The notes below the pieces were generated by a model. The model made no database searches, was not told where the DNA came from, and was given only the letters and a program-made list of their open reading frames with translations. From a bacterium (GTDB taxonomy: Bacteria; CAIWAD01), in NCBI GenBank assembly GCA_030429345.1, contig JAUIFJ010000007.1, positions 93,887 through 157,886 on the forward strand: a stretch of DNA of 64,000 nt, in the 5' to 3' direction. Shown piece by piece: positions 1 through 64,000 of this stretch; the first letter of the stretch is position 1; every line of letters begins with the position of its first letter. Position numbers and translations under genes: made by a program.

Positions 1-376
1 AGGCGATGGCCGGAATTCCGGCGAAGACCCCTTCGGTGGCCGCGGCGACGGTCCCGCTGTAGAACACGTTCTGCCCCGTGTTGAGGCCGTTGTTGATGCC
101 GGAGAGCACCAGGTCGGGAGGAGTGTCGGCCATCAGCTGGCCCAGGCCGAACTTGGCGGCGTCGGCCGGCAGACCGGCCAGGCCATGGAAGCGCCCTTCC
201 GGGAGGTCATGCATTTCCAGCCGCAGGGGATCGCGCAGGGTCAGGCCGTTGCTGGTGGCGCTGCACTCCCCGGCCGGGGCGCAGACGACGAGTTCGTGCT
301 CCTCGTGCAGCGCGCGGGCCAGGGCCTGCAGGCCGGGGGCCAGCACCCCGTCGTCATTGCTCAGCAGCAGTCTCAC
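1..376 (-). CDS. surE: 5'/3'-nucleotidase SurE, N-terminal part (runs off window)
   Basis: First 125 residues of the nucleotide phosphatase SurE, which removes phosphate from nucleoside monophosphates in a metal-dependent reaction. The N-terminus reads MRLLLSNDDG, with the paired metal-binding Asp8/Asp9. Ser39 and an SGINNG motif at residues 92-97 complete the known metal site. The start is a GTG whose last bases form the accD stop (GTGA overlap), so it is translationally coupled to accD and is the last gene of that unit seen here. The C-terminal half lies beyond the window edge. Confidence 0.93.
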   Translation of the reverse strand, partial: MRLLLSNDDGVLAPGLQALARALHEEHELVVCAPAGECSATSNGLTLRDPLRLEMHDLPEGRFHGLAGLPADAAKFGLGQLMADTPPDLVLSGINNGLNTGQNVFYSGTVAAATEGVFAGIPAIA

Positions 377-1236
377 ACCTTCTCCGGGGCGGGCACGCCC
401 TGCAGCAGGCGAAAGAGTTCGCCAATAGTCTGTTTGAGCTCCGGGCGCGCCACGATGCGGTCGACGAAGCCATGCTCGAGCAGGAATTCGGCCCGTTGGA
501 AGCCTTCGGGCAGGTCCTCGCCGATGGTCTGCTTGATCACGCGGGGACCGGCGAAGCCGATCAGCGCGCCGGGTTCGGCGAGGATCACGTCGCCCAGCAT
601 GGCGTAGGAGGCGCTGGTGCCTCCGGTGGTCGGGTCGGTGAGCAGGCTGATGAAGGGCAGTTTCGCATCCGCCAGGCGGGTCAGCAGGGCGCTGACCTTG
701 GCCATCTGCATCAGGGACATGGTGCTTTCCTGCATGCGCATGCCGCCGGAGGCGCTCAGGATGAGCAGCGGCCGCTTCTCTTCCAGGGCCAGGCGGATCA
801 CCTGGGCGATCTTCTCGCCGACCACGCTGCCCACGCTTCCGCCGAAGTGGAAGAAGTCCATCAGGGCCACGGCCACCGGCAGGCCGTCCATGGTGCCGCT
901 GCCGCAAAGGACGGCGTCGTTCATGCCGGTGCGCTTCTCGTAGTGCCGAATGCGCTTGTGGTAGTCTTCCGTGTCACGAAACTTGAGGAAGTCCTTGCTG
1001 CGCAGCTCGCCGCCGATCTCCTTGAAACTGCCCTCGTCGAGCAGAATGTCCCGGTAGACCCGGCTCGAGATGCGCATGTGGAAGTTGCAGTTGTGGCAGA
1101 CATGCTGGTTGGCCTCGACCTCCTTGCGGTAGAGGATCGTGCCGCACTTCTTGCACTTCAGCCAGAGCCCGTCCGGCACGGAGCTCTTTTTCTCGGCCGG
1201 CTTGATGGCGGGTTGGCTGCGTCTGAACCAGTTCAT
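373..1236 (-). CDS. accD: Acetyl-CoA carboxylase carboxyltransferase subunit beta
   Basis: Transfers the carboxyl group from carboxybiotin to acetyl-CoA, the first committed step of fatty acid synthesis; cytoplasmic, partner of AccA. The 287-residue length is normal for AccD. A four-cysteine zinc ribbon is visible (Cys28, Cys31, Cys47, Cys50), followed by the crotonase-like carboxyltransferase core with GTMDG and SASGGMRMQES segments. AGGAAG lies 5 bases before the ATG. A promoter-like sequence sits about 40 bases upstream, so accD-surE probably has its own transcript. accA is not in the window. Confidence 0.96.
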   Translation of the reverse strand: MNWFRRSQPAIKPAEKKSSVPDGLWLKCKKCGTILYRKEVEANQHVCHNCNFHMRISSRVYRDILLDEGSFKEIGGELRSKDFLKFRDTEDYHKRIRHYEKRTGMNDAVLCGSGTMDGLPVAVALMDFFHFGGSVGSVVGEKIAQVIRLALEEKRPLLILSASGGMRMQESTMSLMQMAKVSALLTRLADAKLPFISLLTDPTTGGTSASYAMLGDVILAEPGALIGFAGPRVIKQTIGEDLPEGFQRAEFLLEHGFVDRIVARPELKQTIGELFRLLQGVPAPEKV

Positions 1237-1272
1237 CCGGGCTTCCTGTTTCCCTTTGCGGACAAAAGGCGG

Positions 1273-1300
1273 AATGTACCAAGAGGGCAGCTATGCCCAA
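1273..1300 (-). promoter_or_regulatory. Putative housekeeping promoter for accD-surE
   Basis: On the minus strand TTGGGC and TACATT are separated by 16 bp, upstream of accD. The same -10 word with a related -35 occurs before the fMet tRNA and the acyl-CoA carboxylase gene, which supports the call. No experimental start is known. Confidence 0.5.
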
Positions 1301-1390
1301 AGACTCAGCCGCCCTGCCAGAGCATGCCGGATGCTGCCTCGGAGCACTATCGGCACAAGAGAAGCAGGCCGGGTGAAGCGGCCTCCCGGC

Positions 1391-1873
1391 CTATGCCCCC
1401 TGGTCCCGGCGTCCTGCCCGAAGTTCACAGGCCATCAGCAGGCCGTCGCCCTCTGCTCCGTAGTAGTCCGGCAAGACCTTGAGCTGGCGGAAGCCGCGGG
1501 CGGCATAGAGCCCGAGCGCCGCCTGGTTGCTCTTGTTGACCTCGAGGAAAATCCGGGCGACTCCCTGCCGTCCGCAGTCGGCCAGCAACCGGTCCAGCAG
1601 GCGCCCGCCCAAGCCCTGCCCCTGGAAGCCCGGGTGCACGGAGATGCTCTGCAGCTCGGCTTCGTCGAGCACCACACGCGCCAGCAGGCAGCCGATCAGC
1701 CGCTCCTTCACCCACAGCCCGAAGGTGATCGCCCCTGCGCCCCGCAGGCTGCCGGCCAGCATGCCGCGGGTCCAGGCTTCGCTGAAGCAGGCCTCCTCGA
1801 GCAGCAGCATGGAGGGGAGATCGGCTTCACGCAGCTCCTTCAGTTCCGGTTCCATTTGCGATGGCCCGCTCAT
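1391..1873 (-). CDS. rimI: Ribosomal protein S18-alanine N-acetyltransferase (GNAT family)
   Basis: A 160-residue GNAT acetyltransferase of the RimI type, expected to acetylate the N-terminal alanine of ribosomal protein S18. The acetyl-CoA-binding Q-x-x-G-x-G/A loop reads QGQGLG at about residues 84-89. The RimI signature N-x-x-A-x-x-LY-x-x-x-GF is present (NQAALGLYAARGF). The ATG overlaps the folP stop in ATGA, so it is the last gene of the tilS-folP operon. Assignment as RimI rather than another small GNAT rests on these motifs and the length. Confidence 0.85.
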   Translation of the reverse strand: MSGPSQMEPELKELREADLPSMLLLEEACFSEAWTRGMLAGSLRGAGAITFGLWVKERLIGCLLARVVLDEAELQSISVHPGFQGQGLGGRLLDRLLADCGRQGVARIFLEVNKSNQAALGLYAARGFRQLKVLPDYYGAEGDGLLMACELRAGRRDQGA

Positions 1874-2748
1874 GGCGGGCTTCCGGCAATGGCCCGCGCC
1901 ACGCGCAGATACTGGGCGCTGGCCTGGACATCATGGACGCGGATCACGGAAACACCTGCCGCCAGACCCGCCTGCAGCGCGGCCAGGCTGCCGCCCAGGC
2001 GCTGTGTGACAGGAGCCGGATGGAGGGCGTCGATGAAACGCTTGCGGCTGGCCCCGAGCAGCAGGCGGCGGCCGGGCGCCAGCTGCCCCAGGCCGGCCAG
2101 CAGGCGCAGGTTGTGCTCCAGGGTCTTGCCGAAGCCGATGCCCGGATCGAGCAGCAGCCGGCCTTCTTCACCGCCCTCTGCGACAAAGGCCGTCGCGCGC
2201 TCCTCGAGAAAGGCCGAGACCTCCGCAACCACATTCGTATACGCGGGGGCCTGCTGCATGCTCTTCGAGTCCGCTCCCTGGCGGTGCATCAGCACGGCCA
2301 GGCAGTCCGAGCGGGCCATCAAGGGCAGCATGGCGGCGTCGTCGCGGGCGGCGCTGACATCGTTGATCAGGCAGGCCCCCTCGCCGAGCGCCTCTTCGGC
2401 CAGCGCCGCGCGACGGGTGTCGATGCTGATCCAGCAGGCGGGGCCGCGGCGCGCCAACAGGGAAAGACAGGGCAGCAGGCGACGCGCCTCCTCTTCCGGC
2501 GGAACCGCTTCCGCGCCCGGTCGCGTGCTTTCCGCGCCCAGGTCGAGAATCCCGGCCCCTTCCGCCACCATGCGCTCCGCCTGGTCGAGAACGGCTTCCG
2601 GATCCAGGCGGCCCTTCCTGTGATACAGGGATCCATCGCTGAAGGAGTCCGGCGTCAGGTTGAGAATGCCCATCAGCAGCGGGTGGCCGGGGCTTCCGGA
2701 GCATCCGGAGGCTGCGAGACGCTGAAGCAGCGATTCCGCGTTCTTCAA
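1870..2748 (-). CDS. folP: Dihydropteroate synthase
   Basis: Condenses para-aminobenzoate with hydroxymethyl-dihydropterin pyrophosphate in folate synthesis; the sulfonamide target. Both family signatures are present: MGILNLTPDSFSDG near residue 27 and LDLGAESTRPGA near residue 70, followed by the SIDTRR and GIGFGK segments of the TIM barrel. The start is a TTG overlapping the stop of the upstream TPR gene (TTGA); an internal ATG at the MGILN position would leave no N-terminal strand. The ftsH-folP neighbourhood is conserved in many bacteria. Confidence 0.95.
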   Translation of the reverse strand: MKNAESLLQRLAASGCSGSPGHPLLMGILNLTPDSFSDGSLYHRKGRLDPEAVLDQAERMVAEGAGILDLGAESTRPGAEAVPPEEEARRLLPCLSLLARRGPACWISIDTRRAALAEEALGEGACLINDVSAARDDAAMLPLMARSDCLAVLMHRQGADSKSMQQAPAYTNVVAEVSAFLEERATAFVAEGGEEGRLLLDPGIGFGKTLEHNLRLLAGLGQLAPGRRLLLGASRKRFIDALHPAPVTQRLGGSLAALQAGLAAGVSVIRVHDVQASAQYLRVARAIAGSPP

Positions 2749-4259
2749 GGCCGGGCCTCCTGCCGCGCCTCTTCCCGGTCCTCGCGGTCCAAGCGCTTCA
2801 GCTGTCTTCGGCTACGATCGACTTCCACCGGATTGCCGCCGCGCTCGATGCGCCGCTGGAAGTACCAGCGCGCCCGCTCGCGGTCGCCCAGCTGCAGGGA
2901 ACTCATGCCCAGCAGGTGCAGGGCCTCCGCCGGGCAGCCCATGCGCACGGCCTGCTCGAAGGCGATCACGGCCAGGCTGTCCTTGCCGGTGATGTAATAC
3001 AACTGCCCGCGCTCGTAGAAGGGGCGCACGTCCCCGGGGAGCAGCTCTTCGGCGCGATCCAGGCGCTGCGCCGCGCTGCCGTAGCTCATGCGGCTGCGGT
3101 CCGATCGCACGGCCTGCAGCAGGATCTCCGGGTGGTCCGGACACAAAACAAGGGCGCGCTCGAGCAGGGCGTGGGCCTCGCCGGCGCGTCGCATGTCGAC
3201 CAGCCACTCCGTCAGGTCCTTCAGGGCGGGCCAGTACGCGGGCTGCAGCTCCAGGGCCTTGCGCAGGGCCTGCTCCTTTTCCCGGAAGCCGAAGTGGGCC
3301 AGGTTGTCGCGGTTGAGCTTGCTGACGATCCACCAGGCCCTGGGATGGCGCGGTTCCAGGCTCAGGGTGTTGTCCAGGGCCTGGATCGCCCTGTCCCAGT
3401 CGCCCTCCCAGGCGAACCAGGTCGCGGCGTAGAGGAACAGGGCGGAACCGGCATTCCCGGGATTCGCCAGGCCCTCGTTGAGCACGCGGCGCAGTTCCCG
3501 GTCATAGTCCTGGCGTGCGGCCGCCAGGCGGAAATCCGCCGCGCGCAGCCGGTCGCGGAAATCGGCGAAGTCCTCTTCCAGGTACAGCAGCTGGGCCGCG
3601 CTGTCCTGGACCATGCCGTAGAGGGGCAGGTGGCGGGCTTCCAGCAGCCGGTCCGGAGCGCGTTCCGGCTCGATCCCCAGGGCCCTGCAGCAGAAGGCGT
3701 AGTACTGGGCCAGGAGGTCCTGCAGGTCGCTGTGTTCCCTGTCGAGGGGCAGGAAGGCCCCGGCCTCCAGGCTGACCACCTGGTGCTTAAGGCGCAGGTG
3801 CTCCAGCTGCAGGCCGCCGGCGTGCAGCCGTCCCCCGATCAGCTCGCTGGCGCCGCTTGCTTTCAGGACTTGCCGCAGGGCCAGCGAATCCTGTTCCAGT
3901 CCGCGGATCACCGAGTGGCGGCGCACGCGCATCGGCAGGCCGCGCTCCTGCAGGTGCTCCTCGCAGATCGAGGCCAGGGCACAGCCCAGGCGCGGATCAA
4001 CGGTCTCCGGCGGCCAGAGCAGGATCGTTGCTTCCGCTGGCGGAAGGCTGAACTGCCTGTGAGCCAACACAAAGAGCGCGCAGAGCGCAGCCACTCCGAC
4101 AGCGAGCGCTGGCAGCGGTCCGCGATCCCCGAAGATCCCGGTCCCCGGCAGGATTTTCAGGAAGAGGACCGCCAGCAGCAGCAGGGCGATGCCCAGCAGC
4201 AGCAGGCCGCCGGGCACGTTGCCCGAGAGCTGGTGATACAATCGTTCCAGCTGGATCAC
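2745..4259 (-). CDS. Membrane-anchored TPR protein
   Basis: A protein of about 504 residues of unknown specific function. The frame is open further upstream, but the likely start is a GTG at 4259 that overlaps the stop of the preceding PEGA gene (GTGA). That start places two hydrophobic segments (about residues 17-36 and 49-66) at the N-terminus. The middle region (about 70-200) resembles a periplasmic sensor fold but I cannot name it. The C-terminal half carries several tetratricopeptide-like helical pairs (ALRKALELQP, ALLERALVLCP, AVIAFEQAVRMG). It is coupled to both neighbours, and with the two PEGA genes forms an insert between ftsH and folP. Confidence 0.75.
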   Translation of the reverse strand: MIQLERLYHQLSGNVPGGLLLLGIALLLLAVLFLKILPGTGIFGDRGPLPALAVGVAALCALFVLAHRQFSLPPAEATILLWPPETVDPRLGCALASICEEHLQERGLPMRVRRHSVIRGLEQDSLALRQVLKASGASELIGGRLHAGGLQLEHLRLKHQVVSLEAGAFLPLDREHSDLQDLLAQYYAFCCRALGIEPERAPDRLLEARHLPLYGMVQDSAAQLLYLEEDFADFRDRLRAADFRLAAARQDYDRELRRVLNEGLANPGNAGSALFLYAATWFAWEGDWDRAIQALDNTLSLEPRHPRAWWIVSKLNRDNLAHFGFREKEQALRKALELQPAYWPALKDLTEWLVDMRRAGEAHALLERALVLCPDHPEILLQAVRSDRSRMSYGSAAQRLDRAEELLPGDVRPFYERGQLYYITGKDSLAVIAFEQAVRMGCPAEALHLLGMSSLQLGDRERARWYFQRRIERGGNPVEVDRSRRQLKRLDREDREEARQEARP

Positions 4260-5656
4260 GGGGCGAGCTCCAGTTTCAGGCCCTGCAGCTCGGCCCAGGA
4301 GGTGTTCGATTCCACGGCGCGCACGGTGATCCGGTTGCTGCCGGGGCGCAGGGAGCGGCCGACCGGCCAGCGCCGTTCGCCGGCCTCTTCTTCCAGCAGC
4401 AGTTCCCGGCTCAGCGCCACTCCGTTGCAGTCCACGTAGAGCTGAGCCCGGTCCCGGAAGGACATGGGGAAATTGTCGCCCGTGTCCCGCGCCCGCAGGC
4501 TCAGCCAGGCGGGGAGATCCGGGTGGGTTTCGGCCGGCAGCACGCATTCGAAGACGAACTCGCTGACCCCCCAGGGACGGCGGTCATTGCGGCCGCGGCC
4601 CAGCCGCAGGGGGGCCTCGCCAGGCAGCTCGAACTCCCTCAGGCCTTCCTTCGGTATACGCGCCCCGGCGGCGACCAGGCGCAGGACAGCCCGGCCCTCC
4701 TCTTCCGGCCAGACGAAGCTCTGCTCCGGGAGGTAGCGTATCACAAGCGGCGTAGGCTGCTCCGCGGAAACCAGCGTGTCCGCCGGCACCAGCCAGCCTG
4801 CCAGCTTCCCGAAGCGCAGGCGGCGCGGCAAAAGGCTGCGCGGCAAGAGCTGGCTGCCGCGGGCGGCGGCCAGGCCCTCGAATAGCAGCTGTCCCTCCGG
4901 CGGTTCGACCCGTACCTCCAGCAGCCTCTCCGGACCCGGAAGGAGCAACCGGTGCGTCTCTCCCCCGGCGCGCAGGGTCAGCACCGTATCCAGCAGGACG
5001 GCTCCACCCAGGTGCACACGGAAATAGCCCGGGCCGGGTTGTCCCGGCCTGGCCCGGCCCTCTTCGTCGACGGCCAGGGGCAGCGAGTTCCGGCTCAGCC
5101 GAAAGCGCGGATCCCAGTGTTCCAGGACCAGGAAGGGCAGGCCCCGTTCTTCCGGCCGAGCCTGCGCCGCGGAGGGCTGCTGTCGTGAATCGTTCGATGA
5201 GGCAGTTTCAGGGTCGACGTCGGACTCGCCGCCGTCCGCCGGCGGCATCCTGTCCGGCACTTGCGAAGGGGGAACCGGTCGTGTCGCATCCGAAGCCGGG
5301 GCTTTCAGCCCTGCGGGAGGTGTCGTCAATGGACGGGCAACGGAATCCGGGGCAGAAAGCGGGACATAGGGCCGAAGATGAAAGAAGGCCGTATCCGGCA
5401 GGACGCCGGCCGTCATGCGCTGAATCAGGGGATCGCTCTGGTGGCCGGGCAGGCGCACCTGGAGGGACAGTTCTTCGTGCAGGGGATAGCTAAGCAGGGC
5501 CGGAGTTCTCAGGCCGCTGTCTTCCAGCTCAACGAAGACAGCGGCTCCCGGGGGATCGCTGAGCACGAGGATCTCGCCGTCCACGGGGCGCAGCCACCAG
5601 TAGAAGGCCGCAAGCAGCAGCAGGGCAAGGAATGCCAGACTCAGGACGCGTCCCAT
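4256..5656 (-). CDS. PEGA-domain membrane-anchored protein
   Basis: 466 residues. Residues 1-20 are a hydrophobic anchor or signal. Residues about 27-100 form a PEGA-like beta domain (VLSDPPGAAVFVELEDSG, then VRLPGHQ), a fold common in bacterial surface and envelope-associated proteins. A Pro/Ser/Asp-rich linker follows at about 105-165, then beta-rich sequence of unknown fold. A gap of 18 bases separates it from the second PEGA gene, and its end overlaps the TPR gene. A role in envelope assembly or sensing is inference only. Confidence 0.75.
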   Translation of the reverse strand: MGRVLSLAFLALLLLAAFYWWLRPVDGEILVLSDPPGAAVFVELEDSGLRTPALLSYPLHEELSLQVRLPGHQSDPLIQRMTAGVLPDTAFFHLRPYVPLSAPDSVARPLTTPPAGLKAPASDATRPVPPSQVPDRMPPADGGESDVDPETASSNDSRQQPSAAQARPEERGLPFLVLEHWDPRFRLSRNSLPLAVDEEGRARPGQPGPGYFRVHLGGAVLLDTVLTLRAGGETHRLLLPGPERLLEVRVEPPEGQLLFEGLAAARGSQLLPRSLLPRRLRFGKLAGWLVPADTLVSAEQPTPLVIRYLPEQSFVWPEEEGRAVLRLVAAGARIPKEGLREFELPGEAPLRLGRGRNDRRPWGVSEFVFECVLPAETHPDLPAWLSLRARDTGDNFPMSFRDRAQLYVDCNGVALSRELLLEEEAGERRWPVGRSLRPGSNRITVRAVESNTSWAELQGLKLELAP

Positions 5657-5674
5657 GTGCCTCTCCGCTGCGGA

Positions 5675-6292
5675 TCAAGGTTCTGTAGCGGCGGGATCGG
5701 CGACCAGCCGGAAACTCAGCACCTGGTGCTCCCCGCCGTCCAGGCGAGTGTGCTGCAGGCCGCCCTCGCAGCGATACCCGGGCAGGCGGACCTCGACGAA
5801 GTGCTCGCCGGCGGCCAGGTCCAGACGGGCATCCGTCTGTTCGCCGCTGAACTGCCCGTCGACCCAGATGGCGGCTCCCGGAATATTGCTGACCACGTCC
5901 AGGGTGGCCCGATCCGGCTGGATATAGGTCCATGCAAGCCAGCCCAGCAGGCAGAGCACCAGGCCGCCGGCGAACCAGCGACGCAGGACCGTGCGACGGC
6001 CGCCTTCAATGTCCTCGACCTTTTCCTCGTAGTCGAAATAGCCTTCCCGGCGCTGGATCTGCTTGGAGGTGAGCCATTCGACTTCTCCCTCCTCGTTCAC
6101 ATAGCGCTGGTGTTCGCCGCTGTCCTGGAACAGGCGTTGCTTTTCCTCTTCGCGGATCCGCTGCCGCATGCGCTGCTCTTCCAGCAGCCGCTCATGGGCC
6201 CGTTTTTCCTCTTCCGCGGCCCGGCGGCGCGACTCCTCCTCTTCCAGCTCGCGGCGTATTTCCGCCCTCAGGCGATCCTCTTCAGAGGACAT
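5675..6292 (-). CDS. Coiled-coil, single-TM protein with C-terminal PEGA domain
   Basis: 205 residues. Residues 1-60 are a highly charged Glu/Arg-rich coiled coil. About residues 98-120 form one transmembrane segment (WFAGGLVLCLLGWLAWTYI). The remainder is a compact PEGA domain (VSNIPGAAIWVDG, VEVRLPGY) that should lie outside the cytoplasm, giving a cytoplasmic coil linked to an external PEGA head. The ATG overlaps the ftsH stop (TGATG), implying translational coupling with ftsH. No named family is recognised. Confidence 0.75.
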   Translation of the reverse strand: MSSEEDRLRAEIRRELEEEESRRRAAEEEKRAHERLLEEQRMRQRIREEEKQRLFQDSGEHQRYVNEEGEVEWLTSKQIQRREGYFDYEEKVEDIEGGRRTVLRRWFAGGLVLCLLGWLAWTYIQPDRATLDVVSNIPGAAIWVDGQFSGEQTDARLDLAAGEHFVEVRLPGYRCEGGLQHTRLDGGEHQVLSFRLVADPAATEP

Positions 6293-8331
6293 CAGGCGGG
6301 CCTTTCCTCGTCGGATTCGTCCGCGCCCTTGTCGTCCGCCTCCCTGGGGCCCGGCTCTTCAGCCGCTTCCGGGGGTGTGGCGGCGCTTGCCTCGTCAGGC
6401 TGGGCCGGCGCCTGGCCGTTCTTGCGCAGGGGCGGGAGTTCCTGGTCCGCGATCAGCAGGTCCAGCTCATCACCGTCGATCAGCTCGCGGGTCAGCAGGG
6501 CCTCGGCAATACGGTGCAGGGCCGGCAGGTGATCGCGCAGCAGCTGCACCGTCTCGACGCGGGCCTCCTGCAGAATGCGGTCGATCTCTTCGTCGATCTT
6601 CAGCGCTGTGGCTTCGGAAAAGTCGCGATGCTGGTTGATCTCCCGCCCCAGGAAGATCTCTTCCTGCTTCTTGCCGTAGTTGCGCAGACCCATGGACTCG
6701 CTCATGCCCACGTCACACACCATGGCCTGGGCGATCTCCGTGGCGCGCTGGATGTCGCTCGAGGCGCCGGTGGTCACCTCGTTGAAGATCAGCTCCTCGG
6801 CGATGCGTCCGGCGAAGAGCACGCGCAAGGTGGCCAGCATCTTGCTGCGGGTCTGGTGCAGCTCGTCCTCGGGCAGATGCCAGGTCAGGCCCAGGGCGCG
6901 CCCGCGGGGAATGATCGTCACCTTGTGCACGGCGTCGGCGTGATCCAGCAGCTTGCCGACCAGGGCATGGCCCGCCTCGTGATAGGCCGTGATACGCCGA
7001 TCGTTGTCGCTCATCAGCAGGCTCTTGCGGGCCGTGCCCATCAGCACCTTGTCGCGCGCCTCCTCGAAGCAGGCGCCGTCGACCTTGTCCTTTCCGGCGC
7101 GGGCCGCCAGCAGGGCGGCCTCGTTGACCAGGTTCGCCAGCTCGGCGCCGGCAAGGCCCGGCGAACCGCGGGCGATGGTCTTCAGGTCCACGTCCTCTGC
7201 CAGAGGCACGTTGCGGCTGTGCACGATCAGGATGCCTTCGCGTCCGCGCACGTCGGGGCGGTCGACGACAATCTGGCGATCGAAACGGCCGGGGCGCATC
7301 AGCGCCGGGTCCAGCACGTCGGGGCGGTTGGTGGCGGCGATCAGGATTACGCCCTCGTTGGACTCGAAGCCGTCCATCTCCACCAGCAGCTGGTTCAGCG
7401 TCTGCTCGCGCTCGTCGTGTCCGCCGCCGAGCCCGGCTCCGCGCTGCCGACCGACGGCGTCGATCTCGTCAATGAAGATGATGCAGGGGGCACTCTTTTT
7501 GCCCTGCTCGAAGAGATCGCGCACGCGACTGGCGCCCACGCCGACGAACATCTCGACGAAATCGGCGCCGGACATGCTGAAGAAGGGCACGCCGGCCTCG
7601 CCGGCCACGGCCCGGGCCAACAGGGTCTTGCCGGTGCCCGGAGGGCCGAGCATCAGGGCGCCCTTGGGAATCTTGCCGCCCAGGCGGCTGAATTTCTTCG
7701 GATCCTTGAGGAACTCGATGACTTCGGCCAGCTCCTCCTTGGCCTCGTCGGCGCCGGCCACATCCTTGAAGGTGACCTTGACACTGTCCTCGGCCAGCAT
7801 CTTGGCCCGGCTCTTGCCGAAGCTGAAGACGCCCTTGCTGCCGCCGCCCTGCATGCGGCGCATGATGTAGATCCAGACCGCGAAGAGCACGATCCAGGGC
7901 AGAATGGTGGTCGCCGCGTAGGCGATCCAGTTGCTGTCCTGCTTCTCGAAGGTGTAGGGGATGTTCTGCTCGTCCCAGCGCGCCATTTCCTGTTCCAGGT
8001 CCGGCGGCAGGTTGACGCGGAAGCGCGTATAGGTGGTTTCCCCCAAGGCCGAACTGTGGATCTCGGGGCTGAGCAGAGTGCCGTGCAGGACGGGTGTCAG
8101 GTTGTCGCTGACCACCTGGATGTCCTTGATGCGGCGTTCGCCGTCCAGAAGGAGACGGTATTCGGTGTATTCCAGCTGTTCTTCGGCGTCCTGATCGTCG
8201 AAAGCGCGAGTCAGGAAGACCATGATCAGGATGATCATCAGCCAGAAAGTGATGGTGCTGCCCGTGCGACGCCAGTTGTTGCCGTCGTTCTTGTTCGGGC
8301 CGCCCTTGTTGCGTCCGGGAAGTTTATTCAT
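6292..8331 (-). CDS. ftsH: ATP-dependent zinc metalloprotease FtsH
   Basis: Inner-membrane AAA+ protease that degrades misfolded and regulatory membrane and cytosolic proteins. The 679 residues show, in order, an N-terminal TM segment (~25-41), a periplasmic domain, a second TM (~145-160), Walker A GPPGTGKT, Walker B IIFIDEID, and the zinc-binding HEAGH near residue 452. The acidic, Pro/Ala-rich C-terminal tail is typical. It begins immediately after the hpt stop codon, in the widely conserved tilS-hpt-ftsH order. Confidence 0.98.
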
Positions 8332-8940
8332 CTAGACAGTATTTCCGCTTGAGGCATCCGGTTCCCCCGCCTCTTCGCGACGCACGTAGACCGCGGGAAG
8401 GTTGCGCCAGTTCTGCTGGTAGTCCAGCCCGTAGCCCAGTACGAATTCGCTGCCGATGTCGAAGCCGACAAAGTCCAGCTTGAAGTCCAGCCGGCTGTTC
8501 TCCGGCTTGTGCAGAAGGGTCACGAAGGCGACCGATGAAGGATCCTGCAGTTCGAACTTGCGCTTGAGGAACTGCAGGCTGAGGCCGCTGTCGACAATGT
8601 CCTCGATGACCAGCAGGTGCCGGCCCTTGACGAGGGCATCGTAGTCCTTCTTCATTTTGATCTCGCCCGAGCTGGTCATTTCATTGCCGTAGCTCGAGAT
8701 CTTGATGAAATCCACTTCGCAGGCAATGTCCAGGCTGCGCATCAGGTCCGACGCAAAGATGAAACTGCCGTTGAGCACGACCATCAGGATCGGGTTGAGC
8801 CCGTCATACCTGCGGCTGATCTCGGCTCCCAGTTCCTGCACGCGTTGCCGGATCTCTTCCGGGCTGAAGAGCACCTGGAAAGTCATGTTGTCCACGTGGA
8901 CCTCAGGCGGGCAGATCGATCCAGAGACATTGTCGCTCAT
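8332..8940 (-). CDS. hpt: Hypoxanthine phosphoribosyltransferase
   Basis: Salvages hypoxanthine/guanine to IMP/GMP using PRPP. The PRPP loop VIEDIVDSGLSL lies at about residues 115-126, and the GSFIF loop near residue 60 is also present. The ATG at 8940 has a strong ribosome-binding site (AAAGGAG, 7 bases upstream), although this makes the gene overlap the end of tilS by 38 bases. An internal ATG at 8886 would give a more typical N-terminus but has no visible Shine-Dalgarno. 202 residues from the chosen start. Confidence 0.94.
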   Translation of the reverse strand: MSDNVSGSICPPEVHVDNMTFQVLFSPEEIRQRVQELGAEISRRYDGLNPILMVVLNGSFIFASDLMRSLDIACEVDFIKISSYGNEMTSSGEIKMKKDYDALVKGRHLLVIEDIVDSGLSLQFLKRKFELQDPSSVAFVTLLHKPENSRLDFKLDFVGFDIGSEFVLGYGLDYQQNWRNLPAVYVRREEAGEPDASSGNTV

Positions 8941-10222
8941 GCGAGCTCTCCTTTTGCTGCTCTTGCCGGTCGCAGAGCGCCGGCAGGGCGACCACGCGTC
9001 CGTCGTGACACAGAACCGGCTGGGCCCTCAGGGGAAGGGGCAGGGCCGCTTCCGAGAGCAGGTCGCTGATGCGGCGCCGCGGCCTGCCGGGCAGTTCCAG
9101 CCGTTCACCGGGGCGGGCGGGCCGCAGCAGCCATTCCCCGCGGGGCGGATCCGGAATCCGGATACAGGTCCGTCCCGGCGCTTGCCCCCAGCCATAGTGT
9201 GTGACACCGACGCGGCCCCGGCACCCGGGCTTCAGCCGCGCCTGCGCCGGCGGCAGTTCCCAACGATGGAAACAGACCCGGTCCCGCGTCAGGCTGATCT
9301 GCCAGCCGCGGCCCAGGTCCTGCCAGCCGCCGGAGCTTCCCCGGCGGCAGAAATCCAGCAGGTCCGCCAGGCGGCTTTTCGAGGGGCTGCGGGTCCAGGC
9401 CCCGAGCCGCCTCCCAAGCCCCTCGAGGGCCAGCTGTATTACTGGATCATAATACCGTTCCAAGCCCGATCGGACAAATTGCAGCCCCCAGCTGCGACGT
9501 TCCAGGCCCTGTATACGAAGCAGTCCCCCTGCCTCCTTCCGAAGGCCCTTGGCGAGGGGAGCGGCTTCCCGCGCGATCCCGGTCAAGAGCGGCGCAACGC
9601 CGGGCGCATCCGGCAGGCCGCCGAGTCGCAGGCGGTTGCGCAGACGGCCCCTGTCCTGATTGCTGCTGTCCTCGACCCATGACTCACCCCTTGCCCGCAG
9701 CCAGTCACGCAAGGCCTGCCGCTCCTGGTCCAGCAGGGGCTTGAGCCAACGGCCTGCTCGCTCGGACATGCCGGCAAGGCCCAGGGGAAGGCGCTCCCGG
9801 ACGAGGGCCATCAGCACCTGCTCGCGCTGGTCGTTGGCCTGGTGGCCGGTCAGGATCCGCCAGCCCGGCGCTGCCGCCTGTTCGGCAAAGGCGCGGCGCA
9901 AGGTCCGGGCGGCGGCCAGGCGGTTTCCCTCTTGAGGAAGAGGGGCGCAGCGGCATGCCAACGGCAGGTTTCGGCCTTCTGCGAAAGAGCGCACGAAGGC
10001 TTCGTCCCTGTCGGAATCGGGGCGGGTCTTGTGGTTGAGATGCAGCAGAAGCAGAGGCAGCTTCTGCTGCCGGCAGTAGCAGGCGGCCAGCAGGGCCAGG
10101 GCAACAGAATCGGAGCCGCCGCTCACAAGCGCAAGCAGTCCGGCAGGAGGGTCGGGGCAGTTCCTGGCCAGAGCCTCCCGGAACAGGCTTTCGGGCGAAC
10201 CCCCGGCCGGAGCAGGCATCAC
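8903..10222 (-). CDS. tilS: tRNA(Ile)-lysidine synthase
   Basis: Converts cytidine-34 of the CAU-anticodon tRNA-Ile to lysidine so that it reads AUA. The N-type ATP pyrophosphatase loop reads SGGSDS at about residues 34-39, followed by the LLHLNHKTR segment and a TilS-like C-terminal domain; 439 residues is normal. The start GTG overlaps the stop of the upstream hypothetical gene (GTGA). It is the second gene of the operon that continues through hpt and ftsH. Confidence 0.93.
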   Translation of the reverse strand: MMPAPAGGSPESLFREALARNCPDPPAGLLALVSGGSDSVALALLAACYCRQQKLPLLLLHLNHKTRPDSDRDEAFVRSFAEGRNLPLACRCAPLPQEGNRLAAARTLRRAFAEQAAAPGWRILTGHQANDQREQVLMALVRERLPLGLAGMSERAGRWLKPLLDQERQALRDWLRARGESWVEDSSNQDRGRLRNRLRLGGLPDAPGVAPLLTGIAREAAPLAKGLRKEAGGLLRIQGLERRSWGLQFVRSGLERYYDPVIQLALEGLGRRLGAWTRSPSKSRLADLLDFCRRGSSGGWQDLGRGWQISLTRDRVCFHRWELPPAQARLKPGCRGRVGVTHYGWGQAPGRTCIRIPDPPRGEWLLRPARPGERLELPGRPRRRISDLLSEAALPLPLRAQPVLCHDGRVVALPALCDRQEQQKESSHERQCLWIDLPA

Positions 10223-10878
10223 TCGACGTTGTCGACAGGTACGCGAAAGTCCCGGTTGAGGGTCTGGCCGGCGATCAGGTCCATGGCCACGCCGTCGTGG
10301 ATGGTGCGGTTGCGGTAACGCACTTCAAGGTCGTAGTGGTAGCTCTCGGCGTGATCCCCTTCACGGATCATGGGCAGGTTGAGAAAGGCGAAACGCCCCT
10401 GCTGGTCGCTCTTGGTCGAGCGGAACTGGGTGGAGCGCCCTCCGGGGGAGCCGCGACGCAGGATCAGCTGCACTCCGCTGATGGGATGTCCGTCCGCCTC
10501 GCTGCTGATCCGGCCCGAGACATGGCCCGCCGGCCCTCTGGCCGGTGTGCGCCGGTCCTGTCCGGTTTCTCGGGTCCCGCCGGGCGCTTCGCGCCTTTCC
10601 GGGCCGCGATATTCGCTTTGGCTGCGGGCTTCGATGCCGGTGTTGGCGGGCAGGCCGCTCTGGTCGCCCAGCTGGACCTTGAGGTTCATGACGGCGTCTT
10701 CGAAATCGCCGGGTTCGAAGACCCCCTTGTCCTCCAGCAGCATCACCAGCGCGTTGATGCGCCGGTTGATCTCGGAAGCACTGTTCGTGCTGCCGCTGTT
10801 GCCGGCGCTCTTGCGGGCCGGCCGCGCCGGCTTGCTGCGCTTGCCCTGGGTCGAGGACGGACTGGCGCTTTCCTGCAT
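10219..10878 (-). CDS. Hypothetical protein with carboxypeptidase-regulatory-like domain
   Basis: About 219 residues if the ATG at 10878 is used. The frame stays open to 11112, but that would run through a tRNA gene, so a later start is needed. The N-terminus is Ser/Arg/Lys-rich and probably disordered. The C-terminal ~90 residues form a beta-sandwich of the carboxypeptidase-regulatory type (HVSGRIS, DQQGRFAFLNLP, YDLEVRYR). It is coupled to tilS by a 4-base overlap. The function is unknown, and the start is uncertain because no clear ribosome-binding site is visible. Confidence 0.6.
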   Translation of the reverse strand: MQESASPSSTQGKRSKPARPARKSAGNSGSTNSASEINRRINALVMLLEDKGVFEPGDFEDAVMNLKVQLGDQSGLPANTGIEARSQSEYRGPERREAPGGTRETGQDRRTPARGPAGHVSGRISSEADGHPISGVQLILRRGSPGGRSTQFRSTKSDQQGRFAFLNLPMIREGDHAESYHYDLEVRYRNRTIHDGVAMDLIAGQTLNRDFRVPVDNVE

Positions 10879-11082
10879 GCCGCTCTTGGGGCGTGCGGAT
10901 CCGGATGCGGATCGTCTGGGGCGCTGTGAGCGCCCGCTCTGGCGTTTCGGTTTCGTAAGAACCCCGGTGCTGAATAGAAGTGATGGGATAGCCGGGGGCT
11001 CGAAGGAGCCCGGCAGGATCGGGTGATCCGGGTATCGCTTGCGAAGGGGCTGCGATGACAGGGCTGCCGGCCGTCCCGGGAA

Positions 11083-11156
11083 TAGCAGTGCAGGGACTCG
11101 AACCCCGGACACGCGGATTATGATTCCGCTGCTCTAACCAGCTGAGCTACACTGCC
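11083..11156 (-). tRNA. tRNA-Met (CAU), probably elongator
   Basis: Folds as a 74-base cloverleaf: acceptor GGCAGTG/CACTGCT (G1 opposite U72), D-arm GCTC/GAGC, anticodon stem GCGGA/TCCGC with loop ATCATAA (anticodon CAU), and T-arm CGGGG/CCCTG with TTCGAGT. No CCA is encoded. The D-arm and loop resemble elongator tRNA-Met; a lysidine-modified tRNA-Ile(CAU) cannot be excluded by eye. Confidence 0.93.
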
Positions 11157-11176
11157 AGGATTTCCCCTTTCGGGAA

Positions 11177-11249
<73 letters not shown>

Positions 11250-11263
11250 ATGAATAGACGCCG

Positions 11264-11292
11264 AATGTACCCAAGGCAAAGTGCATTCGCAA
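11264..11292 (-). promoter_or_regulatory. Putative promoter of the Met tRNA pair
   Basis: Minus-strand TTGCGA, 17 bp, TACATT. The predicted start lies a few bases before the mature 5' end of tRNA-fMet. Confidence 0.6.
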
Positions 11293-11314
11293 GCCTTGGA
11301 CATCTGGAAGGGGG

Positions 11315-13297
11315 CTAGCCTTTCAGTTTGGAACGCACCCAGTTCTCCAGCCCTTCCGCCAGGAGCAGTTCCTGGGCCGCCGCGCCAAGGGGCGGCAGGC
11401 TCCATTCCTTCCCGCCGCAGCGCAGGCGGCAGGCGCGGAAGTCGAGCTCTATCGGCAGCCGCAGGCGCCGACTCAGGCCCTCGCCGCTGTCCTGCTCGCG
11501 CACCCACTGCAGGAAGCCTGGAGCCTCCAGGACCAGAAAGCCGTTGTTCAGCGCGTTGCGCTTGTAGGTCTCGCTGAGGCTTCCCGCCAGCACGAGCTGA
11601 ATGCCGAAGGCCTTGAGCGCCGTCGCCGCCTGTTCGCGGCTGCTGCCGGTGCCGAAGTTGAATCCGCCCAGCAGAATATCGCCCGGGCGGGCCAGCTGCC
11701 GGAAATCGGGATCGTAGTTCTCCATGACGACACGGGCCTGGCCTTCCAGGGTGATGTCATCCTGGTAGGTGTACTTGCCCGGATAAATCCCGTCCGTGTT
11801 CAGGTTGTCCTGCGGACAGTAGATCACATCGCCCTGCAGGGTCTGCGGAAAGCCGGGCAGCAGGTTCAGGCTGCCGCTGAAGGCCGGAGCGTCCTCCCGC
11901 TGGCGCAGTTCGGCTTCCGGCGCTTCGTCTTCCAGGCCGAAGGGGTCGCAGATCTTCCCGGCGATCGCCGAGGCGGCCACCACCGCCGGAGACGCCAGGT
12001 AGGCGCTGGCATTCGGGGAGCCCATGCGCCCCTTGAAGTTGCGGTTGGTGGCGCTGATGCCCACCTCGCCATCCTCCAGCAGGCCCGTGCCCAGGCCGAT
12101 GCAGGGACCGCAGCCCGGCGGCAGCACCCTGGCGCCGGCATCCAGCAGCACCTGCCAGTCGCCGGCCAGTTCCGCGTCCTGCTGCACCTCGCTGGAAGCG
12201 GCTGCCACATAGAATTCGACGCCATCGGCGATCTTCTTGCCCTTCAGCACCTTGGCCGCTTCCTGCAGGTCCTCCTTGCGGCTGTTGACGCAGCTGACCA
12301 GGTAGGCCTTCTGGATCGCCAACCCTTCCTGCTGCAGGCGCGCGGCGCTGGTCATGGTCTTCACGTTGTGCGGACCGGTGACCATGGGACGGACCGTCGA
12401 AAGGTTCAGCCGGATCTCAAGCGCATAGTGGGCGTCCTCGTCCGCTTTCAGATTGCGTTCGATCAGCTGCTCGAGTCGTGTCGCATTGAGGCGCGGGTGC
12501 AGTCCGCCGCCATCCTCGTCCGACGGCACTCCGGCCAGGCCGCGCCGTTCCACCGTGGCGATGCGTTCGCGCAGCCAGTCCAGACAGACCCCGTCGATCG
12601 GGAAGACGCCGGCCAGCGCGCCCCACTCGGTGGTCATGTTGGCGATGCTCAGGCGCTCAGCGATGCTCAGGCCTTCCACCCCGGATCCGGTGAACTCGAC
12701 GGCGTGATTCAGCACCTCGTCCTGGTTGAACATGCCGCAAAGGGTCAGGATCACGTCCTTGCCGCTGACGCCGGGCTTCAGTTCGCCTTCCAGCACCACC
12801 TTGGCCACCGGCGGCACCTGCCACCAGGTACGCCCGGTGGCCCAGATGGCCGCGGCGTCGGTACGCACGATGGGCGAGCCCAGGCAGCCCAGGCCGCCGT
12901 ACATGTTGGAATGGCTGTCGCTGGCCACGACCATCGAGCCGGGCCAGGCGTAGCCCTCTTCGCACATGATCTGGTGTCCGATGCCGCGTCCCGCTCCATA
13001 AAAGTCCAGGCCCATGTCGCGGGCGAAGGACTGAATGCGGGCGTACTTCTCCAGGTTGGCCTCGCCGGTGTCCTGGATGTTGTGATCCAGGGCGATCACC
13101 ACCTGGCGGGGATCGGCGACCCGCCGCGCCCCGATGCTGTTGAACTTGGGAATGATGGCCCCCGTATTGTCGTGAGACATGACATGGGCCGGGCGCACGC
13201 TGAGGTAACTTCCGCTGCGCACTTCCTCGTCGGCCTGCAGGCCGACGGCGTATCGTTGGGCGATTTTCTCGATCAGGTTCTGGGGCATGTCGGCCAC
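11315..13297 (-). CDS. Aconitase-superfamily hydratase, homoaconitase-like
   Basis: 660-residue single-chain [4Fe-4S] hydro-lyase. Recognisable are SDSHSNMYGG near residue 126, cluster cysteines in VSCVNSRKE and PGCGPCIGLG, and the C-terminal swivel GTGSSREQAA. The N-terminus (NLIEKIAQRYAVGL), the VMSHDNTG segment and ALDHNIQD/AGRGIGHQIM resemble, from memory, eukaryotic-type homoaconitase (Lys4) more than AcnA or AcnB. It could serve as the TCA-cycle aconitase or isomerise homocitrate; the sequence alone does not decide. It is monocistronic, with its own promoter about 60 bases upstream. Confidence 0.8.
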   Translation of the reverse strand: MADMPQNLIEKIAQRYAVGLQADEEVRSGSYLSVRPAHVMSHDNTGAIIPKFNSIGARRVADPRQVVIALDHNIQDTGEANLEKYARIQSFARDMGLDFYGAGRGIGHQIMCEEGYAWPGSMVVASDSHSNMYGGLGCLGSPIVRTDAAAIWATGRTWWQVPPVAKVVLEGELKPGVSGKDVILTLCGMFNQDEVLNHAVEFTGSGVEGLSIAERLSIANMTTEWGALAGVFPIDGVCLDWLRERIATVERRGLAGVPSDEDGGGLHPRLNATRLEQLIERNLKADEDAHYALEIRLNLSTVRPMVTGPHNVKTMTSAARLQQEGLAIQKAYLVSCVNSRKEDLQEAAKVLKGKKIADGVEFYVAAASSEVQQDAELAGDWQVLLDAGARVLPPGCGPCIGLGTGLLEDGEVGISATNRNFKGRMGSPNASAYLASPAVVAASAIAGKICDPFGLEDEAPEAELRQREDAPAFSGSLNLLPGFPQTLQGDVIYCPQDNLNTDGIYPGKYTYQDDITLEGQARVVMENYDPDFRQLARPGDILLGGFNFGTGSSREQAATALKAFGIQLVLAGSLSETYKRNALNNGFLVLEAPGFLQWVREQDSGEGLSRRLRLPIELDFRACRLRCGGKEWSLPPLGAAAQELLLAEGLENWVRSKLKG

Positions 13298-13357
13298 CTA
13301 TGGTTCCTCCTGTCGGAGGGCCTTTCCGGCGGGTGCAGGTGTTCCGTTCAGGCGTCG

Positions 13358-13386
13358 AATCTACGCATTTGCCCTGCGGGGGGCAA
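13358..13386 (-). promoter_or_regulatory. Putative promoter of the aconitase-like gene
   Basis: Minus-strand TTGCCC, 17 bp, TAGATT, about 60 bases upstream of the start codon and fitting the promoter pattern seen elsewhere in the window. Confidence 0.5.
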
Positions 13387-13420
13387 GGTCAGCTACCGGA
13401 CCTGGTGTCACATGGTTCCC

Positions 13421-13627
13421 TCAGTCGTCGATCACCGTGACGCCCTCGGCGGTAGGACCCTTTTCGCCTTCGACCAGCCGGAAACTGACGTCCTGCCCCG
13501 GCTTGAGCACCCGGTGCCCCTTGCCGCGGATCTGCGAGAAGTGCACGAAGATGTCCTTCTCCATGCCCAGGCTGGAAATGAAGCCGTAGCCGTGCCGTTC
13601 GTCGAAGAACTTGACTGTTCCCAGCAT
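13421..13627 (-). CDS. csp: Cold-shock protein (CspA family)
   Basis: 68-residue single-strand nucleic-acid-binding OB-fold protein. RNP1 reads GYGFI and RNP2 reads IFVHFSQI, in the expected order. It ends GVTVIDD, as is typical for the family. It is close behind the acyl-CoA carboxylase gene (14-base gap), so co-transcription is possible. It acts as an RNA chaperone or anti-terminator; which Csp paralogue it is cannot be told. Confidence 0.93.
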   Translation of the reverse strand: MLGTVKFFDERHGYGFISSLGMEKDIFVHFSQIRGKGHRVLKPGQDVSFRLVEGEKGPTAEGVTVIDD

Positions 13628-13641
13628 GCGTCCGCCTTGTT

Positions 13642-15291
13642 CTAGGTCTGCAGCACCCCGGTGCGCAGAGGGGGGATATCCGGATTGTGGCTGGCGACGC
13701 GGAGCGCCATGTCGATGCGCGATCGCATCTCGCGGGGATCAATGATCTCGTCGACCCAGAGGCGGGCCGCCGCGTAGACGGGATCCATTTCCCGCTCGTA
13801 CTTTTCCTGGATCTCCTTGAGCAGGGCAGCCTTCTCTTCGGCCGTCAGCTCGTGTCCGCGACGTTTTTCCTGCCCCACGCGAATGTCGAGCAGCACATTC
13901 GCCGCCTGCTGGCCGCCCATGACCGCGATGCGCGAGGCGGGCAGGCTGTAGATGAAGCGCGGATCATAGGCCTTGCCACAGAGGGCGTAGTTGCCGGCTC
14001 CGAAGCTGTTGCCGACGATGAAGGTGATCTTGGGCACCACCGAATTGGCGACAGCGTTGACCAGCTTGGCCCCGTCCTTGATGATGCCGCCATGCTCGGA
14101 CTTGGACCCGACCATGAAGCCGGTGACATCCTGCAGAAAGACCAGCGGAATGCGTCTTTGGTTGCAGTTCAGGATGAAACGCGTCGCCTTGTCGGCGCTG
14201 TCGCTGTAGATGACCCCGCCCATCTGCATCTCGCCGCCGGCGCTCTTGACCACCGTGCGCTGGTTGGCGACGATGCCCACGCTCCAGCCCTCGACGCGCG
14301 CCGTGCCGCAGAGCAGGGTCTTGCCGTAATCCGGTTTGTACTCGACCCATTCGCTGCCGTCGACCAGGCGGGCCAGCAGTTCGCGGCTGTCCCAGGGGCG
14401 CCCCAGGTCGGCGGGCAGGATGTCGGGCATCTCCTCCGCGGCAAAGGCCGGCTCGCGGGGCTCGATGCGATCAAAGACCTGGGCGGCCTTGTGGTTCATG
14501 GAGGCGAAGATCTCACGAATGCGGCGCAGGCAGTCCTCGTCGTCCTCCGCCGCGTAGTCGCAGACTCCGCTGAGCCCGCAATGGACATCGGCTCCGCCCA
14601 GGGATTCGTTGTCGATCACTTCGCCGATGGCCGCTCGCACCAGGTGGCTGCCCGCCAGGAAGACGCTGCCCGTACCGCGGACGATCAGCGCTTCGTCGGA
14701 CATGATCGGCAGGTAGGCGCCGCCGGCGACGCAGCTGCCCATGATGGCGGCGATCTGCGGGACACCCATGGCGCTCAAGACCGCGTTGTTGCGGAAGATG
14801 CGGCCGAAGTGCTCCTTGTCGGGGAAGATCTCGTCCTGTCGCGGCAGGAAGACTCCCGCGCTGTCGACCAGGTAGACAATGGGCAGGCGGTTCTCGAGGC
14901 AGATTTCCTGGGCCCGCAGGTTCTTCTTGGCGGTGATCGGGAACCAGGCGCCGGCCTTGACGGTGGCGTCATTGGCGACGATCATCGCTTCGCGCCCCGC
15001 AATCCGCCCGACGCCCATCACCGTTCCGGCGCCGGGCACTCCGCCTTCGGCCTCGTGCATGCCTTCTCCGGCAAAGGTGCCCAGCTCCTGGAAACTGTCC
15101 GGATCACAAAGGGCGGCAATGCGCTCGCGGGCGGTCCACTTGCCCTTGGCCTTGTGGCGGGCCATGGCCTTTTCGCCTCCGCCCAGCTCGATGCGCCGGC
15201 GAATCGTGTCCACGCGCTGAAGGGCTTTTTCCTGGTGCGCTCTGCGCGCGGCGGCATCTGAAGGCAGGGGCGTCCCCAGGGCATCCATGGC
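13642..15291 (-). CDS. Acyl-CoA carboxylase carboxyltransferase (beta) subunit, methylcrotonyl/propionyl-CoA type
   Basis: 549 residues from the chosen ATG. This is the carboxyltransferase subunit of a biotin-dependent acyl-CoA carboxylase. The two crotonase-like halves are seen: VDSAGVFLPRQDEIFPD with GGAYLPIMSDEA in the first, and QDVTGFMVGS with GNSFGAGNYALCGKAY in the second. The FLPRQDEIFPD and LGGADVHCGLSGVCD segments favour a methylcrotonyl- or geranyl-CoA type over propionyl-CoA. The biotin-carrying alpha subunit is not in the window. The frame is open for 52 more codons upstream without family similarity, so the ATG at 15291 was preferred. Confidence 0.85.
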   Translation of the reverse strand, partial: AMDALGTPLPSDAAARRAHQEKALQRVDTIRRRIELGGGEKAMARHKAKGKWTARERIAALCDPDSFQELGTFAGEGMHEAEGGVPGAGTVMGVGRIAGREAMIVANDATVKAGAWFPITAKKNLRAQEICLENRLPIVYLVDSAGVFLPRQDEIFPDKEHFGRIFRNNAVLSAMGVPQIAAIMGSCVAGGAYLPIMSDEALIVRGTGSVFLAGSHLVRAAIGEVIDNESLGGADVHCGLSGVCDYAAEDDEDCLRRIREIFASMNHKAAQVFDRIEPREPAFAAEEMPDILPADLGRPWDSRELLARLVDGSEWVEYKPDYGKTLLCGTARVEGWSVGIVANQRTVVKSAGGEMQMGGVIYSDSADKATRFILNCNQRRIPLVFLQDVTGFMVGSKSEHGGIIKDGAKLVNAVANSVVPKITFIVGNSFGAGNYALCGKAYDPRFIYSLPASRIAVMGGQQAANVLLDIRVGQEKRRGHELTAEEKAALLKEIQEKYEREMDPVYAAARLWVDEIIDPREMRSRIDMALRVASHNPDIPPLRTGVLQT

Positions 15292-15357
15292 GTGTCCGAA
15301 TTGTGATGAGTTCCGTGGGCCGCATCCCCTCCGACAGTGGAAGGGAAGCAAGCGCGG

Positions 15358-15385
15358 AATGTACCGATTTCGGCGGCGCAGGCAA
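15358..15385 (-). promoter_or_regulatory. Putative promoter of the acyl-CoA carboxylase gene
   Basis: Minus-strand TTGCCT, 16 bp, TACATT, in the divergent intergenic region with the Fe-S oxidoreductase gene. Confidence 0.5.
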
Positions 15386-15406
15386 AAGACAGGGGCCCGG
15401 GGGCAA

Positions 15407-15435
15407 GTGTCACTCCGCCTTCGGCTTTCTATATT
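15407..15435 (+). promoter_or_regulatory. Putative promoter of the Fe-S oxidoreductase gene
   Basis: Plus-strand GTGTCA, 17 bp, TATATT. The start would lie near 15442, giving a short leader before the GGAG at about 15454. Confidence 0.45.
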
Positions 15436-15464
15436 CCACGCAGTCAACCTGCCGGAGATCCCAC

Positions 15465-17351
15465 ATGCTCAAGACCTTTCTCACGCTGCTGGCCCTGGGG
15501 GCCGGCGTCTCCCTTTTTGCCCTGGAACTGCGTCGCCGCCTGGCTGCCGTCGAAAAGGTCGGCCAGGGCTATCCTGAAGACCGCCCCTTTCTGCGCGCCG
15601 CGCGACTGGTTCGCGAAGTCCTCTTCCAGAGCCGCATCATCCGGCATCGCCCCGTGCCGGGCATTGCCCACGCCCTGGTCTTCTGGGCCTTCCTGGCATT
15701 CGCCCTGGAAACGCTGAACCACCTCAGCCAGGCCCTGGTGCTGCTGCCGACGGGCTTCCTGCCGGCAAGCGGCCTCTTCCACGACCTCTTCCAGGGCTTC
15801 GTCGCCTTCTTCGCCTGGGCCGCGCTGGGCGGCATCCTGACCCTCTTCGTGAGACGCTTCGTCCTGCGTCCCGCCCCCCTCGGCAGCAAGCTTTCCTGGG
15901 AAAGCGGCCTGGTGGCCCTCTTCATCACGCTGCTGATGAGCACCTATCTGCTCAAGTATCACATGCCCGGGCAGTTCGGCATGGGCGCGCCTCTCGGCGA
16001 ACCCAACTGGTGGGTGCACACGCTGACGCTTTGCGCCTTCATGGCCCTGATTCCGCGCAGCAAGCACCTGCACCTGGTGCTCGGCCCGCTGGGCGTCTAC
16101 TACCGCAACGAGGTCATGGGCCACATGCAGCCCCTGGATTTCGAAGAAGAGGAAATGGGCGTCTCCTTCCTCAAGGACTTTGCCCGCAAGGACGCGCTGG
16201 CCGCCTTCGCCTGCGTGGAATGCGGGCGTTGCATGGAGCACTGCCCGGCCACCGGCACCGGCAAGAACCTGGATCCCAAGCAGGTGGTCCTGCGCGTGAG
16301 ACAGGGCATGCTCGAGAACACGGAACAGGAAGCCGTCAGTGACACAGTGGTTCCCGAAGAGTGGATCTGGCAGTGCACCACCTGCGGCGCCTGCGCCCAG
16401 CAGTGCCCCGTCGGCAACGACCAGCCCCTGCTGCTGCAGGAGATGCGCCGCGGCAAGGTCAGCGAGGGCGAGTTCCCCGCCACCATGCGGACAATGTTCG
16501 ACAACCTGGAGCGCAGCGGGAATCCCTGGCGCTACCAGGGGACGGAGGCCGCGGCCTTCATTCGCGAACTGGGCCTGCCCCCCGCCGACGGCAGCCAGAG
16601 CGTGCTCTACTGGATGGGCTGCATGGCGCGCTACGACGACGCCTACCGCAAGGTGGCGATGGACTTCGTCGCCATTCTGCGCGAGGCCGGGGTCGATTTC
16701 GGCGTGCTGCTCAACGAGAAGTGCACGGGCGACGCCGCACGCCGCGCCGGCAACGAGATGGCCTTCCAGGAACTGGCCATGGAGAACGCGGAAATGATCA
16801 ACGAGATCGCTCCCGCGACCATTGTCAGCACCTGTCCCCATTGCATACGCACCCTGAGCGAGTACAAGGACCTGGACCCGGAACTGCGCCTGGGCGAGAT
16901 CCCGATCGTGCATCACAGCAAGCTGATCAAGGACCTGATCCAGCAGGGACGGATCACGCTGAAATCCGACAGCGACTTCGAAGGCGCCAATGTGACCTAT
17001 CACGACGCCTGCTACCTTTCGCGCTACATCGGCCAGGAAGTGATCGACGCGCCCCGCGACCTCTTGAAGTACGCCGGCGCGACAGTGGTCGAACCGGAGC
17101 GTTCCGGCGACCGCAGTTTCTGCTGCGGAGCGGGCGGGGCCATGCTCTTCACCGAGGAGACCGCCGGCACGCGCATCAACCACGAACGCACCGGCGAACT
17201 GCTTCAGACCGGCGCCAAGACCGTCTGCACGGCCTGCCCCTTCTGCCGCACGATGATCAGCGACGGCGTCAACGACAAGGGCCAGGCGGAAAGCGTCGAG
17301 GTGCTCGACCTGGCCCAGCTGGTGGCGCGGTCGATGGAAACGAAGAGGTGA
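15465..17351 (+). CDS. Membrane Fe-S ETF:quinone oxidoreductase (heterodisulfide reductase-like)
   Basis: 628 residues. The N-terminal ~230 residues contain several TM helices of the respiratory nitrate reductase gamma/cytochrome b type. Two [4Fe-4S] motifs follow (CVECGRCMEHC and CTTCGACAQQC). Two CCG-type cysteine-rich domains close the protein (CPHC, SFCCGAGG, CTACPFC). This architecture matches proteins that pass electrons from electron-transfer flavoprotein to menaquinone. Convergent etfA/etfB support that role. The ATG at 15465 has GGAG 8 bases upstream; an in-frame extension to 15303 lacks membrane-protein character and was rejected. Confidence 0.85.
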   Translation: MLKTFLTLLALGAGVSLFALELRRRLAAVEKVGQGYPEDRPFLRAARLVREVLFQSRIIRHRPVPGIAHALVFWAFLAFALETLNHLSQALVLLPTGFLPASGLFHDLFQGFVAFFAWAALGGILTLFVRRFVLRPAPLGSKLSWESGLVALFITLLMSTYLLKYHMPGQFGMGAPLGEPNWWVHTLTLCAFMALIPRSKHLHLVLGPLGVYYRNEVMGHMQPLDFEEEEMGVSFLKDFARKDALAAFACVECGRCMEHCPATGTGKNLDPKQVVLRVRQGMLENTEQEAVSDTVVPEEWIWQCTTCGACAQQCPVGNDQPLLLQEMRRGKVSEGEFPATMRTMFDNLERSGNPWRYQGTEAAAFIRELGLPPADGSQSVLYWMGCMARYDDAYRKVAMDFVAILREAGVDFGVLLNEKCTGDAARRAGNEMAFQELAMENAEMINEIAPATIVSTCPHCIRTLSEYKDLDPELRLGEIPIVHHSKLIKDLIQQGRITLKSDSDFEGANVTYHDACYLSRYIGQEVIDAPRDLLKYAGATVVEPERSGDRSFCCGAGGAMLFTEETAGTRINHERTGELLQTGAKTVCTACPFCRTMISDGVNDKGQAESVEVLDLAQLVARSMETKR

Positions 17352-17512
17352 AGAACTCGCACAGAGCACACGGAGAAGACAGAGTACACAGAGATTGAAT
17401 GAAAAAAGGGCCTGCTTCCGATGGAAGCAGGCCCTTTGTGTTTCGCATTCAAGAAAACAGATCTCACTCTTCTCCGTGACCTCCGTCTTCTCCGTGCCCT
17501 CCGTGCGAGCTC
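17350..17512. repeat. Inverted-repeat intergenic element, copy A
   Basis: Fills the whole convergent gap between the oxidoreductase stop and the etfA stop. The ends are imperfect inverted copies of GAACTCGCACGGAG followed by spaced CGGAGAAGACGGAG words. The inner part (TTGAATG...CATTCAAG) and a perfect central hairpin make it one long folded structure. Same family as copies B and C. Confidence 0.8.
17405..17437. terminator. Bidirectional intrinsic terminator inside repeat A
   Basis: A perfect 15-bp stem (AAAGGGCCTGCTTCC with its complement) around GAT, flanked by A-run and T-rich tails. It serves the convergent oxidoreductase and etfBA units. Confidence 0.85.
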
Positions 17513-18454
17513 CTAGAGAGCCGCCGTCAGGGCCGGGCAGACCTCGAAGAGATCCCCGACGATGCCGTAGTCGGCGACCTTGAAGATCGGCGCTTCGGGA
17601 TCCTTGTTGATGGCAACGATGTAGCGGCTGTTCTTCATGCCCGCCAGGTGCTGGATCGCGCCGGAAATACCGCAGGCGATGTAGAGCGTCGGGTTGACCA
17701 CCTTGCCGGTCTGGCCCACCTGGTCGCTGTGCGGACGCCAGCCCGAGTCGACCACGGCGCGGCTGGCGCCGACGGCGGCTCCCAGTTTTTCCGCCAGGGC
17801 CTCGATAGGCGCGAAGCCTTCCGGTCCTCCCGTGCCGCGCCCCCCGCTGACGATGATGTCGGCCTCGGTCAATTCGATCTTGCCGGCGGCGGTGGCCAGG
17901 ATCTCCTGGACCACGGCCTTCATCTCCAGCGTTCCGGCGCTCAGGCCTTCGCGGCTCGCCTCGCCCTGGCCGCTCTTCGGGGCGAAGACCTTGGGCCGCA
18001 GGCTGACGCAGGCCACCGGGGCGTTGCAGCGCACCCGCGTGATCACCTTCCCGGCGAAGAGCGGGCGTGTGACAACCAGGCTTCCGTCCTCGACCTCCAG
18101 GCCGACGGCCTCGCTGTATACGGACAGGTCGAGCAGGGAGGCAACGCGGGCCAGCAGCTCGCGGCCCCGCACCGTGGCGGCGGCGAAGACTCCCCTGGCT
18201 TCCTGCATGCCCAGGACCTTGGCGAAAGCCTCGGCATAGCCGTCGGCGCTGTAGGCTCCCAGGTCCTCGACCTCGAGCACACGCTGTGCGCCGTGGTCCC
18301 CCAGCAGGGCGGCGTCGTGTCCGCCGCCGGCGCAGAGGGCGACGACCTCGCTGCCGAAGCCCTGTGAGACAAGTTCCCTGGCGGCGCCCAGGCTTTCCAG
18401 CGAAGCGGTGGCCACCGCGCCGTCCACGGATTCAATCAGTACGATCAGAGACAT
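17513..18454 (-). CDS. etfA: Electron transfer flavoprotein subunit alpha
   Basis: 313-residue FAD-binding ETF subunit, accepting electrons from acyl-CoA dehydrogenases. The C-terminal FAD domain is clear: VSGGRGTGG, VDSGWRPHSDQVGQTGK, and YIACGISGAIQHLAGM near residues 260-275, ending IVGDLFEVCPAL. It starts 8 bases after etfB and probably shares its transcript. The convergent Fe-S oxidoreductase is its likely quinone-side partner. Confidence 0.95.
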   Translation of the reverse strand: MSLIVLIESVDGAVATASLESLGAARELVSQGFGSEVVALCAGGGHDAALLGDHGAQRVLEVEDLGAYSADGYAEAFAKVLGMQEARGVFAAATVRGRELLARVASLLDLSVYSEAVGLEVEDGSLVVTRPLFAGKVITRVRCNAPVACVSLRPKVFAPKSGQGEASREGLSAGTLEMKAVVQEILATAAGKIELTEADIIVSGGRGTGGPEGFAPIEALAEKLGAAVGASRAVVDSGWRPHSDQVGQTGKVVNPTLYIACGISGAIQHLAGMKNSRYIVAINKDPEAPIFKVADYGIVGDLFEVCPALTAAL

Positions 18455-18462
18455 GTTTCCCC

Positions 18463-19212
18463 CTAGAGAACCTTGGCTTCTTCCTTGAGCAGGCGCAGCA
18501 ACTCGGGCACCGCGTCCGTGCCTTCGCCGATCACGCGTCCTGCGGGACGGGCGGGCGGATAGGCCATGCCTTCGGTCTGCCGGGCGCTGTCGGCCGGCGT
18601 GACGGACACCTTCTCGAGGGGTTTCTTCTTGGCCTGCATGATGCCCTTCAGCGAGGCATAGCGCGGCTCGTTCAAGCCCTTGTCGCAGGTCAGCACGGCG
18701 GGAAGGGCGACTTCGAATCGCTCGCTGGCGCCTTCGACATCCCGCTGCACCTTCGCCTTGCCCTCCGCCACTTCAAGGCTGGCGATGGCGCTGACGCAGG
18801 GAATCCCGAGGCGCGCCGCCAGCATGCCGCCGGTGGCCGCGTGGTCGTAGTCCACGCCCTGCTTGCCGCAAAGCACCAGGTCCGCCGACTGCTCCTTGAG
18901 ATAGTCGGCCAGCAGAACCGCGACCTGCGCCGGGTCGGCGAGGTCTTCTCCGCTGTCCAGCAGGACTGCCTTCTGGGCGCCCATGGCCAGTCCTTTGCGA
19001 ATGGTCTTGTCGCTGTCGGATGCCCCCACGGTGAGCAGGGTCACCTCGCCGCCTTCCTTCTCGGCCAGCTGCAGGGCGGCCTCGATCGCGTACTCGTCGT
19101 AAGGGTTGATGATGTAGTTGAGTCCGGCGGTATCCACGCTGCGCCCGTCGGCAGCCAGCTGGATCTGGCTTTCCGTGTCCGGCACGCGCTTCATGCAGAC
19201 GAAAATGTTCAC
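18463..19212 (-). CDS. etfB: Electron transfer flavoprotein subunit beta
   Basis: 249 residues. It begins with GTG at 19212, preceded by GGAGGA about 7 bases away; the longer open frame upstream has no ETF similarity. Typical EtfB segments are INPYDEYAIEAAL, the adenine-nucleotide region LCGKQGVDYDHAATGGMLA, and PAVLTCDKGLNEPRYASLKGIM. It pairs with EtfA to form the soluble FAD/AMP heterodimer. Confidence 0.95.
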   Translation of the reverse strand: MNIFVCMKRVPDTESQIQLAADGRSVDTAGLNYIINPYDEYAIEAALQLAEKEGGEVTLLTVGASDSDKTIRKGLAMGAQKAVLLDSGEDLADPAQVAVLLADYLKEQSADLVLCGKQGVDYDHAATGGMLAARLGIPCVSAIASLEVAEGKAKVQRDVEGASERFEVALPAVLTCDKGLNEPRYASLKGIMQAKKKPLEKVSVTPADSARQTEGMAYPPARPAGRVIGEGTDAVPELLRLLKEEAKVL

Positions 19213-19309
19213 GCCTGTCCTCCTTGCTTCGGTGTCGGGCCGTTTCTTCCGGCCGAAAAAGGCGGAAGATAGGATTTCACGAGGGCATTCCCCGCATGTG
19301 GGCTCCCTC

Positions 19310-20428
19310 TCAGTCCCCGCGATAGGGCGCCAGCATGGCGTCCCGATAGGCGGCCCATTCACCGGCCAGGATCGCCCGGCGGGCGCCTCGGACCAGTTCC
19401 AGGAAGTAGTGCAGGTTGTGGATCGTGCCCAGGCGCATGGCGCTGAACTCTTCCACGTGATACAGGTGCCGAATGTAGGCCCGGTCATAGGTGCGGCAGG
19501 TGTAGCAGGAGCAGTCAGGGTCAATGGGCTGGTCGAAGGAATCCTTGTAGCGTGCCGCCTTGGCGCTGAAGCGTCCCTGCGTGGTGAAGAGGGTCGCCTT
19601 GCGCGCGTTGCGGGTCGGCAGCACGCAATCGAACTGGTCCACGCCCAGGTCGATGCTTTCCAGGATATCCTCCGGGGTGCCGACGCCCATCAGGTAGCGG
19701 GGCCGGTCCTGCGGCATCTTCGCGCAACATAGCTCGGTCATTTCGCGCATTGCCGTCTTGCTCTCGCCCACGGAAAGGCCCCCAATGGCCATGCCGGGCC
19801 AGTCGCGTTCGAGCAGGCCGGCCAGGCTCTCTTCGCGCAGGTCGCCGTATACGCCGCCCTGGATGATCGGATACAGTTCCTGGCGGTGTCCGTAGAGCGG
19901 CTCGCTGTCCTGCCAGGCCCTGTGGCAGCGGTGCGCCCAGCGCGTGGTGCGCTGCAGGCTCTGGATCACGTAGTCCCTTTCGGCCGTTCCCGGGGGACAT
20001 TCGTCCAGCACCATCATGATGTCGCTGCCCAGGCTGCGCTGAATGCCGATCACCGATTCGGGGGTGAAGACATGCCGGCTGCCGTCCAGGTGGCTGCGGA
20101 ACTCGGCCCCCTCCTCGCGCAGCTTGCGCAGGGAACTCAGTGAAAAGATCTGGAAACCGCCGCTGTCGGTCAGGATCGGCCGCTTCCAGCGCATGAACCC
20201 GTGCAGACCGCCGGCCCCTTCGAGGATTCCGGTGCCGGGCCGCAGGTAGAGGTGATAGGTATTGCCCAGCAGGATGGTGGGGTCCAGGTCCTCCAGGTCG
20301 CGCCCGTCCAGGGTCTTGACGCTGGCCCGTGTTCCGACCGGCATGAAGACCGGCGTCGGCACTTCCCCATGGGCCAAACGCAGCACGCCGGCCCGGGCCC
20401 GGCCATCTGTTGCCTGCAGTTCGAACAA
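19310..20428 (-). CDS. tgt: tRNA-guanine transglycosylase
   Basis: Exchanges G34 for the queuosine precursor preQ1 in GUN-anticodon tRNAs. 372 residues. TDSGGFQIFSL carries the active-site aspartate region, and GGLSVGE and the catalytic VLPTRNARK follow. The zinc site is the C-x-C-x-x-C cluster CSCYTC plus a downstream His. The start appears to be TTG, with no Shine-Dalgarno. The upstream sequence is taken over by repeat B, which begins about 17 bases away, so the natural promoter may have been displaced. Confidence 0.95.
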   Translation of the reverse strand: MFELQATDGRARAGVLRLAHGEVPTPVFMPVGTRASVKTLDGRDLEDLDPTILLGNTYHLYLRPGTGILEGAGGLHGFMRWKRPILTDSGGFQIFSLSSLRKLREEGAEFRSHLDGSRHVFTPESVIGIQRSLGSDIMMVLDECPPGTAERDYVIQSLQRTTRWAHRCHRAWQDSEPLYGHRQELYPIIQGGVYGDLREESLAGLLERDWPGMAIGGLSVGESKTAMREMTELCCAKMPQDRPRYLMGVGTPEDILESIDLGVDQFDCVLPTRNARKATLFTTQGRFSAKAARYKDSFDQPIDPDCSCYTCRTYDRAYIRHLYHVEEFSAMRLGTIHNLHYFLELVRGARRAILAGEWAAYRDAMLAPYRGD

Positions 20429-20444
20429 TTTTTGTTTCCAAGAT

Positions 20445-20575
20445 GAAGACCTCGCACGGAGGCGCTGAGAATACAGAGATCACAGAGGAAAGTAGGGCAA
20501 AAATTGAAATGACGCAGTCAGACTGAAGAAGACTCTGTGTTCTCCGTCTTCTCAGCGCCTCCGTGCGAGGCCTTC
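20445..20575. repeat. Inverted-repeat intergenic element, copy B
   Basis: Terminal inverted repeats match over 26 of 27 positions (left 20445-20471, right 20549-20575) and include CTCGCACGGAGGCGCTGAG. The inner arms carry CAGAG/CTCTG words at 9-12 base spacing. It lies directly upstream of tgt. Confidence 0.85.
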
Positions 20576-20596
20576 AGGAAAAGGATGAAAAGAAAA

Positions 20597-20622
20597 AGCC
20601 CGTCCTGTAGCGAGGACGGGCT
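20597..20622 (-). terminator. Intrinsic terminator of a short minus-strand transcript
   Basis: A 10-bp stem AGCCCGTCCT/AGGACGGGCT with a six-base loop, followed on the minus strand by a T-rich run. It ends whatever transcript starts at the sigma-54 site near 20794. Confidence 0.85.
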
Positions 20623-20650
20623 CATTTCCTTGGGACCGACAAGGGCAGTG

Positions 20651-20734
20651 TCAGCCCCCGCAGGCGGGCAAAACCGAAAGGACGAGAGCCTTTTGAGCGA
20701 GGCTCTTCCCCACGGCGGCCCGGCGGGTTTTCAT
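20651..20734 (-). CDS. Candidate 27-residue micro-lipoprotein
   Basis: A short frame from ATG 20734 with GGAG four bases before it. The product has a basic start (MKTRR), a hydrophobic stretch and a lipobox-like LPAC two residues from the end (PACGG), reminiscent of entericidin-size lipoproteins. It lies between a sigma-54-type promoter and an intrinsic terminator. Its codons (GCT, CTT, GTT, TTG, CAA) are less GC-rich than those of its neighbours. It could instead be chance within a structured small RNA: three small hairpins flank or overlap it. Confidence 0.35.
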   Translation of the reverse strand: MKTRRAAVGKSLAQKALVLSVLPACGG

Positions 20735-20793
20735 TGAACTCCACGATGTGGAAGTCAAGGAAAAAGGGCTACCGGACCGTACGCTCTGTCTGA

Positions 20794-20809
20794 AGCAAGT
20801 TGTATGCCA
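20794..20809 (-). promoter_or_regulatory. Sigma-54-type promoter
   Basis: The minus strand reads TGGCATACAACTTGCT, matching the -24 GG / -12 GC consensus TGGCAY-N6-TTGCW at correct spacing. The expected start is near 20784, giving a transcript of about 190 bases that ends at the terminator at 20597-20622. The rest of 20623-20936 has no protein-coding gene apart from the micro-ORF. Confidence 0.6.
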
Positions 20810-20936
20810 CTTTTTACAAGTACTGCGCACCCTTGATTTTCAACGCTTTGCGAGTGGGCGTTCGTGCGGCCTGCCACGCCATGACCGGATTCTGAACAGC
20901 GGGCGACGGATCAGGGGCAGCTAGGCGCCTTCCCGG

Positions 20937-21254
20937 CTAGTTTTCGCCCGGCTGCCAGAGTGCCCAGGTCATGTCGACCTGCTCGGCGCTGCGCATCGGC
21001 ACGTCCTCGTCCCACAGGCGGCGGAACTGCTCCTCGCGCGTCTCCTCGGAGGGGATCCGGCTGTGGCCGTCGGCGCTCAGCACCCGGTGCCAGGGCAGGC
21101 CTTCTTCGGGCAGGGTGCGGCAGAGCCGTGCCGCCAGACGCGCCCGGCCCGGGAATCCGGCCAGTTCGGCCAGGCGGCCGTAGCTCAGCACCTTGCCGGG
21201 CGGAATCTGCGCCAGGATCGCCAGCATGCGCTCGCGGATCGTGTCTTCGCTCAT
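20937..21254 (-). CDS. atl: Alkyltransferase-like protein (Atl, MGMT-related)
   Basis: 105-residue DNA-binding protein of the O6-alkylguanine alkyltransferase fold. The active-site PCHRV is PWHRV here, so the alkyl-accepting Cys is replaced by Trp, as in Atl proteins. These bind alkylated DNA and hand it to nucleotide excision repair. The helix-turn-helix region (GKVLSYGRLAELAG) is intact. It lies directly after the large peptidase gene (4 bases apart). Confidence 0.88.
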   Translation of the reverse strand: MSEDTIRERMLAILAQIPPGKVLSYGRLAELAGFPGRARLAARLCRTLPEEGLPWHRVLSADGHSRIPSEETREEQFRRLWDEDVPMRSAEQVDMTWALWQPGEN

Positions 21255-21258
21255 CGGC

Positions 21259-24200
21259 TCATTTCAGCAGAAGGATCTTGCGGCTCTGCAGCTGCCCCCC
21301 GCTGCGGGCGCGGACGATGTATACGCCGCTCGGCAGGGAGCGCCCGTCGACGCCCAGCCAGTACTCGCCTGCCGGCAGGCGACTGTCGACCAGGTCCTGC
21401 ACGCGCTGCCCCAGCATGTTGTAGACGGCGGCCTGCAGTCTTCCCTCCCGGGGCAGTTCCACGCGCAGGCGGGTCTGCGGATTGAAGGGATTGGGCGCGG
21501 CGGCATCCAGCACGAAGCCCGCGGGGCGTGTGACAGGCGGTTCCTCCACGGCGACGGAGGGATCCGCCTCCAGGCGCAGGTTGTCGGCGAAATAGCCGAT
21601 GCGCAGGCCGCTGTCATCCATGTCGGCGGCCATGCGGAAGCGGAGCCGCAGTTCCGCCTCGCCCAGCCAGGCATCCAGCGGGAATGAGGCCCCCGTCCAG
21701 GTGGCGATCACCCCGCCGCGCTCGGCCAGCTGCTCCCACTGGTTTCCGTCGGCGCTGGCCTCGATGTATACGAAATCCATGCCCGGCTGCATGAAGACCT
21801 GTTCGTCGAGCACCAGCCAGGCGGAGGTCGCCTGGGACAGGTCGAAGCTTCCCGGTACGAGCGCAATGCCGTTCGAACCGGCCTCGTAGAAGCCGTCGCT
21901 CGAACTGCCCAGGGCGAAGCTTCCCCCCGGGGAGACGCGGTTGTCCTGGATCGCCCATTCCCCGCTCAGCTCCCAGCCTGCGCTGTCGCCGCTCTCGAAG
22001 TCGTCGATCGGCTGGCGCTGGCCGAGGCTGGCGACGGCGATCCCGCTGTAGCCCACGTTGGCGGCCTGTGATGCATCGGTGGCCTTCAGGCGATACTCGA
22101 GTTCCCCCGTTCCGCCGAAGTCAAGAGGACCGGACCAGCTCCAGCGTGATCCCGCCTCTTCCAGGGCGGCCTGCGTGATCCAGTCGCCTCCTTCGAGCCG
22201 CGCTTCCAGTTCGACGACGGCCAGGCCCAGGTTGTCCTCGGCTTCCGCTTCTACCGTGATCCATCCGCTCGCGCCGATCAGGTCCACCGGCGCTTGCAGG
22301 AACGCGGCCACGGGCGCTTCGCTGTCCGCGCCAAGCCGGAAACGATGCCAGCCTTCCGCCGGTTCCAGCACCTCGACATTTCCGCTGAACAGGCCTTCGA
22401 CGCGGTAGTCGACGACCGTCCCTTCGGAGAAGGGCCCGGGAATCGCTCCCTGCCAGGATCCGGGAGTCTCGCCGGCCGCAAGGGGCAGGCTTGTTTCCGG
22501 CCCTTCGTCCAGACGATAGACCAGGATCAGGCTGTTCAGCTCGAGCAGGCTTTCCAACTGCAGCTCCAGCGGGATCTGCTCCTGCCCCGTATCCTCGGAA
22601 TCCGCCTGCGGCAGGTGATGCATGACCGGAAGCGGAGCAAGGCCCAGCAGTTGGAAGTCGTCCAGGTACCACCCATCCAGCGGCTGCATGAAGCCGCTGA
22701 AAAAGTTGAAGCGCAGCTGCAGGCGATCGCCGGGCTGCAGGCTGCCGGGCAGGAGCACACTGAGGGACTGCCAGTCGAACATGCCTCCCGACCACCCCGG
22801 CTGGCCGCTTTGGGGCTGACTGGAATAGAGGATGCCGGAATAGCCGCTGCGCGGCTCAAGCAGCTGCCAGTCGCCCCCACTGGGTTTCCACTCCAGGTTC
22901 CCGCCATCTTCGTTGGTGTGGCTGTCCATGAAATACGCCAGGGACAGCGCGGGGTAGGCATGGTCCAGGACGACCCAGTCCGAACTCTGGAGCACAGACC
23001 AGTCCTGGGTGGGATAGGCTCCATCCAGGTTTGTCCCCAGGGCTGCTGTGCCGCTGTGCGCCGAGCCCGGTCCGCTGCTGACCTCCCCCCATTCCCAGGA
23101 TCCGCCCAGCGAGAAGCCTTCCGGCCCCTCTTCGAAATCCAGCAGCAGGGGCGGCGTGCCGCCAACGGCAATCCGGTAGGGACCTTCAGCGCCATCGGGG
23201 GGACTGCTGACATCGCCCAGTGCGGCGTATACGTCGACCAGGCTGTTGTCCGGCTGCCCGGGCAGTTCGGCGTTCCAGGTGAACCCCTCCTGCTCCATCA
23301 CAATGCTCTGCCAGTCGCCGCCGTCTACACGGTAGCGCAACTCCATTTCATCCTGGATGATCAAGGGGGGCAGCTCTCCAAGGACACCCAGGCTGGTTGG
23401 CTGGTTTGCCGGAATCCAGAGCGCCGGCTCGAAGAGCGTGAAATGGAAAAACTCCCAGGCCGCCTCGCTGCCGATGCCGTGTGCGTTGAAGGCGGCGTCG
23501 ATCTCTTCCCAGTGCGGGGTCTGGTCGCCCAGGTCGCCGTTGTCGTCGTCGGCCAGCAGCACTTCGATGTAGTACTCGAAGAAGGCGCGTCCCGTGTTGT
23601 TGTCGTCGGGCGCGCCCCAGCGGGCGAAGTGGTGCAGCGGACGCGCCGCCTGAAGGCCGATGGCCTGGCGCAGGTCCCACATGGCCCCGCCGACGATCTG
23701 GCCGTCGTAGTGCACTTCCGGAAGAATGTCCTCGGGATACCGCCGGGTATTCTCCAGCGCGCGAAGGGTCCATCCCGGTGATACAAAATCCACATCCTGC
23801 AGGTAGACGGCGGTCACATCGGCCAGGCCCTCGTGGAGTGCCCCGTTCGTCATGCCCTGTCCGACGCCGGCCTGCTGGTACTGGCGATGATTGATCCCGT
23901 GGCCGTATTCGTGATACACCACTCCGGCGATCTGCCCCGTGTTCGGACAGCCGCCGCCGGCCGAGTAGAAATTGATCGTATTGGCGCTGGGGCTGTAGAA
24001 GGCATTGCAGGTCTGGGAAATGTTCACGTTGACCGGCATGGGGGCGTCCTGGCCGGTGAAGGAGGGATCCAGCTCCTTGATCCATTCGTATACGCGGTTG
24101 GTGTGGACATAGCCGTCTCGTTCGGCGATGTGCGCCAGCCCGGAGACGAAGAGCGTGTCGCCCTCGCCCAGCTGCACGGCATCGTAGTAGCCGGAAACGC

Positions 24201-25134
24201 CGTCCATGCGGTTGACGGCCGCGTACTCGCCCGCCAGCTCGACGCCGACCCACCAGGGACCCTCGCCGTCGGTTTCCGCGCTGAAGGAGCCGTCGGCGCC
24301 GGTGACAACGGTCTCGCCGTCTACATCGATGCGCAGATTGGCGCCGGGCATCAGGCTCAGGCCGTCCGATGGCTGCTGCTCCTCGGCCAGAATGCAGACA
24401 TGGCCGTTCAGGTGATACACTCCCGGCCTCGCCCAGAGCACCTCGCCGCTTTCCGCCGAGAGCCAGACCACGGCGGCCAGGGAAGGATCGGAAGGCTCCA
24501 GGTGATACGCGCGCGCCGCCTCGAAACGCAGCTCGTCTTCCCCGTAGATGGGCAGGAGCGCCTTGCCTGTCTCGTGGACCGTGGCAAGCGGATCGAGGCC
24601 GGCAGCCAGGTCGCGGGCGCGTTTCAACAACTCCCGCGCCGAATGATGCTCGACGACGGAGGGCAAATCGGCAGGCGTATCACAGCCGAAAGCCAGCACG
24701 CGCCCCTCGGGCGAGACCCGGAACAGCAGGTCCTGGTCGAAGAGAGGCCAGCCATCGGCCAGGATGCGGAAGTCGGCGATCCACAACCGCCCCCGCAGCG
24801 CGATGTGCCGCGCCTCGATCCCGGCGACCGGGAACAGCTGCGGCCTGTCCGCCATGAAGCGACGCAGACGCTCTTCCAGGTCTTCCGCGTCGAGGATGTC
24901 GCCACCGGGAAGATCCAGGGCCGCCGGGAAGATCCTGTGCGGCGAGGGGTGAAAACGGTCCCAGTCCAGGATCCGGCTGCCCGGGTATTCCCGCAGGAAC
25001 TCGGCCCATGGCGCGCTCAGCTTCTGCTGCTCGGCCAGGATGTTCTGCGGCTTGGGCAGTTCGCGGTATTCAAGGGCGGACAGGGTGCCGGCACCGAGCA
25101 GCAGCGCCAGGGCAGCAATCGTGGGGAAAGCCAT
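21259..25134 (-). CDS. Large secreted M36/thermolysin-like metallopeptidase with C-terminal sorting-type domain
   Basis: 1291 residues. The chosen ATG has AGGAGA 7 bases upstream and is followed by a signal peptide (residues 1-20). A propeptide-like region (~25-220) precedes the peptidase, whose zinc motif HEYGH lies near residue 406 with a downstream HEGLADVTAVY glutamate region, as in fungalysin/thermolysin-type gluzincins. Several beta-sandwich domains follow. The last ~80 residues (PNPFNPQTRLRV ... GVYIVRARSGG ... KILLLK) are a FlgD-like/T9SS-type C-terminal domain. Probably an extracellular or surface protease for protein scavenging. Confidence 0.85.
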   Translation of the reverse strand: MAFPTIAALALLLGAGTLSALEYRELPKPQNILAEQQKLSAPWAEFLREYPGSRILDWDRFHPSPHRIFPAALDLPGGDILDAEDLEERLRRFMADRPQLFPVAGIEARHIALRGRLWIADFRILADGWPLFDQDLLFRVSPEGRVLAFGCDTPADLPSVVEHHSARELLKRARDLAAGLDPLATVHETGKALLPIYGEDELRFEAARAYHLEPSDPSLAAVVWLSAESGEVLWARPGVYHLNGHVCILAEEQQPSDGLSLMPGANLRIDVDGETVVTGADGSFSAETDGEGPWWVGVELAGEYAAVNRMDGVSGYYDAVQLGEGDTLFVSGLAHIAERDGYVHTNRVYEWIKELDPSFTGQDAPMPVNVNISQTCNAFYSPSANTINFYSAGGGCPNTGQIAGVVYHEYGHGINHRQYQQAGVGQGMTNGALHEGLADVTAVYLQDVDFVSPGWTLRALENTRRYPEDILPEVHYDGQIVGGAMWDLRQAIGLQAARPLHHFARWGAPDDNNTGRAFFEYYIEVLLADDDNGDLGDQTPHWEEIDAAFNAHGIGSEAAWEFFHFTLFEPALWIPANQPTSLGVLGELPPLIIQDEMELRYRVDGGDWQSIVMEQEGFTWNAELPGQPDNSLVDVYAALGDVSSPPDGAEGPYRIAVGGTPPLLLDFEEGPEGFSLGGSWEWGEVSSGPGSAHSGTAALGTNLDGAYPTQDWSVLQSSDWVVLDHAYPALSLAYFMDSHTNEDGGNLEWKPSGGDWQLLEPRSGYSGILYSSQPQSGQPGWSGGMFDWQSLSVLLPGSLQPGDRLQLRFNFFSGFMQPLDGWYLDDFQLLGLAPLPVMHHLPQADSEDTGQEQIPLELQLESLLELNSLILVYRLDEGPETSLPLAAGETPGSWQGAIPGPFSEGTVVDYRVEGLFSGNVEVLEPAEGWHRFRLGADSEAPVAAFLQAPVDLIGASGWITVEAEAEDNLGLAVVELEARLEGGDWITQAALEEAGSRWSWSGPLDFGGTGELEYRLKATDASQAANVGYSGIAVASLGQRQPIDDFESGDSAGWELSGEWAIQDNRVSPGGSFALGSSSDGFYEAGSNGIALVPGSFDLSQATSAWLVLDEQVFMQPGMDFVYIEASADGNQWEQLAERGGVIATWTGASFPLDAWLGEAELRLRFRMAADMDDSGLRIGYFADNLRLEADPSVAVEEPPVTRPAGFVLDAAAPNPFNPQTRLRVELPREGRLQAAVYNMLGQRVQDLVDSRLPAGEYWLGVDGRSLPSGVYIVRARSGGQLQSRKILLLK

Positions 25135-25202
25135 GGGGGCTTCTCCTGGTGTTTGGTGGAACCGTACGGGGGTTTGCCTTCTGCCGAGGGGCAGAGTCCC
25201 AT

Positions 25203-25231
25203 ACAATACTTCACGAAGGGCTTTGGGGCAA
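25203..25231 (-). promoter_or_regulatory. Putative promoter of the M36 peptidase gene
   Basis: Minus-strand TTGCCC, 17 bp, TATTGT, in the short gap after the mtaB stop codon. Confidence 0.5.
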
Positions 25232-25253
25232 AGGGGGAGCTCTGCCGGAAGAC

Positions 25254-26546
25254 TCACTCCAGGAACTTCCCACTCATCAGCGCCTCTTCCGGGCTGTGCA
25301 GCCGCACCCGGCGCAACTCCCCGGCCGCGGCTACCCCTGAGGGCAGCTCGACACGGATGTAGTTGTCCGTGTAGCCGTATACATGCTCGCCGATCTGCCG
25401 CTCCTCTACCAGAACCCGGGCCTCCAGGCCCTCGTGTTTCCTGTGGAAGGCGGCCATCTTCTCTTCGCCCAGGCGGATCAGCTCGCGGCAGCGGCGCTTG
25501 CGCTCGGCGGGAGGGACGGCTCCTGCGAAGCTTGTGGCACGGGTGCCGCGGCGCTCGCTGTAGGGGAAGACGTGCAGGCGGCTAAAGGGGCGCCCGGCGA
25601 TGAAGGCCTTCGTCTGCTCGAAGTCCTCTTCGCTTTCCCCGGGAAAGCCGACGATCAGGTCCGTACCCAGACCCAGGCCATCGATTGCAGCAAGGCGGTC
25701 GAAGAGCCGCTCCAGGCCTCCGCGGTCAATGCGGCGTCGCATCAGGGAGAGGACGTGATCGCTGGCGCTTTGGATCGGCGCGTGCAGGTGGGCGCAGACC
25801 TTCTCTTCCTGCTCGATCAGTTCGACCAGCGCTCGGCTGATGTCCCAGGGCTCGATGCTGCTGATGCGAATCCGCTGCAGGCCTTCGACGGAAAGCAGTT
25901 GCCGCAGCAGGGAGGGCAGGCTGCCGCCGATGTCCTGGCCATAATCCCCGATGTGCACGCCGGTCAGCACAATCTCCCGGTAGCCCAGATCCGCCAGGTG
26001 GCGCGCCTGGCGCAGGATGTCCTCCGGCAGCAGGCTGCGGCTGCGACCGCGGGTGAAGGGCACGATGCAGTAGGTGCAGAAAACGTCGCAGCCGTCCTGG
26101 ATCTTCAGTGTGGCCCGGGTGCGCTTCTCGAAGTCGGCGACTTCCAGGTACTCCCGGTCCTCGCGGCCGCCCGGGCGTGATACACGGACGACAGGACTGT
26201 CCTGCTTGGCCAGCTCCGGGATCTGCGCCGGCAGGTCCTGTTTCTCGCGATTCCCCAGGACGAAGTCCACTCCCGGAATCCCCGCGATCTCGGAGGCCGC
26301 TGTCTGCGTGTAGCACCCCGTGACCACGATCACCGATTCGGGATTGCCCTTGACGGCGGCGCGAATCGCCTGCCTCGCCTTCTGGTCGGCGCGGTCCGTG
26401 ACGCTGCAGGTGTCGATCAACTGCAGGTCGGCCTCGTCGGCCTTCTGTACGACACGGTAGCCCAGGGCGCGGAACTGGCCGACGACGGCCTCCGTCTCGT
26501 ACTGGTTGAGGCGGCAACCCAGGGTATGAAAGGCAATGGTTGGCAT
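25254..26546 (-). CDS. mtaB: tRNA t6A37 methylthiotransferase
   Basis: Radical-SAM enzyme that converts t6A37 to ms2t6A37 in tRNAs. 430 residues with the three-part methylthiotransferase layout. The N-terminal MTTase domain begins TLGCRLNQYE with cysteines C11, C47 (IDTCSV) and C78 (VTGCYTQ). The radical-SAM cluster is C-x3-C-x2-C (CDVFCTYC). A C-terminal TRAM domain closes it. The TLGCRLNQYE start favours MtaB over MiaB or RimO. Confidence 0.93.
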   Translation of the reverse strand: MPTIAFHTLGCRLNQYETEAVVGQFRALGYRVVQKADEADLQLIDTCSVTDRADQKARQAIRAAVKGNPESVIVVTGCYTQTAASEIAGIPGVDFVLGNREKQDLPAQIPELAKQDSPVVRVSRPGGREDREYLEVADFEKRTRATLKIQDGCDVFCTYCIVPFTRGRSRSLLPEDILRQARHLADLGYREIVLTGVHIGDYGQDIGGSLPSLLRQLLSVEGLQRIRISSIEPWDISRALVELIEQEEKVCAHLHAPIQSASDHVLSLMRRRIDRGGLERLFDRLAAIDGLGLGTDLIVGFPGESEEDFEQTKAFIAGRPFSRLHVFPYSERRGTRATSFAGAVPPAERKRRCRELIRLGEEKMAAFHRKHEGLEARVLVEERQIGEHVYGYTDNYIRVELPSGVAAAGELRRVRLHSPEEALMSGKFLE

Positions 26547-26573
26547 ATGGGTTAAATGGTCTCGCTATGATCT

Positions 26574-26836
26574 GAATGATCCGCCGCATTCTGCGACGGC
26601 CTTATGCAGCGACCGCTACGCGGTCGGTGCAACGACCCCGCTTTATTTTGAATGATCCGTCGCATTCTGCGACGGCCTTATGCAGCGACCGCTACGCGGT
26701 CGGTGCAACGACCCCGCTTTATTTTGAATGATCCGTCGCATTCTGCGACGGCCTTATGCAGCGACCGCTACGCGGTCGGTGCAACGACCCCGTAGGGGTC
26801 GCTGCTTCTAGCCGTCGCAGAATGCGACGGATCATT
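26574..26836. repeat. Three 76-bp palindromic tandem repeats with inverted closing arm
   Basis: Units begin at 26574, 26650 and 26726 and are nearly identical; the third diverges after about 67 bases. Each contains hairpins CCGTCGCA-TTC-TGCGACGG and GACCGC-TAC-GCGGTC. After the third unit comes CGACCCC-GTA-GGGGTCG, and 26812-26836 is an inverted copy of the unit start (CCGTCGCAGAATGCGACGG, then ATCATT). The array fills most of the 391-base gap between mtaB and rpsA. There are no spacers, so it is not CRISPR. Confidence 0.9.
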
Positions 26837-26843
26837 AAATCAT

Positions 26844-26862
26844 CCCGCCGCTACGCGGCGGG
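26844..26862. repeat. Short palindrome CCCGCCGC-TAC-GCGGCGGG
   Basis: A perfect 8-bp stem with the same TAC-centred style as the hairpins in the adjacent 76-bp repeats. It lies between that array and the rpsA terminator. Confidence 0.8.
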
Positions 26863-26878
26863 CATCCAATGAAACGAA

Positions 26879-26910
26879 AACGGCCCGACCCTTTGCAGGA
26901 TCGGGCCGTT
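26879..26910 (-). terminator. Intrinsic terminator of rpsA
   Basis: Stem AACGGCCCGA...TCGGGCCGTT with a GC-rich apex, followed on the minus strand by a T-rich tract, about 30 bases after the rpsA stop. Confidence 0.88.
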
Positions 26911-26937
26911 TGGTGTACGTGTGACAAAAGGGAAGAA

Positions 26938-28947
26938 CTATTCGCTCTTTTCCTCGTCGCCGCCCTCTTCGGCAGGAGTCTCGGGAGCGGCGGGCTCCTC
27001 GGCGGGGGCCTCCGAGGCGGGGGCCTCCGAGGCGGGGGCCTCCGCAGAAGGGGCCTCTTCGGCAGATGCTTCAGGGGCAGGAGCAGCGGGCTTCTGGCCG
27101 CCCTTGCCCAGACCGGCCTTCTTGAAAGCGTCGGCCATGGCGCCGCCACCGCTTCCTCCGCCGCCCTGGCGCTGACGGGTCTGGAAGTCGGCAACGCTCT
27201 TCTGCTCGGCGTTCATCTTGTCCGGAGTGGCCAGGATGACCTTCTTGTTGTTGCGATCATATTCCAGGATGCGGAAGACATGCTTGGCGCCTTCCGCGGC
27301 CTCGATCTTGTTCCCTTCCTCGTCCATCAGCTTCATCTTGGAATTGGGAACGAAACCTTCCAGGCCGTGGGGCAGGGTCACGATGACGCCCTTGTCGATG
27401 ACCTTCTCGATCTCGCATTCCAGCTGGCTGCCGACGCCGAACTCGTTCTCGAAGTGCTCCCAGGGATTCTCCTGCAGCTGCTTCACGCCCAGGGCGATGC
27501 GGCGCTCGTCCTGGTTGAACTCGAGCACCTTGACCTGGATCTTGTCGTCCTTCTTGACGACCTCGCCCGGGTGGCGCAGCTTGCGGGTCCAGCTGAGGTC
27601 GCTGATGTGGATCAGGCCCTCGATGCCGGCTTCCAGCTCGACGAAGACGCCGAAGGGAACGATGTCGCGCACCGTGCCCTCGTGGATGCTCTCCGGCGTG
27701 TACTTGTCGGCGAACTCTTCCCAGGGATTGCTTTCCGTCTGCTTCAGGCCGAGGCTGATCTTGCGCTCGTCCTTGCGCACGTCCAGCACCATGACCTCGA
27801 CCTCCTGGCCGACGCTGAGCAGCTGACTCGGGTGCTTGACATGCTGGGTCCAGCTCATCTCGCTGATGTGGATCAGGCCCTCGACGCCCTGGGCCAGCTC
27901 GACGAAAGCACCGTAGCGGGTCAGGCTGACCACTTTGCCCTGCACCTTGGTGCCGGCGGGGAACTTCTCGTCGACATCGTTCCAGGGGTGGGTCTGCAGC
28001 TGCTTGTAGCCGATGGAGATGCGGTTCCGCTCGCGGTCGAAGTTGAGAATCTTGACCGTGATCTTCTGGTCCAGGCTGACCACCTCGCTGGGGTGGTTGA
28101 TGCGGCCGTAGCTCAGGTCGGTGATGTGCAGCAGGCCGTCGACACCGCCCAGATCGACGAAGACGCCGAAGTTGGTGATGTTCTTGACCACGCCCTCTCG
28201 CACCTGGCCGACTTCCAGCTCGCTCAGGACCTTCTCGCGGATCTCGCGCATATCCTCTTCGATGAGCACCTTGCGGCTGACGACGATGTTCTTGCGCAGG
28301 TCGTTAATCTTGACGATGCGGAAGTCCATCTTCTTGCCGATCAGGCTGTCGAAGTCGCGGACGGGGTGGATGTCGACCTGGGAACCGGGCAGGAAGGCCA
28401 CGATGCCCATCACGTCGACCTCGAGACCGCCCTTGATGCGGCGGATCACGCGGCCCTCGATGATTTCCGCGTCGCGCTCCAGGTCCTTGAGGCGGATCCA
28501 GGTGCGCTCGGTGTCGGCGCGCTTCTTGGACAGCTGAAGCATGCCGTTCTCGTTCTCGAACTTCTCGATGAAGACGTCGATGGCGTCTCCCACCTTCAGT
28601 TCCTTGGGATCGTCGAATTCGTCGATGCCGACCCAGCCTTCGGACTTGAAGCCGATGTCGACGGCCACGTCACGATCCGTGATACGGACAATGCGGCCTT
28701 CGGCAATCGTGTTTTCCGAGCTGTTCTGCAGGGTCTCCTCGTACATGCCTTCCAGCTCGGCGCGCTCGCTCTCGCTGTAGGCGTCGCCGGAAAAGAGGTC
28801 CTCGTCCTCGGCGAACATGTCGTCGTCGTTCTCCTCCACGGCGGGGGCGGGAGTCCCGGCAGCGCTCGCCTCGACAGCCGTTTCCTCGGCCGCGGTCTCG
28901 GGAGCGTTTTCCTGCGTCTCTTCGGGTCGGGTGGTTTCTTCGGACAT
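26938..28947 (-). CDS. rpsA: 30S ribosomal protein S1
   Basis: 669 residues. mRNA-binding ribosomal protein with six S1 (OB-fold) repeats, recognised by recurring GVVKNITNFGVFVDLGG, GLIHISEMSW and GLIHISDLSW segments. The ATG at 28947 has AAGGA six bases upstream; the open frame extends further but without S1 similarity. The N-terminus is a ~50-residue acidic Glu/Ala-rich extension. The C-terminus is a long Ala/Glu/Pro tail preceded by GGGGSGGG, with a small internal repeat (SEAPASEAP). It lies downstream of plsC, with its own promoter. Confidence 0.95.
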   Translation of the reverse strand: MSEETTRPEETQENAPETAAEETAVEASAAGTPAPAVEENDDDMFAEDEDLFSGDAYSESERAELEGMYEETLQNSSENTIAEGRIVRITDRDVAVDIGFKSEGWVGIDEFDDPKELKVGDAIDVFIEKFENENGMLQLSKKRADTERTWIRLKDLERDAEIIEGRVIRRIKGGLEVDVMGIVAFLPGSQVDIHPVRDFDSLIGKKMDFRIVKINDLRKNIVVSRKVLIEEDMREIREKVLSELEVGQVREGVVKNITNFGVFVDLGGVDGLLHITDLSYGRINHPSEVVSLDQKITVKILNFDRERNRISIGYKQLQTHPWNDVDEKFPAGTKVQGKVVSLTRYGAFVELAQGVEGLIHISEMSWTQHVKHPSQLLSVGQEVEVMVLDVRKDERKISLGLKQTESNPWEEFADKYTPESIHEGTVRDIVPFGVFVELEAGIEGLIHISDLSWTRKLRHPGEVVKKDDKIQVKVLEFNQDERRIALGVKQLQENPWEHFENEFGVGSQLECEIEKVIDKGVIVTLPHGLEGFVPNSKMKLMDEEGNKIEAAEGAKHVFRILEYDRNNKKVILATPDKMNAEQKSVADFQTRQRQGGGGSGGGAMADAFKKAGLGKGGQKPAAPAPEASAEEAPSAEAPASEAPASEAPAEEPAAPETPAEEGGDEEKSE

Positions 28948-29002
28948 TGGGTTTTCCTTGTTGGTCATTGGTTTCTCATACGCCTTCCGGCGCGAACCGC
29001 GC

Positions 29003-29030
29003 AAGGTAGCGGTTTTCGTGCAGATGTAAA
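29003..29030 (-). promoter_or_regulatory. Putative promoter of rpsA
   Basis: Minus-strand TTTACA, 16 bp, TACCTT, in the gap between plsC and rpsA. The predicted leader is about 50 bases. Confidence 0.5.
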
Positions 29031-29090
29031 GGGGATGTGGCGCGCTGCCTGCCCCAGGGCGGGAAAGCAGCGGAAGCAAGAAAGCCGGAG

Positions 29091-29732
29091 CTAGTCCCGC
29101 GGGTCTTGCAGAACCTCCATTCCCGCCTGGCGGGCCGCCTGCTCGATGGGTTCCCGCACCTTGGCCGCCATGGCCGGATAGGCCGCAGGCCCCTTGAGGC
29201 CCGTCGATCGCAGCTGGTCGTATTCCAGCACCTGTCCGAAGACCAGCTGCACCTCGGGCCGCTTTCCGAAGAGGCGGCCTTTCTGCCAGGTGCCGTGCAG
29301 CATTACCGGCAGCACCGGGCTGCGGCTCAGGGAGCTGACCATGCCGATGCCCTTGCGAAAGGGGCGCAGGCGGCCATCCTTGCTGCGGGTGCCTTCGGGA
29401 AAGAAGATCAGGTCCCGCCCGCCGCCAAGGGTGCGGCGCACGGCCTTCATGGCGCTCTGGTCGACGACGCCGCGTTCGATGGGGATGGTGTTGAGGGTCC
29501 GCAGCAGCCAACCGAAGGGCCCGAAGGAAAAGAGCTCCTTCTTGGCCAGGAAGAAAATTTCCCGCGGCAAGGCGCAGGCGATGACGACGGGATCCCAGTT
29601 GCTCTGGTGATTGGAGGCCAGGATCACGCCGCGATCCGGCGGCAGGTGCTGCAGCCCTTCGACCTTGACGCGGTAGTGCAGGCGGATCCAGAGGCCGACC
29701 GTGACATGCGCCAGCCGGTAGAAGAGTCTCAC
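29091..29732 (-). CDS. plsC: 1-acyl-sn-glycerol-3-phosphate acyltransferase
   Basis: 213-residue inner-membrane acyltransferase that makes phosphatidic acid. The catalytic H-x4-D is NHQSNWD near residue 33, and the substrate motif FPEGTRSKDG is near 112. The start is GTG (GTGAGACTC) overlapping the cmk stop, so it is translationally coupled to cmk. The cmk-plsC-rpsA order is widely conserved. Confidence 0.93.
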   Translation of the reverse strand: MRLFYRLAHVTVGLWIRLHYRVKVEGLQHLPPDRGVILASNHQSNWDPVVIACALPREIFFLAKKELFSFGPFGWLLRTLNTIPIERGVVDQSAMKAVRRTLGGGRDLIFFPEGTRSKDGRLRPFRKGIGMVSSLSRSPVLPVMLHGTWQKGRLFGKRPEVQLVFGQVLEYDQLRSTGLKGPAAYPAMAAKVREPIEQAARQAGMEVLQDPRD

Positions 29733-30418
29733 GTCTCCTCCGCCCGCAGGCGTTCGCGCACGACATCGACGATCGCCTGGATCTGCTGCCGGATCGTCAG
29801 TCCGCCCGTGTCGAGCAGCCGCGCGTCTTCCGCCTGCCGCAGCGGACCGGCCGAGCGCTCGCGGTCCCGCCTGTCCCGCTCCTCCAGTTCGCGGACCAGC
29901 TGCTCCAGGTCGGCCGCCTGACCGCGCTCTTCCAGCTCCAGCTGCCGACGCCGCGCCCGTTCGCGGGAGCTGGCCACCAGGAAGAACTTGAAGAGCGCGT
30001 CCGGAAAGACCACGGTGCCGATGTCCCGGCCATCGATCACGCAGGAGCCCTCGCTGCCGATGCGTCGCTGCAGGCGCACCATTGTCTCACGCACGGAAGG
30101 CATGGCGCAGACCGGCCCCATGGTGGTCGAGATGCGGTTTTCGCGGATCTTCCCGCTGACATCTTCTCCCGAGAGGTAGACGCGCTGCGTGCCCTCCTCG
30201 TCCCAGTCCAGCGAAATGCCGTGCTGTTCCAGCCAGGGGGCGACGCCCTCTTCCCGCCCGTAGTCCGCTCCGGCCTCCAGCAGGCGCAGCATGAAGGCGC
30301 GGTACATGGCTCCCGTATCCAGGTAGCGGATGCCGAGGGCCTGCGCGACCCCGCGGGCGGTCGTGCTCTTGCCGCTGGCGGCGGGACCGTCGATGGCGAT
30401 CTGGTAGACCGGGCTCAC
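29729..30418 (-). CDS. cmk: Cytidylate kinase
   Basis: 229 residues. Phosphorylates CMP/dCMP to the diphosphates. The P-loop GPAASGKST lies at about residues 11-19, followed by YLDTGAMYRA and the VIDGRDIGTVVFPDA segment, all diagnostic of Cmk. The GTG start overlaps the rluB stop (GTGA); the frame upstream belongs to rluB in another phase. Confidence 0.96.
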   Translation of the reverse strand: MSPVYQIAIDGPAASGKSTTARGVAQALGIRYLDTGAMYRAFMLRLLEAGADYGREEGVAPWLEQHGISLDWDEEGTQRVYLSGEDVSGKIRENRISTTMGPVCAMPSVRETMVRLQRRIGSEGSCVIDGRDIGTVVFPDALFKFFLVASSRERARRRQLELEERGQAADLEQLVRELEERDRRDRERSAGPLRQAEDARLLDTGGLTIRQQIQAIVDVVRERLRAEET

Positions 30419-31134
30419 GCCGGCTCCTTTCCAATGGAACGGCGCATGCGATCGACCTCCTTCTGGCCGAGGAAGATCCACTGCCCGGGCTCGAGGGAGC
30501 GGATATCGAGGCCGGCGAACTGCCGCCGCGTGAGACGACGCACCTTGACTCCGAGCACGGCCATCATGCGCCGCAGCTGGCGGTTGCGGCCCTCGCGGAG
30601 CACGACCCGGTAACGGGCATGCTTGCTGCTGCGGCCGACGGCCTCGATCTCCGCGGGGGCCGTGCGGCGGTCGTCGAGCTTGATGCCCTTGCGGAAGCGC
30701 TCCAGTTCCGGTTCCGTCAGCGGACGGTCCACCAGCAGCAGGTATTCCTTTTCCACGTGTCCGGAAGGGTGCAGCAGGCGGTTGGAGAGTTCGCCGTCAT
30801 TGGTCAGCAGCAGGGCGCCGCTGCTGTCCAGGTCCAGGCGGCCCACCGGCACCACGCGCTCGGGCACCTCCACCAGGTCGGCGACCGTGCGCCGGCCATG
30901 GGGGTCGCTCATGGAAGTCAGCACGCCGCGCGGCTTGTTGAGCAGGATGTATACATGCCGCTTCTCGGGCTTGACGGCGCGGCCGTCGACGCTGACATGG
31001 TCCTCCGGCCCCACCTCGCGCCCCAGGTCGCCGAGTTTCTCGCCGTTCAGGCGCACGCGCCCCTGGCGGATCAGCTCTTCGGCGTGCCTGCGGCTGCAGA
31101 GGCCGCTCGAGGCGATATAGCGGTTGATGCGCAT
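30415..31134 (-). CDS. rluB: 23S rRNA pseudouridine synthase (RluB/RsuA family)
   Basis: 239 residues with an N-terminal S4 RNA-binding domain (RINRYIASSGLCSRR ... RVRLNG). The catalytic motif GRLDLDSSGALLLT has the nucleophilic Asp near residue 101. The family C-terminus EGRNRQLRRM is present. RluB makes Psi2605 in 23S rRNA; RluE/RsuA specificity cannot be excluded by eye, but the scpB-rluB-cmk context supports RluB. Confidence 0.9.
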   Translation of the reverse strand: MRINRYIASSGLCSRRHAEELIRQGRVRLNGEKLGDLGREVGPEDHVSVDGRAVKPEKRHVYILLNKPRGVLTSMSDPHGRRTVADLVEVPERVVPVGRLDLDSSGALLLTNDGELSNRLLHPSGHVEKEYLLLVDRPLTEPELERFRKGIKLDDRRTAPAEIEAVGRSSKHARYRVVLREGRNRQLRRMMAVLGVKVRRLTRRQFAGLDIRSLEPGQWIFLGQKEVDRMRRSIGKEPA

Positions 31135-31141
31135 CGAGGCC

Positions 31142-32125
31142 TCAGGCCCCTGCTTCGGGGGCGTCGCCTTCGGCGGGAGGCGGGAGGGGATGGCTGGGAG
31201 GCGCGTCTTCGGAAAGGCCTTCCTCGGCAGCGCCGCCTTCCCCGGTCGCAGGGCTTGTCGGCTCGTCCACGGCGTCCTCCCCGGAAGAGCCTCCCCGCGC
31301 AGCGGCCATTTCCGCGTCCGCCGGATCGGGGCCGGGCAGCAACTCGTTGACCGGGATCGCCGGCAGGTTCTCTTCGCCCGAATCCCGGCCGGCCATCAGT
31401 TCCTTGATTTCCTTCAGCCGCGGCATCTCCTTGAGATCCTCCAGGCCGAAATACTCGAGGAATTCGCGCGTCGTGCCGTAGAGCAGGGGCTTGCCGACAG
31501 CCTTGGAGCGACCGCGTATCACGACCAGGCGGCGATCGAGCAGGGTCTTGAGCACGCCGTCGGAGGCGACGCCGCGCAGGCTTTCCACTTCGCTCTTCGT
31601 GATCGGCTGCTTGTAGGCGATCACGGCCAGTGTTTCCAGCGCGGCCCTCGACAGGCGATGTCTCACCTGGACCTTCAGCAGGCGGCGGATGTCCTCGCCG
31701 TAGCGGCTGCGGCTGACCAGCTGCCAGCCCCCCGCCAGCCTCTTCAGGCGAAAGGACCGGCGACTGTCGGTGTAGTCTTCATTGAGCCGGTGGATGCAGG
31801 CCAGCACTTCATCGACCCCGAAGCCCAGCAGCTCGGCCAGCTTCTCCTCGTCCAGCGCTTCCTCGGCGGCAAAGATCAGGGCTTCCACCCGGTCGCGGCC
31901 ATCCTCGTGTTCCGCGACCAGGTGCTGCAGCGCCCGTCGGCTGTCTTCGGCATCCGCAGGGGCCGGTTCCTGGGCCGGGTCTTCGGCGCCTTCCCCGGAT
32001 TCGCCCTCTGCCTTCGCCGTTTCCGCGGCAGGCTCCCGGGAAAGATCCTCGCTCCCTGGGGACAAGGATTCTTCGGTGGAAGAATCCATTTCCTCGACGT
32101 TCTCGGGCTGTTCCTTTGGGTCCAT
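31142..32125 (-). CDS. scpB: Segregation and condensation protein B
   Basis: 327 residues. Winged-helix subunit of the SMC-ScpAB condensin. The core (about residues 75-245) shows EALIFAAEEALDEEKLAELLG, RRLLKVQVRHRLSRAALETLAVIAYKQPITKSEVESLRG and YGTTREFLEYFGL, all typical. Acidic, Glu/Ala/Pro-rich low-complexity extensions lie on both ends, making it much longer than the usual ~190 residues. The ATG overlaps the scpA stop (TGATG). Confidence 0.93.
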   Translation of the reverse strand: MDPKEQPENVEEMDSSTEESLSPGSEDLSREPAAETAKAEGESGEGAEDPAQEPAPADAEDSRRALQHLVAEHEDGRDRVEALIFAAEEALDEEKLAELLGFGVDEVLACIHRLNEDYTDSRRSFRLKRLAGGWQLVSRSRYGEDIRRLLKVQVRHRLSRAALETLAVIAYKQPITKSEVESLRGVASDGVLKTLLDRRLVVIRGRSKAVGKPLLYGTTREFLEYFGLEDLKEMPRLKEIKELMAGRDSGEENLPAIPVNELLPGPDPADAEMAAARGGSSGEDAVDEPTSPATGEGGAAEEGLSEDAPPSHPLPPPAEGDAPEAGA

Positions 32126-32904
32126 CAGGCACTCTCACGGATTCTGCGCAGCCAGTTCTCCATGCGTTGCGGATCGAAGATCCACAGGTCGCTGGCGCTG
32201 TTCTGCTGGCGGGCGTCGATCTCCTTGTTGCGCACCATGTCGAGCACGGCAAGAAAACTGACGACGACTTCGGTGCGATCACCGCTCCCTTCGAAGAGAC
32301 GCTTCAGGGGGAAGCAGGGCAGGCGGCCCAGCTCCCCGCGAATGGCGCGGGTCTGCTCCTCGATGGTGGCGTGATGCAGCTCTACGCTATGTATCACCTC
32401 GTCCGTCGGCCGCTCGAGCACCTCGAGCAGCGTGCGCCCCAGGTCGAAGAGCCCCACGTCGACCAGGCTCTCGTCGCGGACTTCCGGGTCGACCCAGGAA
32501 TTGTCGACGAAGCGGCGGCGGAAGCGGAAGAGGTTCTCGCTTTCCTGCTCCTTGAGGAACTCGCTGATCTCCTTGAACTGCTGGTATTCCAGCAGGCGCT
32601 GGACGAGTTCCTCGCGGGGATCCTCCTGCTCTTCCTCCTCCGAGGTCTCGCGGGGCAGCAGCAGGCGGGCCTTGATCTGCATCAGCGTGGCCGACATGAG
32701 GATGAAGTCTCCGGCCATGTCCAGGTCGATCTCGTCCAGCTGCTCCATGAAGCCCTGGTACTGGCGCGTGATCTCGACCACCGGGATGTCGTAGATGTTG
32801 ATCTCGTTTTCGCGGATCAGGAAAAGCAGCAGATCCAGCGGTCCCTCGAAGTCCTGCAACTGGACTCGGTAGAGAAGCTGGGAGCTGGATTCACCGGAGA
32901 TCAT
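32125..32904 (-). CDS. scpA: Segregation and condensation protein A
   Basis: 259 residues. Kleisin subunit linking SMC heads. The N-terminal signature FEGPLDLLLFLIRENEINIYDIP starts near residue 20, with the LMSATLMQIKARLLLP helix near 80, and the C-terminal winged helix ends in FLAVLDMVRNKEI. The ATG at 32904 fits the family start; the longer open frame upstream has no similarity and runs through the promoter region. Confidence 0.94.
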   Translation of the reverse strand: MISGESSSQLLYRVQLQDFEGPLDLLLFLIRENEINIYDIPVVEITRQYQGFMEQLDEIDLDMAGDFILMSATLMQIKARLLLPRETSEEEEQEDPREELVQRLLEYQQFKEISEFLKEQESENLFRFRRRFVDNSWVDPEVRDESLVDVGLFDLGRTLLEVLERPTDEVIHSVELHHATIEEQTRAIRGELGRLPCFPLKRLFEGSGDRTEVVVSFLAVLDMVRNKEIDARQQNSASDLWIFDPQRMENWLRRIRESA

Positions 32905-32967
32905 GGACGGACCTGTGCTGTGCGTATTGGAGGGCGGCAGGCTCTGCCGTCCGGAAAGCAAGGGCGC

Positions 32968-32996
32968 AAAGTACGAAGCGGCGCCGGATCGCTCAA
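32968..32996 (-). promoter_or_regulatory. Putative promoter of the scpA-scpB-rluB-cmk-plsC operon
   Basis: Minus-strand TTGAGC, 17 bp, TACTTT, leaving a leader of about 55 bases before scpA. Divergent from the sigma-54 promoter at 33118. Confidence 0.55.
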
Positions 32997-33117
32997 CCGG
33001 TGCAAATCCCCAAGGACGGTCCCCCCTGCCCGGCAGCGGTTCAGCTGCACCAGGAGAAACTGGCGCGCCGGAGCCCTCGAGCCATTGAAAAACAGCCGCT
33101 TGCCCGAATGTCAAGAT

Positions 33118-33133
33118 TGGCACACGCCTTGCA
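33118..33133 (+). promoter_or_regulatory. Sigma-54 promoter, near-perfect consensus
   Basis: Reads TGGCACACGCCTTGCA, matching TGGCAC-N5-TTGCA at the exact -24/-12 spacing. The start is expected near 33144, about 15 bases before the start codon of a small membrane protein, whose AAAGGAGG lies between. Confidence 0.8.
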
Positions 33134-33158
33134 TTCCAGCAAGGCAAAGGAGGCAACG

Positions 33159-33350
33159 ATGCTGCATTGGCACCCCAGCGAACCCTACGCCCGTCAACAC
33201 CGGGCGAACCTGCGCCGGCGGGACATCCGCTGGCCCGAAAGGGAGCGGGCGCTGGAACACAGGGAATGGGGGCGCGCCTGGGTCACGCTGAGCCTGTTGC
33301 TTGTCGGCAGCTGGTTCAGCCTGGCCGGGCTGCTGAGCCTGCTGGGCTAG
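33159..33350 (+). CDS. 63-residue membrane protein under sigma-54 control
   Basis: The start ATG is preceded by AAAGGAGG six bases away. The N-terminal ~40 residues are highly charged (Arg/Glu/His-rich, including RRRDIRWPERER). The C-terminus is one hydrophobic helix (about residues 42-62, VTLSLLLVGSWFSLAGLLSLL) ending at LG. No family is recognised. The gene is monocistronic, with a sigma-54 promoter directly upstream and a strong terminator directly downstream. That compact, complete unit is the best argument that it is real. Confidence 0.8.
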   Translation: MLHWHPSEPYARQHRANLRRRDIRWPERERALEHREWGRAWVTLSLLLVGSWFSLAGLLSLLG

Positions 33351-33383
33351 CCTTCATCCTCTTGTCATCGTGTGCCTGTCCTG

Positions 33384-33412
33384 GCGGGCCGCACTCCCCG
33401 AGTGCGGCCCGC
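33384..33412 (+). terminator. Intrinsic terminator of the small membrane protein gene
   Basis: Perfect 13-bp stem GCGGGCCGCACTC/GAGTGCGGCCCGC with a 3-base loop, then TGACTTTT. Confidence 0.88.
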
Positions 33413-33440
33413 TGACTTTTCAATGAAGCGGGTTGGAACG

Positions 33441-33573
33441 GAAGAACTCGCACGGAGAACGCGGAGAAGACGGAGACCACAGAGAAGAAAGAAACCAGGT
33501 TTCGAAGGCCGCGCGTGGCCTTTTTCTTGCTCTGCGCTCTCTGTTTCCTCTGTATACTCCGTGCGAGTTCTTC
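33441..33573. repeat. Inverted-repeat intergenic element, copy C
   Basis: Perfect 17-bp terminal inverted repeats, GAAGAACTCGCACGGAG at 33441-33457 and its complement at 33557-33573. The inner arms carry CGGAGAAGACGGAG-type words. The core AAGGCC-GCGCGT-GGCCTT (33505-33522), followed by TTTC, can act as a terminator. The right end touches the stop codon of the convergent hydrolase gene. Confidence 0.88.
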
Positions 33574-34997
33574 TATTTGATGTGTGTCACGCGAAGGATA
33601 TCGCGGTGATTCGGGGTGGCCAGTTCCAGCAGGTAGCTGCCGTTGGGCAGGGCGGGAGTGTCCAGGCGCAGGCTGTGCTCGCCGGCGGGGTGTGATCCAA
33701 GATCTTCCATCCGCACGCGCGCTCCGCGCATGTCATAGAGCGCCAGACGCAGGGGACCTGCGCTCTCCTGGCGCCAGCGCAGCCGCAGGCCGCTGTTGAA
33801 AGGATTGGGCCAGCTGCCCAGCAGGCGGAATCCGGCAGGCGCCTCCTCCGCCACTGCGCCCGTGCCGGCCCATTCCTGTGCGGCAATGGCCTCCGCGGCC
33901 ATCCCCGCCCAGTCGCGGAACCAGTCCTCGGCGGGAAGAGCGGAACCCAGGCGGCTGTGATCCAGCCAGCTCTCGTAGAGATCCGCGCTGAAGGCCTCGC
34001 TCCACCCGGGCAGCAGGGCCGCGCGGCGCACCAGGTTCCGTCCGTTCTCCTGTCGTGAGACAAGAGCCGCCCGCTGTTGCACCCTGGCCGAGAGACCGTC
34101 CCCCCCGGCCCAGCGTCCGGAGACGGCAGGGGGTGTGCCCAGGAAGGGCGCCCAGGGCAGGGGGGCACTCAGCGCCGGGAAGCCCAGCCGCGTGAAGAGC
34201 AGCGCTTCCCCGCTGGAATCGATCGTGCCACGGATCACCTGGCTGCTGCGCGTCCAGGAGCGGCAGACGGTCTCGTCGTTGGCGATCCAGTCCCCGTCCT
34301 CCAGCCCTTCCTCCGGCCGGTGATCCAGGGCAATGTGATTCAACAGGTCATGCCAGTCCAGCCCGCCCTGCTGCTCCAGGCGCGCCCCGATCAGACTCTC
34401 GGCGCGGTCGTGGCGGTAGATCCCGTAGTGCGGCAGGACCTCGTCGCCCACATAGCTGAAATTGCTGCGCACGGCCCAGCCCTTCGCGGATGCGGCGACA
34501 TCCTGCTTGTTCCAGCTGTGGTTGCGGGTCTCGTAGAAGGCCGCGCCGCCCTGGGCATCGATGACGCCGAAATTGCTCAGCGAACGACGGCCGGGGGCGT
34601 CCGTGCTGTCGAGCAGCGCCTCGAAATCGGCCAGTGTGACACAACTGCCCAGGGCCAGGGCCATCAGCTCCCCGTTGCCGAGGCCCCTGTCGAGCAGATC
34701 GACGCCGTTCGCCGGCAGGCTGTTCATGATGGCGAAGCCGGCCCGGTTGGCCCCGGACCAGAACTCCTGCGGACTGTCGGGGTAGACAATGCCGGCATAG
34801 GGAATCGGGGAGTTCTCCACACTGTGCAGCACGTGGATCTGCCCCGCCGTGTCCCGGTTCTTCCAGAGCAGCGGCCGGCCGTCGCTTGTCACACGCCCGG
34901 AAAGCACGGCGACCGTGCACTCGGACACAGGCTGCGGAAGACCGGGGCCCTCCAGCATCGAGGCCGTCAGCAGCAGGATGCAGAGGGCGGAACGCAT
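33573..34997 (-). CDS. Secreted Ntn-hydrolase-like protein (C45/acyltransferase type) with C-terminal sorting-type domain
   Basis: 474 residues. A signal peptide occupies about residues 1-20. Cys27 follows (SECTVAVLSGRVTSDG), with LLWKNRDT, SGANRAGFAIMNS and an FGVIDAQGGAAFYETRN segment. This arrangement matches C45/penicillin-acylase-type Ntn hydrolases, whose nucleophile is the Cys exposed by self-cleavage. The last ~80 residues (WPNPFNSGLRLRW ... LPNGSYLLELAT) are a FlgD-like C-terminal domain as on the M36 protease. The substrate is unknown, and the assignment is moderate because similarity is only by motif. Confidence 0.65.
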   Translation of the reverse strand: MRSALCILLLTASMLEGPGLPQPVSECTVAVLSGRVTSDGRPLLWKNRDTAGQIHVLHSVENSPIPYAGIVYPDSPQEFWSGANRAGFAIMNSLPANGVDLLDRGLGNGELMALALGSCVTLADFEALLDSTDAPGRRSLSNFGVIDAQGGAAFYETRNHSWNKQDVAASAKGWAVRSNFSYVGDEVLPHYGIYRHDRAESLIGARLEQQGGLDWHDLLNHIALDHRPEEGLEDGDWIANDETVCRSWTRSSQVIRGTIDSSGEALLFTRLGFPALSAPLPWAPFLGTPPAVSGRWAGGDGLSARVQQRAALVSRQENGRNLVRRAALLPGWSEAFSADLYESWLDHSRLGSALPAEDWFRDWAGMAAEAIAAQEWAGTGAVAEEAPAGFRLLGSWPNPFNSGLRLRWRQESAGPLRLALYDMRGARVRMEDLGSHPAGEHSLRLDTPALPNGSYLLELATPNHRDILRVTHIK

Positions 34998-36268
34998 CAG
35001 CCCTCCTGCTCCACGTGGAAGCCGGCGTCCTCGATGGCCGAACGCAGGTCCCCGCGCCAGCCGTCCTGGCCGATGCGGGGGTCGCGGACCTGGACCGTGC
35101 CGCTGCCCAGGTCCACCTGCAGCTCTCCAGGTTCGACCCGCTGCTGAACCGAATCACTGAGACGCTGCACGCAATGCATGCAGGTCATGCCGTCCACCTT
35201 CCATTCCAGCAGATCGCCTTTCGCGCGGAAGGCCCGGCTGCGTCCGCGCTGCAGAAAGTAGCGGCCGTAGTGTCGCGCCAACAGCAGGGCCAGCAGACCG
35301 GCGCCAAGCAGTTCCCACCAGCCGGGAGCCATTTCATGCTGGTGCAGGTGCAGGCTTTCCGCCAGCACTTCGTCCCCAAGCCAGAGATCCAGCAACAGGC
35401 CGGCGGCCAGGCTGACCAGGGCAATGCTGGACAGGTAGAGCGCGGTCGCGCGGCGGCCGAGCTGGCGGTAGACGGTGCTCAGGGTGATGGCATTGGTCGC
35501 CGGTCCGGCAAGCAGGAAGACCAGCGCCGCGCCCGGGCTGATCCCTTTCAGCAGCAGCGCCGCGGCGATGGGAGTCGACGCGGTCGCGCAGACATACATC
35601 GGCACGCCGATCACGAGCATGATCGCCATCGAGAGCAGGCTGGCGCCCAGGCCCGCGCCAGTGCCCAGCCCGGCCAGGAAGTTGTCCGGCACCAGCACCA
35701 CGATCAGCGTGGCCAGCAGGATGCCGAGAACCAGGCTGTTGGCCAGGCTGCCCAGCAGCTCGTCCATTATATAGGCCGGTAGGCCTCGCAGGCGCTGCCG
35801 CCAGCTACCGCCCGAGTCGGGCTGCATGGGCGCCGTCTCTGCTGCTGCCTGCCTGGCTTCGGGAAGCAGGTTCTCCGCCAGGCCTGCGAGCAGCGCGGTC
35901 ACCAGCGCAGCAAGAATGCGGAAGACGGCAAAGAGCGGTCCCAGCAGGCCGTAGGTCAGGGCGTAGGAGTCGGCGCCGATCTGCGGGGCGCTGACCAGGA
36001 AGGAGATCGACGCCCCGTTGGAGGCCCCCTTGCGCTTGAGGCTCGACATGACCGGTATCACGCTGCAGGAGCAGAGTGGAATGGGAATGCCGAAGAGCGT
36101 CGCCTTGAACACCGCGCCGCTGCTGCGCTGTCCCAGGTGCCTTTCCACCAGGTGTTCCGGAAAGAGCACATGCAGCACTCCCGCGATCAGCAGACCCAGC
36201 AGCAGCAGAGGCGCCACTTCCAGGAAGAAATCGGCCAGGGCCGAGAGATAGGTCAACAGCAGTTCCAT
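34997..36268 (-). CDS. SO_0444/ArsP-type metal permease fused to an HMA domain
   Basis: 423 residues. The N-terminal ~330 residues form about eight TM helices of the YraQ/DUF318 permease family, including GIPIPLCSCSVIPV and a SAPQIGADS motif near residue 95. The C-terminus is a heavy-metal-associated domain with GMTCMHC (two cysteines). Copper or zinc efflux is the known theme of this family; substrate and direction are inferred. It ends exactly where the secreted hydrolase gene starts, so the two may be co-transcribed. The start ATG has GGAG just upstream. Confidence 0.8.
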   Translation of the reverse strand: MELLLTYLSALADFFLEVAPLLLLGLLIAGVLHVLFPEHLVERHLGQRSSGAVFKATLFGIPIPLCSCSVIPVMSSLKRKGASNGASISFLVSAPQIGADSYALTYGLLGPLFAVFRILAALVTALLAGLAENLLPEARQAAAETAPMQPDSGGSWRQRLRGLPAYIMDELLGSLANSLVLGILLATLIVVLVPDNFLAGLGTGAGLGASLLSMAIMLVIGVPMYVCATASTPIAAALLLKGISPGAALVFLLAGPATNAITLSTVYRQLGRRATALYLSSIALVSLAAGLLLDLWLGDEVLAESLHLHQHEMAPGWWELLGAGLLALLLARHYGRYFLQRGRSRAFRAKGDLLEWKVDGMTCMHCVQRLSDSVQQRVEPGELQVDLGSGTVQVRDPRIGQDGWRGDLRSAIEDAGFHVEQEG

Positions 36269-36287
36269 GGGCTCCAGAATGGTAAAA

Positions 36288-36303
36288 GCCCCCGAATGGG
36301 GGC
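36288..36303 (-). terminator. Intrinsic terminator of the ECF-sigma operon
   Basis: On the minus strand GCCCCC-ATTC-GGGGGC is followed by TTTTA, about 85 bases after the toastrack gene and just before the permease start. Confidence 0.75.
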
Positions 36304-36387
36304 AAGGAGTTTGATTCTATACGCTACTCCGGGAGATTGGTGCCCGCGGCAAGGGGCCGAATCGGCTTTCGATTCGACCTCCGCCGG

Positions 36388-37257
36388 CTACTCCTCCACC
36401 CGTTCCAGCCTGACGGACCCCATGCCGACCGAGAGCACCAGGTTCAGGTTGCCCGGCGCTTCCTGCCAGTTTTCCGAGTACCAGGTATCGCTGCCCACCC
36501 GTTCCAGGTCCCCGAACTCGCTCTTGCTGAAGAAGTTGTCCTCGTGCTTGACCTTGATGCCGAAATCCCGCGGAATCAGCAGGGTCAGACTGCCCATGCC
36601 CACATCCAGGTGCACATCCATGTCCTGGCGCCTGTTTCCGCTGAAATCGAGGATCGCGCTGCCCAGGCCGCCGCTGAACTCCAGGTCGCTGAAAGGAGCG
36701 TTGCCCAGGCCGCGGACTTCCATCTTGCCCAGGCCCGTGGCCAGGTCGGCTTCTTCCAGCGTGCCCTTGCAGGGCTGGCTGAAGTCCAGCTGCACGTCGG
36801 AGAGCCCCGTGGTGAACTCGAGGGTATTGAGGGTCATGTCGCCCAGATCCACACTGCCGCTGCCCATGCCGAAATTGACCTGCAGATCCAGGGGCACGCG
36901 GCGACTGAGGGTCAGGTTCCAGATGTCGCTGTCGTTGTCCGTGTTCATGTTGAGGTTCCATGAACTGCCCTGGCCGTCCTCCGTATTGCTGACCAGCAGC
37001 TCGCCGCGATTCCCCTCCACCAGGTAGCTGACGCTGGGCACCCGGTTCGGATGGTGCCGGATGTTCAGGTCGGCCAGCGCCGCGATATCCGCGCTGTGGA
37101 CCGTCAGATCCGCCGCGCCGACCTCGATGACCACGTGGGCGCTGCTGGCGCTGGCGAGGTCGACCTGTTGGCGGAAGTCGCTCAGATCCGCTTCTGCGGC
37201 GAAGAGGGAGCCGGCGGCAAGCAGAAGGGGCAGCAGGGTCGAGCTGTGGGCGGTCAT
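36388..37257 (-). CDS. Exported toastrack-type protein (DUF4097/LiaF-like)
   Basis: 289 residues. A signal peptide (~1-20) is followed by repeating short beta-strands (MGSGSVDLGDMTLNTLEF, TGLGKMEVRGLGN, GGLGSAILDFSG, VGMGSLTLLIP) typical of toastrack/DUF4097 folds found in envelope-stress systems. It is the last gene of the ECF-sigma operon, 2 bases after the barrel gene. A periplasmic or surface sensing role is plausible but not shown. Confidence 0.75.
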   Translation of the reverse strand: MTAHSSTLLPLLLAAGSLFAAEADLSDFRQQVDLASASSAHVVIEVGAADLTVHSADIAALADLNIRHHPNRVPSVSYLVEGNRGELLVSNTEDGQGSSWNLNMNTDNDSDIWNLTLSRRVPLDLQVNFGMGSGSVDLGDMTLNTLEFTTGLSDVQLDFSQPCKGTLEEADLATGLGKMEVRGLGNAPFSDLEFSGGLGSAILDFSGNRRQDMDVHLDVGMGSLTLLIPRDFGIKVKHEDNFFSKSEFGDLERVGSDTWYSENWQEAPGNLNLVLSVGMGSVRLERVEE

Positions 37258-37259
37258 GA

Positions 37260-38888
37260 TCAGAACCTCCGGTTGATGCGAAACAGCAGCCGCCAGTCGG
37301 CTTCGGAGCTTTCGGTGCTGCGGAAAAGCGCCAGGCGCCAGTCGTCGTCGTCGCCGGCAATACCCAGGCCCACGTCGGCCTGCAGATCCTCGGCCTTCAA
37401 GTCGGACCAGTCCTCGTTGAAGACCCTGCCGGCGTCGGCCAGCAACAGGTAGGAGAAGTCCTCCAGCAGGTCTTCCAGTACCGGGAAGGGAATCGAACGG
37501 CCCGAAAGGCGGTATTCGCCGCTCAGCAGGAAGAGGTTCTTCGCGCCGCTGTAGGGGTCGTTCTGCACTTTCCAGCCGTAGCCGCTGCTCGAACTGTCCA
37601 GCCCCAGGCCGCTCTGTGTGGCATCCAGGCTCTTAAAGCGATAGCCGGGCAAGGCGTCGGGGCCGCCCAGGCGGAAGCCGTAGTGCGCCGGGGCGTCGCC
37701 CGTGTTGGCTCCGAAGAGGGCCCGCAGGCTGAAGGCCTCGCGGTGCTTGCGGCCGAAGGGCATCCAGAAGCGCAGGTCGGCCAGGGTGCGGGTGAACTCG
37801 ATCTCGGGATCCGAGTCGGCGGTGCCGGAATCAATGCTCCCGTTCAGGCTGCTCTCGTACTGCAGGTCCAGCTGCAGGCCCTTGCGGCGATGGTCATCCC
37901 GCCCGTTGGCCAGCCAGCGCGCCTGGGCACCAAGACGGATGCCGTCGGCCTTTGTCTCACGAAAGCCCAGGTCTTCAGAGTAGAGGTTGGGGCGGTAGGG
38001 GCGGTCGACGCTCGACCAGTTCCACTGCGTGTTCACTTCCTCGGGAGACCAGGTCTCGCTGAACCACTGGGCGGTCAGGTGCAGGCTGCGGTTCATGGTG
38101 TGACGCGGGGCCAGGAACAGGCCCAGGCCGGCGCGCAGCCCGTCCCGGTCCACGTAGTCCAGGTAGTCCTGCTTGAGCAGCCAGCCGGCCAGGCTGTTCT
38201 CCAGGGTGCTCAGCATCCAGGCATCCTGGGTGTCCGTGTTGCGTTGTCCGCCGACGCTTGCGTAGAACAGGGGAGTGGTCGTCAGGGCCTTGCGCAGGTC
38301 GAGGCTGAACTCGGGACGCTTGGTGCCGAAGGCCCAGACCGCGTTGCCGCTCAGGTCCAGCTCTTTCTCCGCCAGGTGCCCCATGCTGGGTTCGAAGCTG
38401 AGACCCAGCTGCAGGCCGGCGACACGATTGAAGCGCAGGCGCAGGTCCTCGTCGTCCTGGCTGGACCAGGAATAGACGGTCTCGCTCTGATGCCCGGCTT
38501 TCCCTTCGTCCTCCTCGATCGTCATCTGCTCGACGCGGAAGGGGCTTTCCTCGCTCTCCTCGGCCAGGCCTTTGAGGAAATCCCGCTGGGAGATGCGGCC
38601 ACCCACCTGTTCCGGATCGAAGAGGTCCAACTGGCCGTGCAGCACGGCCAGGTCGCCGGAGATGCGGCCGCTTTCGCGGAGCTTGCAGTCGCCGAACATG
38701 ACGACCACGTCGCCCTCGATGGTCCCTTCGACGATCAGGTCGCCGCGCATCACGGTCATGTCGCCCTGGATGGTCTCGCCTTCGTATACATAGTAGTTGC
38801 GGAAGAAACGGCTCACATCGTCAGCCATGGCCGACAGTGGAACCAGCAGGCCGAAGCCCAGGAAGAGAAAGCCTTTCTTCATCGTCAT
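37260..38888 (-). CDS. Outer-membrane beta-barrel protein with bactofilin-like N-terminus
   Basis: 542 residues. A signal peptide (~1-22) is followed by ~70 residues of short G-D/G-x-I repeats (GDMTVMRGDLIVEGTIEGD, FGDCKLRESGRISGDLAVL) resembling a polymer-forming beta-helix. The remainder alternates polar and hydrophobic strands and ends in Phe (RINRRF), as expected of an outer-membrane barrel, perhaps related to Omp85/surface-antigen barrels. The mix of both parts is unusual. It is fourth-last to last in a tight operon: sigma, anti-sigma, this gene, toastrack. Confidence 0.7.
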   Translation of the reverse strand: MTMKKGFLFLGFGLLVPLSAMADDVSRFFRNYYVYEGETIQGDMTVMRGDLIVEGTIEGDVVVMFGDCKLRESGRISGDLAVLHGQLDLFDPEQVGGRISQRDFLKGLAEESEESPFRVEQMTIEEDEGKAGHQSETVYSWSSQDDEDLRLRFNRVAGLQLGLSFEPSMGHLAEKELDLSGNAVWAFGTKRPEFSLDLRKALTTTPLFYASVGGQRNTDTQDAWMLSTLENSLAGWLLKQDYLDYVDRDGLRAGLGLFLAPRHTMNRSLHLTAQWFSETWSPEEVNTQWNWSSVDRPYRPNLYSEDLGFRETKADGIRLGAQARWLANGRDDHRRKGLQLDLQYESSLNGSIDSGTADSDPEIEFTRTLADLRFWMPFGRKHREAFSLRALFGANTGDAPAHYGFRLGGPDALPGYRFKSLDATQSGLGLDSSSSGYGWKVQNDPYSGAKNLFLLSGEYRLSGRSIPFPVLEDLLEDFSYLLLADAGRVFNEDWSDLKAEDLQADVGLGIAGDDDDWRLALFRSTESSEADWRLLFRINRRF

Positions 38889-38892
38889 CTCC

Positions 38893-39792
38893 TTAACGGA
38901 TCGGGTCCGCGTCCAGCGCCGCCAGGCTGGCGGCGGCGAAGTCGCGCACCTCGGCCGAGGGGTCGTCGACCATCAGTTTCATGAAGGCCTGGGCGACCAG
39001 GCTCTCGTCCAGAAAGTCCGCCAGCAGGCCCGCCGTGCGCAGGCGGATGCCGGCGTCCGGATCGTAGGCCATCACGTGGATCAGGGTTTCGCGGACCTGG
39101 GGAGTCAGGTCCTTGCCCGCCAAGGCGCTCACCGCCTGGGCGCGGCGTGTCAGGTCCTGGTCGTTGCGGATGATGTAGGACAAGGTTTTCTGGATCTCGC
39201 TCTGTTCGGCCCCGCCTTCGATCTCGTAGCGCTGGATCTTGTCCAGCTGAATGCGGATCGCGTCGCCGGAGGGGAAATCCAGCCCGCTGACCTGGTAGCT
39301 GGTCAGCAGGGGCAGCGCGCCTTCCTGCGTCACAGCGGCCGAGGCCGTGCGCAGGCTGGCGCCGTCCAGGTTGGCGATCTGCGGACTGTTGTCCTCGCCG
39401 ACAAGGCCCGGAGCGCTGTCCATGTTGCGCTGCAGGATCATGCCGAAGACCAGAACGGCGGCCATGGCGGCGACGCGACCGCTCCAGCGGACAATGCGGC
39501 CCTGCTGCCGGGGAACCGGCGCAGGCTGCGCGTGTGGATCCGCGGGGAGCTGTTTCGTCTTCTTCAGATGCCTTCCCAGGCCCGATCGGGCCAGCGCCAG
39601 GGCCTGTGGATCGACCGCGGGCGGTTCGGATTCCTCCAGGTCGGCCAGGAGGCCGTCCAGGGACAGGCGCTCGGACTGCAGGTCCGGATTGGCGGCGAGG
39701 GCGGCCTCGAAGGCCTGCTCTTCGCTCTCGCTCAGGGAACCGTCCAGATAGGCGGCCCACTGCGCTTCAGAAATGGGTTCCGGCCTCTTCAT
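38893..39792 (-). CDS. Anti-sigma-factor-like membrane protein with C-terminal HEAT-like repeats
   Basis: 299 residues. The N-terminal ~60 residues (SEAQWAAYLDGSLSESEEQAFEAAL) resemble the sigma-binding anti-sigma domain. One TM helix lies at about 107-122. The external part ends in alpha-helical pairs resembling HEAT repeats (TRRAQAVSALAG, VRETLIHVMAYDPDAGIRLRTAGLLADFL, EVRDFAAASLAAL). Its ATG overlaps the sigma gene stop, the usual sigma/anti-sigma arrangement. The classical zinc motif H-x3-C-x2-C is absent. Confidence 0.75.
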   Translation of the reverse strand: MKRPEPISEAQWAAYLDGSLSESEEQAFEAALAANPDLQSERLSLDGLLADLEESEPPAVDPQALALARSGLGRHLKKTKQLPADPHAQPAPVPRQQGRIVRWSGRVAAMAAVLVFGMILQRNMDSAPGLVGEDNSPQIANLDGASLRTASAAVTQEGALPLLTSYQVSGLDFPSGDAIRIQLDKIQRYEIEGGAEQSEIQKTLSYIIRNDQDLTRRAQAVSALAGKDLTPQVRETLIHVMAYDPDAGIRLRTAGLLADFLDESLVAQAFMKLMVDDPSAEVRDFAAASLAALDADPIR

Positions 39793-40355
39793 GAGGCAGC
39801 CTCTTCCAGTTGTTGCCGGATCTTTCTCACCGCGCGGAAGGTCAGGATCTTGACCGTTCCTTCGGGGATCTCAAGAATCTCGGCGATTTCCTTCAACTTC
39901 ATGCCGTGGCGGTAGCGCAGGTTGATCACCAGCTGCTGCCTGGGATTGAGCCCCGAAGCCTGCTCCCAGATCCGCTCCAGCTTCTCTTCCCGTTCCCGTT
40001 CCTGGCGGTCGTCCTGGCCGCCGGTTACCCGGTCCAGCCAGTCGCCGTCCTCTTCCGAATCCTCGCGGGGCTGCGCGTGCAGCTTGTCGCGGCGGCCCCG
40101 CTGTTCGCAGAGACTCAGGCAGCGGTTGACCGCGATCCGGTAGAGCCAGGTGAAGAAACTCGATTCGGCGCGAAAGCGCGGCAGGTTCATCCAGACGCGC
40201 AGGAAGACTTCCTGGTAGACGTCCTGGGCGTCGTTCCGGTTGCGGACAAAGGACATGATCAGCGCCATGATGCGTTCATCATAGGGCTGGATCAGGCGCT
40301 CGAAAGCTCCCTGGTCCCCTTGCCGGGCCTGCTCGATGAGTTGCTCTTCAGTCAC
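39789..40355 (-). CDS. ECF (sigma-70 family) RNA polymerase sigma factor
   Basis: 188 residues. Region 2 is present (LIQPYDERIMALIMSFVRNRNDAQDVYQEVFLRVW), and region 4 carries a helix-turn-helix (LNPRQQLVINLRYRHGMKLKEIAEILEIPEGTVK). The spacer is short and lacks region 3, as in RpoE-type ECF factors. The GTG start has AGGGA upstream. It heads the sigma/anti-sigma/barrel/toastrack operon, which it probably controls. Confidence 0.92.
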   Translation of the reverse strand: MTEEQLIEQARQGDQGAFERLIQPYDERIMALIMSFVRNRNDAQDVYQEVFLRVWMNLPRFRAESSFFTWLYRIAVNRCLSLCEQRGRRDKLHAQPREDSEEDGDWLDRVTGGQDDRQEREREEKLERIWEQASGLNPRQQLVINLRYRHGMKLKEIAEILEIPEGTVKILTFRAVRKIRQQLEEAAS

Positions 40356-40385
40356 GTTCCCTGCCTCGTTCGTCGGGGTCTTGGA

Positions 40386-40414
40386 TTCGCGAACCTTGGC
40401 TTGGTTTCAGGTTC
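40386..40414 (-). promoter_or_regulatory. Candidate ECF autoregulatory promoter
   Basis: On the minus strand GAACCT, 16 bp, TTCGCGA-complement (TCGCGAA) resembles the sigma-E pattern (GAACTT-N16-TCnnA). GAACCT and AGGTTC also form an inverted repeat here. Lies about 30 bases upstream of the sigma gene. Confidence 0.35.
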
Positions 40415-40466
40415 GGCGGCACTTCTTGTTGAAAAAGATGGCTTTCTGCCCCGGGGATCGGAATGA

Positions 40467-40500
40467 GGAATTCTCGCGCAGAGACGCAGAGGACGCAGGG
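40467..40500. repeat. Solo arm of the inverted-repeat element, copy D
   Basis: Carries TTCTCGCGCAGAGACGCAGAGG, related to one arm of copies A-C and almost identical to copy E. No matching second arm is seen nearby, so it looks like a decayed element. The intergenic region 40356-40533 holds nothing else except the ECF promoter candidate. Confidence 0.55.
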
Positions 40501-40533
40501 AAGCCCAGCAAGCCATGGAGGCCTGCGGTTGCC

Positions 40534-42081
40534 TCATGGAAGCAGGATGACGGTTTCCAGGTCGGTGCCCGATGGGCTGTCCAGGTGCAGCAGGTAGAGG
40601 CCGGGCGGCAGGAGGATTCCCTTCTCGTCCCGGCCGTCCCAGCTCAGCCAGGCCCGGGGCGTGAGCACGGCCCCGCGATGCAGGCGGCGACGTTCGCGCC
40701 CCGCGCTGTCATAAAGGCGCAGGATGCCGGGCTGGTGCCCCTGCGGGAAGAGGAGTTCCAGGCGCAGGACCTCGCCCAGCGATGGACGAAAGCGTTTGCG
40801 GCCCAGGTGGATGCCGAATCCGCCGAGCCCTTCCGGCAGGGCCAGGCTGTTCGCTCTCCCTGCCGTATGACCACGGCGGTCCAGGCAGAAATGCCAACCG
40901 CCATCGGGGGCGCGTTCCAGGCTGCGGCCCTCCGGGTGTTCGCCCTTGCGCCAGCGGACTTCGTCCAGCACGCGGCCGTCGCCTACCTGGAGCTGCAAGA
41001 GCCCTTCATCACTGAGCAGGCCGGGAAGTGCGGATTCGCTCCACAAGGACGAAGCGCCTTCCGGAAACCCGCCGGCAAGCAGGAAGGACCCCGGCGGCAG
41101 CCAGGCCTGCTCCCCGCCCAGGGCCACCGTGTCCCGATGGCCGGCGAGAAACAATCCGCGCAGCCTCAGCGAATCCCCGGTGAGCGAACGGAGTTCCGCC
41201 CAGTCCGCCCGCGGATCGTCGGGGCGAAGCTCGTTCAGGCGAAGTGGCGGCCGGGAGGCCGTACGCCAGAGCAGGCTGTCCAGTACTTCCTGTGATTCAT
41301 CACCGGCCCTGGCTTCAAGCAGGATGTGATTCAACCCGGCGCGCGGCAACGTTGGCCAGGGAATGCTCCATTCAGCTCCGGCAGCCAGGCTGGTCTGCAA
41401 CAGGCCCGACTGCTCCAGCCTGGTGCCGGATTCCAGGACCCAGCGCAGCTCGCCGGAGAAGCCCTCCACCCCTGTCACACGAAGCAGCAGTCCTTCGGAG
41501 CCCACTTCTGCGATATGCAGCTCATGCGGGCCGGCAAGGCGGCTGTTGCGAAAGCCCGGGCTGCCGCCGGGATGCAGGCTCCAGTTCCAGCAGGCGCTGC
41601 AGTCCGCCGGCCGCTCCCCGCCAAGGCTGCGCTCGAAAGACCTTCCGGCGGGGCCGTCCGCAGGCCATGTCACACGGTCGCGCGTTTCCCCCTGCGGATC
41701 CAGCAGCCGCAGGTCGCCTGCCCGGCTGTTGGACAGGCCGCCGTTGCCGAAGGTCGAATTATCGATTGGCAGAACCAGGGTGTTGTCTCTCAACAGGCTG
41801 TCGAAGCCGCCCGCATAGCCGGGATCCAGCAGCAGCACCCGGGACCCGGGTGCGTAGCGCGTGGCCGGGTCGGCGAGCAGGCCGTCCTCTGCGCCGCTCT
41901 CCTCCAGGCGCCACCCTGCCAGCGGCAGGCTGTCGCTGCCGGCGTGATACAGCTCGACGAACTCCTCGCTGCTCTCCGGCCCCAGCGGGTTGATCATGAC
42001 CTCGTTCAGACGCCAGCCGGCCAGGGCTTCCGGCTGCGGCAGCAGGAGTGTGATGCACAGGATCAGGGTGCCGATTCTCAT
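40534..42081 (-). CDS. Secreted lamin-tail-domain protein
   Basis: 515 residues. Signal peptide (~1-21), then a lamin-tail (LTD) domain: LNEVMINPLGPESSEEFVEL, SLPLAGWRLEESG, and DNSTFGNGGLSNSRAGDLRLLD followed by RDRVTWP. A second LTD-like region follows at about 270-400 (RLNELRPDDPRADWAELRS). The C-terminal ~85 residues (LRLYDSAGRERR ... LLPPGLYLLHLDS) are FlgD/T9SS-type. LTD modules occur on secreted nucleases and surface proteins; no catalytic motif is seen. The predicted promoter sits so close that the mRNA may be leaderless. Confidence 0.75.
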   Translation of the reverse strand: MRIGTLILCITLLLPQPEALAGWRLNEVMINPLGPESSEEFVELYHAGSDSLPLAGWRLEESGAEDGLLADPATRYAPGSRVLLLDPGYAGGFDSLLRDNTLVLPIDNSTFGNGGLSNSRAGDLRLLDPQGETRDRVTWPADGPAGRSFERSLGGERPADCSACWNWSLHPGGSPGFRNSRLAGPHELHIAEVGSEGLLLRVTGVEGFSGELRWVLESGTRLEQSGLLQTSLAAGAEWSIPWPTLPRAGLNHILLEARAGDESQEVLDSLLWRTASRPPLRLNELRPDDPRADWAELRSLTGDSLRLRGLFLAGHRDTVALGGEQAWLPPGSFLLAGGFPEGASSLWSESALPGLLSDEGLLQLQVGDGRVLDEVRWRKGEHPEGRSLERAPDGGWHFCLDRRGHTAGRANSLALPEGLGGFGIHLGRKRFRPSLGEVLRLELLFPQGHQPGILRLYDSAGRERRRLHRGAVLTPRAWLSWDGRDEKGILLPPGLYLLHLDSPSGTDLETVILLP

Positions 42082-42087
42082 GCGGGA

Positions 42088-42116
42088 AGGATAGGCACTG
42101 CACAGGTGCGACCCAA
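42088..42116 (-). promoter_or_regulatory. Putative promoter of the lamin-tail gene
   Basis: Minus-strand TTGGGT, 17 bp, TATCCT. The -10 box ends only 7 bases before the ATG, implying transcription starts at or next to the start codon. Confidence 0.5.
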
Positions 42117-42387
42117 GTGGAAAAGGCGTAGCACAGGCCTGGTGGGTCCGGCGTGTCTTGCAGTGTGGACAGATCTGTAGTTCGTGGAGGTTGTCATGCG
42201 GGGTGGGGATCGTTGGGGTTGGAAACGGTGTTGTGATGCGGACCGTCTCTGCGGGCTGGCGCCCGCAGCTACTATTATGTCGCCGCTTTGCGGCTTTTAT
42301 GGAAGGATTATTTACAGGGGGTGTTGCGGGTTGATGGTGTGTCGCATAATCGACACCGTGACTTCATCCTTCATCCTTCATAATCCT
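42117..42387. other. Non-coding gap with small hairpins
   Basis: No convincing gene. It contains GCGGGC-TGGC-GCCCGC (42251-42266) and GCCGC-TTT-GCGGC followed by TTTTAT (42282-42298). Near 42363-42390 TTCATCC/TTCAT words repeat. A short plus-strand frame at 42184-42423 has no ribosome-binding site or protein character. The region is more AT-rich than its neighbours. Confidence 0.5.
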
Positions 42388-43254
42388 TCATACCTCCTCC
42401 CTTGCCCGGGCGCTGGCTTGTAGGGGGAAGCTGGCGGCGAAGCTTTGTTGCAGGTCGATCTTGCGGCCTTCGCTGGGGTAGCTTTCGCTGACGGGTTGCT
42501 GCAGGTTGGCCAGCAGATTCATCACTCTTCCCAGGCGGCGGACCTGGCTGCGGATGTTGACCAGCCGCTGCTCGATTTCCGGTTCCTGGCCCCGCAGCTT
42601 GACCTGCAGCAGTTCGGCGTTGCCGCTGATGATGGTCAGCGGATTGTTGATCTCGTGATTCATGGTCGTGACCACTTCGCTGATCGCCTTCAGGCGCTCG
42701 CTGGCCAGTTCCTGTTTCTGCATCTCGCGCAGGCGGCGGTTCGAACGGGCCAGGCGTCGGTTGCTTTGGCGCAGCTCGCGCACCAGCAGCAGGTTGCGCA
42801 CCAGGAGGGCCAGCTGGCCGGAAAGGATCTGCAGCGGCTCGGCCTCCACCTCGGCGAAGGCGCCGGGATGGCTGTGGCCGAAATTGAGCACGCCGATCAG
42901 TTTGTCCTCCGCCAGCAGCGGCAGGCCGATGAAGGAGCGCACCAGGTGGCCGTGTTCGGGAGCGCCTCGACGCAGGCTGGGCAGGATGACGGGGCGGCGC
43001 TGCTGGGCGATCCAGCCGTTGAGGCCGCTGCCGCGGTCGAAGTGTACTACATCGATCAGGTTGATCGGCTTGTCGCCCATGAAGGCTTCGCAGACCAGTT
43101 CCTCCCGCCGGGCATCAAGCAGGTAGAGAGTCGCGCTTTCGTAGGGAACCAGGTCCTTCAGCAGATCCAGAAGCGGGCGGGCGAACTGCTCCAGGTCCAG
43201 GGTGGCCTGCATTAATCGACTGACTTCCAGCAGGACATCCCGGGCACGTTGCAT
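42388..43254 (-). CDS. GAF-domain protein with histidine-kinase DHp but no ATPase domain
   Basis: 288 residues. A GAF domain (about 5-155; ESATLYLLDARREELVCEAFMG ... GLPLLAEDKLIGVLNFG) is joined by a coiled linker to a dimerisation/phosphoacceptor helix with the H-box MNHEINNPLT (His near residue 199). The protein ends about 70 residues later, with no N, G1 or G2 boxes of an HATPase domain. Nothing resembling a detached ATPase domain follows in the next 300 bases, so this does not look like a simple frameshift. Last gene of the flagellar/regulatory operon. Confidence 0.8.
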   Translation of the reverse strand: MQRARDVLLEVSRLMQATLDLEQFARPLLDLLKDLVPYESATLYLLDARREELVCEAFMGDKPINLIDVVHFDRGSGLNGWIAQQRRPVILPSLRRGAPEHGHLVRSFIGLPLLAEDKLIGVLNFGHSHPGAFAEVEAEPLQILSGQLALLVRNLLLVRELRQSNRRLARSNRRLREMQKQELASERLKAISEVVTTMNHEINNPLTIISGNAELLQVKLRGQEPEIEQRLVNIRSQVRRLGRVMNLLANLQQPVSESYPSEGRKIDLQQSFAASFPLQASARAREEV

Positions 43255-43257
43255 GGA

Positions 43258-44028
43258 TCAGGGACCTTCGCTTTCCAGTGGGTTCAACTTCAGCCGGCAG
43301 CGAACCAGGGCCCGCTCCGCTTCCTTGCGCGCCTCCACGCTGCCGCCGAGCTCGCGGGCCAGCTGCCGGGGCAGGGCCAGGCTCAGCGCCGCTTTGGCGC
43401 GCTCGTTGAAGGTGATCCCGTCCTCGGAGGCCAGCACCTCGGCCGGAAAGTCGGCGCAGGCAAGGCTCCACTCGACCTCGAGCAGGATCCCTTCCAGCTC
43501 CTTATCGGACGATTCCGGAAATGCAAAAGTGATTTCCAGGGGAGATTTGCCCTGGTCGTGATGCACCAGGAAATGCAGCACCTGGAGCACCAGGTGATGC
43601 AGCAGGGAGCGTTCGGCGGGGCGCAGGGGGAATTCCCGTTCCGGCCGCACGTGGATCACGGGGTGGTGGCTGTCGTACAGCCCTTTCAGCAACGCTTCCA
43701 ACTCCTGGAGAAGGCCGGTGAAGCCTTCGCGGTAGCGGGGACTGAAGCCGGCGACGCGCAGCTGGGTGCCGAGCAGCTTGTCGATCTGCTCCACCTGGCG
43801 CACCACTTCCAGCAGGCGCTCGCTGCTGCGGGAGTCCAGCTGGCTGGTATTGAGCACCAGCTGGCTCTGCATGCTGATCACGGAAAGCAGGTTGCGCACG
43901 TCGTGGATCAGCATGTCGCTGACATTGCCCACGCTGAGAAGCGCCGCCAGCCCGTCCGGGGCCGGGGTCTTCTCTTTCAGGCGCGGAATGTGCTTGAGGG
44001 CATCCAGCTGGGAATCGGAAGGGGCCAC
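43258..44028 (-). CDS. ChpT/Spo0B-like histidine phosphotransferase candidate
   Basis: 256 residues. Residues ~30-100 are a two-helix DHp-like domain with LIHDVRNLLSVIS (His42). Residues ~110-245 look like a decayed HATPase fold (REFPLRPAERSLLHHLVLQVLHFLV, LALPRQLARELGGSVEARKEA) without ATP-binding boxes. That combination, an H-containing DHp plus pseudo-ATPase, is the architecture of ChpT and Spo0B phosphotransferases. The GTG start overlaps the upstream stop (TAGTG) and has CCGGAGG just upstream. Confidence 0.65.
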   Translation of the reverse strand: MAPSDSQLDALKHIPRLKEKTPAPDGLAALLSVGNVSDMLIHDVRNLLSVISMQSQLVLNTSQLDSRSSERLLEVVRQVEQIDKLLGTQLRVAGFSPRYREGFTGLLQELEALLKGLYDSHHPVIHVRPEREFPLRPAERSLLHHLVLQVLHFLVHHDQGKSPLEITFAFPESSDKELEGILLEVEWSLACADFPAEVLASEDGITFNERAKAALSLALPRQLARELGGSVEARKEAERALVRCRLKLNPLESEGP

Positions 44029-45524
44029 TAGGCCTCCGGCAGTTGGGGACGCAGGTCCAGGATCAGTTTGACCTCATCCTCGCCCATGCCCAGGGTCTCG
44101 GCGATCTCGACGATGGGACTGTTGGAGTCGGCCATCTTGTAGACTTCGGCGCTCAGGTCCTCTTCCTCGTCCTCGCTCGCTGGAGCCGGCTGCGGCGCGG
44201 GCTTCTCTTCATTCGGTTCGGCGCGCTGCTCCATCTGGCGTTCCAGCTCTTCCTGAACCTTGGCGTACAGATCCTCTTCCGGGGGACGCACCTCTTCCGC
44301 CTCGACTGCAGCCGGATCGTCCTTCGGCTCGACTGCTTCAGGTTCCGGCTCTTCGGCGCGGGAGCCGTTCATGGCATCCGGTTGCGGATCCGGCTCGGCC
44401 TGCCGGTTGGGAAGGCTTGCCGCGCCATCGTCGAAGGGCGCTTGGGCGACAGCTTTCGGCTCCTGCGGTGGCAAAGCCTCCGCTTCGCGCAGAATGCGGG
44501 CGCGACGCCGCTCTTCCTCTTTTCGGCGATACAGGATGAAGCCCAGCAGAGCGCCCAGGGCCGCAAGGGATGTTCCCAGCAGCAGGCCACCGATAAAGCC
44601 GCTTCCCTGGGCCTGCTCCCCTTCCGCGCTGGCCACCAGGTCCGGATAATCGAGATTGCGCCCGCGACGCAGAATGCCCAGGTAGTATTCCAGGTCCCCT
44701 TCCAGCATTTCCCCGCCGACCAGGCTGCCGTCGGGGGCAGGCTGGATTGCGGCCAGCAGCTCTTCGGCCCGCTCCCGGAAGCGCTCGTCCATGCCGGCAT
44801 TTTCCAGGTTCTGGCGAGCGCGGTAGAAATCGCCCAGCCGATACCAGGCAATGCCTGCCAGCAGGCCGCCTCCGGGCGAGGCCTCGGCTCGCGCGCCGGC
44901 CTGCGCCAGGTGATCGAGGGCCCCGTTCCAGTCTTCCAGCTCCAGCAGCAGGGAAGCCACCTGCATGTGGCGCCGGGCATTCCCCTGGACATCGGCCCAG
45001 GCTTCGACGGCCTGATTGCTGTTCTTCGAGGGGGTGCGCACAGCGGCCTTCGGCTCGGGGACAGGCTTCTTCGCTTCGACGACGGGAAGGGTCTTTTCTT
45101 CCTTTCCCGGCTTAGCGGGCTTTCCGGTCGCCTGGACCGCTGGCCTGGCGGCCGTTCCGGGCTTGTAGAGATCGATGACGATCTTGAAGGGATTCTCGCC
45201 CAGGGCGAAATGCTTGATCTCTTTGACTTCGCCCAGGTGCAGGCGCCAGATGAGGGAGGTGCTGGTGCGGTGCTTTTCCTCGGCGAAGGCCAGCAGGTCG
45301 CTTTCGACTTCGATGCGCGGCCTCATGCGCGCACCGGAGCTGCCCTCCAGGATCAGGTCCAGGTAGCCGCTCCCGCGGCGATCAGAGACCCGGTACTCGA
45401 CCGCCTGGCTGATGTCGAAGACCACGCGCAGATAGGCGGGGTGATCGAACCAGCGCAAGCCTTCCAGGGTCGCGGCTTTCAGGCTGAGCGGCAACAGCAG
45501 CGCCAACAGCAGCAGCGTTCTCAT
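44028..45524 (-). CDS. AMIN-domain/TPR single-TM protein with C-terminal helix-turn-helix-like tail
   Basis: 498 residues. Signal peptide (~1-18). A beta-rich AMIN-like domain follows (~20-120: LRWFDHPAYLRVVFDIS, NPFKIVIDLYKPG). Then come a Pro/Lys linker, a helical TPR-like region (~180-270), one TM helix (~303-325), and a long acidic cytoplasmic tail. The last ~40 residues (EVYKMADSNSPIVEIAETLGMGEDEVKLIL) resemble the DUF2802/SwrB-type tail found in flagellar gene clusters. Possibly couples peptidoglycan binding to the flagellar apparatus; this is inference. Overlaps both neighbours. Confidence 0.7.
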   Translation of the reverse strand: MRTLLLLALLLPLSLKAATLEGLRWFDHPAYLRVVFDISQAVEYRVSDRRGSGYLDLILEGSSGARMRPRIEVESDLLAFAEEKHRTSTSLIWRLHLGEVKEIKHFALGENPFKIVIDLYKPGTAARPAVQATGKPAKPGKEEKTLPVVEAKKPVPEPKAAVRTPSKNSNQAVEAWADVQGNARRHMQVASLLLELEDWNGALDHLAQAGARAEASPGGGLLAGIAWYRLGDFYRARQNLENAGMDERFRERAEELLAAIQPAPDGSLVGGEMLEGDLEYYLGILRRGRNLDYPDLVASAEGEQAQGSGFIGGLLLGTSLAALGALLGFILYRRKEEERRRARILREAEALPPQEPKAVAQAPFDDGAASLPNRQAEPDPQPDAMNGSRAEEPEPEAVEPKDDPAAVEAEEVRPPEEDLYAKVQEELERQMEQRAEPNEEKPAPQPAPASEDEEEDLSAEVYKMADSNSPIVEIAETLGMGEDEVKLILDLRPQLPEA

Positions 45525-46738
45525 GATCCCTTCCTTCCGGAGAGCTCGTCCTCCACCGGACCCAGGTCCAGCATTTCGGTGTCGCCCATGTACTTCACCA
45601 GACGGATCTCCTCGATCTTCTCCAGGCGGCTGGTCACTTCCTGGATCCGCTGGCAGTTCTCTTCCGCCATGCGGATCCGCTCCAGCAGCGCCGGCGTGGC
45701 CTGGGTCTTCAACTCCTTGCGCAGGAGGAAAAGGCTGCCCAGGATCGCCGTCAGCGGATTGTTGATTTCATGATTGACCGCCACCGCGGCATGCATCACC
45801 GCCTGGAACTTGTCGCGTTCGCGCGCCTTCTGCTCCAGGTCGCGGCGCTTGGTCTCGTCCCGCAGGATGACCATGATTTCTCCCTGCCGGCCGTTCGGGT
45901 TGGGCAGGGGACCCAGGTTGCACTGCACCCAGCGTTGTTCGTCCTGCTGGTCCGGCAGCGCCACCTGCAGGTCCAGCAGGCGTCGTTCGCCGCGCAGCAG
46001 GGTCTGCTCCAGCAGGGCGCGATCCTCCTCGCAGGTGGCGAAATCCTGCAGGCGTCGCCCCAGCATGCGCCTCGAGCTGAGCCGGTAGCGGCGCACCTGG
46101 TGGTTCACGTAGTGAATCAGGCCGTCCTCCCCGACCACCAGGATCAGGTCGGCGGCCGTGTCGATCATCTGCTGCAGGTAGCGCCGCCCCTCGTCCGCTT
46201 CGCTGAGCAGGCGGGAGTTTTCCAGGGCCAATGCCGCCTGGCCGCCGGCGAAACTCAGCAGCTCCAGCAGCTGGGCCGTCACCTGTTCCTGCTCGATGGG
46301 ACTGCTGACCAGCAGCATGCCGATGCCCTTGCCCATGACCGTCAGGGGCACCAGGATCAGGCTGCGTTCGAACTCCTCGCCCAATTCGGGAATCACCGTG
46401 GGCTGGCTTTCCTGCATTGCCCAGTGGATGATCCCTTCTCCCTGCAAATCCTCGCAGGTTTCCTGCAGGGCTTTCGGGATCAGCTCGGCGGCTTCCCGCT
46501 TCCAGTGGGCGCGAAACAGCAGCAGGCCCAGTTGCGGAACCGGCAGCAGGCGGGCGGCAATGGTCTGCAGGCCTTCACGGATCTCTTCGGGATTCCTGCT
46601 GACGCGGATTGTCCGTGACAGTCCCTGGATCTCCCGCAGCTCGTCCAGGCTTTCCAGCAGCTGGCGACGCGTCTCGCGCAGGTCCTTGACCTGCTCTTTG
46701 AGCTCCTTGAGGCCCGGCTTTTCCTGGCGGGCGCTCAT
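45521..46738 (-). CDS. GAF-PAS protein with histidine-kinase DHp but no ATPase domain
   Basis: 405 residues. An N-terminal coiled coil (~5-45) leads to a GAF domain (~45-200), a PAS domain (~205-310; DTAADLILVVGEDGLIHYVN ... MVILRDETKRRDLE) and a DHp helix with VNHEINNPLTAILGS (His near 322). It ends 80 residues later without an HATPase domain. It is the second protein of this architecture in the operon, sharing the HEINNPLT H-box with the gene at 42388. ATG overlaps the HDOD gene stop. Confidence 0.8.
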   Translation of the reverse strand: MSARQEKPGLKELKEQVKDLRETRRQLLESLDELREIQGLSRTIRVSRNPEEIREGLQTIAARLLPVPQLGLLLFRAHWKREAAELIPKALQETCEDLQGEGIIHWAMQESQPTVIPELGEEFERSLILVPLTVMGKGIGMLLVSSPIEQEQVTAQLLELLSFAGGQAALALENSRLLSEADEGRRYLQQMIDTAADLILVVGEDGLIHYVNHQVRRYRLSSRRMLGRRLQDFATCEEDRALLEQTLLRGERRLLDLQVALPDQQDEQRWVQCNLGPLPNPNGRQGEIMVILRDETKRRDLEQKARERDKFQAVMHAAVAVNHEINNPLTAILGSLFLLRKELKTQATPALLERIRMAEENCQRIQEVTSRLEKIEEIRLVKYMGDTEMLDLGPVEDELSGRKGS

Positions 46739-47640
46739 TCGTCGCGCTCTTCGATTTCGCGGCCCTGGATCAGGTCGCGGAAGGTTTCGGCCTTCTCGAA
46801 TTCTTCGGCGAAGCGCTCGTCGTACCAGGCCAGGTTGACATCGCCATCGGCGTTGCGCTGCATGCCAAGCAGGTTGGCCACCTCGTCATCCAGTTCCAGC
46901 TTGCTGAGTTCGCTCTGGTCCTGTCCCATGCGGTGCACCAGCAGATCGGCCACGTGCACCAGGGCCGTCAGCTGCTCGGGTTTTTCCTGGGCCAGCGGTT
47001 CGTGGTGCCAGTTGATCGCCTCGCAGAGCGGCTCGGGCAAATGCCAGCGCTTGCAGAGAAGCGAGCCGATCTGGGCGTGATTCATCTGCAGCACCTGGCG
47101 CTCGGCGGCCCAGAGGTCCATCTCTTCCTGTTCCATGAGCGCGCAGATCTCGGCGTATTCCTGGGGCATGTAGCGCACGATGACCAGGCGGCCGATGTCA
47201 TGCAGCAGGCCGGCGACGAAGGCCTCGCCAATAATGTGGCTGCCGCCCAGGCGCTGCACCATGCGCGCCGCGATGGCCACGCCCAGGCTGTGCTCCCAGA
47301 AGCCGCTCATGTCGAAACGGGGGCTGTCCGGATCCAGGTTGAGGCGGTCGACGATGCTGGCCGAGACCGCCAGGTCGCGCACGGCGTTGAAGCCCAGGAC
47401 GACAATGGCCAGGTTGATGGTGCCGATGCGGCGGGGGAATCCGTAGTAGGCGCTGTTGGCCAGCTTCAGGATGCGGGCCGTCAGGGCGGGATCCGAGCTG
47501 ATCAGGCGCGCCAGGGTCTTGGCGTTGGTCTTGGGGTTGTCGACCAGCTCGACGATCTTGGCGACAACCGTCGGCAGGGTCGGCAGGTCAAGAATGCCGC
47601 GGATGACGGAATGAATGCGTTGTTCTTTGGCGCTGTTCAT
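46735..47640 (-). CDS. HDOD-domain signalling protein
   Basis: 301 residues. The HDOD domain covers about residues 15-215 (LPTLPTVVAKIVELVDNPKTNAKTLARLISSDPALTARILKLANSAYYG split over two helices; later GLLHDIGRLV). HDOD proteins lack the full HD phosphodiesterase site and act in signalling and motility. The ATG at 47640 overlaps the preceding stop (TGATG). The longer open frame upstream overlaps the small charged gene and was rejected. Confidence 0.88.
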   Translation of the reverse strand: MNSAKEQRIHSVIRGILDLPTLPTVVAKIVELVDNPKTNAKTLARLISSDPALTARILKLANSAYYGFPRRIGTINLAIVVLGFNAVRDLAVSASIVDRLNLDPDSPRFDMSGFWEHSLGVAIAARMVQRLGGSHIIGEAFVAGLLHDIGRLVIVRYMPQEYAEICALMEQEEMDLWAAERQVLQMNHAQIGSLLCKRWHLPEPLCEAINWHHEPLAQEKPEQLTALVHVADLLVHRMGQDQSELSKLELDDEVANLLGMQRNADGDVNLAWYDERFAEEFEKAETFRDLIQGREIEERDE

Positions 47641-47924
47641 CAGGCTTTCAGATCGATGCCCTGCCCCTTTTCGCCGGGGGGCTTGTCCGGGTTCTTCTTC
47701 TGCGTCCCGCCGGAATCCCCTTCCCCGGCGCCACGCAGCTCCACGCGATCCTCGTCCTGCCGCCAGCCCTCTTCTTCCGGCCGCTCTTCCTGCGGCTTCT
47801 CTCCTTCGGACCGCTGCAGCAGCTCCTGGAAGTCCTCTTCCCTTCCGGCGCGGACCTTCTTCCCGCGGGCACCCGACAAGCCCCGTACACGATTCGTCCG
47901 TGTCTTGTTCTCGATGGGTCTCAC
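47640..47924 (-). CDS. Small, highly charged protein between fliA and HDOD gene
   Basis: 94 residues, almost entirely Glu/Lys/Arg/Gly/Asp with no hydrophobic core, probably disordered. It starts with GTG (GTGAGACCC) preceded by GGAAAGG, and its stop overlaps the HDOD start. The coupling on one side and the 15-base gap after fliA on the other support a real gene. No family is recognised. The position suggests a flagellar regulator or chaperone, but that is only position. Confidence 0.6.
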   Translation of the reverse strand: MRPIENKTRTNRVRGLSGARGKKVRAGREEDFQELLQRSEGEKPQEERPEEEGWRQDEDRVELRGAGEGDSGGTQKKNPDKPPGEKGQGIDLKA

Positions 47925-47939
47925 GGGCGCCTTTCCGGA

Positions 47940-48701
47940 TCACATCGTCAGGATCTGCTTGATGCGGCTCTTCATGCTCAGAATGATCTTGGTGTGGATC
48001 TGGCTCACGCGGCTTTCGCTGATGTCCAGCACCTTGCCGATCTCCTTGAGCGTCAGTTCCTCGTAGTAGTAGAGGGCGATGACCAGCTTGTCCTGCTCGG
48101 GCAGGTTGTTGATCAGCTGGATCAGGGTATTCTTGATCTCCTTGCGCTCGATCAGGTCCAGCGGGTTGTCGTTCTGAATGTCCTCCACCAGGTCGTAGAG
48201 GTTGCTGGGCTGGCCCTGGTCGCCGGTGAAAGGACGATCGAAACTGAGCAGGGTGGTGGCGCTGACGTCGTCGAGCATCTTGTAGTACTCGCTCTGGTTC
48301 AGGTCCAGGCGCGAGGCGATTTCCTCGTCGGTGGGAACGCGGCCCAGTTCGGCTTCCATCTTGACCACCGTGCTCTCGAGCAGCTTCTCCTTGGCGCGAA
48401 TACTGCGCGGCACCCAGTCGTAGTCGCGCAGGCCGTCAAGGATGGCTCCGCGAATGCGGGGCACGGCATAGGTCTCGAACTTGAAGCCCAGCTCCGTGTT
48501 GAAGTTCTCGACGCTGTTGATCAGTCCCATGATGCCGGAGCCGACCAGGTCGTCGATGGCCACGGAATGCGGCAGGGACATTTTCATGCGGCTGGCCACC
48601 TGCTTGACAAGCGGCATGTAGGTCACCAGCAGCTGCTTCTTGTTTTCCTCGTTGGGATCCTTCGTGTAGGCATCCCACAAATGATCGGCCTTGATCGCCA
48701 T
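47940..48701 (-). CDS. fliA: Flagellar sigma factor sigma-28
   Basis: 253 residues. Directs transcription of late flagellar and chemotaxis genes. Regions 2, 3 and 4 are all present: LVKQVASRMKMSLPHSVAIDDLVGSGIMGLI, FETYAVPRIRGAILDGLRDYDWVPRSIR, and the terminal LTLKEIGKVLDISESRVSQIHTKI. These match FliA/WhiG. It lies between flhG and HDOD in the flagellar operon. Confidence 0.95.
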   Translation of the reverse strand: MAIKADHLWDAYTKDPNEENKKQLLVTYMPLVKQVASRMKMSLPHSVAIDDLVGSGIMGLINSVENFNTELGFKFETYAVPRIRGAILDGLRDYDWVPRSIRAKEKLLESTVVKMEAELGRVPTDEEIASRLDLNQSEYYKMLDDVSATTLLSFDRPFTGDQGQPSNLYDLVEDIQNDNPLDLIERKEIKNTLIQLINNLPEQDKLVIALYYYEELTLKEIGKVLDISESRVSQIHTKIILSMKSRIKQILTM

Positions 48702-48735
48702 TCTCTGGTCCTCTCTGCCGGCCCTTCAGGGCCTG

Positions 48736-49149
48736 TTAGTCCCGCGATTCCGTGTCGGCGTGTTTCATGCTGCTGTCTTCCGTGGAGTCCGATGGATCTT
48801 CCAGGCGTTCCTCATTCATTTTTTCGACGGATTCAAGCAGCGATTCCAGTTGTTCGGCGCGTTTCTTCTGGTCGGCTTCCTTGTGGTGCAGCTTTTCCTT
48901 GCTGCGTTCGATGCTGCGCACCAGTTCCTGCTGTCGCTTCTGGAACTCATGGTACTTCCAGCCGACCCGCAGGGCGCCGGTGAACAGACTGAAGACCAGC
49001 CAGACGAAGAATGCGCGATAGCTGGCGGTCCACAGTTCCACTCCCGCGCCCAGCCCCAACAGGAATACGGCCAGGAAAGTCAGCAGGCCCATCTTGGACA
49101 GAATGATGTCCGTGTTGCTGAGCAAAACGGCTTCCGTGCGCTTGTTCAC
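48736..49149 (-). CDS. Small membrane protein with cytoplasmic coiled coil
   Basis: 137 residues. Two hydrophobic segments (~20-38 and ~45-62) form a hairpin, followed by a charged coiled coil (~68-125; RQQELVRSIERSKEKLHHKE). The GTG start overlaps the flhG stop (GTGA), placing it inside the flagellar operon just before fliA. No family is recognised. Confidence 0.72.
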   Translation of the reverse strand: MNKRTEAVLLSNTDIILSKMGLLTFLAVFLLGLGAGVELWTASYRAFFVWLVFSLFTGALRVGWKYHEFQKRQQELVRSIERSKEKLHHKEADQKKRAEQLESLLESVEKMNEERLEDPSDSTEDSSMKHADTESRD

Positions 49150-49916
49150 GAGGGCAACCCTTTCGACTGAAGAACGCGGCTTCGCGCCGGTCCGCGATTG
49201 GGCGAGTGGACCAGCACCTGCGGATCATGGGCCCAGCTGACTTCCATGTGCAACAGCTGCCGCGCCGCCTGCTTGAGGATGCGCGTCGCCGGGTGGTTCG
49301 GAAAGAGCTCCGCAAAGCTGATTCGTTCCCTGGCGGCGCGTTCCATCTCTATGGTTATCGGTATCCCGCCTAGCACAGGAAAGCGCCTTCCGCAGATTTT
49401 TTCAGTTTTTCGGTTGAATTCCCGCCCCAGCACCTGCCAGTCGGGCCACTCGGCTGTCCGGTTGAGCAGCACGTAGAGCGGCAGATCGGGCCAGGCGGCG
49501 CAGATCCGCGCCGCCAGGTGCAGGGATTTGCTTTCGCGGCCTTCTTCCAGATCGACCACGAGCAGGACCTCATCTGCCAGATCGTACCATTCCTGCCCCG
49601 CTACGGCCAGTCCCGTAAAGCGGTCGAGCAGCAGAAAATCACAGTCCAGCGGCTGCTGACGCAGGGCCTGGGTGCGTCCGGGAGGCTGCAGCAGCTCCAG
49701 CGGCAGGTAGGCCGCCCCGCCGCCCAGGCCGAAGGCGCTCAAGCTGGCGCCTCGCGCCGCCGGCGCCCGGTGCAGGCGCGCCGGCAGATCCGCCAGGGGT
49801 CCGACCAGGGCTACCCGGCGCTCCAGCTCGTTCAGGCAATGCGCCAGGCTGGCGGCGACCATGCTGCAGCCGCAGCCGCTGGGCAGCCCGCTGACCAGGA
49901 TCCGTCGCGGGCTCAT
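49146..49916 (-). CDS. flhG: FlhG/MinD-like protein with degenerate P-loop
   Basis: 256 residues. Position after flhF and overall layout identify it with FlhG (FleN/YlxH), the ATPase that sets flagellar number. However, the deviant Walker A, normally KGGVGKT, reads SGLPSGCGCS (residues 9-18): both lysines are absent. LLLDRFTGLAV and a C-terminal basic region remain. ATP hydrolysis is therefore doubtful. The ATG overlaps the flhF stop (TGATG). Confidence 0.75.
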   Translation of the reverse strand: MSPRRILVSGLPSGCGCSMVAASLAHCLNELERRVALVGPLADLPARLHRAPAARGASLSAFGLGGGAAYLPLELLQPPGRTQALRQQPLDCDFLLLDRFTGLAVAGQEWYDLADEVLLVVDLEEGRESKSLHLAARICAAWPDLPLYVLLNRTAEWPDWQVLGREFNRKTEKICGRRFPVLGGIPITIEMERAARERISFAELFPNHPATRILKQAARQLLHMEVSWAHDPQVLVHSPNRGPARSRVLQSKGLPS

Positions 49917-51100
49917 CAGGCTTCCTCCAGCAGGCTCTGCAGGCGCGCCGGCTGCAGGATCCAGTCGGCCAGTTCGTCGGGGCGCGCCAGGCGCAGGGCC
50001 TCGCGCACGGAGGCGCCGGTGCCGAGCCAGCTCAAGGCCAGGCCCGTCTTCTCGCAGAGATCGACCAATCCGCCGGGGGCGGCACATTCGTCGAGATGTG
50101 TCACCAGCAGGCGCCCGGCTCCCAGTTCGCGGCAGCCCTCACAGAAGCGCTGCTGCTCGCTCAGGCGCAGTCCGCCGTGCTGCACCAGGTGGATTTCCTG
50201 AGGATCGACCGCTTCCAGCCTCAGGCGGAGCGCTTCCAGTTCCGTCTTGCGCGCCGGATGCACGCCCGGCGTGTCGACCAGGATCACCTCGCAGCCGGAA
50301 AGCTGGTCCATGGCCCGCCGAACCTCCCCGGCTCGCCATGCCACCGCCAGGGGAAACTTGAGAATGCGGCTCAGGGACTTGAGCTGGTCGACGGCGGCGA
50401 TCTTGCGCGTATCCAGGCAGAGCACACCGGCCTTGCGCCCGGCAAAGGCGTCTGACGTAGCCAGCATGCGGGCGATGGCGCTGGTCTTCCCCGCTCCGGT
50501 AGGTCCCACCAGGGCCAGGATCAGCGGCCGTCCAGCCCGCCGGTTCTGCGGCCGGCCGGCGCAGCGCAGGCGCCGGGCCAGCGAGGCCTTCAGGCTGCGT
50601 TCGAAATCGCCTTCGACCGCAGCCAGGTTCTCGCGGGCCTCCTCGACGACTTCGCCGGAGCTCTCGCGCCCCAGGCCGGCCCCGAGCAGGCTCTCGAAGG
50701 CTTCCGCGCTGCGGCTGTCGCCCCAGCTGGAATGGTCATGGCGCATGCGGCGGCTCACATCGCTCAATGTGTGACGCATTTCGCGCAGGTCCGAGCTCAG
50801 GCGATGGATCTCCAGGTTCGCCGTTTCCGGTTCGCCGTGTGTCACCTTGAGAGTACGTTCCGCCGTCCGCGCCTGGCCCGGGTCCGTTCGGGTGATCGGT
50901 CGGGAACTGCCGCCCGCTGCGACAGCCGCGCCCGCCGGCATGGCCGCCGTGACCTCGATGACCCGCTTGCCCAGCAGGGTCGAGGCGCCGGATCCCCCGC
51001 CCTGGCGGCTGCTGACGATGACCGCTTCCTCGCCGAATTCCGCCTTGACACGGCGCAGCACCTCGTTCATCGAGCTGCCCTTGAAGGTCTTGACCTGCAT
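49916..51100 (-). CDS. flhF: Flagellar biosynthesis GTPase FlhF
   Basis: 394 residues. SRP-type GTPase that positions flagella. The N-terminal helix (MQVKTFKGSSMNEVLRRVKAEFGEEAVIVSS) is typical. The G-domain has ALVGPTGAGKTSAIARM (G1), LCLDTRKIAAVDQLK (G2/G3 region) and VILVDTPG. ATG at 51100 was chosen because GGGAGG lies just upstream; an in-frame ATG six codons earlier is an alternative. Confidence 0.92.
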   Translation of the reverse strand: MQVKTFKGSSMNEVLRRVKAEFGEEAVIVSSRQGGGSGASTLLGKRVIEVTAAMPAGAAVAAGGSSRPITRTDPGQARTAERTLKVTHGEPETANLEIHRLSSDLREMRHTLSDVSRRMRHDHSSWGDSRSAEAFESLLGAGLGRESSGEVVEEARENLAAVEGDFERSLKASLARRLRCAGRPQNRRAGRPLILALVGPTGAGKTSAIARMLATSDAFAGRKAGVLCLDTRKIAAVDQLKSLSRILKFPLAVAWRAGEVRRAMDQLSGCEVILVDTPGVHPARKTELEALRLRLEAVDPQEIHLVQHGGLRLSEQQRFCEGCRELGAGRLLVTHLDECAAPGGLVDLCEKTGLALSWLGTGASVREALRLARPDELADWILQPARLQSLLEEA

Positions 51101-51121
51101 CTGTCCTCCCGCGTTCATGTA

Positions 51122-53197
51122 CTACAGCGCGACCTGTGCCGCTCCCTGCGGATGTTCGTCGCCGTGCGCCGCCGTCTCTGCCGGAAGGCCGACGGCCGCC
51201 ACCGATTCCAGTTCCACGTCCAGGCTGAGTTCGCTGAAACTGACCACGCGCAGATCGCGCAGGGGTCCTTCCAGCAGGCGCGCCAGGTAGGAACGGATCT
51301 CGGGGCGCGCGATCACCGCCGGCACTCGTCCTTCCGCCTGCAGGCGATCGCGCCAGCCAGCTATTTCCGCCACGACGGCGGCGAAGGCCTCCGGATGCAG
51401 CGATCCGCCCCGGCCATCCATTTCCGCCTGCAGGAGCTGCTCCAGCTCCGGATGCAGGGTCATGGCCTTGATGCGGCCGTCCTCGCCCTTCAGCGTGCCC
51501 GTGATCGAGCCCGAGAGGGCGTGGCGGCAGTATTCACAAAGGATGTCGGCGTCCTTGGTCTGGCCGCCGGTCTCGCTCAGGGTTTCGAGGATCGTCGTCA
51601 GGTCCCGGATCGGCACGCCCTCGCGCAGCAGTTTCTGCAGCACCTTGTGGATCGCCGCCAGGCCGAGCACCTTGGGGTGCAGCTCCTCGACAACGGCGGC
51701 GTGATCCGGCTTCAGGTTCTCGAGCAGCTTCTTGACGTCCTGCTGGCCGAGAATGCGCCAGGCCTGTTGTCTCACAATGGTTTCCAGGTGCGTCGCCAGC
51801 ACGGCGGAAGGCTCGACGACGGCATAGCCCGCGCGTTCGGCCTCGCCGCGGTGGGCCTCGCGGATCCAGAGCGCGGGCAGGCCGAAGGTCGGATCCTTCG
51901 TGTCCAGGCCCTTGAGGCCGTGCTCGTTGTCCTCGCCCGTCAAGGCCAGCAGCCAGCCGGGGCGGATCTCGCCCTTCCCCGCCATGTTGCCCCGTATACG
52001 AATCTGGTAGGCCTCGGGGCGCAGGCTCATGTCGTCGCGAATGCGGATCGGCGGCACGACCAGGCCCAGGTCCTGCGCCACCTGGCGCCGCAGGCTGGTG
52101 ATCCGCCCCAGCAGGTCGCCGCCCTGCTCCTTGTCCACCAGCTCGATCAGGCTGTAGCCCAACTCGATCTCCATGGTGTCCAGGTTGAGGTAGTCCTCGA
52201 TGCGCTCGGCGCGGGGCGCGGCCTCTTCCTTCGCCTGCTGCTCGGCCTGCTCTTCGGCCTCGATCTCGCCGCGGCGGTTGCGGAAGGCCAGGATGCCGGC
52301 GAGCAGGGCCAGCACGAAGAAGGGCACGGTCGGCAGGCCGGGCATCAGGCCGAAGAAGATCAGCACCACGCTGGCGATGGCCAGGGGGCGCACATTGCTC
52401 AGCAGCTGCTCCATCAGGTCGCTGCCGAAATGGCTTCGGCTGCCGGCGCGTGTCACAATAATGCCGGCGGCCACACTGATGATCAGCGAGGGGATCTGGT
52501 TGACCAGGCCGTCACCGATGGTCAGCAGGCTGAAGGTGCGACCGGCGTCGGCGGCGCTCATGCCCAGCTGCAGCATGCCGACGGCCAGGCCGCCGACCAG
52601 GTTGATGCCGGTAATGATCAGGCCGGCGATGGCGTCGCCGCGGACGAACTTGCTGGCGCCGTCCATCGCTCCATAGAAGTCGGCCTCGCGGCTGATCTTC
52701 TCGCGGCGCAGGCGGGCCTCGGCCTCGTCGATCACGCCGTTGTTCAGGTCGGCGTCGATGGCCATCTGCTTGCCCGGCATGGCGTCCAGGGTGAAGCGCG
52801 CCGCCACCTCGGCCACGCGCCCCGAGCCCTTGGTGATGACGATGAAATTGATCAGCACCAGGATCAGGAAGACGATGAAGCCGACGACCACGTTGCCGCC
52901 GACGACGAAGTTGCCGAAGGCGCTGATCACCTTGCCGGCATAGCCCTCGCCCAGGATCAGCCTCGTCGAGGCCACGTTCATCGCCAGGCGGAAGAGGGTC
53001 AGGATCAGCAGCATGCCGGGGAAAATGCTGAACTGCAGGGGCTCCAGCGTATACAGGGCCACCAGCAGGATGACCAGGCCGAGCATGATGTTCAGCGAGA
53101 GCATCATGTCCAGCATCACCGGATGCATGGGGATGATCATCATCACCAGGATTCCGACCACGCCCAGGCTGAGCAGGATGTCGGCGCGCTTTCTCAC
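51122..53197 (-). CDS. flhA: Flagellar biosynthesis protein FlhA
   Basis: 691 residues. Core membrane component of the flagellar type III export gate. The N-terminal ~320 residues hold eight TM helices, with the FHIPEP region TLFRLAMNVASTRLIL and DADLNNGVIDEAEARLRR. The large cytoplasmic domain (330-691) includes QAWRILGQQDVKKLLENLK and DLTTILETLSE. The GTG start overlaps the flhB stop (GTGA). Confidence 0.97.
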   Translation of the reverse strand: MRKRADILLSLGVVGILVMMIIPMHPVMLDMMLSLNIMLGLVILLVALYTLEPLQFSIFPGMLLILTLFRLAMNVASTRLILGEGYAGKVISAFGNFVVGGNVVVGFIVFLILVLINFIVITKGSGRVAEVAARFTLDAMPGKQMAIDADLNNGVIDEAEARLRREKISREADFYGAMDGASKFVRGDAIAGLIITGINLVGGLAVGMLQLGMSAADAGRTFSLLTIGDGLVNQIPSLIISVAAGIIVTRAGSRSHFGSDLMEQLLSNVRPLAIASVVLIFFGLMPGLPTVPFFVLALLAGILAFRNRRGEIEAEEQAEQQAKEEAAPRAERIEDYLNLDTMEIELGYSLIELVDKEQGGDLLGRITSLRRQVAQDLGLVVPPIRIRDDMSLRPEAYQIRIRGNMAGKGEIRPGWLLALTGEDNEHGLKGLDTKDPTFGLPALWIREAHRGEAERAGYAVVEPSAVLATHLETIVRQQAWRILGQQDVKKLLENLKPDHAAVVEELHPKVLGLAAIHKVLQKLLREGVPIRDLTTILETLSETGGQTKDADILCEYCRHALSGSITGTLKGEDGRIKAMTLHPELEQLLQAEMDGRGGSLHPEAFAAVVAEIAGWRDRLQAEGRVPAVIARPEIRSYLARLLEGPLRDLRVVSFSELSLDVELESVAAVGLPAETAAHGDEHPQGAAQVAL

Positions 53198-54264
53198 GAT
53201 GCCGCTCCCTGTCCGCGCAGACGGTAGACAAAGGCCAGCAGTTCAGCCACGGCGCGGTAGAGGCTGGCCGGAATCTCCATGCCGACCTCGCAGGCCTTGA
53301 AGAGCGTGCGCGCCATCTCCCTGTTCTCGATGACGGGAATGCCGTTCTCGCGGGCCAGTTCGCGAATGCGGGCCGCCACCAGGCGAGCGCCCTTGGCGAT
53401 CACGCGCGGGGCCGCGCCCTTGTCGGCGTCGTACTTCAGCGCGACGGCGAGGCGGGTCGGGTTGGTGACGACCACGTCGGCCTGTGAGACATCGGCGATC
53501 ATGCGGTTGTAGGCCGTTTCCTGCTGCAGGCTGCGGATGCGCCCCTTCTGCTGGGGATCGCCCTCGGTCTGCTTGCGCTCCTCCTTGACCTCGTGCTTGC
53601 TCATGCGCAGCTTGCGCGTCGTGTCCCAGCGCTGGAAGGAGAAATCGAAGAGGGCGATCACGCCGAGCATCAGCAGTGTATAGCCCATCAGCTTGAGCAC
53701 GGTGCCGCCGATGTGTGACAGGATCTCACCCGGCTGCGCGTAGACCAGGGGCAGGAAGCCTTCCAGTTCGTGCTTCACCACCAGATAGCAGATCAGGCCG
53801 ATCAGGCCGACCTTGAAGAGGTTCTTCAGCAGCTCGACCAGGCTGCGCGCGCTGAAGAGGTTCTTGATGCCCTTCAGGGGATTGATCTTGTCCAGCTTGG
53901 GCTGGATCGTCTTGCCGGAGAGCATCCAGCCCACCTGGCCGATGTTGCTGGCCAGGCCGACCACGCCGACGGCGATCAGGAAGGGCATCACCAGACGCAG
54001 CACATGGCGCGCGCTCTCCTCGAAGAGCGGCACGATGCTTTGCGGGGTCACTTCCCCGGAAGGCGCGCGCAGCATTGCCTCGCGCATGATGGCGCCCAGG
54101 TTCTGCACCAGCCATCCGCCGGTGAAGAAGAAGACCAGGCTCACCGCCAGCAGCACCATGGCGGAGTTGACCTCCATCGAGCGCGCGACCTGGCCTTCCT
54201 GGCGGGCGTCCTCGCGCTTCTTCGGGGTTGGTTCTTCTGTTTTTTCCTGGAACTCGTCGGCCAT
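53194..54264 (-). CDS. flhB: Flagellar biosynthesis protein FlhB
   Basis: About 356 residues from the ATG at 54264. The [25 protein letters not shown] region is the usual FlhB N-terminus. Four TM helices precede the cytoplasmic switch domain. The self-cleavage motif is TNPTR where most FlhB proteins have NPTH; Asn-Pro, the cleavage bond, is kept. FlhB switches export from hook to filament substrates. First gene of the operon; no convincing promoter was identified. Confidence 0.95.
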
Positions 54265-54491
54265 CGCTTCGTCCGTTTCACCCGTTGTGCGGTTCCCGCG
54301 GGAACCCTGTCGGGGGTGGAATGGCAAAATCCGGGCCGGATTGGGAAGTTCGGAAGTACTGAAGTGGAGGGGTTGTTCTTAAACGACTTGAAGGGACTGC
54401 GCAGGCGACCGCCGTCTCACGCAACAGTCCTTCAGGGCAGGAGCTACCGGGGGCGCGGGGGAAGTATCTGCCGCTACCGCGCCCAACAGGT
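54265..54491. other. Upstream region of flhB, no gene
   Basis: The non-coding gap before flhB continues to 54737. It contains a palindrome GGTTCCCGCGGGAACC (about 54291-54306) near flhB and otherwise no clear promoter or gene; the 12-bp array follows at 54492. Confidence 0.4.
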
Positions 54492-54623
54492 GGTGCCAGG
54501 CACGGTGCCAAGGACGGTGCCAGGGACAGTGCCACGCTCGGTGCCAGGGACGGTGCCAGGGACGGTGCCACGCACGGTGCCAGGCACGGTGCCAGGGACA
54601 GTGCCAGGCACGGTGCCAAGGGC
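54492..54623. repeat. Eleven tandem 12-bp repeats
   Basis: Exactly 11 units of 12 bases, most reading GGTGCCAGGSAC, with variants such as AGTGCCACGCTC at unit 4. Each unit contains the small palindrome GTGCC-A-GGCAC. The array is intergenic, between flhB and mscS. It can be read as an open frame in several phases but encodes no recognisable protein. Confidence 0.95.
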
Positions 54624-54737
54624 GGAATCCACATCGATGAAGACTTCACCCGTGTCTAGCGCAGCAAAACCAGCTTCCTGATCTCCAGGGCTTGCCGGCG
54701 CTGGACGAGTAAGCCCGGTGAACCCGGTCCTGCACCC

Positions 54738-55805
54738 TCAGGAAGGAAGCGGACCGCCGGCTTGAGCCACATCTCCCGCCGGCAAGGGCTGATCCAGCAG
54801 CTGCAGGCCCGCCTTGCGGAACTCGCGGATCACGGTGCGCGTCAGGTCGCTGACCAGGGCGAACTCGAAGCGGTGATCGAGCACGTATACCTTGAGCTTC
54901 AGACGGATCATGCCGTGTCCGTTGCGCTCCTCGTTGGTGAAGACCACGGCGCGCGGCTTGTTCAGGTAGGCATAGCGGCTCAAGGCCGCGCAGCGCAGGG
55001 CCAGTTCTCGGGCGCGATCCATGTCCGCGTCCACCGGCAGGTGGAAGTAGATCGCCACCTGGCAGTCAGGCGCGCCGGCGTTGGCGTTGGAAACGGACTT
55101 GCTGACGATCTCCATGTTGGGCACGGCGACGACCGAGTCGTCCGGGGTCAGCAGGCGCACGGTGCGCAGGCCGATGGAGAGCACCTCGCCGTAGTGCTGG
55201 TCGATCTGGATCTTGTCGCCGACGCCGAAGGGCTTGTCGAAGAGGATCACGATGCCGCCGAAGATGTTCTTCAATACGTCCTGACTGGCGAAGCCGATGG
55301 CGATGCCCGCCGAGGCGGTGAAGGCGAGCACGCTCTGGATCGGCGGACGAAAGATCCCGATGACGACGAAACTGATCAGCGCTGTCCAGCCGAGAATCCG
55401 CACGACGGGAATGATGCCCTTGATCGTGAGACGATAGCGCGGCCAGCGTTCGCTGAGCACGTTCAGCACCAGGCCCGTATACCGCAGCACGAACCAGCCG
55501 AGCACGAGGACCAGGATCGCCGAGATCCACTTCGAGGCGCGGAAGAAGCGCCATTCGGCCTCCTCCAGGCTGCGGGCGGCCTGCGCTTCCACAGTGCCGC
55601 CGCTCGCTTCGGCAAGGCCCCCGCGAGTCGCCTCTGCTGCCGGAACCTGCGGGCCGCCTTCCGCCTGCGCGTGGATCACCGTGTCCGCCGTCGCGCTCCG
55701 CGTGCTGTCCGGCACCTGCGCCGGCAGGGACAGCGACTGGATCACGATAAGCAGCAGCAGCGCAAGCAGCAGCGCGCTCCGGCTAGTGCAGGAATCGTTT
55801 TTCAT
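54738..55805 (-). CDS. MscS-family mechanosensitive channel
   Basis: 355 residues. A signal peptide or first TM (~10-27) is followed by a periplasmic linker, two TM helices (~92-110, ~132-150) and the pore helix with the family signature GIAIGFASQDVLKNIFGGIVILFDKPF split around residue 170. Then come the beta domain (GDKIQIDQHYGEVLSIGLRT) and C-terminal alpha/beta domain. The start overlaps the end of the upstream ATPase gene by 23 bases, implying translational coupling. Confidence 0.92.
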   Translation of the reverse strand: MKNDSCTSRSALLLALLLLIVIQSLSLPAQVPDSTRSATADTVIHAQAEGGPQVPAAEATRGGLAEASGGTVEAQAARSLEEAEWRFFRASKWISAILVLVLGWFVLRYTGLVLNVLSERWPRYRLTIKGIIPVVRILGWTALISFVVIGIFRPPIQSVLAFTASAGIAIGFASQDVLKNIFGGIVILFDKPFGVGDKIQIDQHYGEVLSIGLRTVRLLTPDDSVVAVPNMEIVSKSVSNANAGAPDCQVAIYFHLPVDADMDRARELALRCAALSRYAYLNKPRAVVFTNEERNGHGMIRLKLKVYVLDHRFEFALVSDLTRTVIREFRKAGLQLLDQPLPAGDVAQAGGPLPS

Positions 55806-58749
55806 AGAGTGCCCGTACGAAGGTTCTGTAGAGAAAGAAGTGCAGTTCGCAGGAGCCCTGGCGCTCGACCAGGATGCCCTTGTTCGCCAGCCCCGTCTGC
55901 AGCAGGCGGGCGGAGCGCTCGGGAACGGAAAAGACCCGCGCCAGCTCCTGGCTGGTCAGGCTTTCGTGTTGCACCGTGGTGGCAATGGCGAAGAGCTCCT
56001 CGCTGTCCACCAGTTCGGCGATGCCCGCGTCAAGCTGGGTCAGGCCGTCGATCTCGAAGCTGCGGTTTTCCTGGTTGCGCAGGGAGCTCAACCATTGCAG
56101 CATGGCCACGCTGATGTTGCCCCCGGAGGCCTGGCAGAGCTTCTCGAAGAACTGGCCGCGCAGGTACTCCTGGCGCAGTTCGTCGCTTTCCAGGCGCCGA
56201 TAGCTTTTGCTTCGCTGCGTGGCCTCGTCGGCCCGGAAGACCAGGGGAATGCCGCTCAGGCGATGCCGCTTCAACAGCAGCTCCTCCAGGCTGTCGGCGG
56301 GCAGGCCCTTCAACTCCAGCACCTGGCCCACGTAGCGACCGACGCCGAGCACCTTGTCGAGATACAACCAGGCATACAGCCCGCAGGAAAGCAGCCAGAA
56401 GACCTTGTCGTGGGTCCGCGCCATGAGCAGCAGGAAACGGTTGAAGACTTCCAGCCCCTCGATGGTGCGCAGGAAGAGCCGATGAGTGTCCTCCAGCAGC
56501 ACGACTTCCGTGCCCTCGCCTTCCGACAGCACCTTCTCCAGCGCCTCCAGGCTTTCCTCTTCCAGCAGGAAGACCTGGTTCAGGAAGGCCAGCAGCTCCT
56601 CTTCGCTGCCCAGCTTGCCCGGAGGACTGGCCTTGCGCTGCCGCAATCCTCCCGGCAGGCGCGTCGACAGCAGCTGCAGCAGGGTGCTGCGTCCGGACCC
56701 GCGTTCGCCGATCAGCGCCAGCAGGCCGTTGTGCCCCGCGCGCCAGTCCTCGATGGCCTGGCCCAGAACCTCGAGTTCCCGGTCGCGTCCCACCAGCAGG
56801 GCCGGCTCGCCCAGCGGCTCGAAGCGGAAAAGGCGACGGTAGATCGCCGGCAGGCTTTCCAGGGTGAAGCGCGTGTCCCGCAGGTATTGGATCACGGCGT
56901 CGGCGGCGGCCGTGCGCTTGCGGATGCCCAGGCGGGTCACCTGTGAGACGGCGCCCACCGTGCGGCCCGCCCGCTCGCGCAGGAAGACCCGGAAACTGTC
57001 GTAGCGCTTGCCGCTCAGCGCGCGGAGACCGCGCAGGCCCTCGCGCAGCTTCTTGCCCCACTCCTCCAGGCGGTCTCCGGCCCGGGAGCGGGCCAGCGAC
57101 AGCTTGAGCGCCAGCAGCCGCTCGCTCTCCATCAGTTCCAGCACCTGGGCGATGTAGGTCTCCAGCGCTTCCGCCACGCCGGCCAGGCTGTCCTCCGCTC
57201 CCGCGGCGAGTGCTTCGCATTGCCCGGCCAGTGTCTCACGACTGCGCTCGAGGCAGTCCAGCACCAGCTGGCGCGCTTCGGCGACCCCGTCCTCGTTGCC
57301 GCGCAGCTCGAGCAGGGCCGTCTCGAAGGCCGCGTCGATGACCGGCCCCTGCAGCCCGATCTCGTTGGAGACCTGCAGCATGCGCACCCGGGCCTCCTCG
57401 GCCACCGCTTCCAGCCGCGGCCAGGCGCCTTCCTCCAGGCGATCCCGCACCAGTTCGGCCAGGGGAATCTCTTCCACGCGGGCGTCGACGGCCCGCGAGC
57501 CGACAGGACCTTCCTGCATCACCGCATAGCGGTCGCGCAGCTGTTCCGTGTCTTCGCCGAGTTCACGGGAAAGGCTTCTCAGCCGCTGCTCCAGGCGGAA
57601 GCGAAGAATCGTCTCGGCCGCAGGAGCCAGCCGTGCCTCGACCCAGTCGCGGGAAAGGCCGCGCTTCAGTTCATACAACCTTCGCCGCAATGCGCTGGCA
57701 TCCTGCTCCTCCTCCGCCAGGCTGGTGAAGCTTTCCTGCAGAGCCTCCATGACCTGCTGCAGCTCACCGCTGACTTTGGGCACCAGCTTCTCTTTCAGTT
57801 CCTGCTGCAGCCGCAGACCCTTCAGGCGGGCGCGATCCCGCAGGCAGAGCAGATCGGCGTCCTTCGAGCATTCCAGCCATTCGCCGCGCCAGCGCTCTTT
57901 CCAGGCCTCGGCATGGCGCCGCAGCTCCCGTCCGCGTCTGCGGTATTCCGTGCGCAGGGTCGCGGGCCGGAAGTGTCTCACCGGCTCGAGCAGGCTGCCT
58001 GCCCGGCCGGCAGCCAGGGCGGCCTGTTGAAGGATCTGCTCCAGCGCCTGCTCGAAGTCCTGCAGCGCCTGGGCCTCGAAATGCAGCAGCTTCTCGCCGA
58101 CCGGGTCTTCCGCCGGGTCCGCCGCCTGTTCTCCACTGGCCAGCGTGTTCCACAAGGGCTTGTAGAGTTCCAGGCCCAGCTGGTTCAGCTCCTGCCACAG
58201 TTCCTGCAGCCTGGCTTCGGCCGGCAGCAGCAACTGGCGGATCAGGAAGGCGCTGCCGTCCACGCGGGAAAGACGCGCCCGCGGACCGCTGCGCCTCATC
58301 AGCCGGGCTTCCAGGCGCGCCAGGCGAACCTGCACTCTGCGTGTCCGCGAGTCCTGTCCAGTGCTGTCCAGGGTGTCCGGGTCGACGCTCAGCGCGGCGG
58401 GCGGCAAGGCCAGCACGCGGCGTCGCAGGGGCGGCGAAAGTTCGTGATACAAGCGACGAAGGGTGTGTTCGCGGGTCAGCGGGGATTCCAGGGTGCGCAG
58501 CTGTGTGCCCAGTTCCTGCAGCAGGGTGGACCGCTCCTGCAGTCCTTTTCCCCGGGCGTCTTCCGGACAGGCGCGAATGGCGGCGATCTCCTGCGCCTGC
58601 CGTCCCAGTTCGGAGCTCAGGTTCTCGCGGGCCCGGCCCAGAAAGAGGCGCGCCGCCAGACGCAGCTCCCCGGCCATTTCCTGGCAGAGCCTCAGCAGCT
58701 CCTGCCGGTCCAGGCTGCCCGGCGGCGGGGGATGTTCGCGGTCGCTCAC
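55783..58749 (-). CDS. Large coiled-coil STAND/AAA-type ATPase coupled to an MscS channel
   Basis: 988 residues. The GTG at 58749 overlaps the xth stop (GTGA); a longer open frame runs through xth in another phase. Residues ~1-640 are almost entirely long charged helices, probably coiled coil. An ATPase module starts LLVGRDRELEVLGQAI, with Walker A GERGSGRST near 683 (Arg in place of the usual Lys) and Walker B-like EVVLLEDTHRLF near 748. The C-terminus has a winged-helix-like region near 930 (LTSQELARVFSVPERSARLLQTG). No named family is recognised. A regulator or gate of the adjacent channel is the natural hypothesis. Confidence 0.75.
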   Translation of the reverse strand: MSDREHPPPPGSLDRQELLRLCQEMAGELRLAARLFLGRARENLSSELGRQAQEIAAIRACPEDARGKGLQERSTLLQELGTQLRTLESPLTREHTLRRLYHELSPPLRRRVLALPPAALSVDPDTLDSTGQDSRTRRVQVRLARLEARLMRRSGPRARLSRVDGSAFLIRQLLLPAEARLQELWQELNQLGLELYKPLWNTLASGEQAADPAEDPVGEKLLHFEAQALQDFEQALEQILQQAALAAGRAGSLLEPVRHFRPATLRTEYRRRGRELRRHAEAWKERWRGEWLECSKDADLLCLRDRARLKGLRLQQELKEKLVPKVSGELQQVMEALQESFTSLAEEEQDASALRRRLYELKRGLSRDWVEARLAPAAETILRFRLEQRLRSLSRELGEDTEQLRDRYAVMQEGPVGSRAVDARVEEIPLAELVRDRLEEGAWPRLEAVAEEARVRMLQVSNEIGLQGPVIDAAFETALLELRGNEDGVAEARQLVLDCLERSRETLAGQCEALAAGAEDSLAGVAEALETYIAQVLELMESERLLALKLSLARSRAGDRLEEWGKKLREGLRGLRALSGKRYDSFRVFLRERAGRTVGAVSQVTRLGIRKRTAAADAVIQYLRDTRFTLESLPAIYRRLFRFEPLGEPALLVGRDRELEVLGQAIEDWRAGHNGLLALIGERGSGRSTLLQLLSTRLPGGLRQRKASPPGKLGSEEELLAFLNQVFLLEEESLEALEKVLSEGEGTEVVLLEDTHRLFLRTIEGLEVFNRFLLLMARTHDKVFWLLSCGLYAWLYLDKVLGVGRYVGQVLELKGLPADSLEELLLKRHRLSGIPLVFRADEATQRSKSYRRLESDELRQEYLRGQFFEKLCQASGGNISVAMLQWLSSLRNQENRSFEIDGLTQLDAGIAELVDSEELFAIATTVQHESLTSQELARVFSVPERSARLLQTGLANKGILVERQGSCELHFFLYRTFVRALYEKRFLH

Positions 58750-59561
58750 TGGGCGCTTTCTGGTCGCAGGACCAGCTCCACCGGGCAGTGGTCGCTGCCT
58801 GTGACCTGGTCGAGGATCCCGGCGCTTTCCAGGCGCGGCAGCAGTTCTCTGCCGATGAAGAAATAGTCCAGTCTCCAGCCCACGTTGCGCTGCCGCGCGC
58901 CGCTGCGGAAGGACCACCAGGAATAGCGGCCGCTTTCTTCCGGATGCGTGTGACGGAAAGTGTCCACCATGCCGGGCCCCTTCCTGCCCTCGAGAAAGCC
59001 GTCGACCCAGGCGCATTCCTGGGGCAGGAAGCCGCTGTTCTTGCGATTGGCCGCCGGCCGGGCCAGGTCGATCTCCCTGTGCGATGTGTTGAGATCTCCG
59101 CAGACGACCACCGCCTCGCCCTGCTTCTGCAGGCGCTCGACCAGGACCTGGAAATCGGCATAGAAGTCCATCTTGTACTGCAGCCGCTCCTCGCCGCTGG
59201 TCCCGTTGGGGAAATAGATGTTGAAGAGCACGACGCCGTCAATGCGTGTCACCGTGACACGGCCTTCCGTGTCCCATTTCTTCATTTTCGCGTCCAGCGG
59301 AGCGAAGCCCTCGAAACTTTCGTGCTCCAGCCCGCGGACCAGGGTCGCCGTGCCGCTGTAGCCGGCCCGCTGGGTCTGGCTCCAGCAGCCCGCGTATCCC
59401 AGGTCGGCAAAGGCCTGGACAGCCTCGGCGGGAATCTGCTTCTCGAAGATGCGTGTCTCCTGCAGGCAGAGCACATCCGGCCGGTCTTCGGCCAGCCAGT
59501 CGAGGAAACCCTTTTTCAGCGCGCTGCGCAGGCCGTTGATGTTCCAGGAAACCAGTCGCAT
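58746..59561 (-). CDS. xth: Exodeoxyribonuclease III (AP endonuclease)
   Basis: 271 residues from the ATG at 59561, chosen because the protein then begins MRLVSWNINGLRS as in ExoIII and GAAGG lies upstream. Further motifs are LCLQETRI (metal ligand Glu), VCGDLNTSHREIDLA, and the catalytic GSDHCPVEL near the C-terminus. It repairs abasic sites and 3' blocks. Its stop overlaps the start of the ATPase gene, so all three (xth, ATPase, mscS) may share one transcript. Confidence 0.95.
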   Translation of the reverse strand: MRLVSWNINGLRSALKKGFLDWLAEDRPDVLCLQETRIFEKQIPAEAVQAFADLGYAGCWSQTQRAGYSGTATLVRGLEHESFEGFAPLDAKMKKWDTEGRVTVTRIDGVVLFNIYFPNGTSGEERLQYKMDFYADFQVLVERLQKQGEAVVVCGDLNTSHREIDLARPAANRKNSGFLPQECAWVDGFLEGRKGPGMVDTFRHTHPEESGRYSWWSFRSGARQRNVGWRLDYFFIGRELLPRLESAGILDQVTGSDHCPVELVLRPESAQ

Positions 59562-59664
59562 TCCTGCACCTTCCCTTCGATCGCCGCCGATGACTCGGCA
59601 GTCATCCATGTCTCACACTGCTTCCGGGATCATTCGGGTCGAGGCCCGCGCTCGCCGCGCACCT

Positions 59665-59692
59665 CGGCGCCTCTGCGTCTCCGCGCGAGAAC
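59665..59692. repeat. Solo arm of the inverted-repeat element, copy E
   Basis: The reverse strand reads TTCTCGCGCGGAGACGCAGAGG, one base different from copy D over this stretch. It lies in the 147-base gap between argS and xth. CGAGGCCCGCGCTCG to its left may be remnants of the rest. Confidence 0.55.
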
Positions 59693-59708
59693 CCCACCGA
59701 TCAACGGC

Positions 59709-61529
59709 CTAGATCCGTTCCGGCGTCGCAATGCCCAGCAGTTCCAGTCCTTGTTCCAGGGTCGCGCCGACGGCGGCGGCCAGGGCCACGCGCTGCTGCG
59801 CCAGGGCGGGATCCTCGACACGGTCGAAAACCGAGTGCGCGCTGAAGAAACTGGAAAAGGCCCGCGCCAGGTCGTAGATCCTTCCGGCCAGCCGGGCAGG
59901 ATTGCGCTGCTCGGCGGCAAGCAGCACCTGCCGCGGCCAGAAGGCCAGCAGTTTGAGCAGCTCGATCTCCTCCGCCTCTCCCAGGGCGCCGAAATCGCCG
60001 CAGGCGGCGGGATCCAGGCCGCTCTTGCGCACCAGGCTGCGTATACGGGCCAGCGCGTACTGCAGGTAGGGGCCTGTGTCACCGGTCAGCTCGATGCTCT
60101 TCTGCGGATCATAGAGCATGTCCAGCCTGGGATTGACCTTGAGCACGTAGTATTTCAGGGCTCCATCCGCCAGGGCGGCGGCAACCTCCGCCTTCTTCGA
60201 TTCCTCGAAGTCGCTGCGGCGCTCGCTCTCGTTCATCACCCGCAGGCAGCTGGAATGCAGCTCGTCGAGCAGGTCGTCCGCATCGACAACCAGCCCTTCG
60301 CGGCTCTTCATTTTGCCCGTGGTGAGGTTGACCATGCCGTAGGACAAGTGATACAGCTTCTCCGCCCAGGCGTGGCCCAGTTTTCCCAGAATGGTGAAGA
60401 GCACCTTGAAATGATGCTCCTGCTCGCTGCCGACCACATAGATCATCTCATCGAAGGGAATCTCGCGATGCCGCTCGACGGCGGTCCCCAGGTCCTGGGT
60501 CATGTAGATCGTCGTGCCGTCGCTGCGCAGGAGCACCTTGGGATCCAGCTTCAGCTCGGGCAGCGGACACTGCACGGCGCCGCTCTCGTGGCGCTCGAAA
60601 ATGCCACGGGCCAGGCCGTCCTCGACCAGGTCGCGCCCCAGCAGGTAGGTATTGCTTTCGTAATACACCTTGTCGAAGGTGACTCCCATGCGCCGGTAGG
60701 TCTCGTCGAAGCCGGCGAAGACCCAGCCGTTCATCGTGCTCCACAAGGAGCGGATCTCCGGGTCTTCCTTCTCCCAGCGGACCAGCATGGCACGCGTATC
60801 GGCCAGCAGACCGCTTGCCTGCTCGAAGGCCGCGCTTCGCCGCTGTTCCTCTTCTGGCGTGCCCTTTTCGCCGTATCCGTTGGCGGCGCGCCAGGCCTGT
60901 TCCTCCTCGGCAAGCTTCTTCGCGAAGAGAACATAATAGCGGCCGACCAGGTGATCGCCCTTCAGCCCGCTGCTCTGCGGCGTCTCACCCTCGCCCCAGC
61001 GCTGCCAGGCGAGCATGCTCTTGCAGATGTGGATGCCGCGGTCGTTGATCAGGTTGACCTTTGTCACACGGTGTCCGACAGCCGCCAGCAGGCGGGCCAG
61101 GCTCTGGCCGAGCACATTGTTGCGCACATGCCCCAGGTGCTGGGGCTTGTTGGTGTTGGGGCAGCTGAACTCGACGACCACATGCCGCCGCTCTTCGTCG
61201 GGCAACAGGCCTTCCCCGGCATCGCCCTTCAGCCGTGACGGCAGGACCTCCGCGAACCAGTCTGCCGGACGCAGGCGCAAGTTGAGGTAGGGGCCCGCCG
61301 CCTCCGCGGAAGCAACACGCGGATCATCGACCAGCAGCTCGGCGATCCGCGCCGCGATCTGCCGGGGTGCACGGCGGCAGGTCTTCGCCAGGGGAAAACA
61401 GGGCATGCTGAGGTGCCCCATGGCCGCTTCCGGCGGCAAGTCGAAATCGGGGGCCTTGGCCTCCGGGTTGCCGAACTCGGAAACGACGATCTCCGTGATC
61501 CGCGTGTGCAGCTCCTGCATCAGACTCAT
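59709..61529 (-). CDS. argS: Arginyl-tRNA synthetase
   Basis: 606 residues, class I synthetase. The HIGH-type motif reads HLGHVRNN near residue 130 and the KMSKS-type region reads KMKSREG near 400. An N-terminal Add1 domain and a C-terminal DALR anticodon-binding domain (LQYALARIRSL ... FFSAHSVF) are present. The ATG overlaps the trmL stop (ATGA); the longer frame upstream lies in trmL. Confidence 0.96.
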   Translation of the reverse strand: MSLMQELHTRITEIVVSEFGNPEAKAPDFDLPPEAAMGHLSMPCFPLAKTCRRAPRQIAARIAELLVDDPRVASAEAAGPYLNLRLRPADWFAEVLPSRLKGDAGEGLLPDEERRHVVVEFSCPNTNKPQHLGHVRNNVLGQSLARLLAAVGHRVTKVNLINDRGIHICKSMLAWQRWGEGETPQSSGLKGDHLVGRYYVLFAKKLAEEEQAWRAANGYGEKGTPEEEQRRSAAFEQASGLLADTRAMLVRWEKEDPEIRSLWSTMNGWVFAGFDETYRRMGVTFDKVYYESNTYLLGRDLVEDGLARGIFERHESGAVQCPLPELKLDPKVLLRSDGTTIYMTQDLGTAVERHREIPFDEMIYVVGSEQEHHFKVLFTILGKLGHAWAEKLYHLSYGMVNLTTGKMKSREGLVVDADDLLDELHSSCLRVMNESERRSDFEESKKAEVAAALADGALKYYVLKVNPRLDMLYDPQKSIELTGDTGPYLQYALARIRSLVRKSGLDPAACGDFGALGEAEEIELLKLLAFWPRQVLLAAEQRNPARLAGRIYDLARAFSSFFSAHSVFDRVEDPALAQQRVALAAAVGATLEQGLELLGIATPERI

Positions 61530-61993
61530 GGTGCGGGGGACCTCCAGTTGCTGTTCTGCCGCAGGCCCTCGTAGATGGCAATGGCGGCGCTGTTGGCCAG
61601 GTTGAGGCTTCTCGTGCCGCCAGGCATGGGAATGCGCAGGGCCTGGTCGGGGAACTGCCTGAGCAGGTCCTCCGGCAGGCCGCGGCTTTCCGGTCCGAAG
61701 ACCAGGTAGTCCCCTTCCCGGAAACGATGCTCGGTGTAGACGCGGCGGGCCTTGGTGCTGAAGAAGAAGAAGCGCTCCTCTCCGGCGCGGTCCATGAGCG
61801 CCTCCAGGCTCTCTTCCACGCGAAAGCTGCTGCGTTCGAAGTAGTCGAGACCGGCGCGCTTCATGCGGGCGTCGTCCAGGGCAAAGCCCAGGGGCGGCAC
61901 CAGGTGCAGGCTGCACGCGGTGCAGGCGCAGAGGCGGATCAGGTTTCCGCTGTTCTGCGGAATCTCGGGCTGGTAAAGGACCAGGTGGAACAT
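61526..61993 (-). CDS. trmL: tRNA (cytidine/uridine-34-2'-O)-methyltransferase
   Basis: 155 residues, SPOUT-fold knot methyltransferase that modifies the wobble base of tRNA-Leu. The start MFHLVLYQPEIPQNSGNLIRLC is diagnostic, as are FGPESRGLPEDLL and the C-terminal IPMPGGTRSLNLANSAAIAIYEGLRQ knot region. The length fits TrmL exactly. Translationally coupled to argS. Confidence 0.95.
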   Translation of the reverse strand: MFHLVLYQPEIPQNSGNLIRLCACTACSLHLVPPLGFALDDARMKRAGLDYFERSSFRVEESLEALMDRAGEERFFFFSTKARRVYTEHRFREGDYLVFGPESRGLPEDLLRQFPDQALRIPMPGGTRSLNLANSAAIAIYEGLRQNSNWRSPAP

Positions 61994-62177
61994 CTGTGCG
62001 TGAAGGCCTTTTCTGGATTCGCTGTCTTGAAAATACAATCCCGGCAGAGGAATTCCGCCTGCGGCAGGCAGCGGATCCTTGTCGCGCCATGAATGCACAG
62101 GAACTCTACGCCCGGCTGACAGTATGTTGTAGAGGACGGAACAGGATTCCGCCACCTCTAAGGGAAGGACCGCCTCC

Positions 62178-63377
62178 ATGCGCACCCTCTGGAAGACCCT
62201 GGCCCTGCTGCTGCTGGCCGCGGCGGCCCTGGCCAGCACCCGCGGCCGCGAGGCCAGCCTGCGCCTCTTCACCGACTTCAGCGAACTGGAAGCCGGAGAA
62301 CGCTACAGCATCCACCTGGAAAGCCAGGCCCGGGGCTATGTCTACCTCTACAGCCTGGATCCCCGCGGAACGGTCCGCCTGCTCTACCCGCTGCGCGAGG
62401 AGGACGGACGGGGCGAGGTCGAGGCCGGGCAATCCTTCAGCGTCGAACCGGTGATCGCCGGCCGCCTGCCGGGGCGCGAAACGCTGGTGGCCGTCCATAC
62501 CCGGGAATACCGGCGCATCAAGGCCAGCCGGCACGAATTCCTGGCGCCGGATCCGGAGGACCTGGAAGACATCCACTACCGCCTGACCCGTCGGGACAAG
62601 GAACTGGACGACTATGCGAGCTGGACGCTGAGCATCGATGGCCCTCCCCAGCTCGAAGAGAGCACGGAAGAGGAAAGCCTGCGGCCCGGCATCCTCGTGC
62701 ACAGCGTGCACTACGACTATTTCTGCGGCTACTGCGACTGCTGGCATCCGACCTGCAACCTCAACCACTGCTGGTGCGATCACCGGGTGCTGCACTACTA
62801 CCACGGCCATTACCACTACGGCCACTGTTTCGGCTGGGGAGCGCGCCACTGGTGGTGGCAGCCTCCGGTGGTCTATGTCTACATCGACGGTGGCAGCCGC
62901 TGGGACTACGATACCCGGGAGTACCGCGAGAAGCCTGTCTGGAGGCGGCACCGCCATTACAGCCGCGAATGGCGCGAAGAGCAGTTGCCGGAGGCGGGCG
63001 GCCTGCTGGCTACCTGGCGCGGCACCGACCGCCCGCGCGTGGAGTATGAAGCGCCCGAGCTGCGCAAGGCCCTGCGGGAGATGCGCGCCGACAAGCCCGC
63101 GGCCCCGCGCGGCAAGCGGACCTGGACCACGCGGCCCTCGATCGGATCCCGGGGCTATTCGGACACACCGGAACTGAGACCCTCATCGCCCGATGCGAAA
63201 GGCACTTCTCCGCCGGCAACGCGCAAGCCCTCTGTCACACGGGAACGAGCGAAGCCGACTCCGCAACCGCCCTCCCTGGCGCCTGCCCCGAAGAAGGAAC
63301 CACCGAAGAAGGCCGAACCGCGCAAGAGCCGCAAGAAGCCCGCTGTCCAGCAGGACAGCGACAAGAAGAAACGCTAG
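62178..63377 (+). CDS. Secreted DUF4384-type protein with His/Cys/Trp-rich segment
   Basis: 399 residues. Signal peptide (~1-20). A DUF4384-like beta domain follows (~28-110; LFTDFSELEAGERYSIHLESQARGYVYLY broken by conserved Gly). Residues ~173-230 are extraordinary: HSVHYDYFCGYCDCWHPTC, NHCWCDHRVLHYYHGHYHYGHC and GARHWWWQPPVVYVYI, with about eight Cys and more than ten His in under 60 residues. This suggests metal binding. The C-terminus is Lys/Pro/Arg-rich. It follows a 184-base gap after trmL (divergent) with no clear promoter. Confidence 0.75.
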   Translation: MRTLWKTLALLLLAAAALASTRGREASLRLFTDFSELEAGERYSIHLESQARGYVYLYSLDPRGTVRLLYPLREEDGRGEVEAGQSFSVEPVIAGRLPGRETLVAVHTREYRRIKASRHEFLAPDPEDLEDIHYRLTRRDKELDDYASWTLSIDGPPQLEESTEEESLRPGILVHSVHYDYFCGYCDCWHPTCNLNHCWCDHRVLHYYHGHYHYGHCFGWGARHWWWQPPVVYVYIDGGSRWDYDTREYREKPVWRRHRHYSREWREEQLPEAGGLLATWRGTDRPRVEYEAPELRKALREMRADKPAAPRGKRTWTTRPSIGSRGYSDTPELRPSSPDAKGTSPPATRKPSVTRERAKPTPQPPSLAPAPKKEPPKKAEPRKSRKKPAVQQDSDKKKR

Positions 63378-63399
63378 CCGGAGCAAGGAAAGGCGGGGA

Positions 63400-63630
63400 A
63401 TGGACGTCCAGACGGGTATTCTGTGTTACATCAGCATCGGCGGGGTGTCCGCGCTGCGCAGGACCTGGACTCTTCGCGAGGAAATTTCCGGCATGCTGGG
63501 GATGCATCCCGCCCTGCCCCTGGCGCTGCTGGCAGGCATGGTGCTGCATGTCCTGCTCTGGCTTCCGGCGCTGGCCGCGCGGGGCGCGGAAGCCCTGTTC
63601 CACGGCAAGGGCGACTCCTCCGAAGAGTGA
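63400..63630 (+). CDS. Small membrane protein (76 residues)
   Basis: Begins ATG at 63400 with AAGGAAAGGCGGGG just upstream, 22 bases after the DUF4384-type gene. One hydrophobic segment at about residues 38-60 (ALPLALLAGMVLHVLLWLPAL) is followed by a short hydrophilic tail. No family is recognised. It is possibly co-transcribed with the preceding gene. It is the last chromosomal gene before the tRNA fragment. Confidence 0.5.
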   Translation: MDVQTGILCYISIGGVSALRRTWTLREEISGMLGMHPALPLALLAGMVLHVLLWLPALAARGAEALFHGKGDSSEE

Positions 63631-63637
63631 ATCACAG

Positions 63638-63679
63638 GGCCACCCAGGGGACTTGAACCCCCAACCTACGGTTTACAAA
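63638..63679 (-). tRNA. 3' fragment of tRNA-Thr(UGU), att-like, 5' half missing
   Basis: Reads as anticodon loop TTTGTAA (UGU), anticodon 3' stem ACCGT, variable AGGTT, T-arm GGGGG-TTCAAGT-CCCCT, acceptor 3' strand GGGTGGC and discriminator C. The 5' half (D-arm, acceptor 5' strand) is replaced by unrelated AT-rich DNA from 63680 on. This is what an integration at a tRNA 3' end leaves at the far side of the element. As a tRNA it is non-functional. Confidence 0.8.
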
Positions 63680-63709
63680 CTTCCTCCTCGTAGTATTTCA
63701 TTCAATGGC

Positions 63710-63943
63710 TTATGATACTGTTGGTATGTTAATTCGATACTTGAGCCATGATTGCATGTAGCTGTTTTGGATTTGCAGCACGACACAGTATGCCGCTGCA
63801 CAAATAATGGGGAATACAAGGGGAATGACTATTTGAACAAATAATACATTCAATCTGTCCCTAGACACTAATCTTTCACTCACTGCTGTCCCACAGTTTG
63901 AGACGAAAATGCCCGAATCTCTGGCTTTTGTAGTACATTGCAA
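63710..63943 (-). CDS. Small membrane ORF in the AT-rich edge
   Basis: 77-residue frame. The C-terminal half holds one strongly hydrophobic helix (VLFVQIVIPLVFPIICAAAYC). The ATG at 63943 overlaps an inverted repeat and has no ribosome-binding site; a later start is possible. No family is recognised. It is kept because its hydrophobic character is unlike random frames in this window. Confidence 0.3.
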   Translation of the reverse strand: MQCTTKARDSGIFVSNCGTAVSERLVSRDRLNVLFVQIVIPLVFPIICAAAYCVVLQIQNSYMQSWLKYRINIPTVS

Positions 63944-63981
63944 GTGCTAACAAAACAAGTACAGCAAAGGAGATCCGGGCA
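63910..63981. repeat. Inverted repeat flanking a ribosome-binding site
   Basis: Arms TGCCCGAATCTCT (63910-63922) and GGAGATCCGGGCA (63969-63981) pair at 11 of 13 positions. The right arm contains the GGAG of AAAGGAG just before a possible start codon, so the hairpin could hide that site, or the arms could be element-end repeats. Confidence 0.6.
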
Positions 63982-64000
63982 TTGGCTTACCAACATACAG
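63982..64000 (+). CDS. Start of a gene running off the window
   Basis: A possible TTG start at 63982 follows AAAGGAG by about nine bases and begins MAYQHT. Too short to identify. Confidence 0.25.

Follow-up and report, generated by a model that had tools for sequence, protein, structure and literature searches.

MscS channels are the textbook passive, tension-gated safety valves. In the TrkH-TrkA and KtrB-KtrA systems, potassium channels are accompanied by nucleotide-binding cytosolic regulators. The locus described here, which lies in a 64,000-nucleotide stretch of contig JAUIFJ010000007.1 (the window), consists of an ATPase gene (product P0001) and an MscS-family channel gene (product P0002). 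It resembles the TrkA/KtrA arrangement in that a cytosolic nucleotide-binding protein is encoded beside an ion-conducting membrane protein; trkH itself lies upstream in one group of relatives (type D, below). It differs in that P0001 has an AAA+/ORC-like fold and a long stalk, and in that the partner is an MscS. P0001 gave no Pfam match to an RCK/TrkA_N domain at E up to 1 and so falls outside the TrkA/KtrA family.

P0001 shares an AAA+ core followed by a C-terminal winged helix with the STAND and initiator-clade AAA+ proteins (ORC/Cdc6, TnsC, NLR, Avs4), but these are set apart from it by its stalk, its MscS partner, the transporter fusions in its family and its degenerate Walker residues. 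There is also some likeness to MscK and MscM: certain relatives (type B) carry an N-terminal hydrophobic segment or helical part together with several membrane segments ahead of the ATPase, next to a short MscS. However, these N-terminal parts have no family match above cut-off, and the channel is a separate gene. The initial annotation recognised no described two-gene system of this kind, and that judgement stands: the pairing is conserved, and no published description of an ATPase-MscS system was found in the open-access literature. M. xanthus MscS and CPA2 proteins are listed in PMC3924187, with no mention of an ATPase partner in the passages concerned. With no described system found that pairs these parts, this one looks undescribed.

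The reading frame of P0001 begins with GTG and overlaps the stop of the upstream xth gene by 4 nt; G+C in this region is not unusual. The protein had been annotated as a 988-residue AAA-like ATPase with an Arg in Walker A and a C-terminal winged helix; the ORF, the GERGSGRS motif and an AlphaFold2 model all bear this out. The model (pLDDT 79.7 over the full length, 89.4 for the AAA+ and winged-helix part) has the helical, AAA+ (from about residue 640) and winged-helix parts listed in Table 1. The annotated "~640 residues of coiled coil" do correspond to a long helical region, which is better named a long helical stalk. No membrane segment was found in P0001 by hydropathy.

At the sequence level, P0001 falls below the Pfam cut-offs for AAA_16 (26.5 bits; cut-off 32.6), AAA_22 (22 bits; cut-off 27) and the BREX BrxC/D family PF10923 (16.8 bits; cut-off 22.2), and searching the PDB by sequence alone gave nothing useful. 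Unlike P0001, the homologue at locus L052 scores above cut-off for AAA_16 (41.3 bits) and AAA_22, while its PF10923 match is confined to the P-loop region. Foldseek with the full-length model returned general AAA+ matches with large rmsd, and a model of the AAA+ and winged-helix part alone gave a cleaner fit: the best match was ORC (Z 16.8 over 244 residues), alongside Cdc6/Orc1 (Z 15.9 over 283 residues) and TnsC (Z 15.1), at sequence identities of only about 9–17%. With an AAA+ core, then a winged helix, in an ORC/Cdc6-like arrangement, P0001 is by its predicted fold an initiator-clade AAA+ protein.

The nucleotide site is less orthodox. Of 63 family members, 45 carry the Walker A Lys and 18 are without it, Arg taking its place in 13; the window has Arg, and so falls outside the active P-loop ATPases as defined by that Lys. 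The second Walker B acid is absent from most soluble, type-A proteins; 61 of the 63 members retain the Arg of an RHxxSG motif. A cyanobacterial relative from Zarconia navalis (L215, 3542–4591) lacks any P-loop and has MscS genes on both sides. Since Walker residues are often lost, and the P-loop-less relative still sits between MscS genes, nucleotide binding or scaffolding is probably of more importance than fast hydrolysis; read from the sequences, the loss is more suggestive of a scaffold or slow nucleotide switch than of a motor. Of the energy- or ligand-gated opening first proposed, the energy-gated part is uncertain, because the Walker A Lys and second Walker B acid are so often missing. 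The degenerate motifs, in many members and in the window, also weigh against an assembly or remodelling factor that inserts, assembles or dismantles MscS or transporter membrane complexes and has no part in gating. The AAA+ fold, with NSF and TnsC-like structures among the best matches to the model, is compatible with such a role, but permanent fusion to transporters (below) suits regulation better than chaperoning, and we judge it decidedly improbable.

P0002 belongs to the MscS family: its MS_channel_2nd beta-domain scores 74.5 bits against a Pfam cut-off of 20.2. MS_channel_3rd reaches 16.6 bits against a cut-off of 21, in the right place and over the full profile. Like other family members, P0002 has hydrophobic segments, and the sequence GIAIGFASQD lies in a TM3-like region. 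The N-terminal segment taken for a signal peptide could be one, or alternatively the first membrane helix. P0002 lies well below the NCBIfam cut-offs for MscS (59 vs 500), MscK (57.3 vs 991) and MscM (58.4 vs 809). The annotated 23-base overlap with the ATPase gene was confirmed, and on this basis translation of the two genes is likely coupled. A 12-bp tandem array of about 10.6 copies (unit GGTGCCAGGCAC; window 54492–54625) lies between flhB and mscS.

Table 1. Positions of the two genes and their parts in the window.
Feature	Position	Strand	Basis
MscS-family channel gene P0002, 355 aa	54738..55805	-	
P0002 hydrophobic segment near the N terminus (residues 11-29), either a signal peptide or the first membrane helix	55719..55775	-	
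P0002 MS_channel_2nd beta-domain, residues 176-242	55080..55280	-	Pfam
23-nt overlap, ATPase stop / mscS start	55783..55805	-	
ATPase gene P0001, 988 aa: helical stalk, AAA+, winged helix	55783..58749	-	
P0001 helical stalk, residues 15-632; collinear with stalk of Na+/H+-exchanger-fused relatives	56854..58707	-	AlphaFold2 model, HMM, reversed/shuffled control
P0001 AAA+ domain, residues 640-905, ORC/Cdc6/TnsC-like fold	56035..56832	-	
P0001 Walker A GERGSGRS (Lys replaced by Arg)	56686..56709	-	
P0001 Walker B VVLLED	56488..56505	-	
P0001 C-terminal winged helix, residues 908-983	55801..56028	-	

The partnership of the two genes is conserved. Adjacency of mscS in distant lineages had been named as the check on the proposal, and homologues mostly without mscS as the result that would tell against it; across several phyla, mscS lies directly 3' of the ATPase gene and on the same strand in 59 of 63 loci, and is nearby in 62. 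These genomes are mostly metagenome-assembled, the genes are ORF calls made in this analysis, and mscS was identified with an MscS HMM. The 63 loci come from many phyla, among them Nitrospirota, Calditrichota, Bacteroidota, Balneolota and Ignavibacteriota; in a scan of named genomes from these five (including the Balneolota isolate Gracilimonas amylolytica) and others, mscS was directly downstream in all. The 13 named loci confirmed at E < 1e-50, from at least five named phyla, all have mscS. The exceptions to direct pairing are four: mscS lies about 2 kb downstream at L174, is divergently upstream at L060 and L191, and is missing at L055 (10729–15363), the sole member with no mscS nearby, whose membrane domain is not recognised by Pfam. 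At L175 (genome G540) a type-B ATPase gene is followed by two tandem mscS genes. Independent Pfam scans found MS_channel_2nd in all ten partners tested.

A search of 386 diverse genomes with the AAA+ and winged-helix part recovered full-length relatives in distant lineages, nearly all adjoining mscS. A profile built from eleven members gave strong matches in 8 of the 386; in one large phylum, about 84 of the 235 genomes had a match (among the matches listed, E < 1e-15). The window's genome has a single copy of the ATPase; its three nearest relatives, of the same family, and one genome of the same class have none, so the ATPase is not essential in the window's family. Because genomes contain 1 to 11 MscS matches (ten genomes), a chance MscS neighbour is estimated to be expected at well under one per cent of loci. 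A local accident of the window's genome is ruled out as the source of the pairing by its conservation in distant phyla.

The channels, too, are particular to the pairing. With a type-A MscS profile, 11 MscS genes in ten genomes scored above 200 bits, every one of them beside an ATPase gene (one locus holds two in tandem); all other MscS in those genomes scored 117 bits or less. A tree of 74 MscS proteins places the partners of the four ATPase types (A to D, below) mostly with others of their own type, and 13 of the 15 unpaired MscS fall together; the ATPase tree contains the same architecture groups. Both trees are quick ones with SH-aLRT support only, in which type D is not one clade. ATPase and MscS distances are correlated (Mantel Spearman r 0.79; null maximum 0.23 over 1000 permutations), also within types (0.64, 0.75, 0.64 and 0.96). 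As judged from these sequences, the paired MscS, though of the MscS family by their beta-domain, form separate clades of their own that are tied to the ATPase gene.

The wider family shows four architectures: (i) type A, a soluble stalk plus ATPase (16 loci, including the window), (ii) type B, mostly N-terminal membrane segments plus ATPase, (iii) type C, an SLC12-like (AA_permease) membrane domain, a long helical linker and the ATPase (7 loci), and (iv) type D, a Na_H_Exchanger domain, stalk and ATPase (16 loci, two with a membrane domain that Pfam does not recognise). Neither L055 nor L186 had a Pfam match in its N-terminal membrane domain. Na_H_Exchanger, AA_permease, TrkH and MS_channel_2nd are above cut-off on fused domains and neighbours. 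With an HMM built on the type-A stalk, 14 of the 16 proteins of type D gave collinear matches (best E 2e-31) and one type-C protein a weak match (2e-5). Reversed and shuffled control sequences gave none up to E 10, which excludes coiled-coil bias as the cause. Nearly all members of every type adjoin mscS, the exchanger and SLC12-like fusions included. In 12 of the 16 type-D loci trkH is directly upstream; the operon trkH, exchanger-stalk-ATPase, mscS is kept in L061, L163, L165, L167, L171, L172, L179, L181, L186, L192, L196 and L198. At L184 a soluble ATPase gene lies between trkH and mscS, and L190 has the order ATPase, mscS, exchanger. Near the window's own pair, no trkH, exchanger or SLC12-like transporter gene was found within the 20 kb scanned. 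Across the family, members share the stalk together with the AAA+ and winged-helix domains and have MscS as their constant partner; what varies is the protein of cation uptake, exchange or cotransport.

This variety bears on two other readings. The ORC/Cdc6 fold and C-terminal winged helix would fit an ORC/MalT-like transcription regulator that binds DNA and controls mscS expression, but a module that supplies many-spanning transporters (types C and D) and membrane proteins (type B) with their cytoplasmic arm makes this a very slim prospect. Alternatively, the genes may merely be co-expressed: P0002 would be an ordinary tension-gated safety valve, both genes would have their role under osmotic or ion stress, with the ATPase acting on a transporter or the envelope and making no contact with the channel. 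The normal beta-domain of P0002 agrees with this, and the transporters fused to the ATPase in other types may be its true target. Yet mscS is kept in types A and B, mostly without a transporter beside the pair, and the paired MscS clades follow the ATPase tree; we regard co-expression alone as unlikely.

A stress or defence device that kills or protects by ion release had also been suggested. In the defence version, a STAND-like sensor would open the MscS pore on phage attack, leading to self-killing; a weak fold match of P0001 to Avs4 and NLR proteins and sub-threshold STAND matches in Pfam lend it something. PADLOC, however, gave no match above noise for the ATPase (best E 0.0068, in the P-loop region only) and none for the MscS, and no members were found in phage, plasmid or IMG/VR collections. 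The neighbours are housekeeping genes (argS, a SpoU methylase gene and xth upstream; flhB, flhA, an SRP54-type GTPase gene and a sigma factor gene downstream), and transporter fusions and an adjoining trkH are found in the family. These searches and neighbours give no support to a defence island or abortive infection, and we consider the defence version very improbable. The killing half of the suggestion is thus unsupported, while the family context—the exchanger and SLC12-like fusions and the upstream trkH—points to ion and turgor homeostasis.

We therefore favour, with a probability of roughly 0.6, the reading that the pair belongs to a widespread family of units that control ion flux, an AAA+ protein regulating its own MscS in each. 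A cytosolic AAA+/STAND-like protein and its own channel, of an MscS clade, would be produced jointly; by means of its nucleotide site, winged helix and long helical stalk, the protein would sense a state of the cell and determine when that channel opens, within the control of potassium, osmolytes and turgor. Related units carry the same module as the cytoplasmic arm of a transporter, either SLC12-like or of the Na+/H+-exchanger type; in the window the controller would be free in the cytosol. Since the module is a transporter arm and, in the exchanger type, is preceded by trkH, the proteins for uptake, exchange and release may all stand under one regulator. What the genomes show is the conserved pair, the MscS clade dedicated to it, the co-diversification of the two proteins, the shared module and the TrkH, exchanger and SLC12-like context; contact with the MscS cytoplasmic cage, a nucleotide-dependent change in gating and a role in turgor are what we infer, along with the signal and which way the effect runs. 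Counting against this reading are the lack of transporter genes around the window's own pair, the Walker A Lys missing from the window and other members, the relative that has no P-loop, and the absence of the ATPase from the window's nearest relatives. More tentatively, and at somewhat less than even odds, the AAA+ switch may actively gate its dedicated MscS through the stalk and couple it to TrkH potassium uptake, cation/proton exchange and SLC12-like transport, making this a turgor-control family.

If this is true, MscS would be a regulated channel and not merely a tension-driven one, and many bacteria would place ion uptake, exchange and emergency release under one nucleotide-sensing regulator. 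The pair offers a direct route to testing how cells coordinate opposing ion fluxes.
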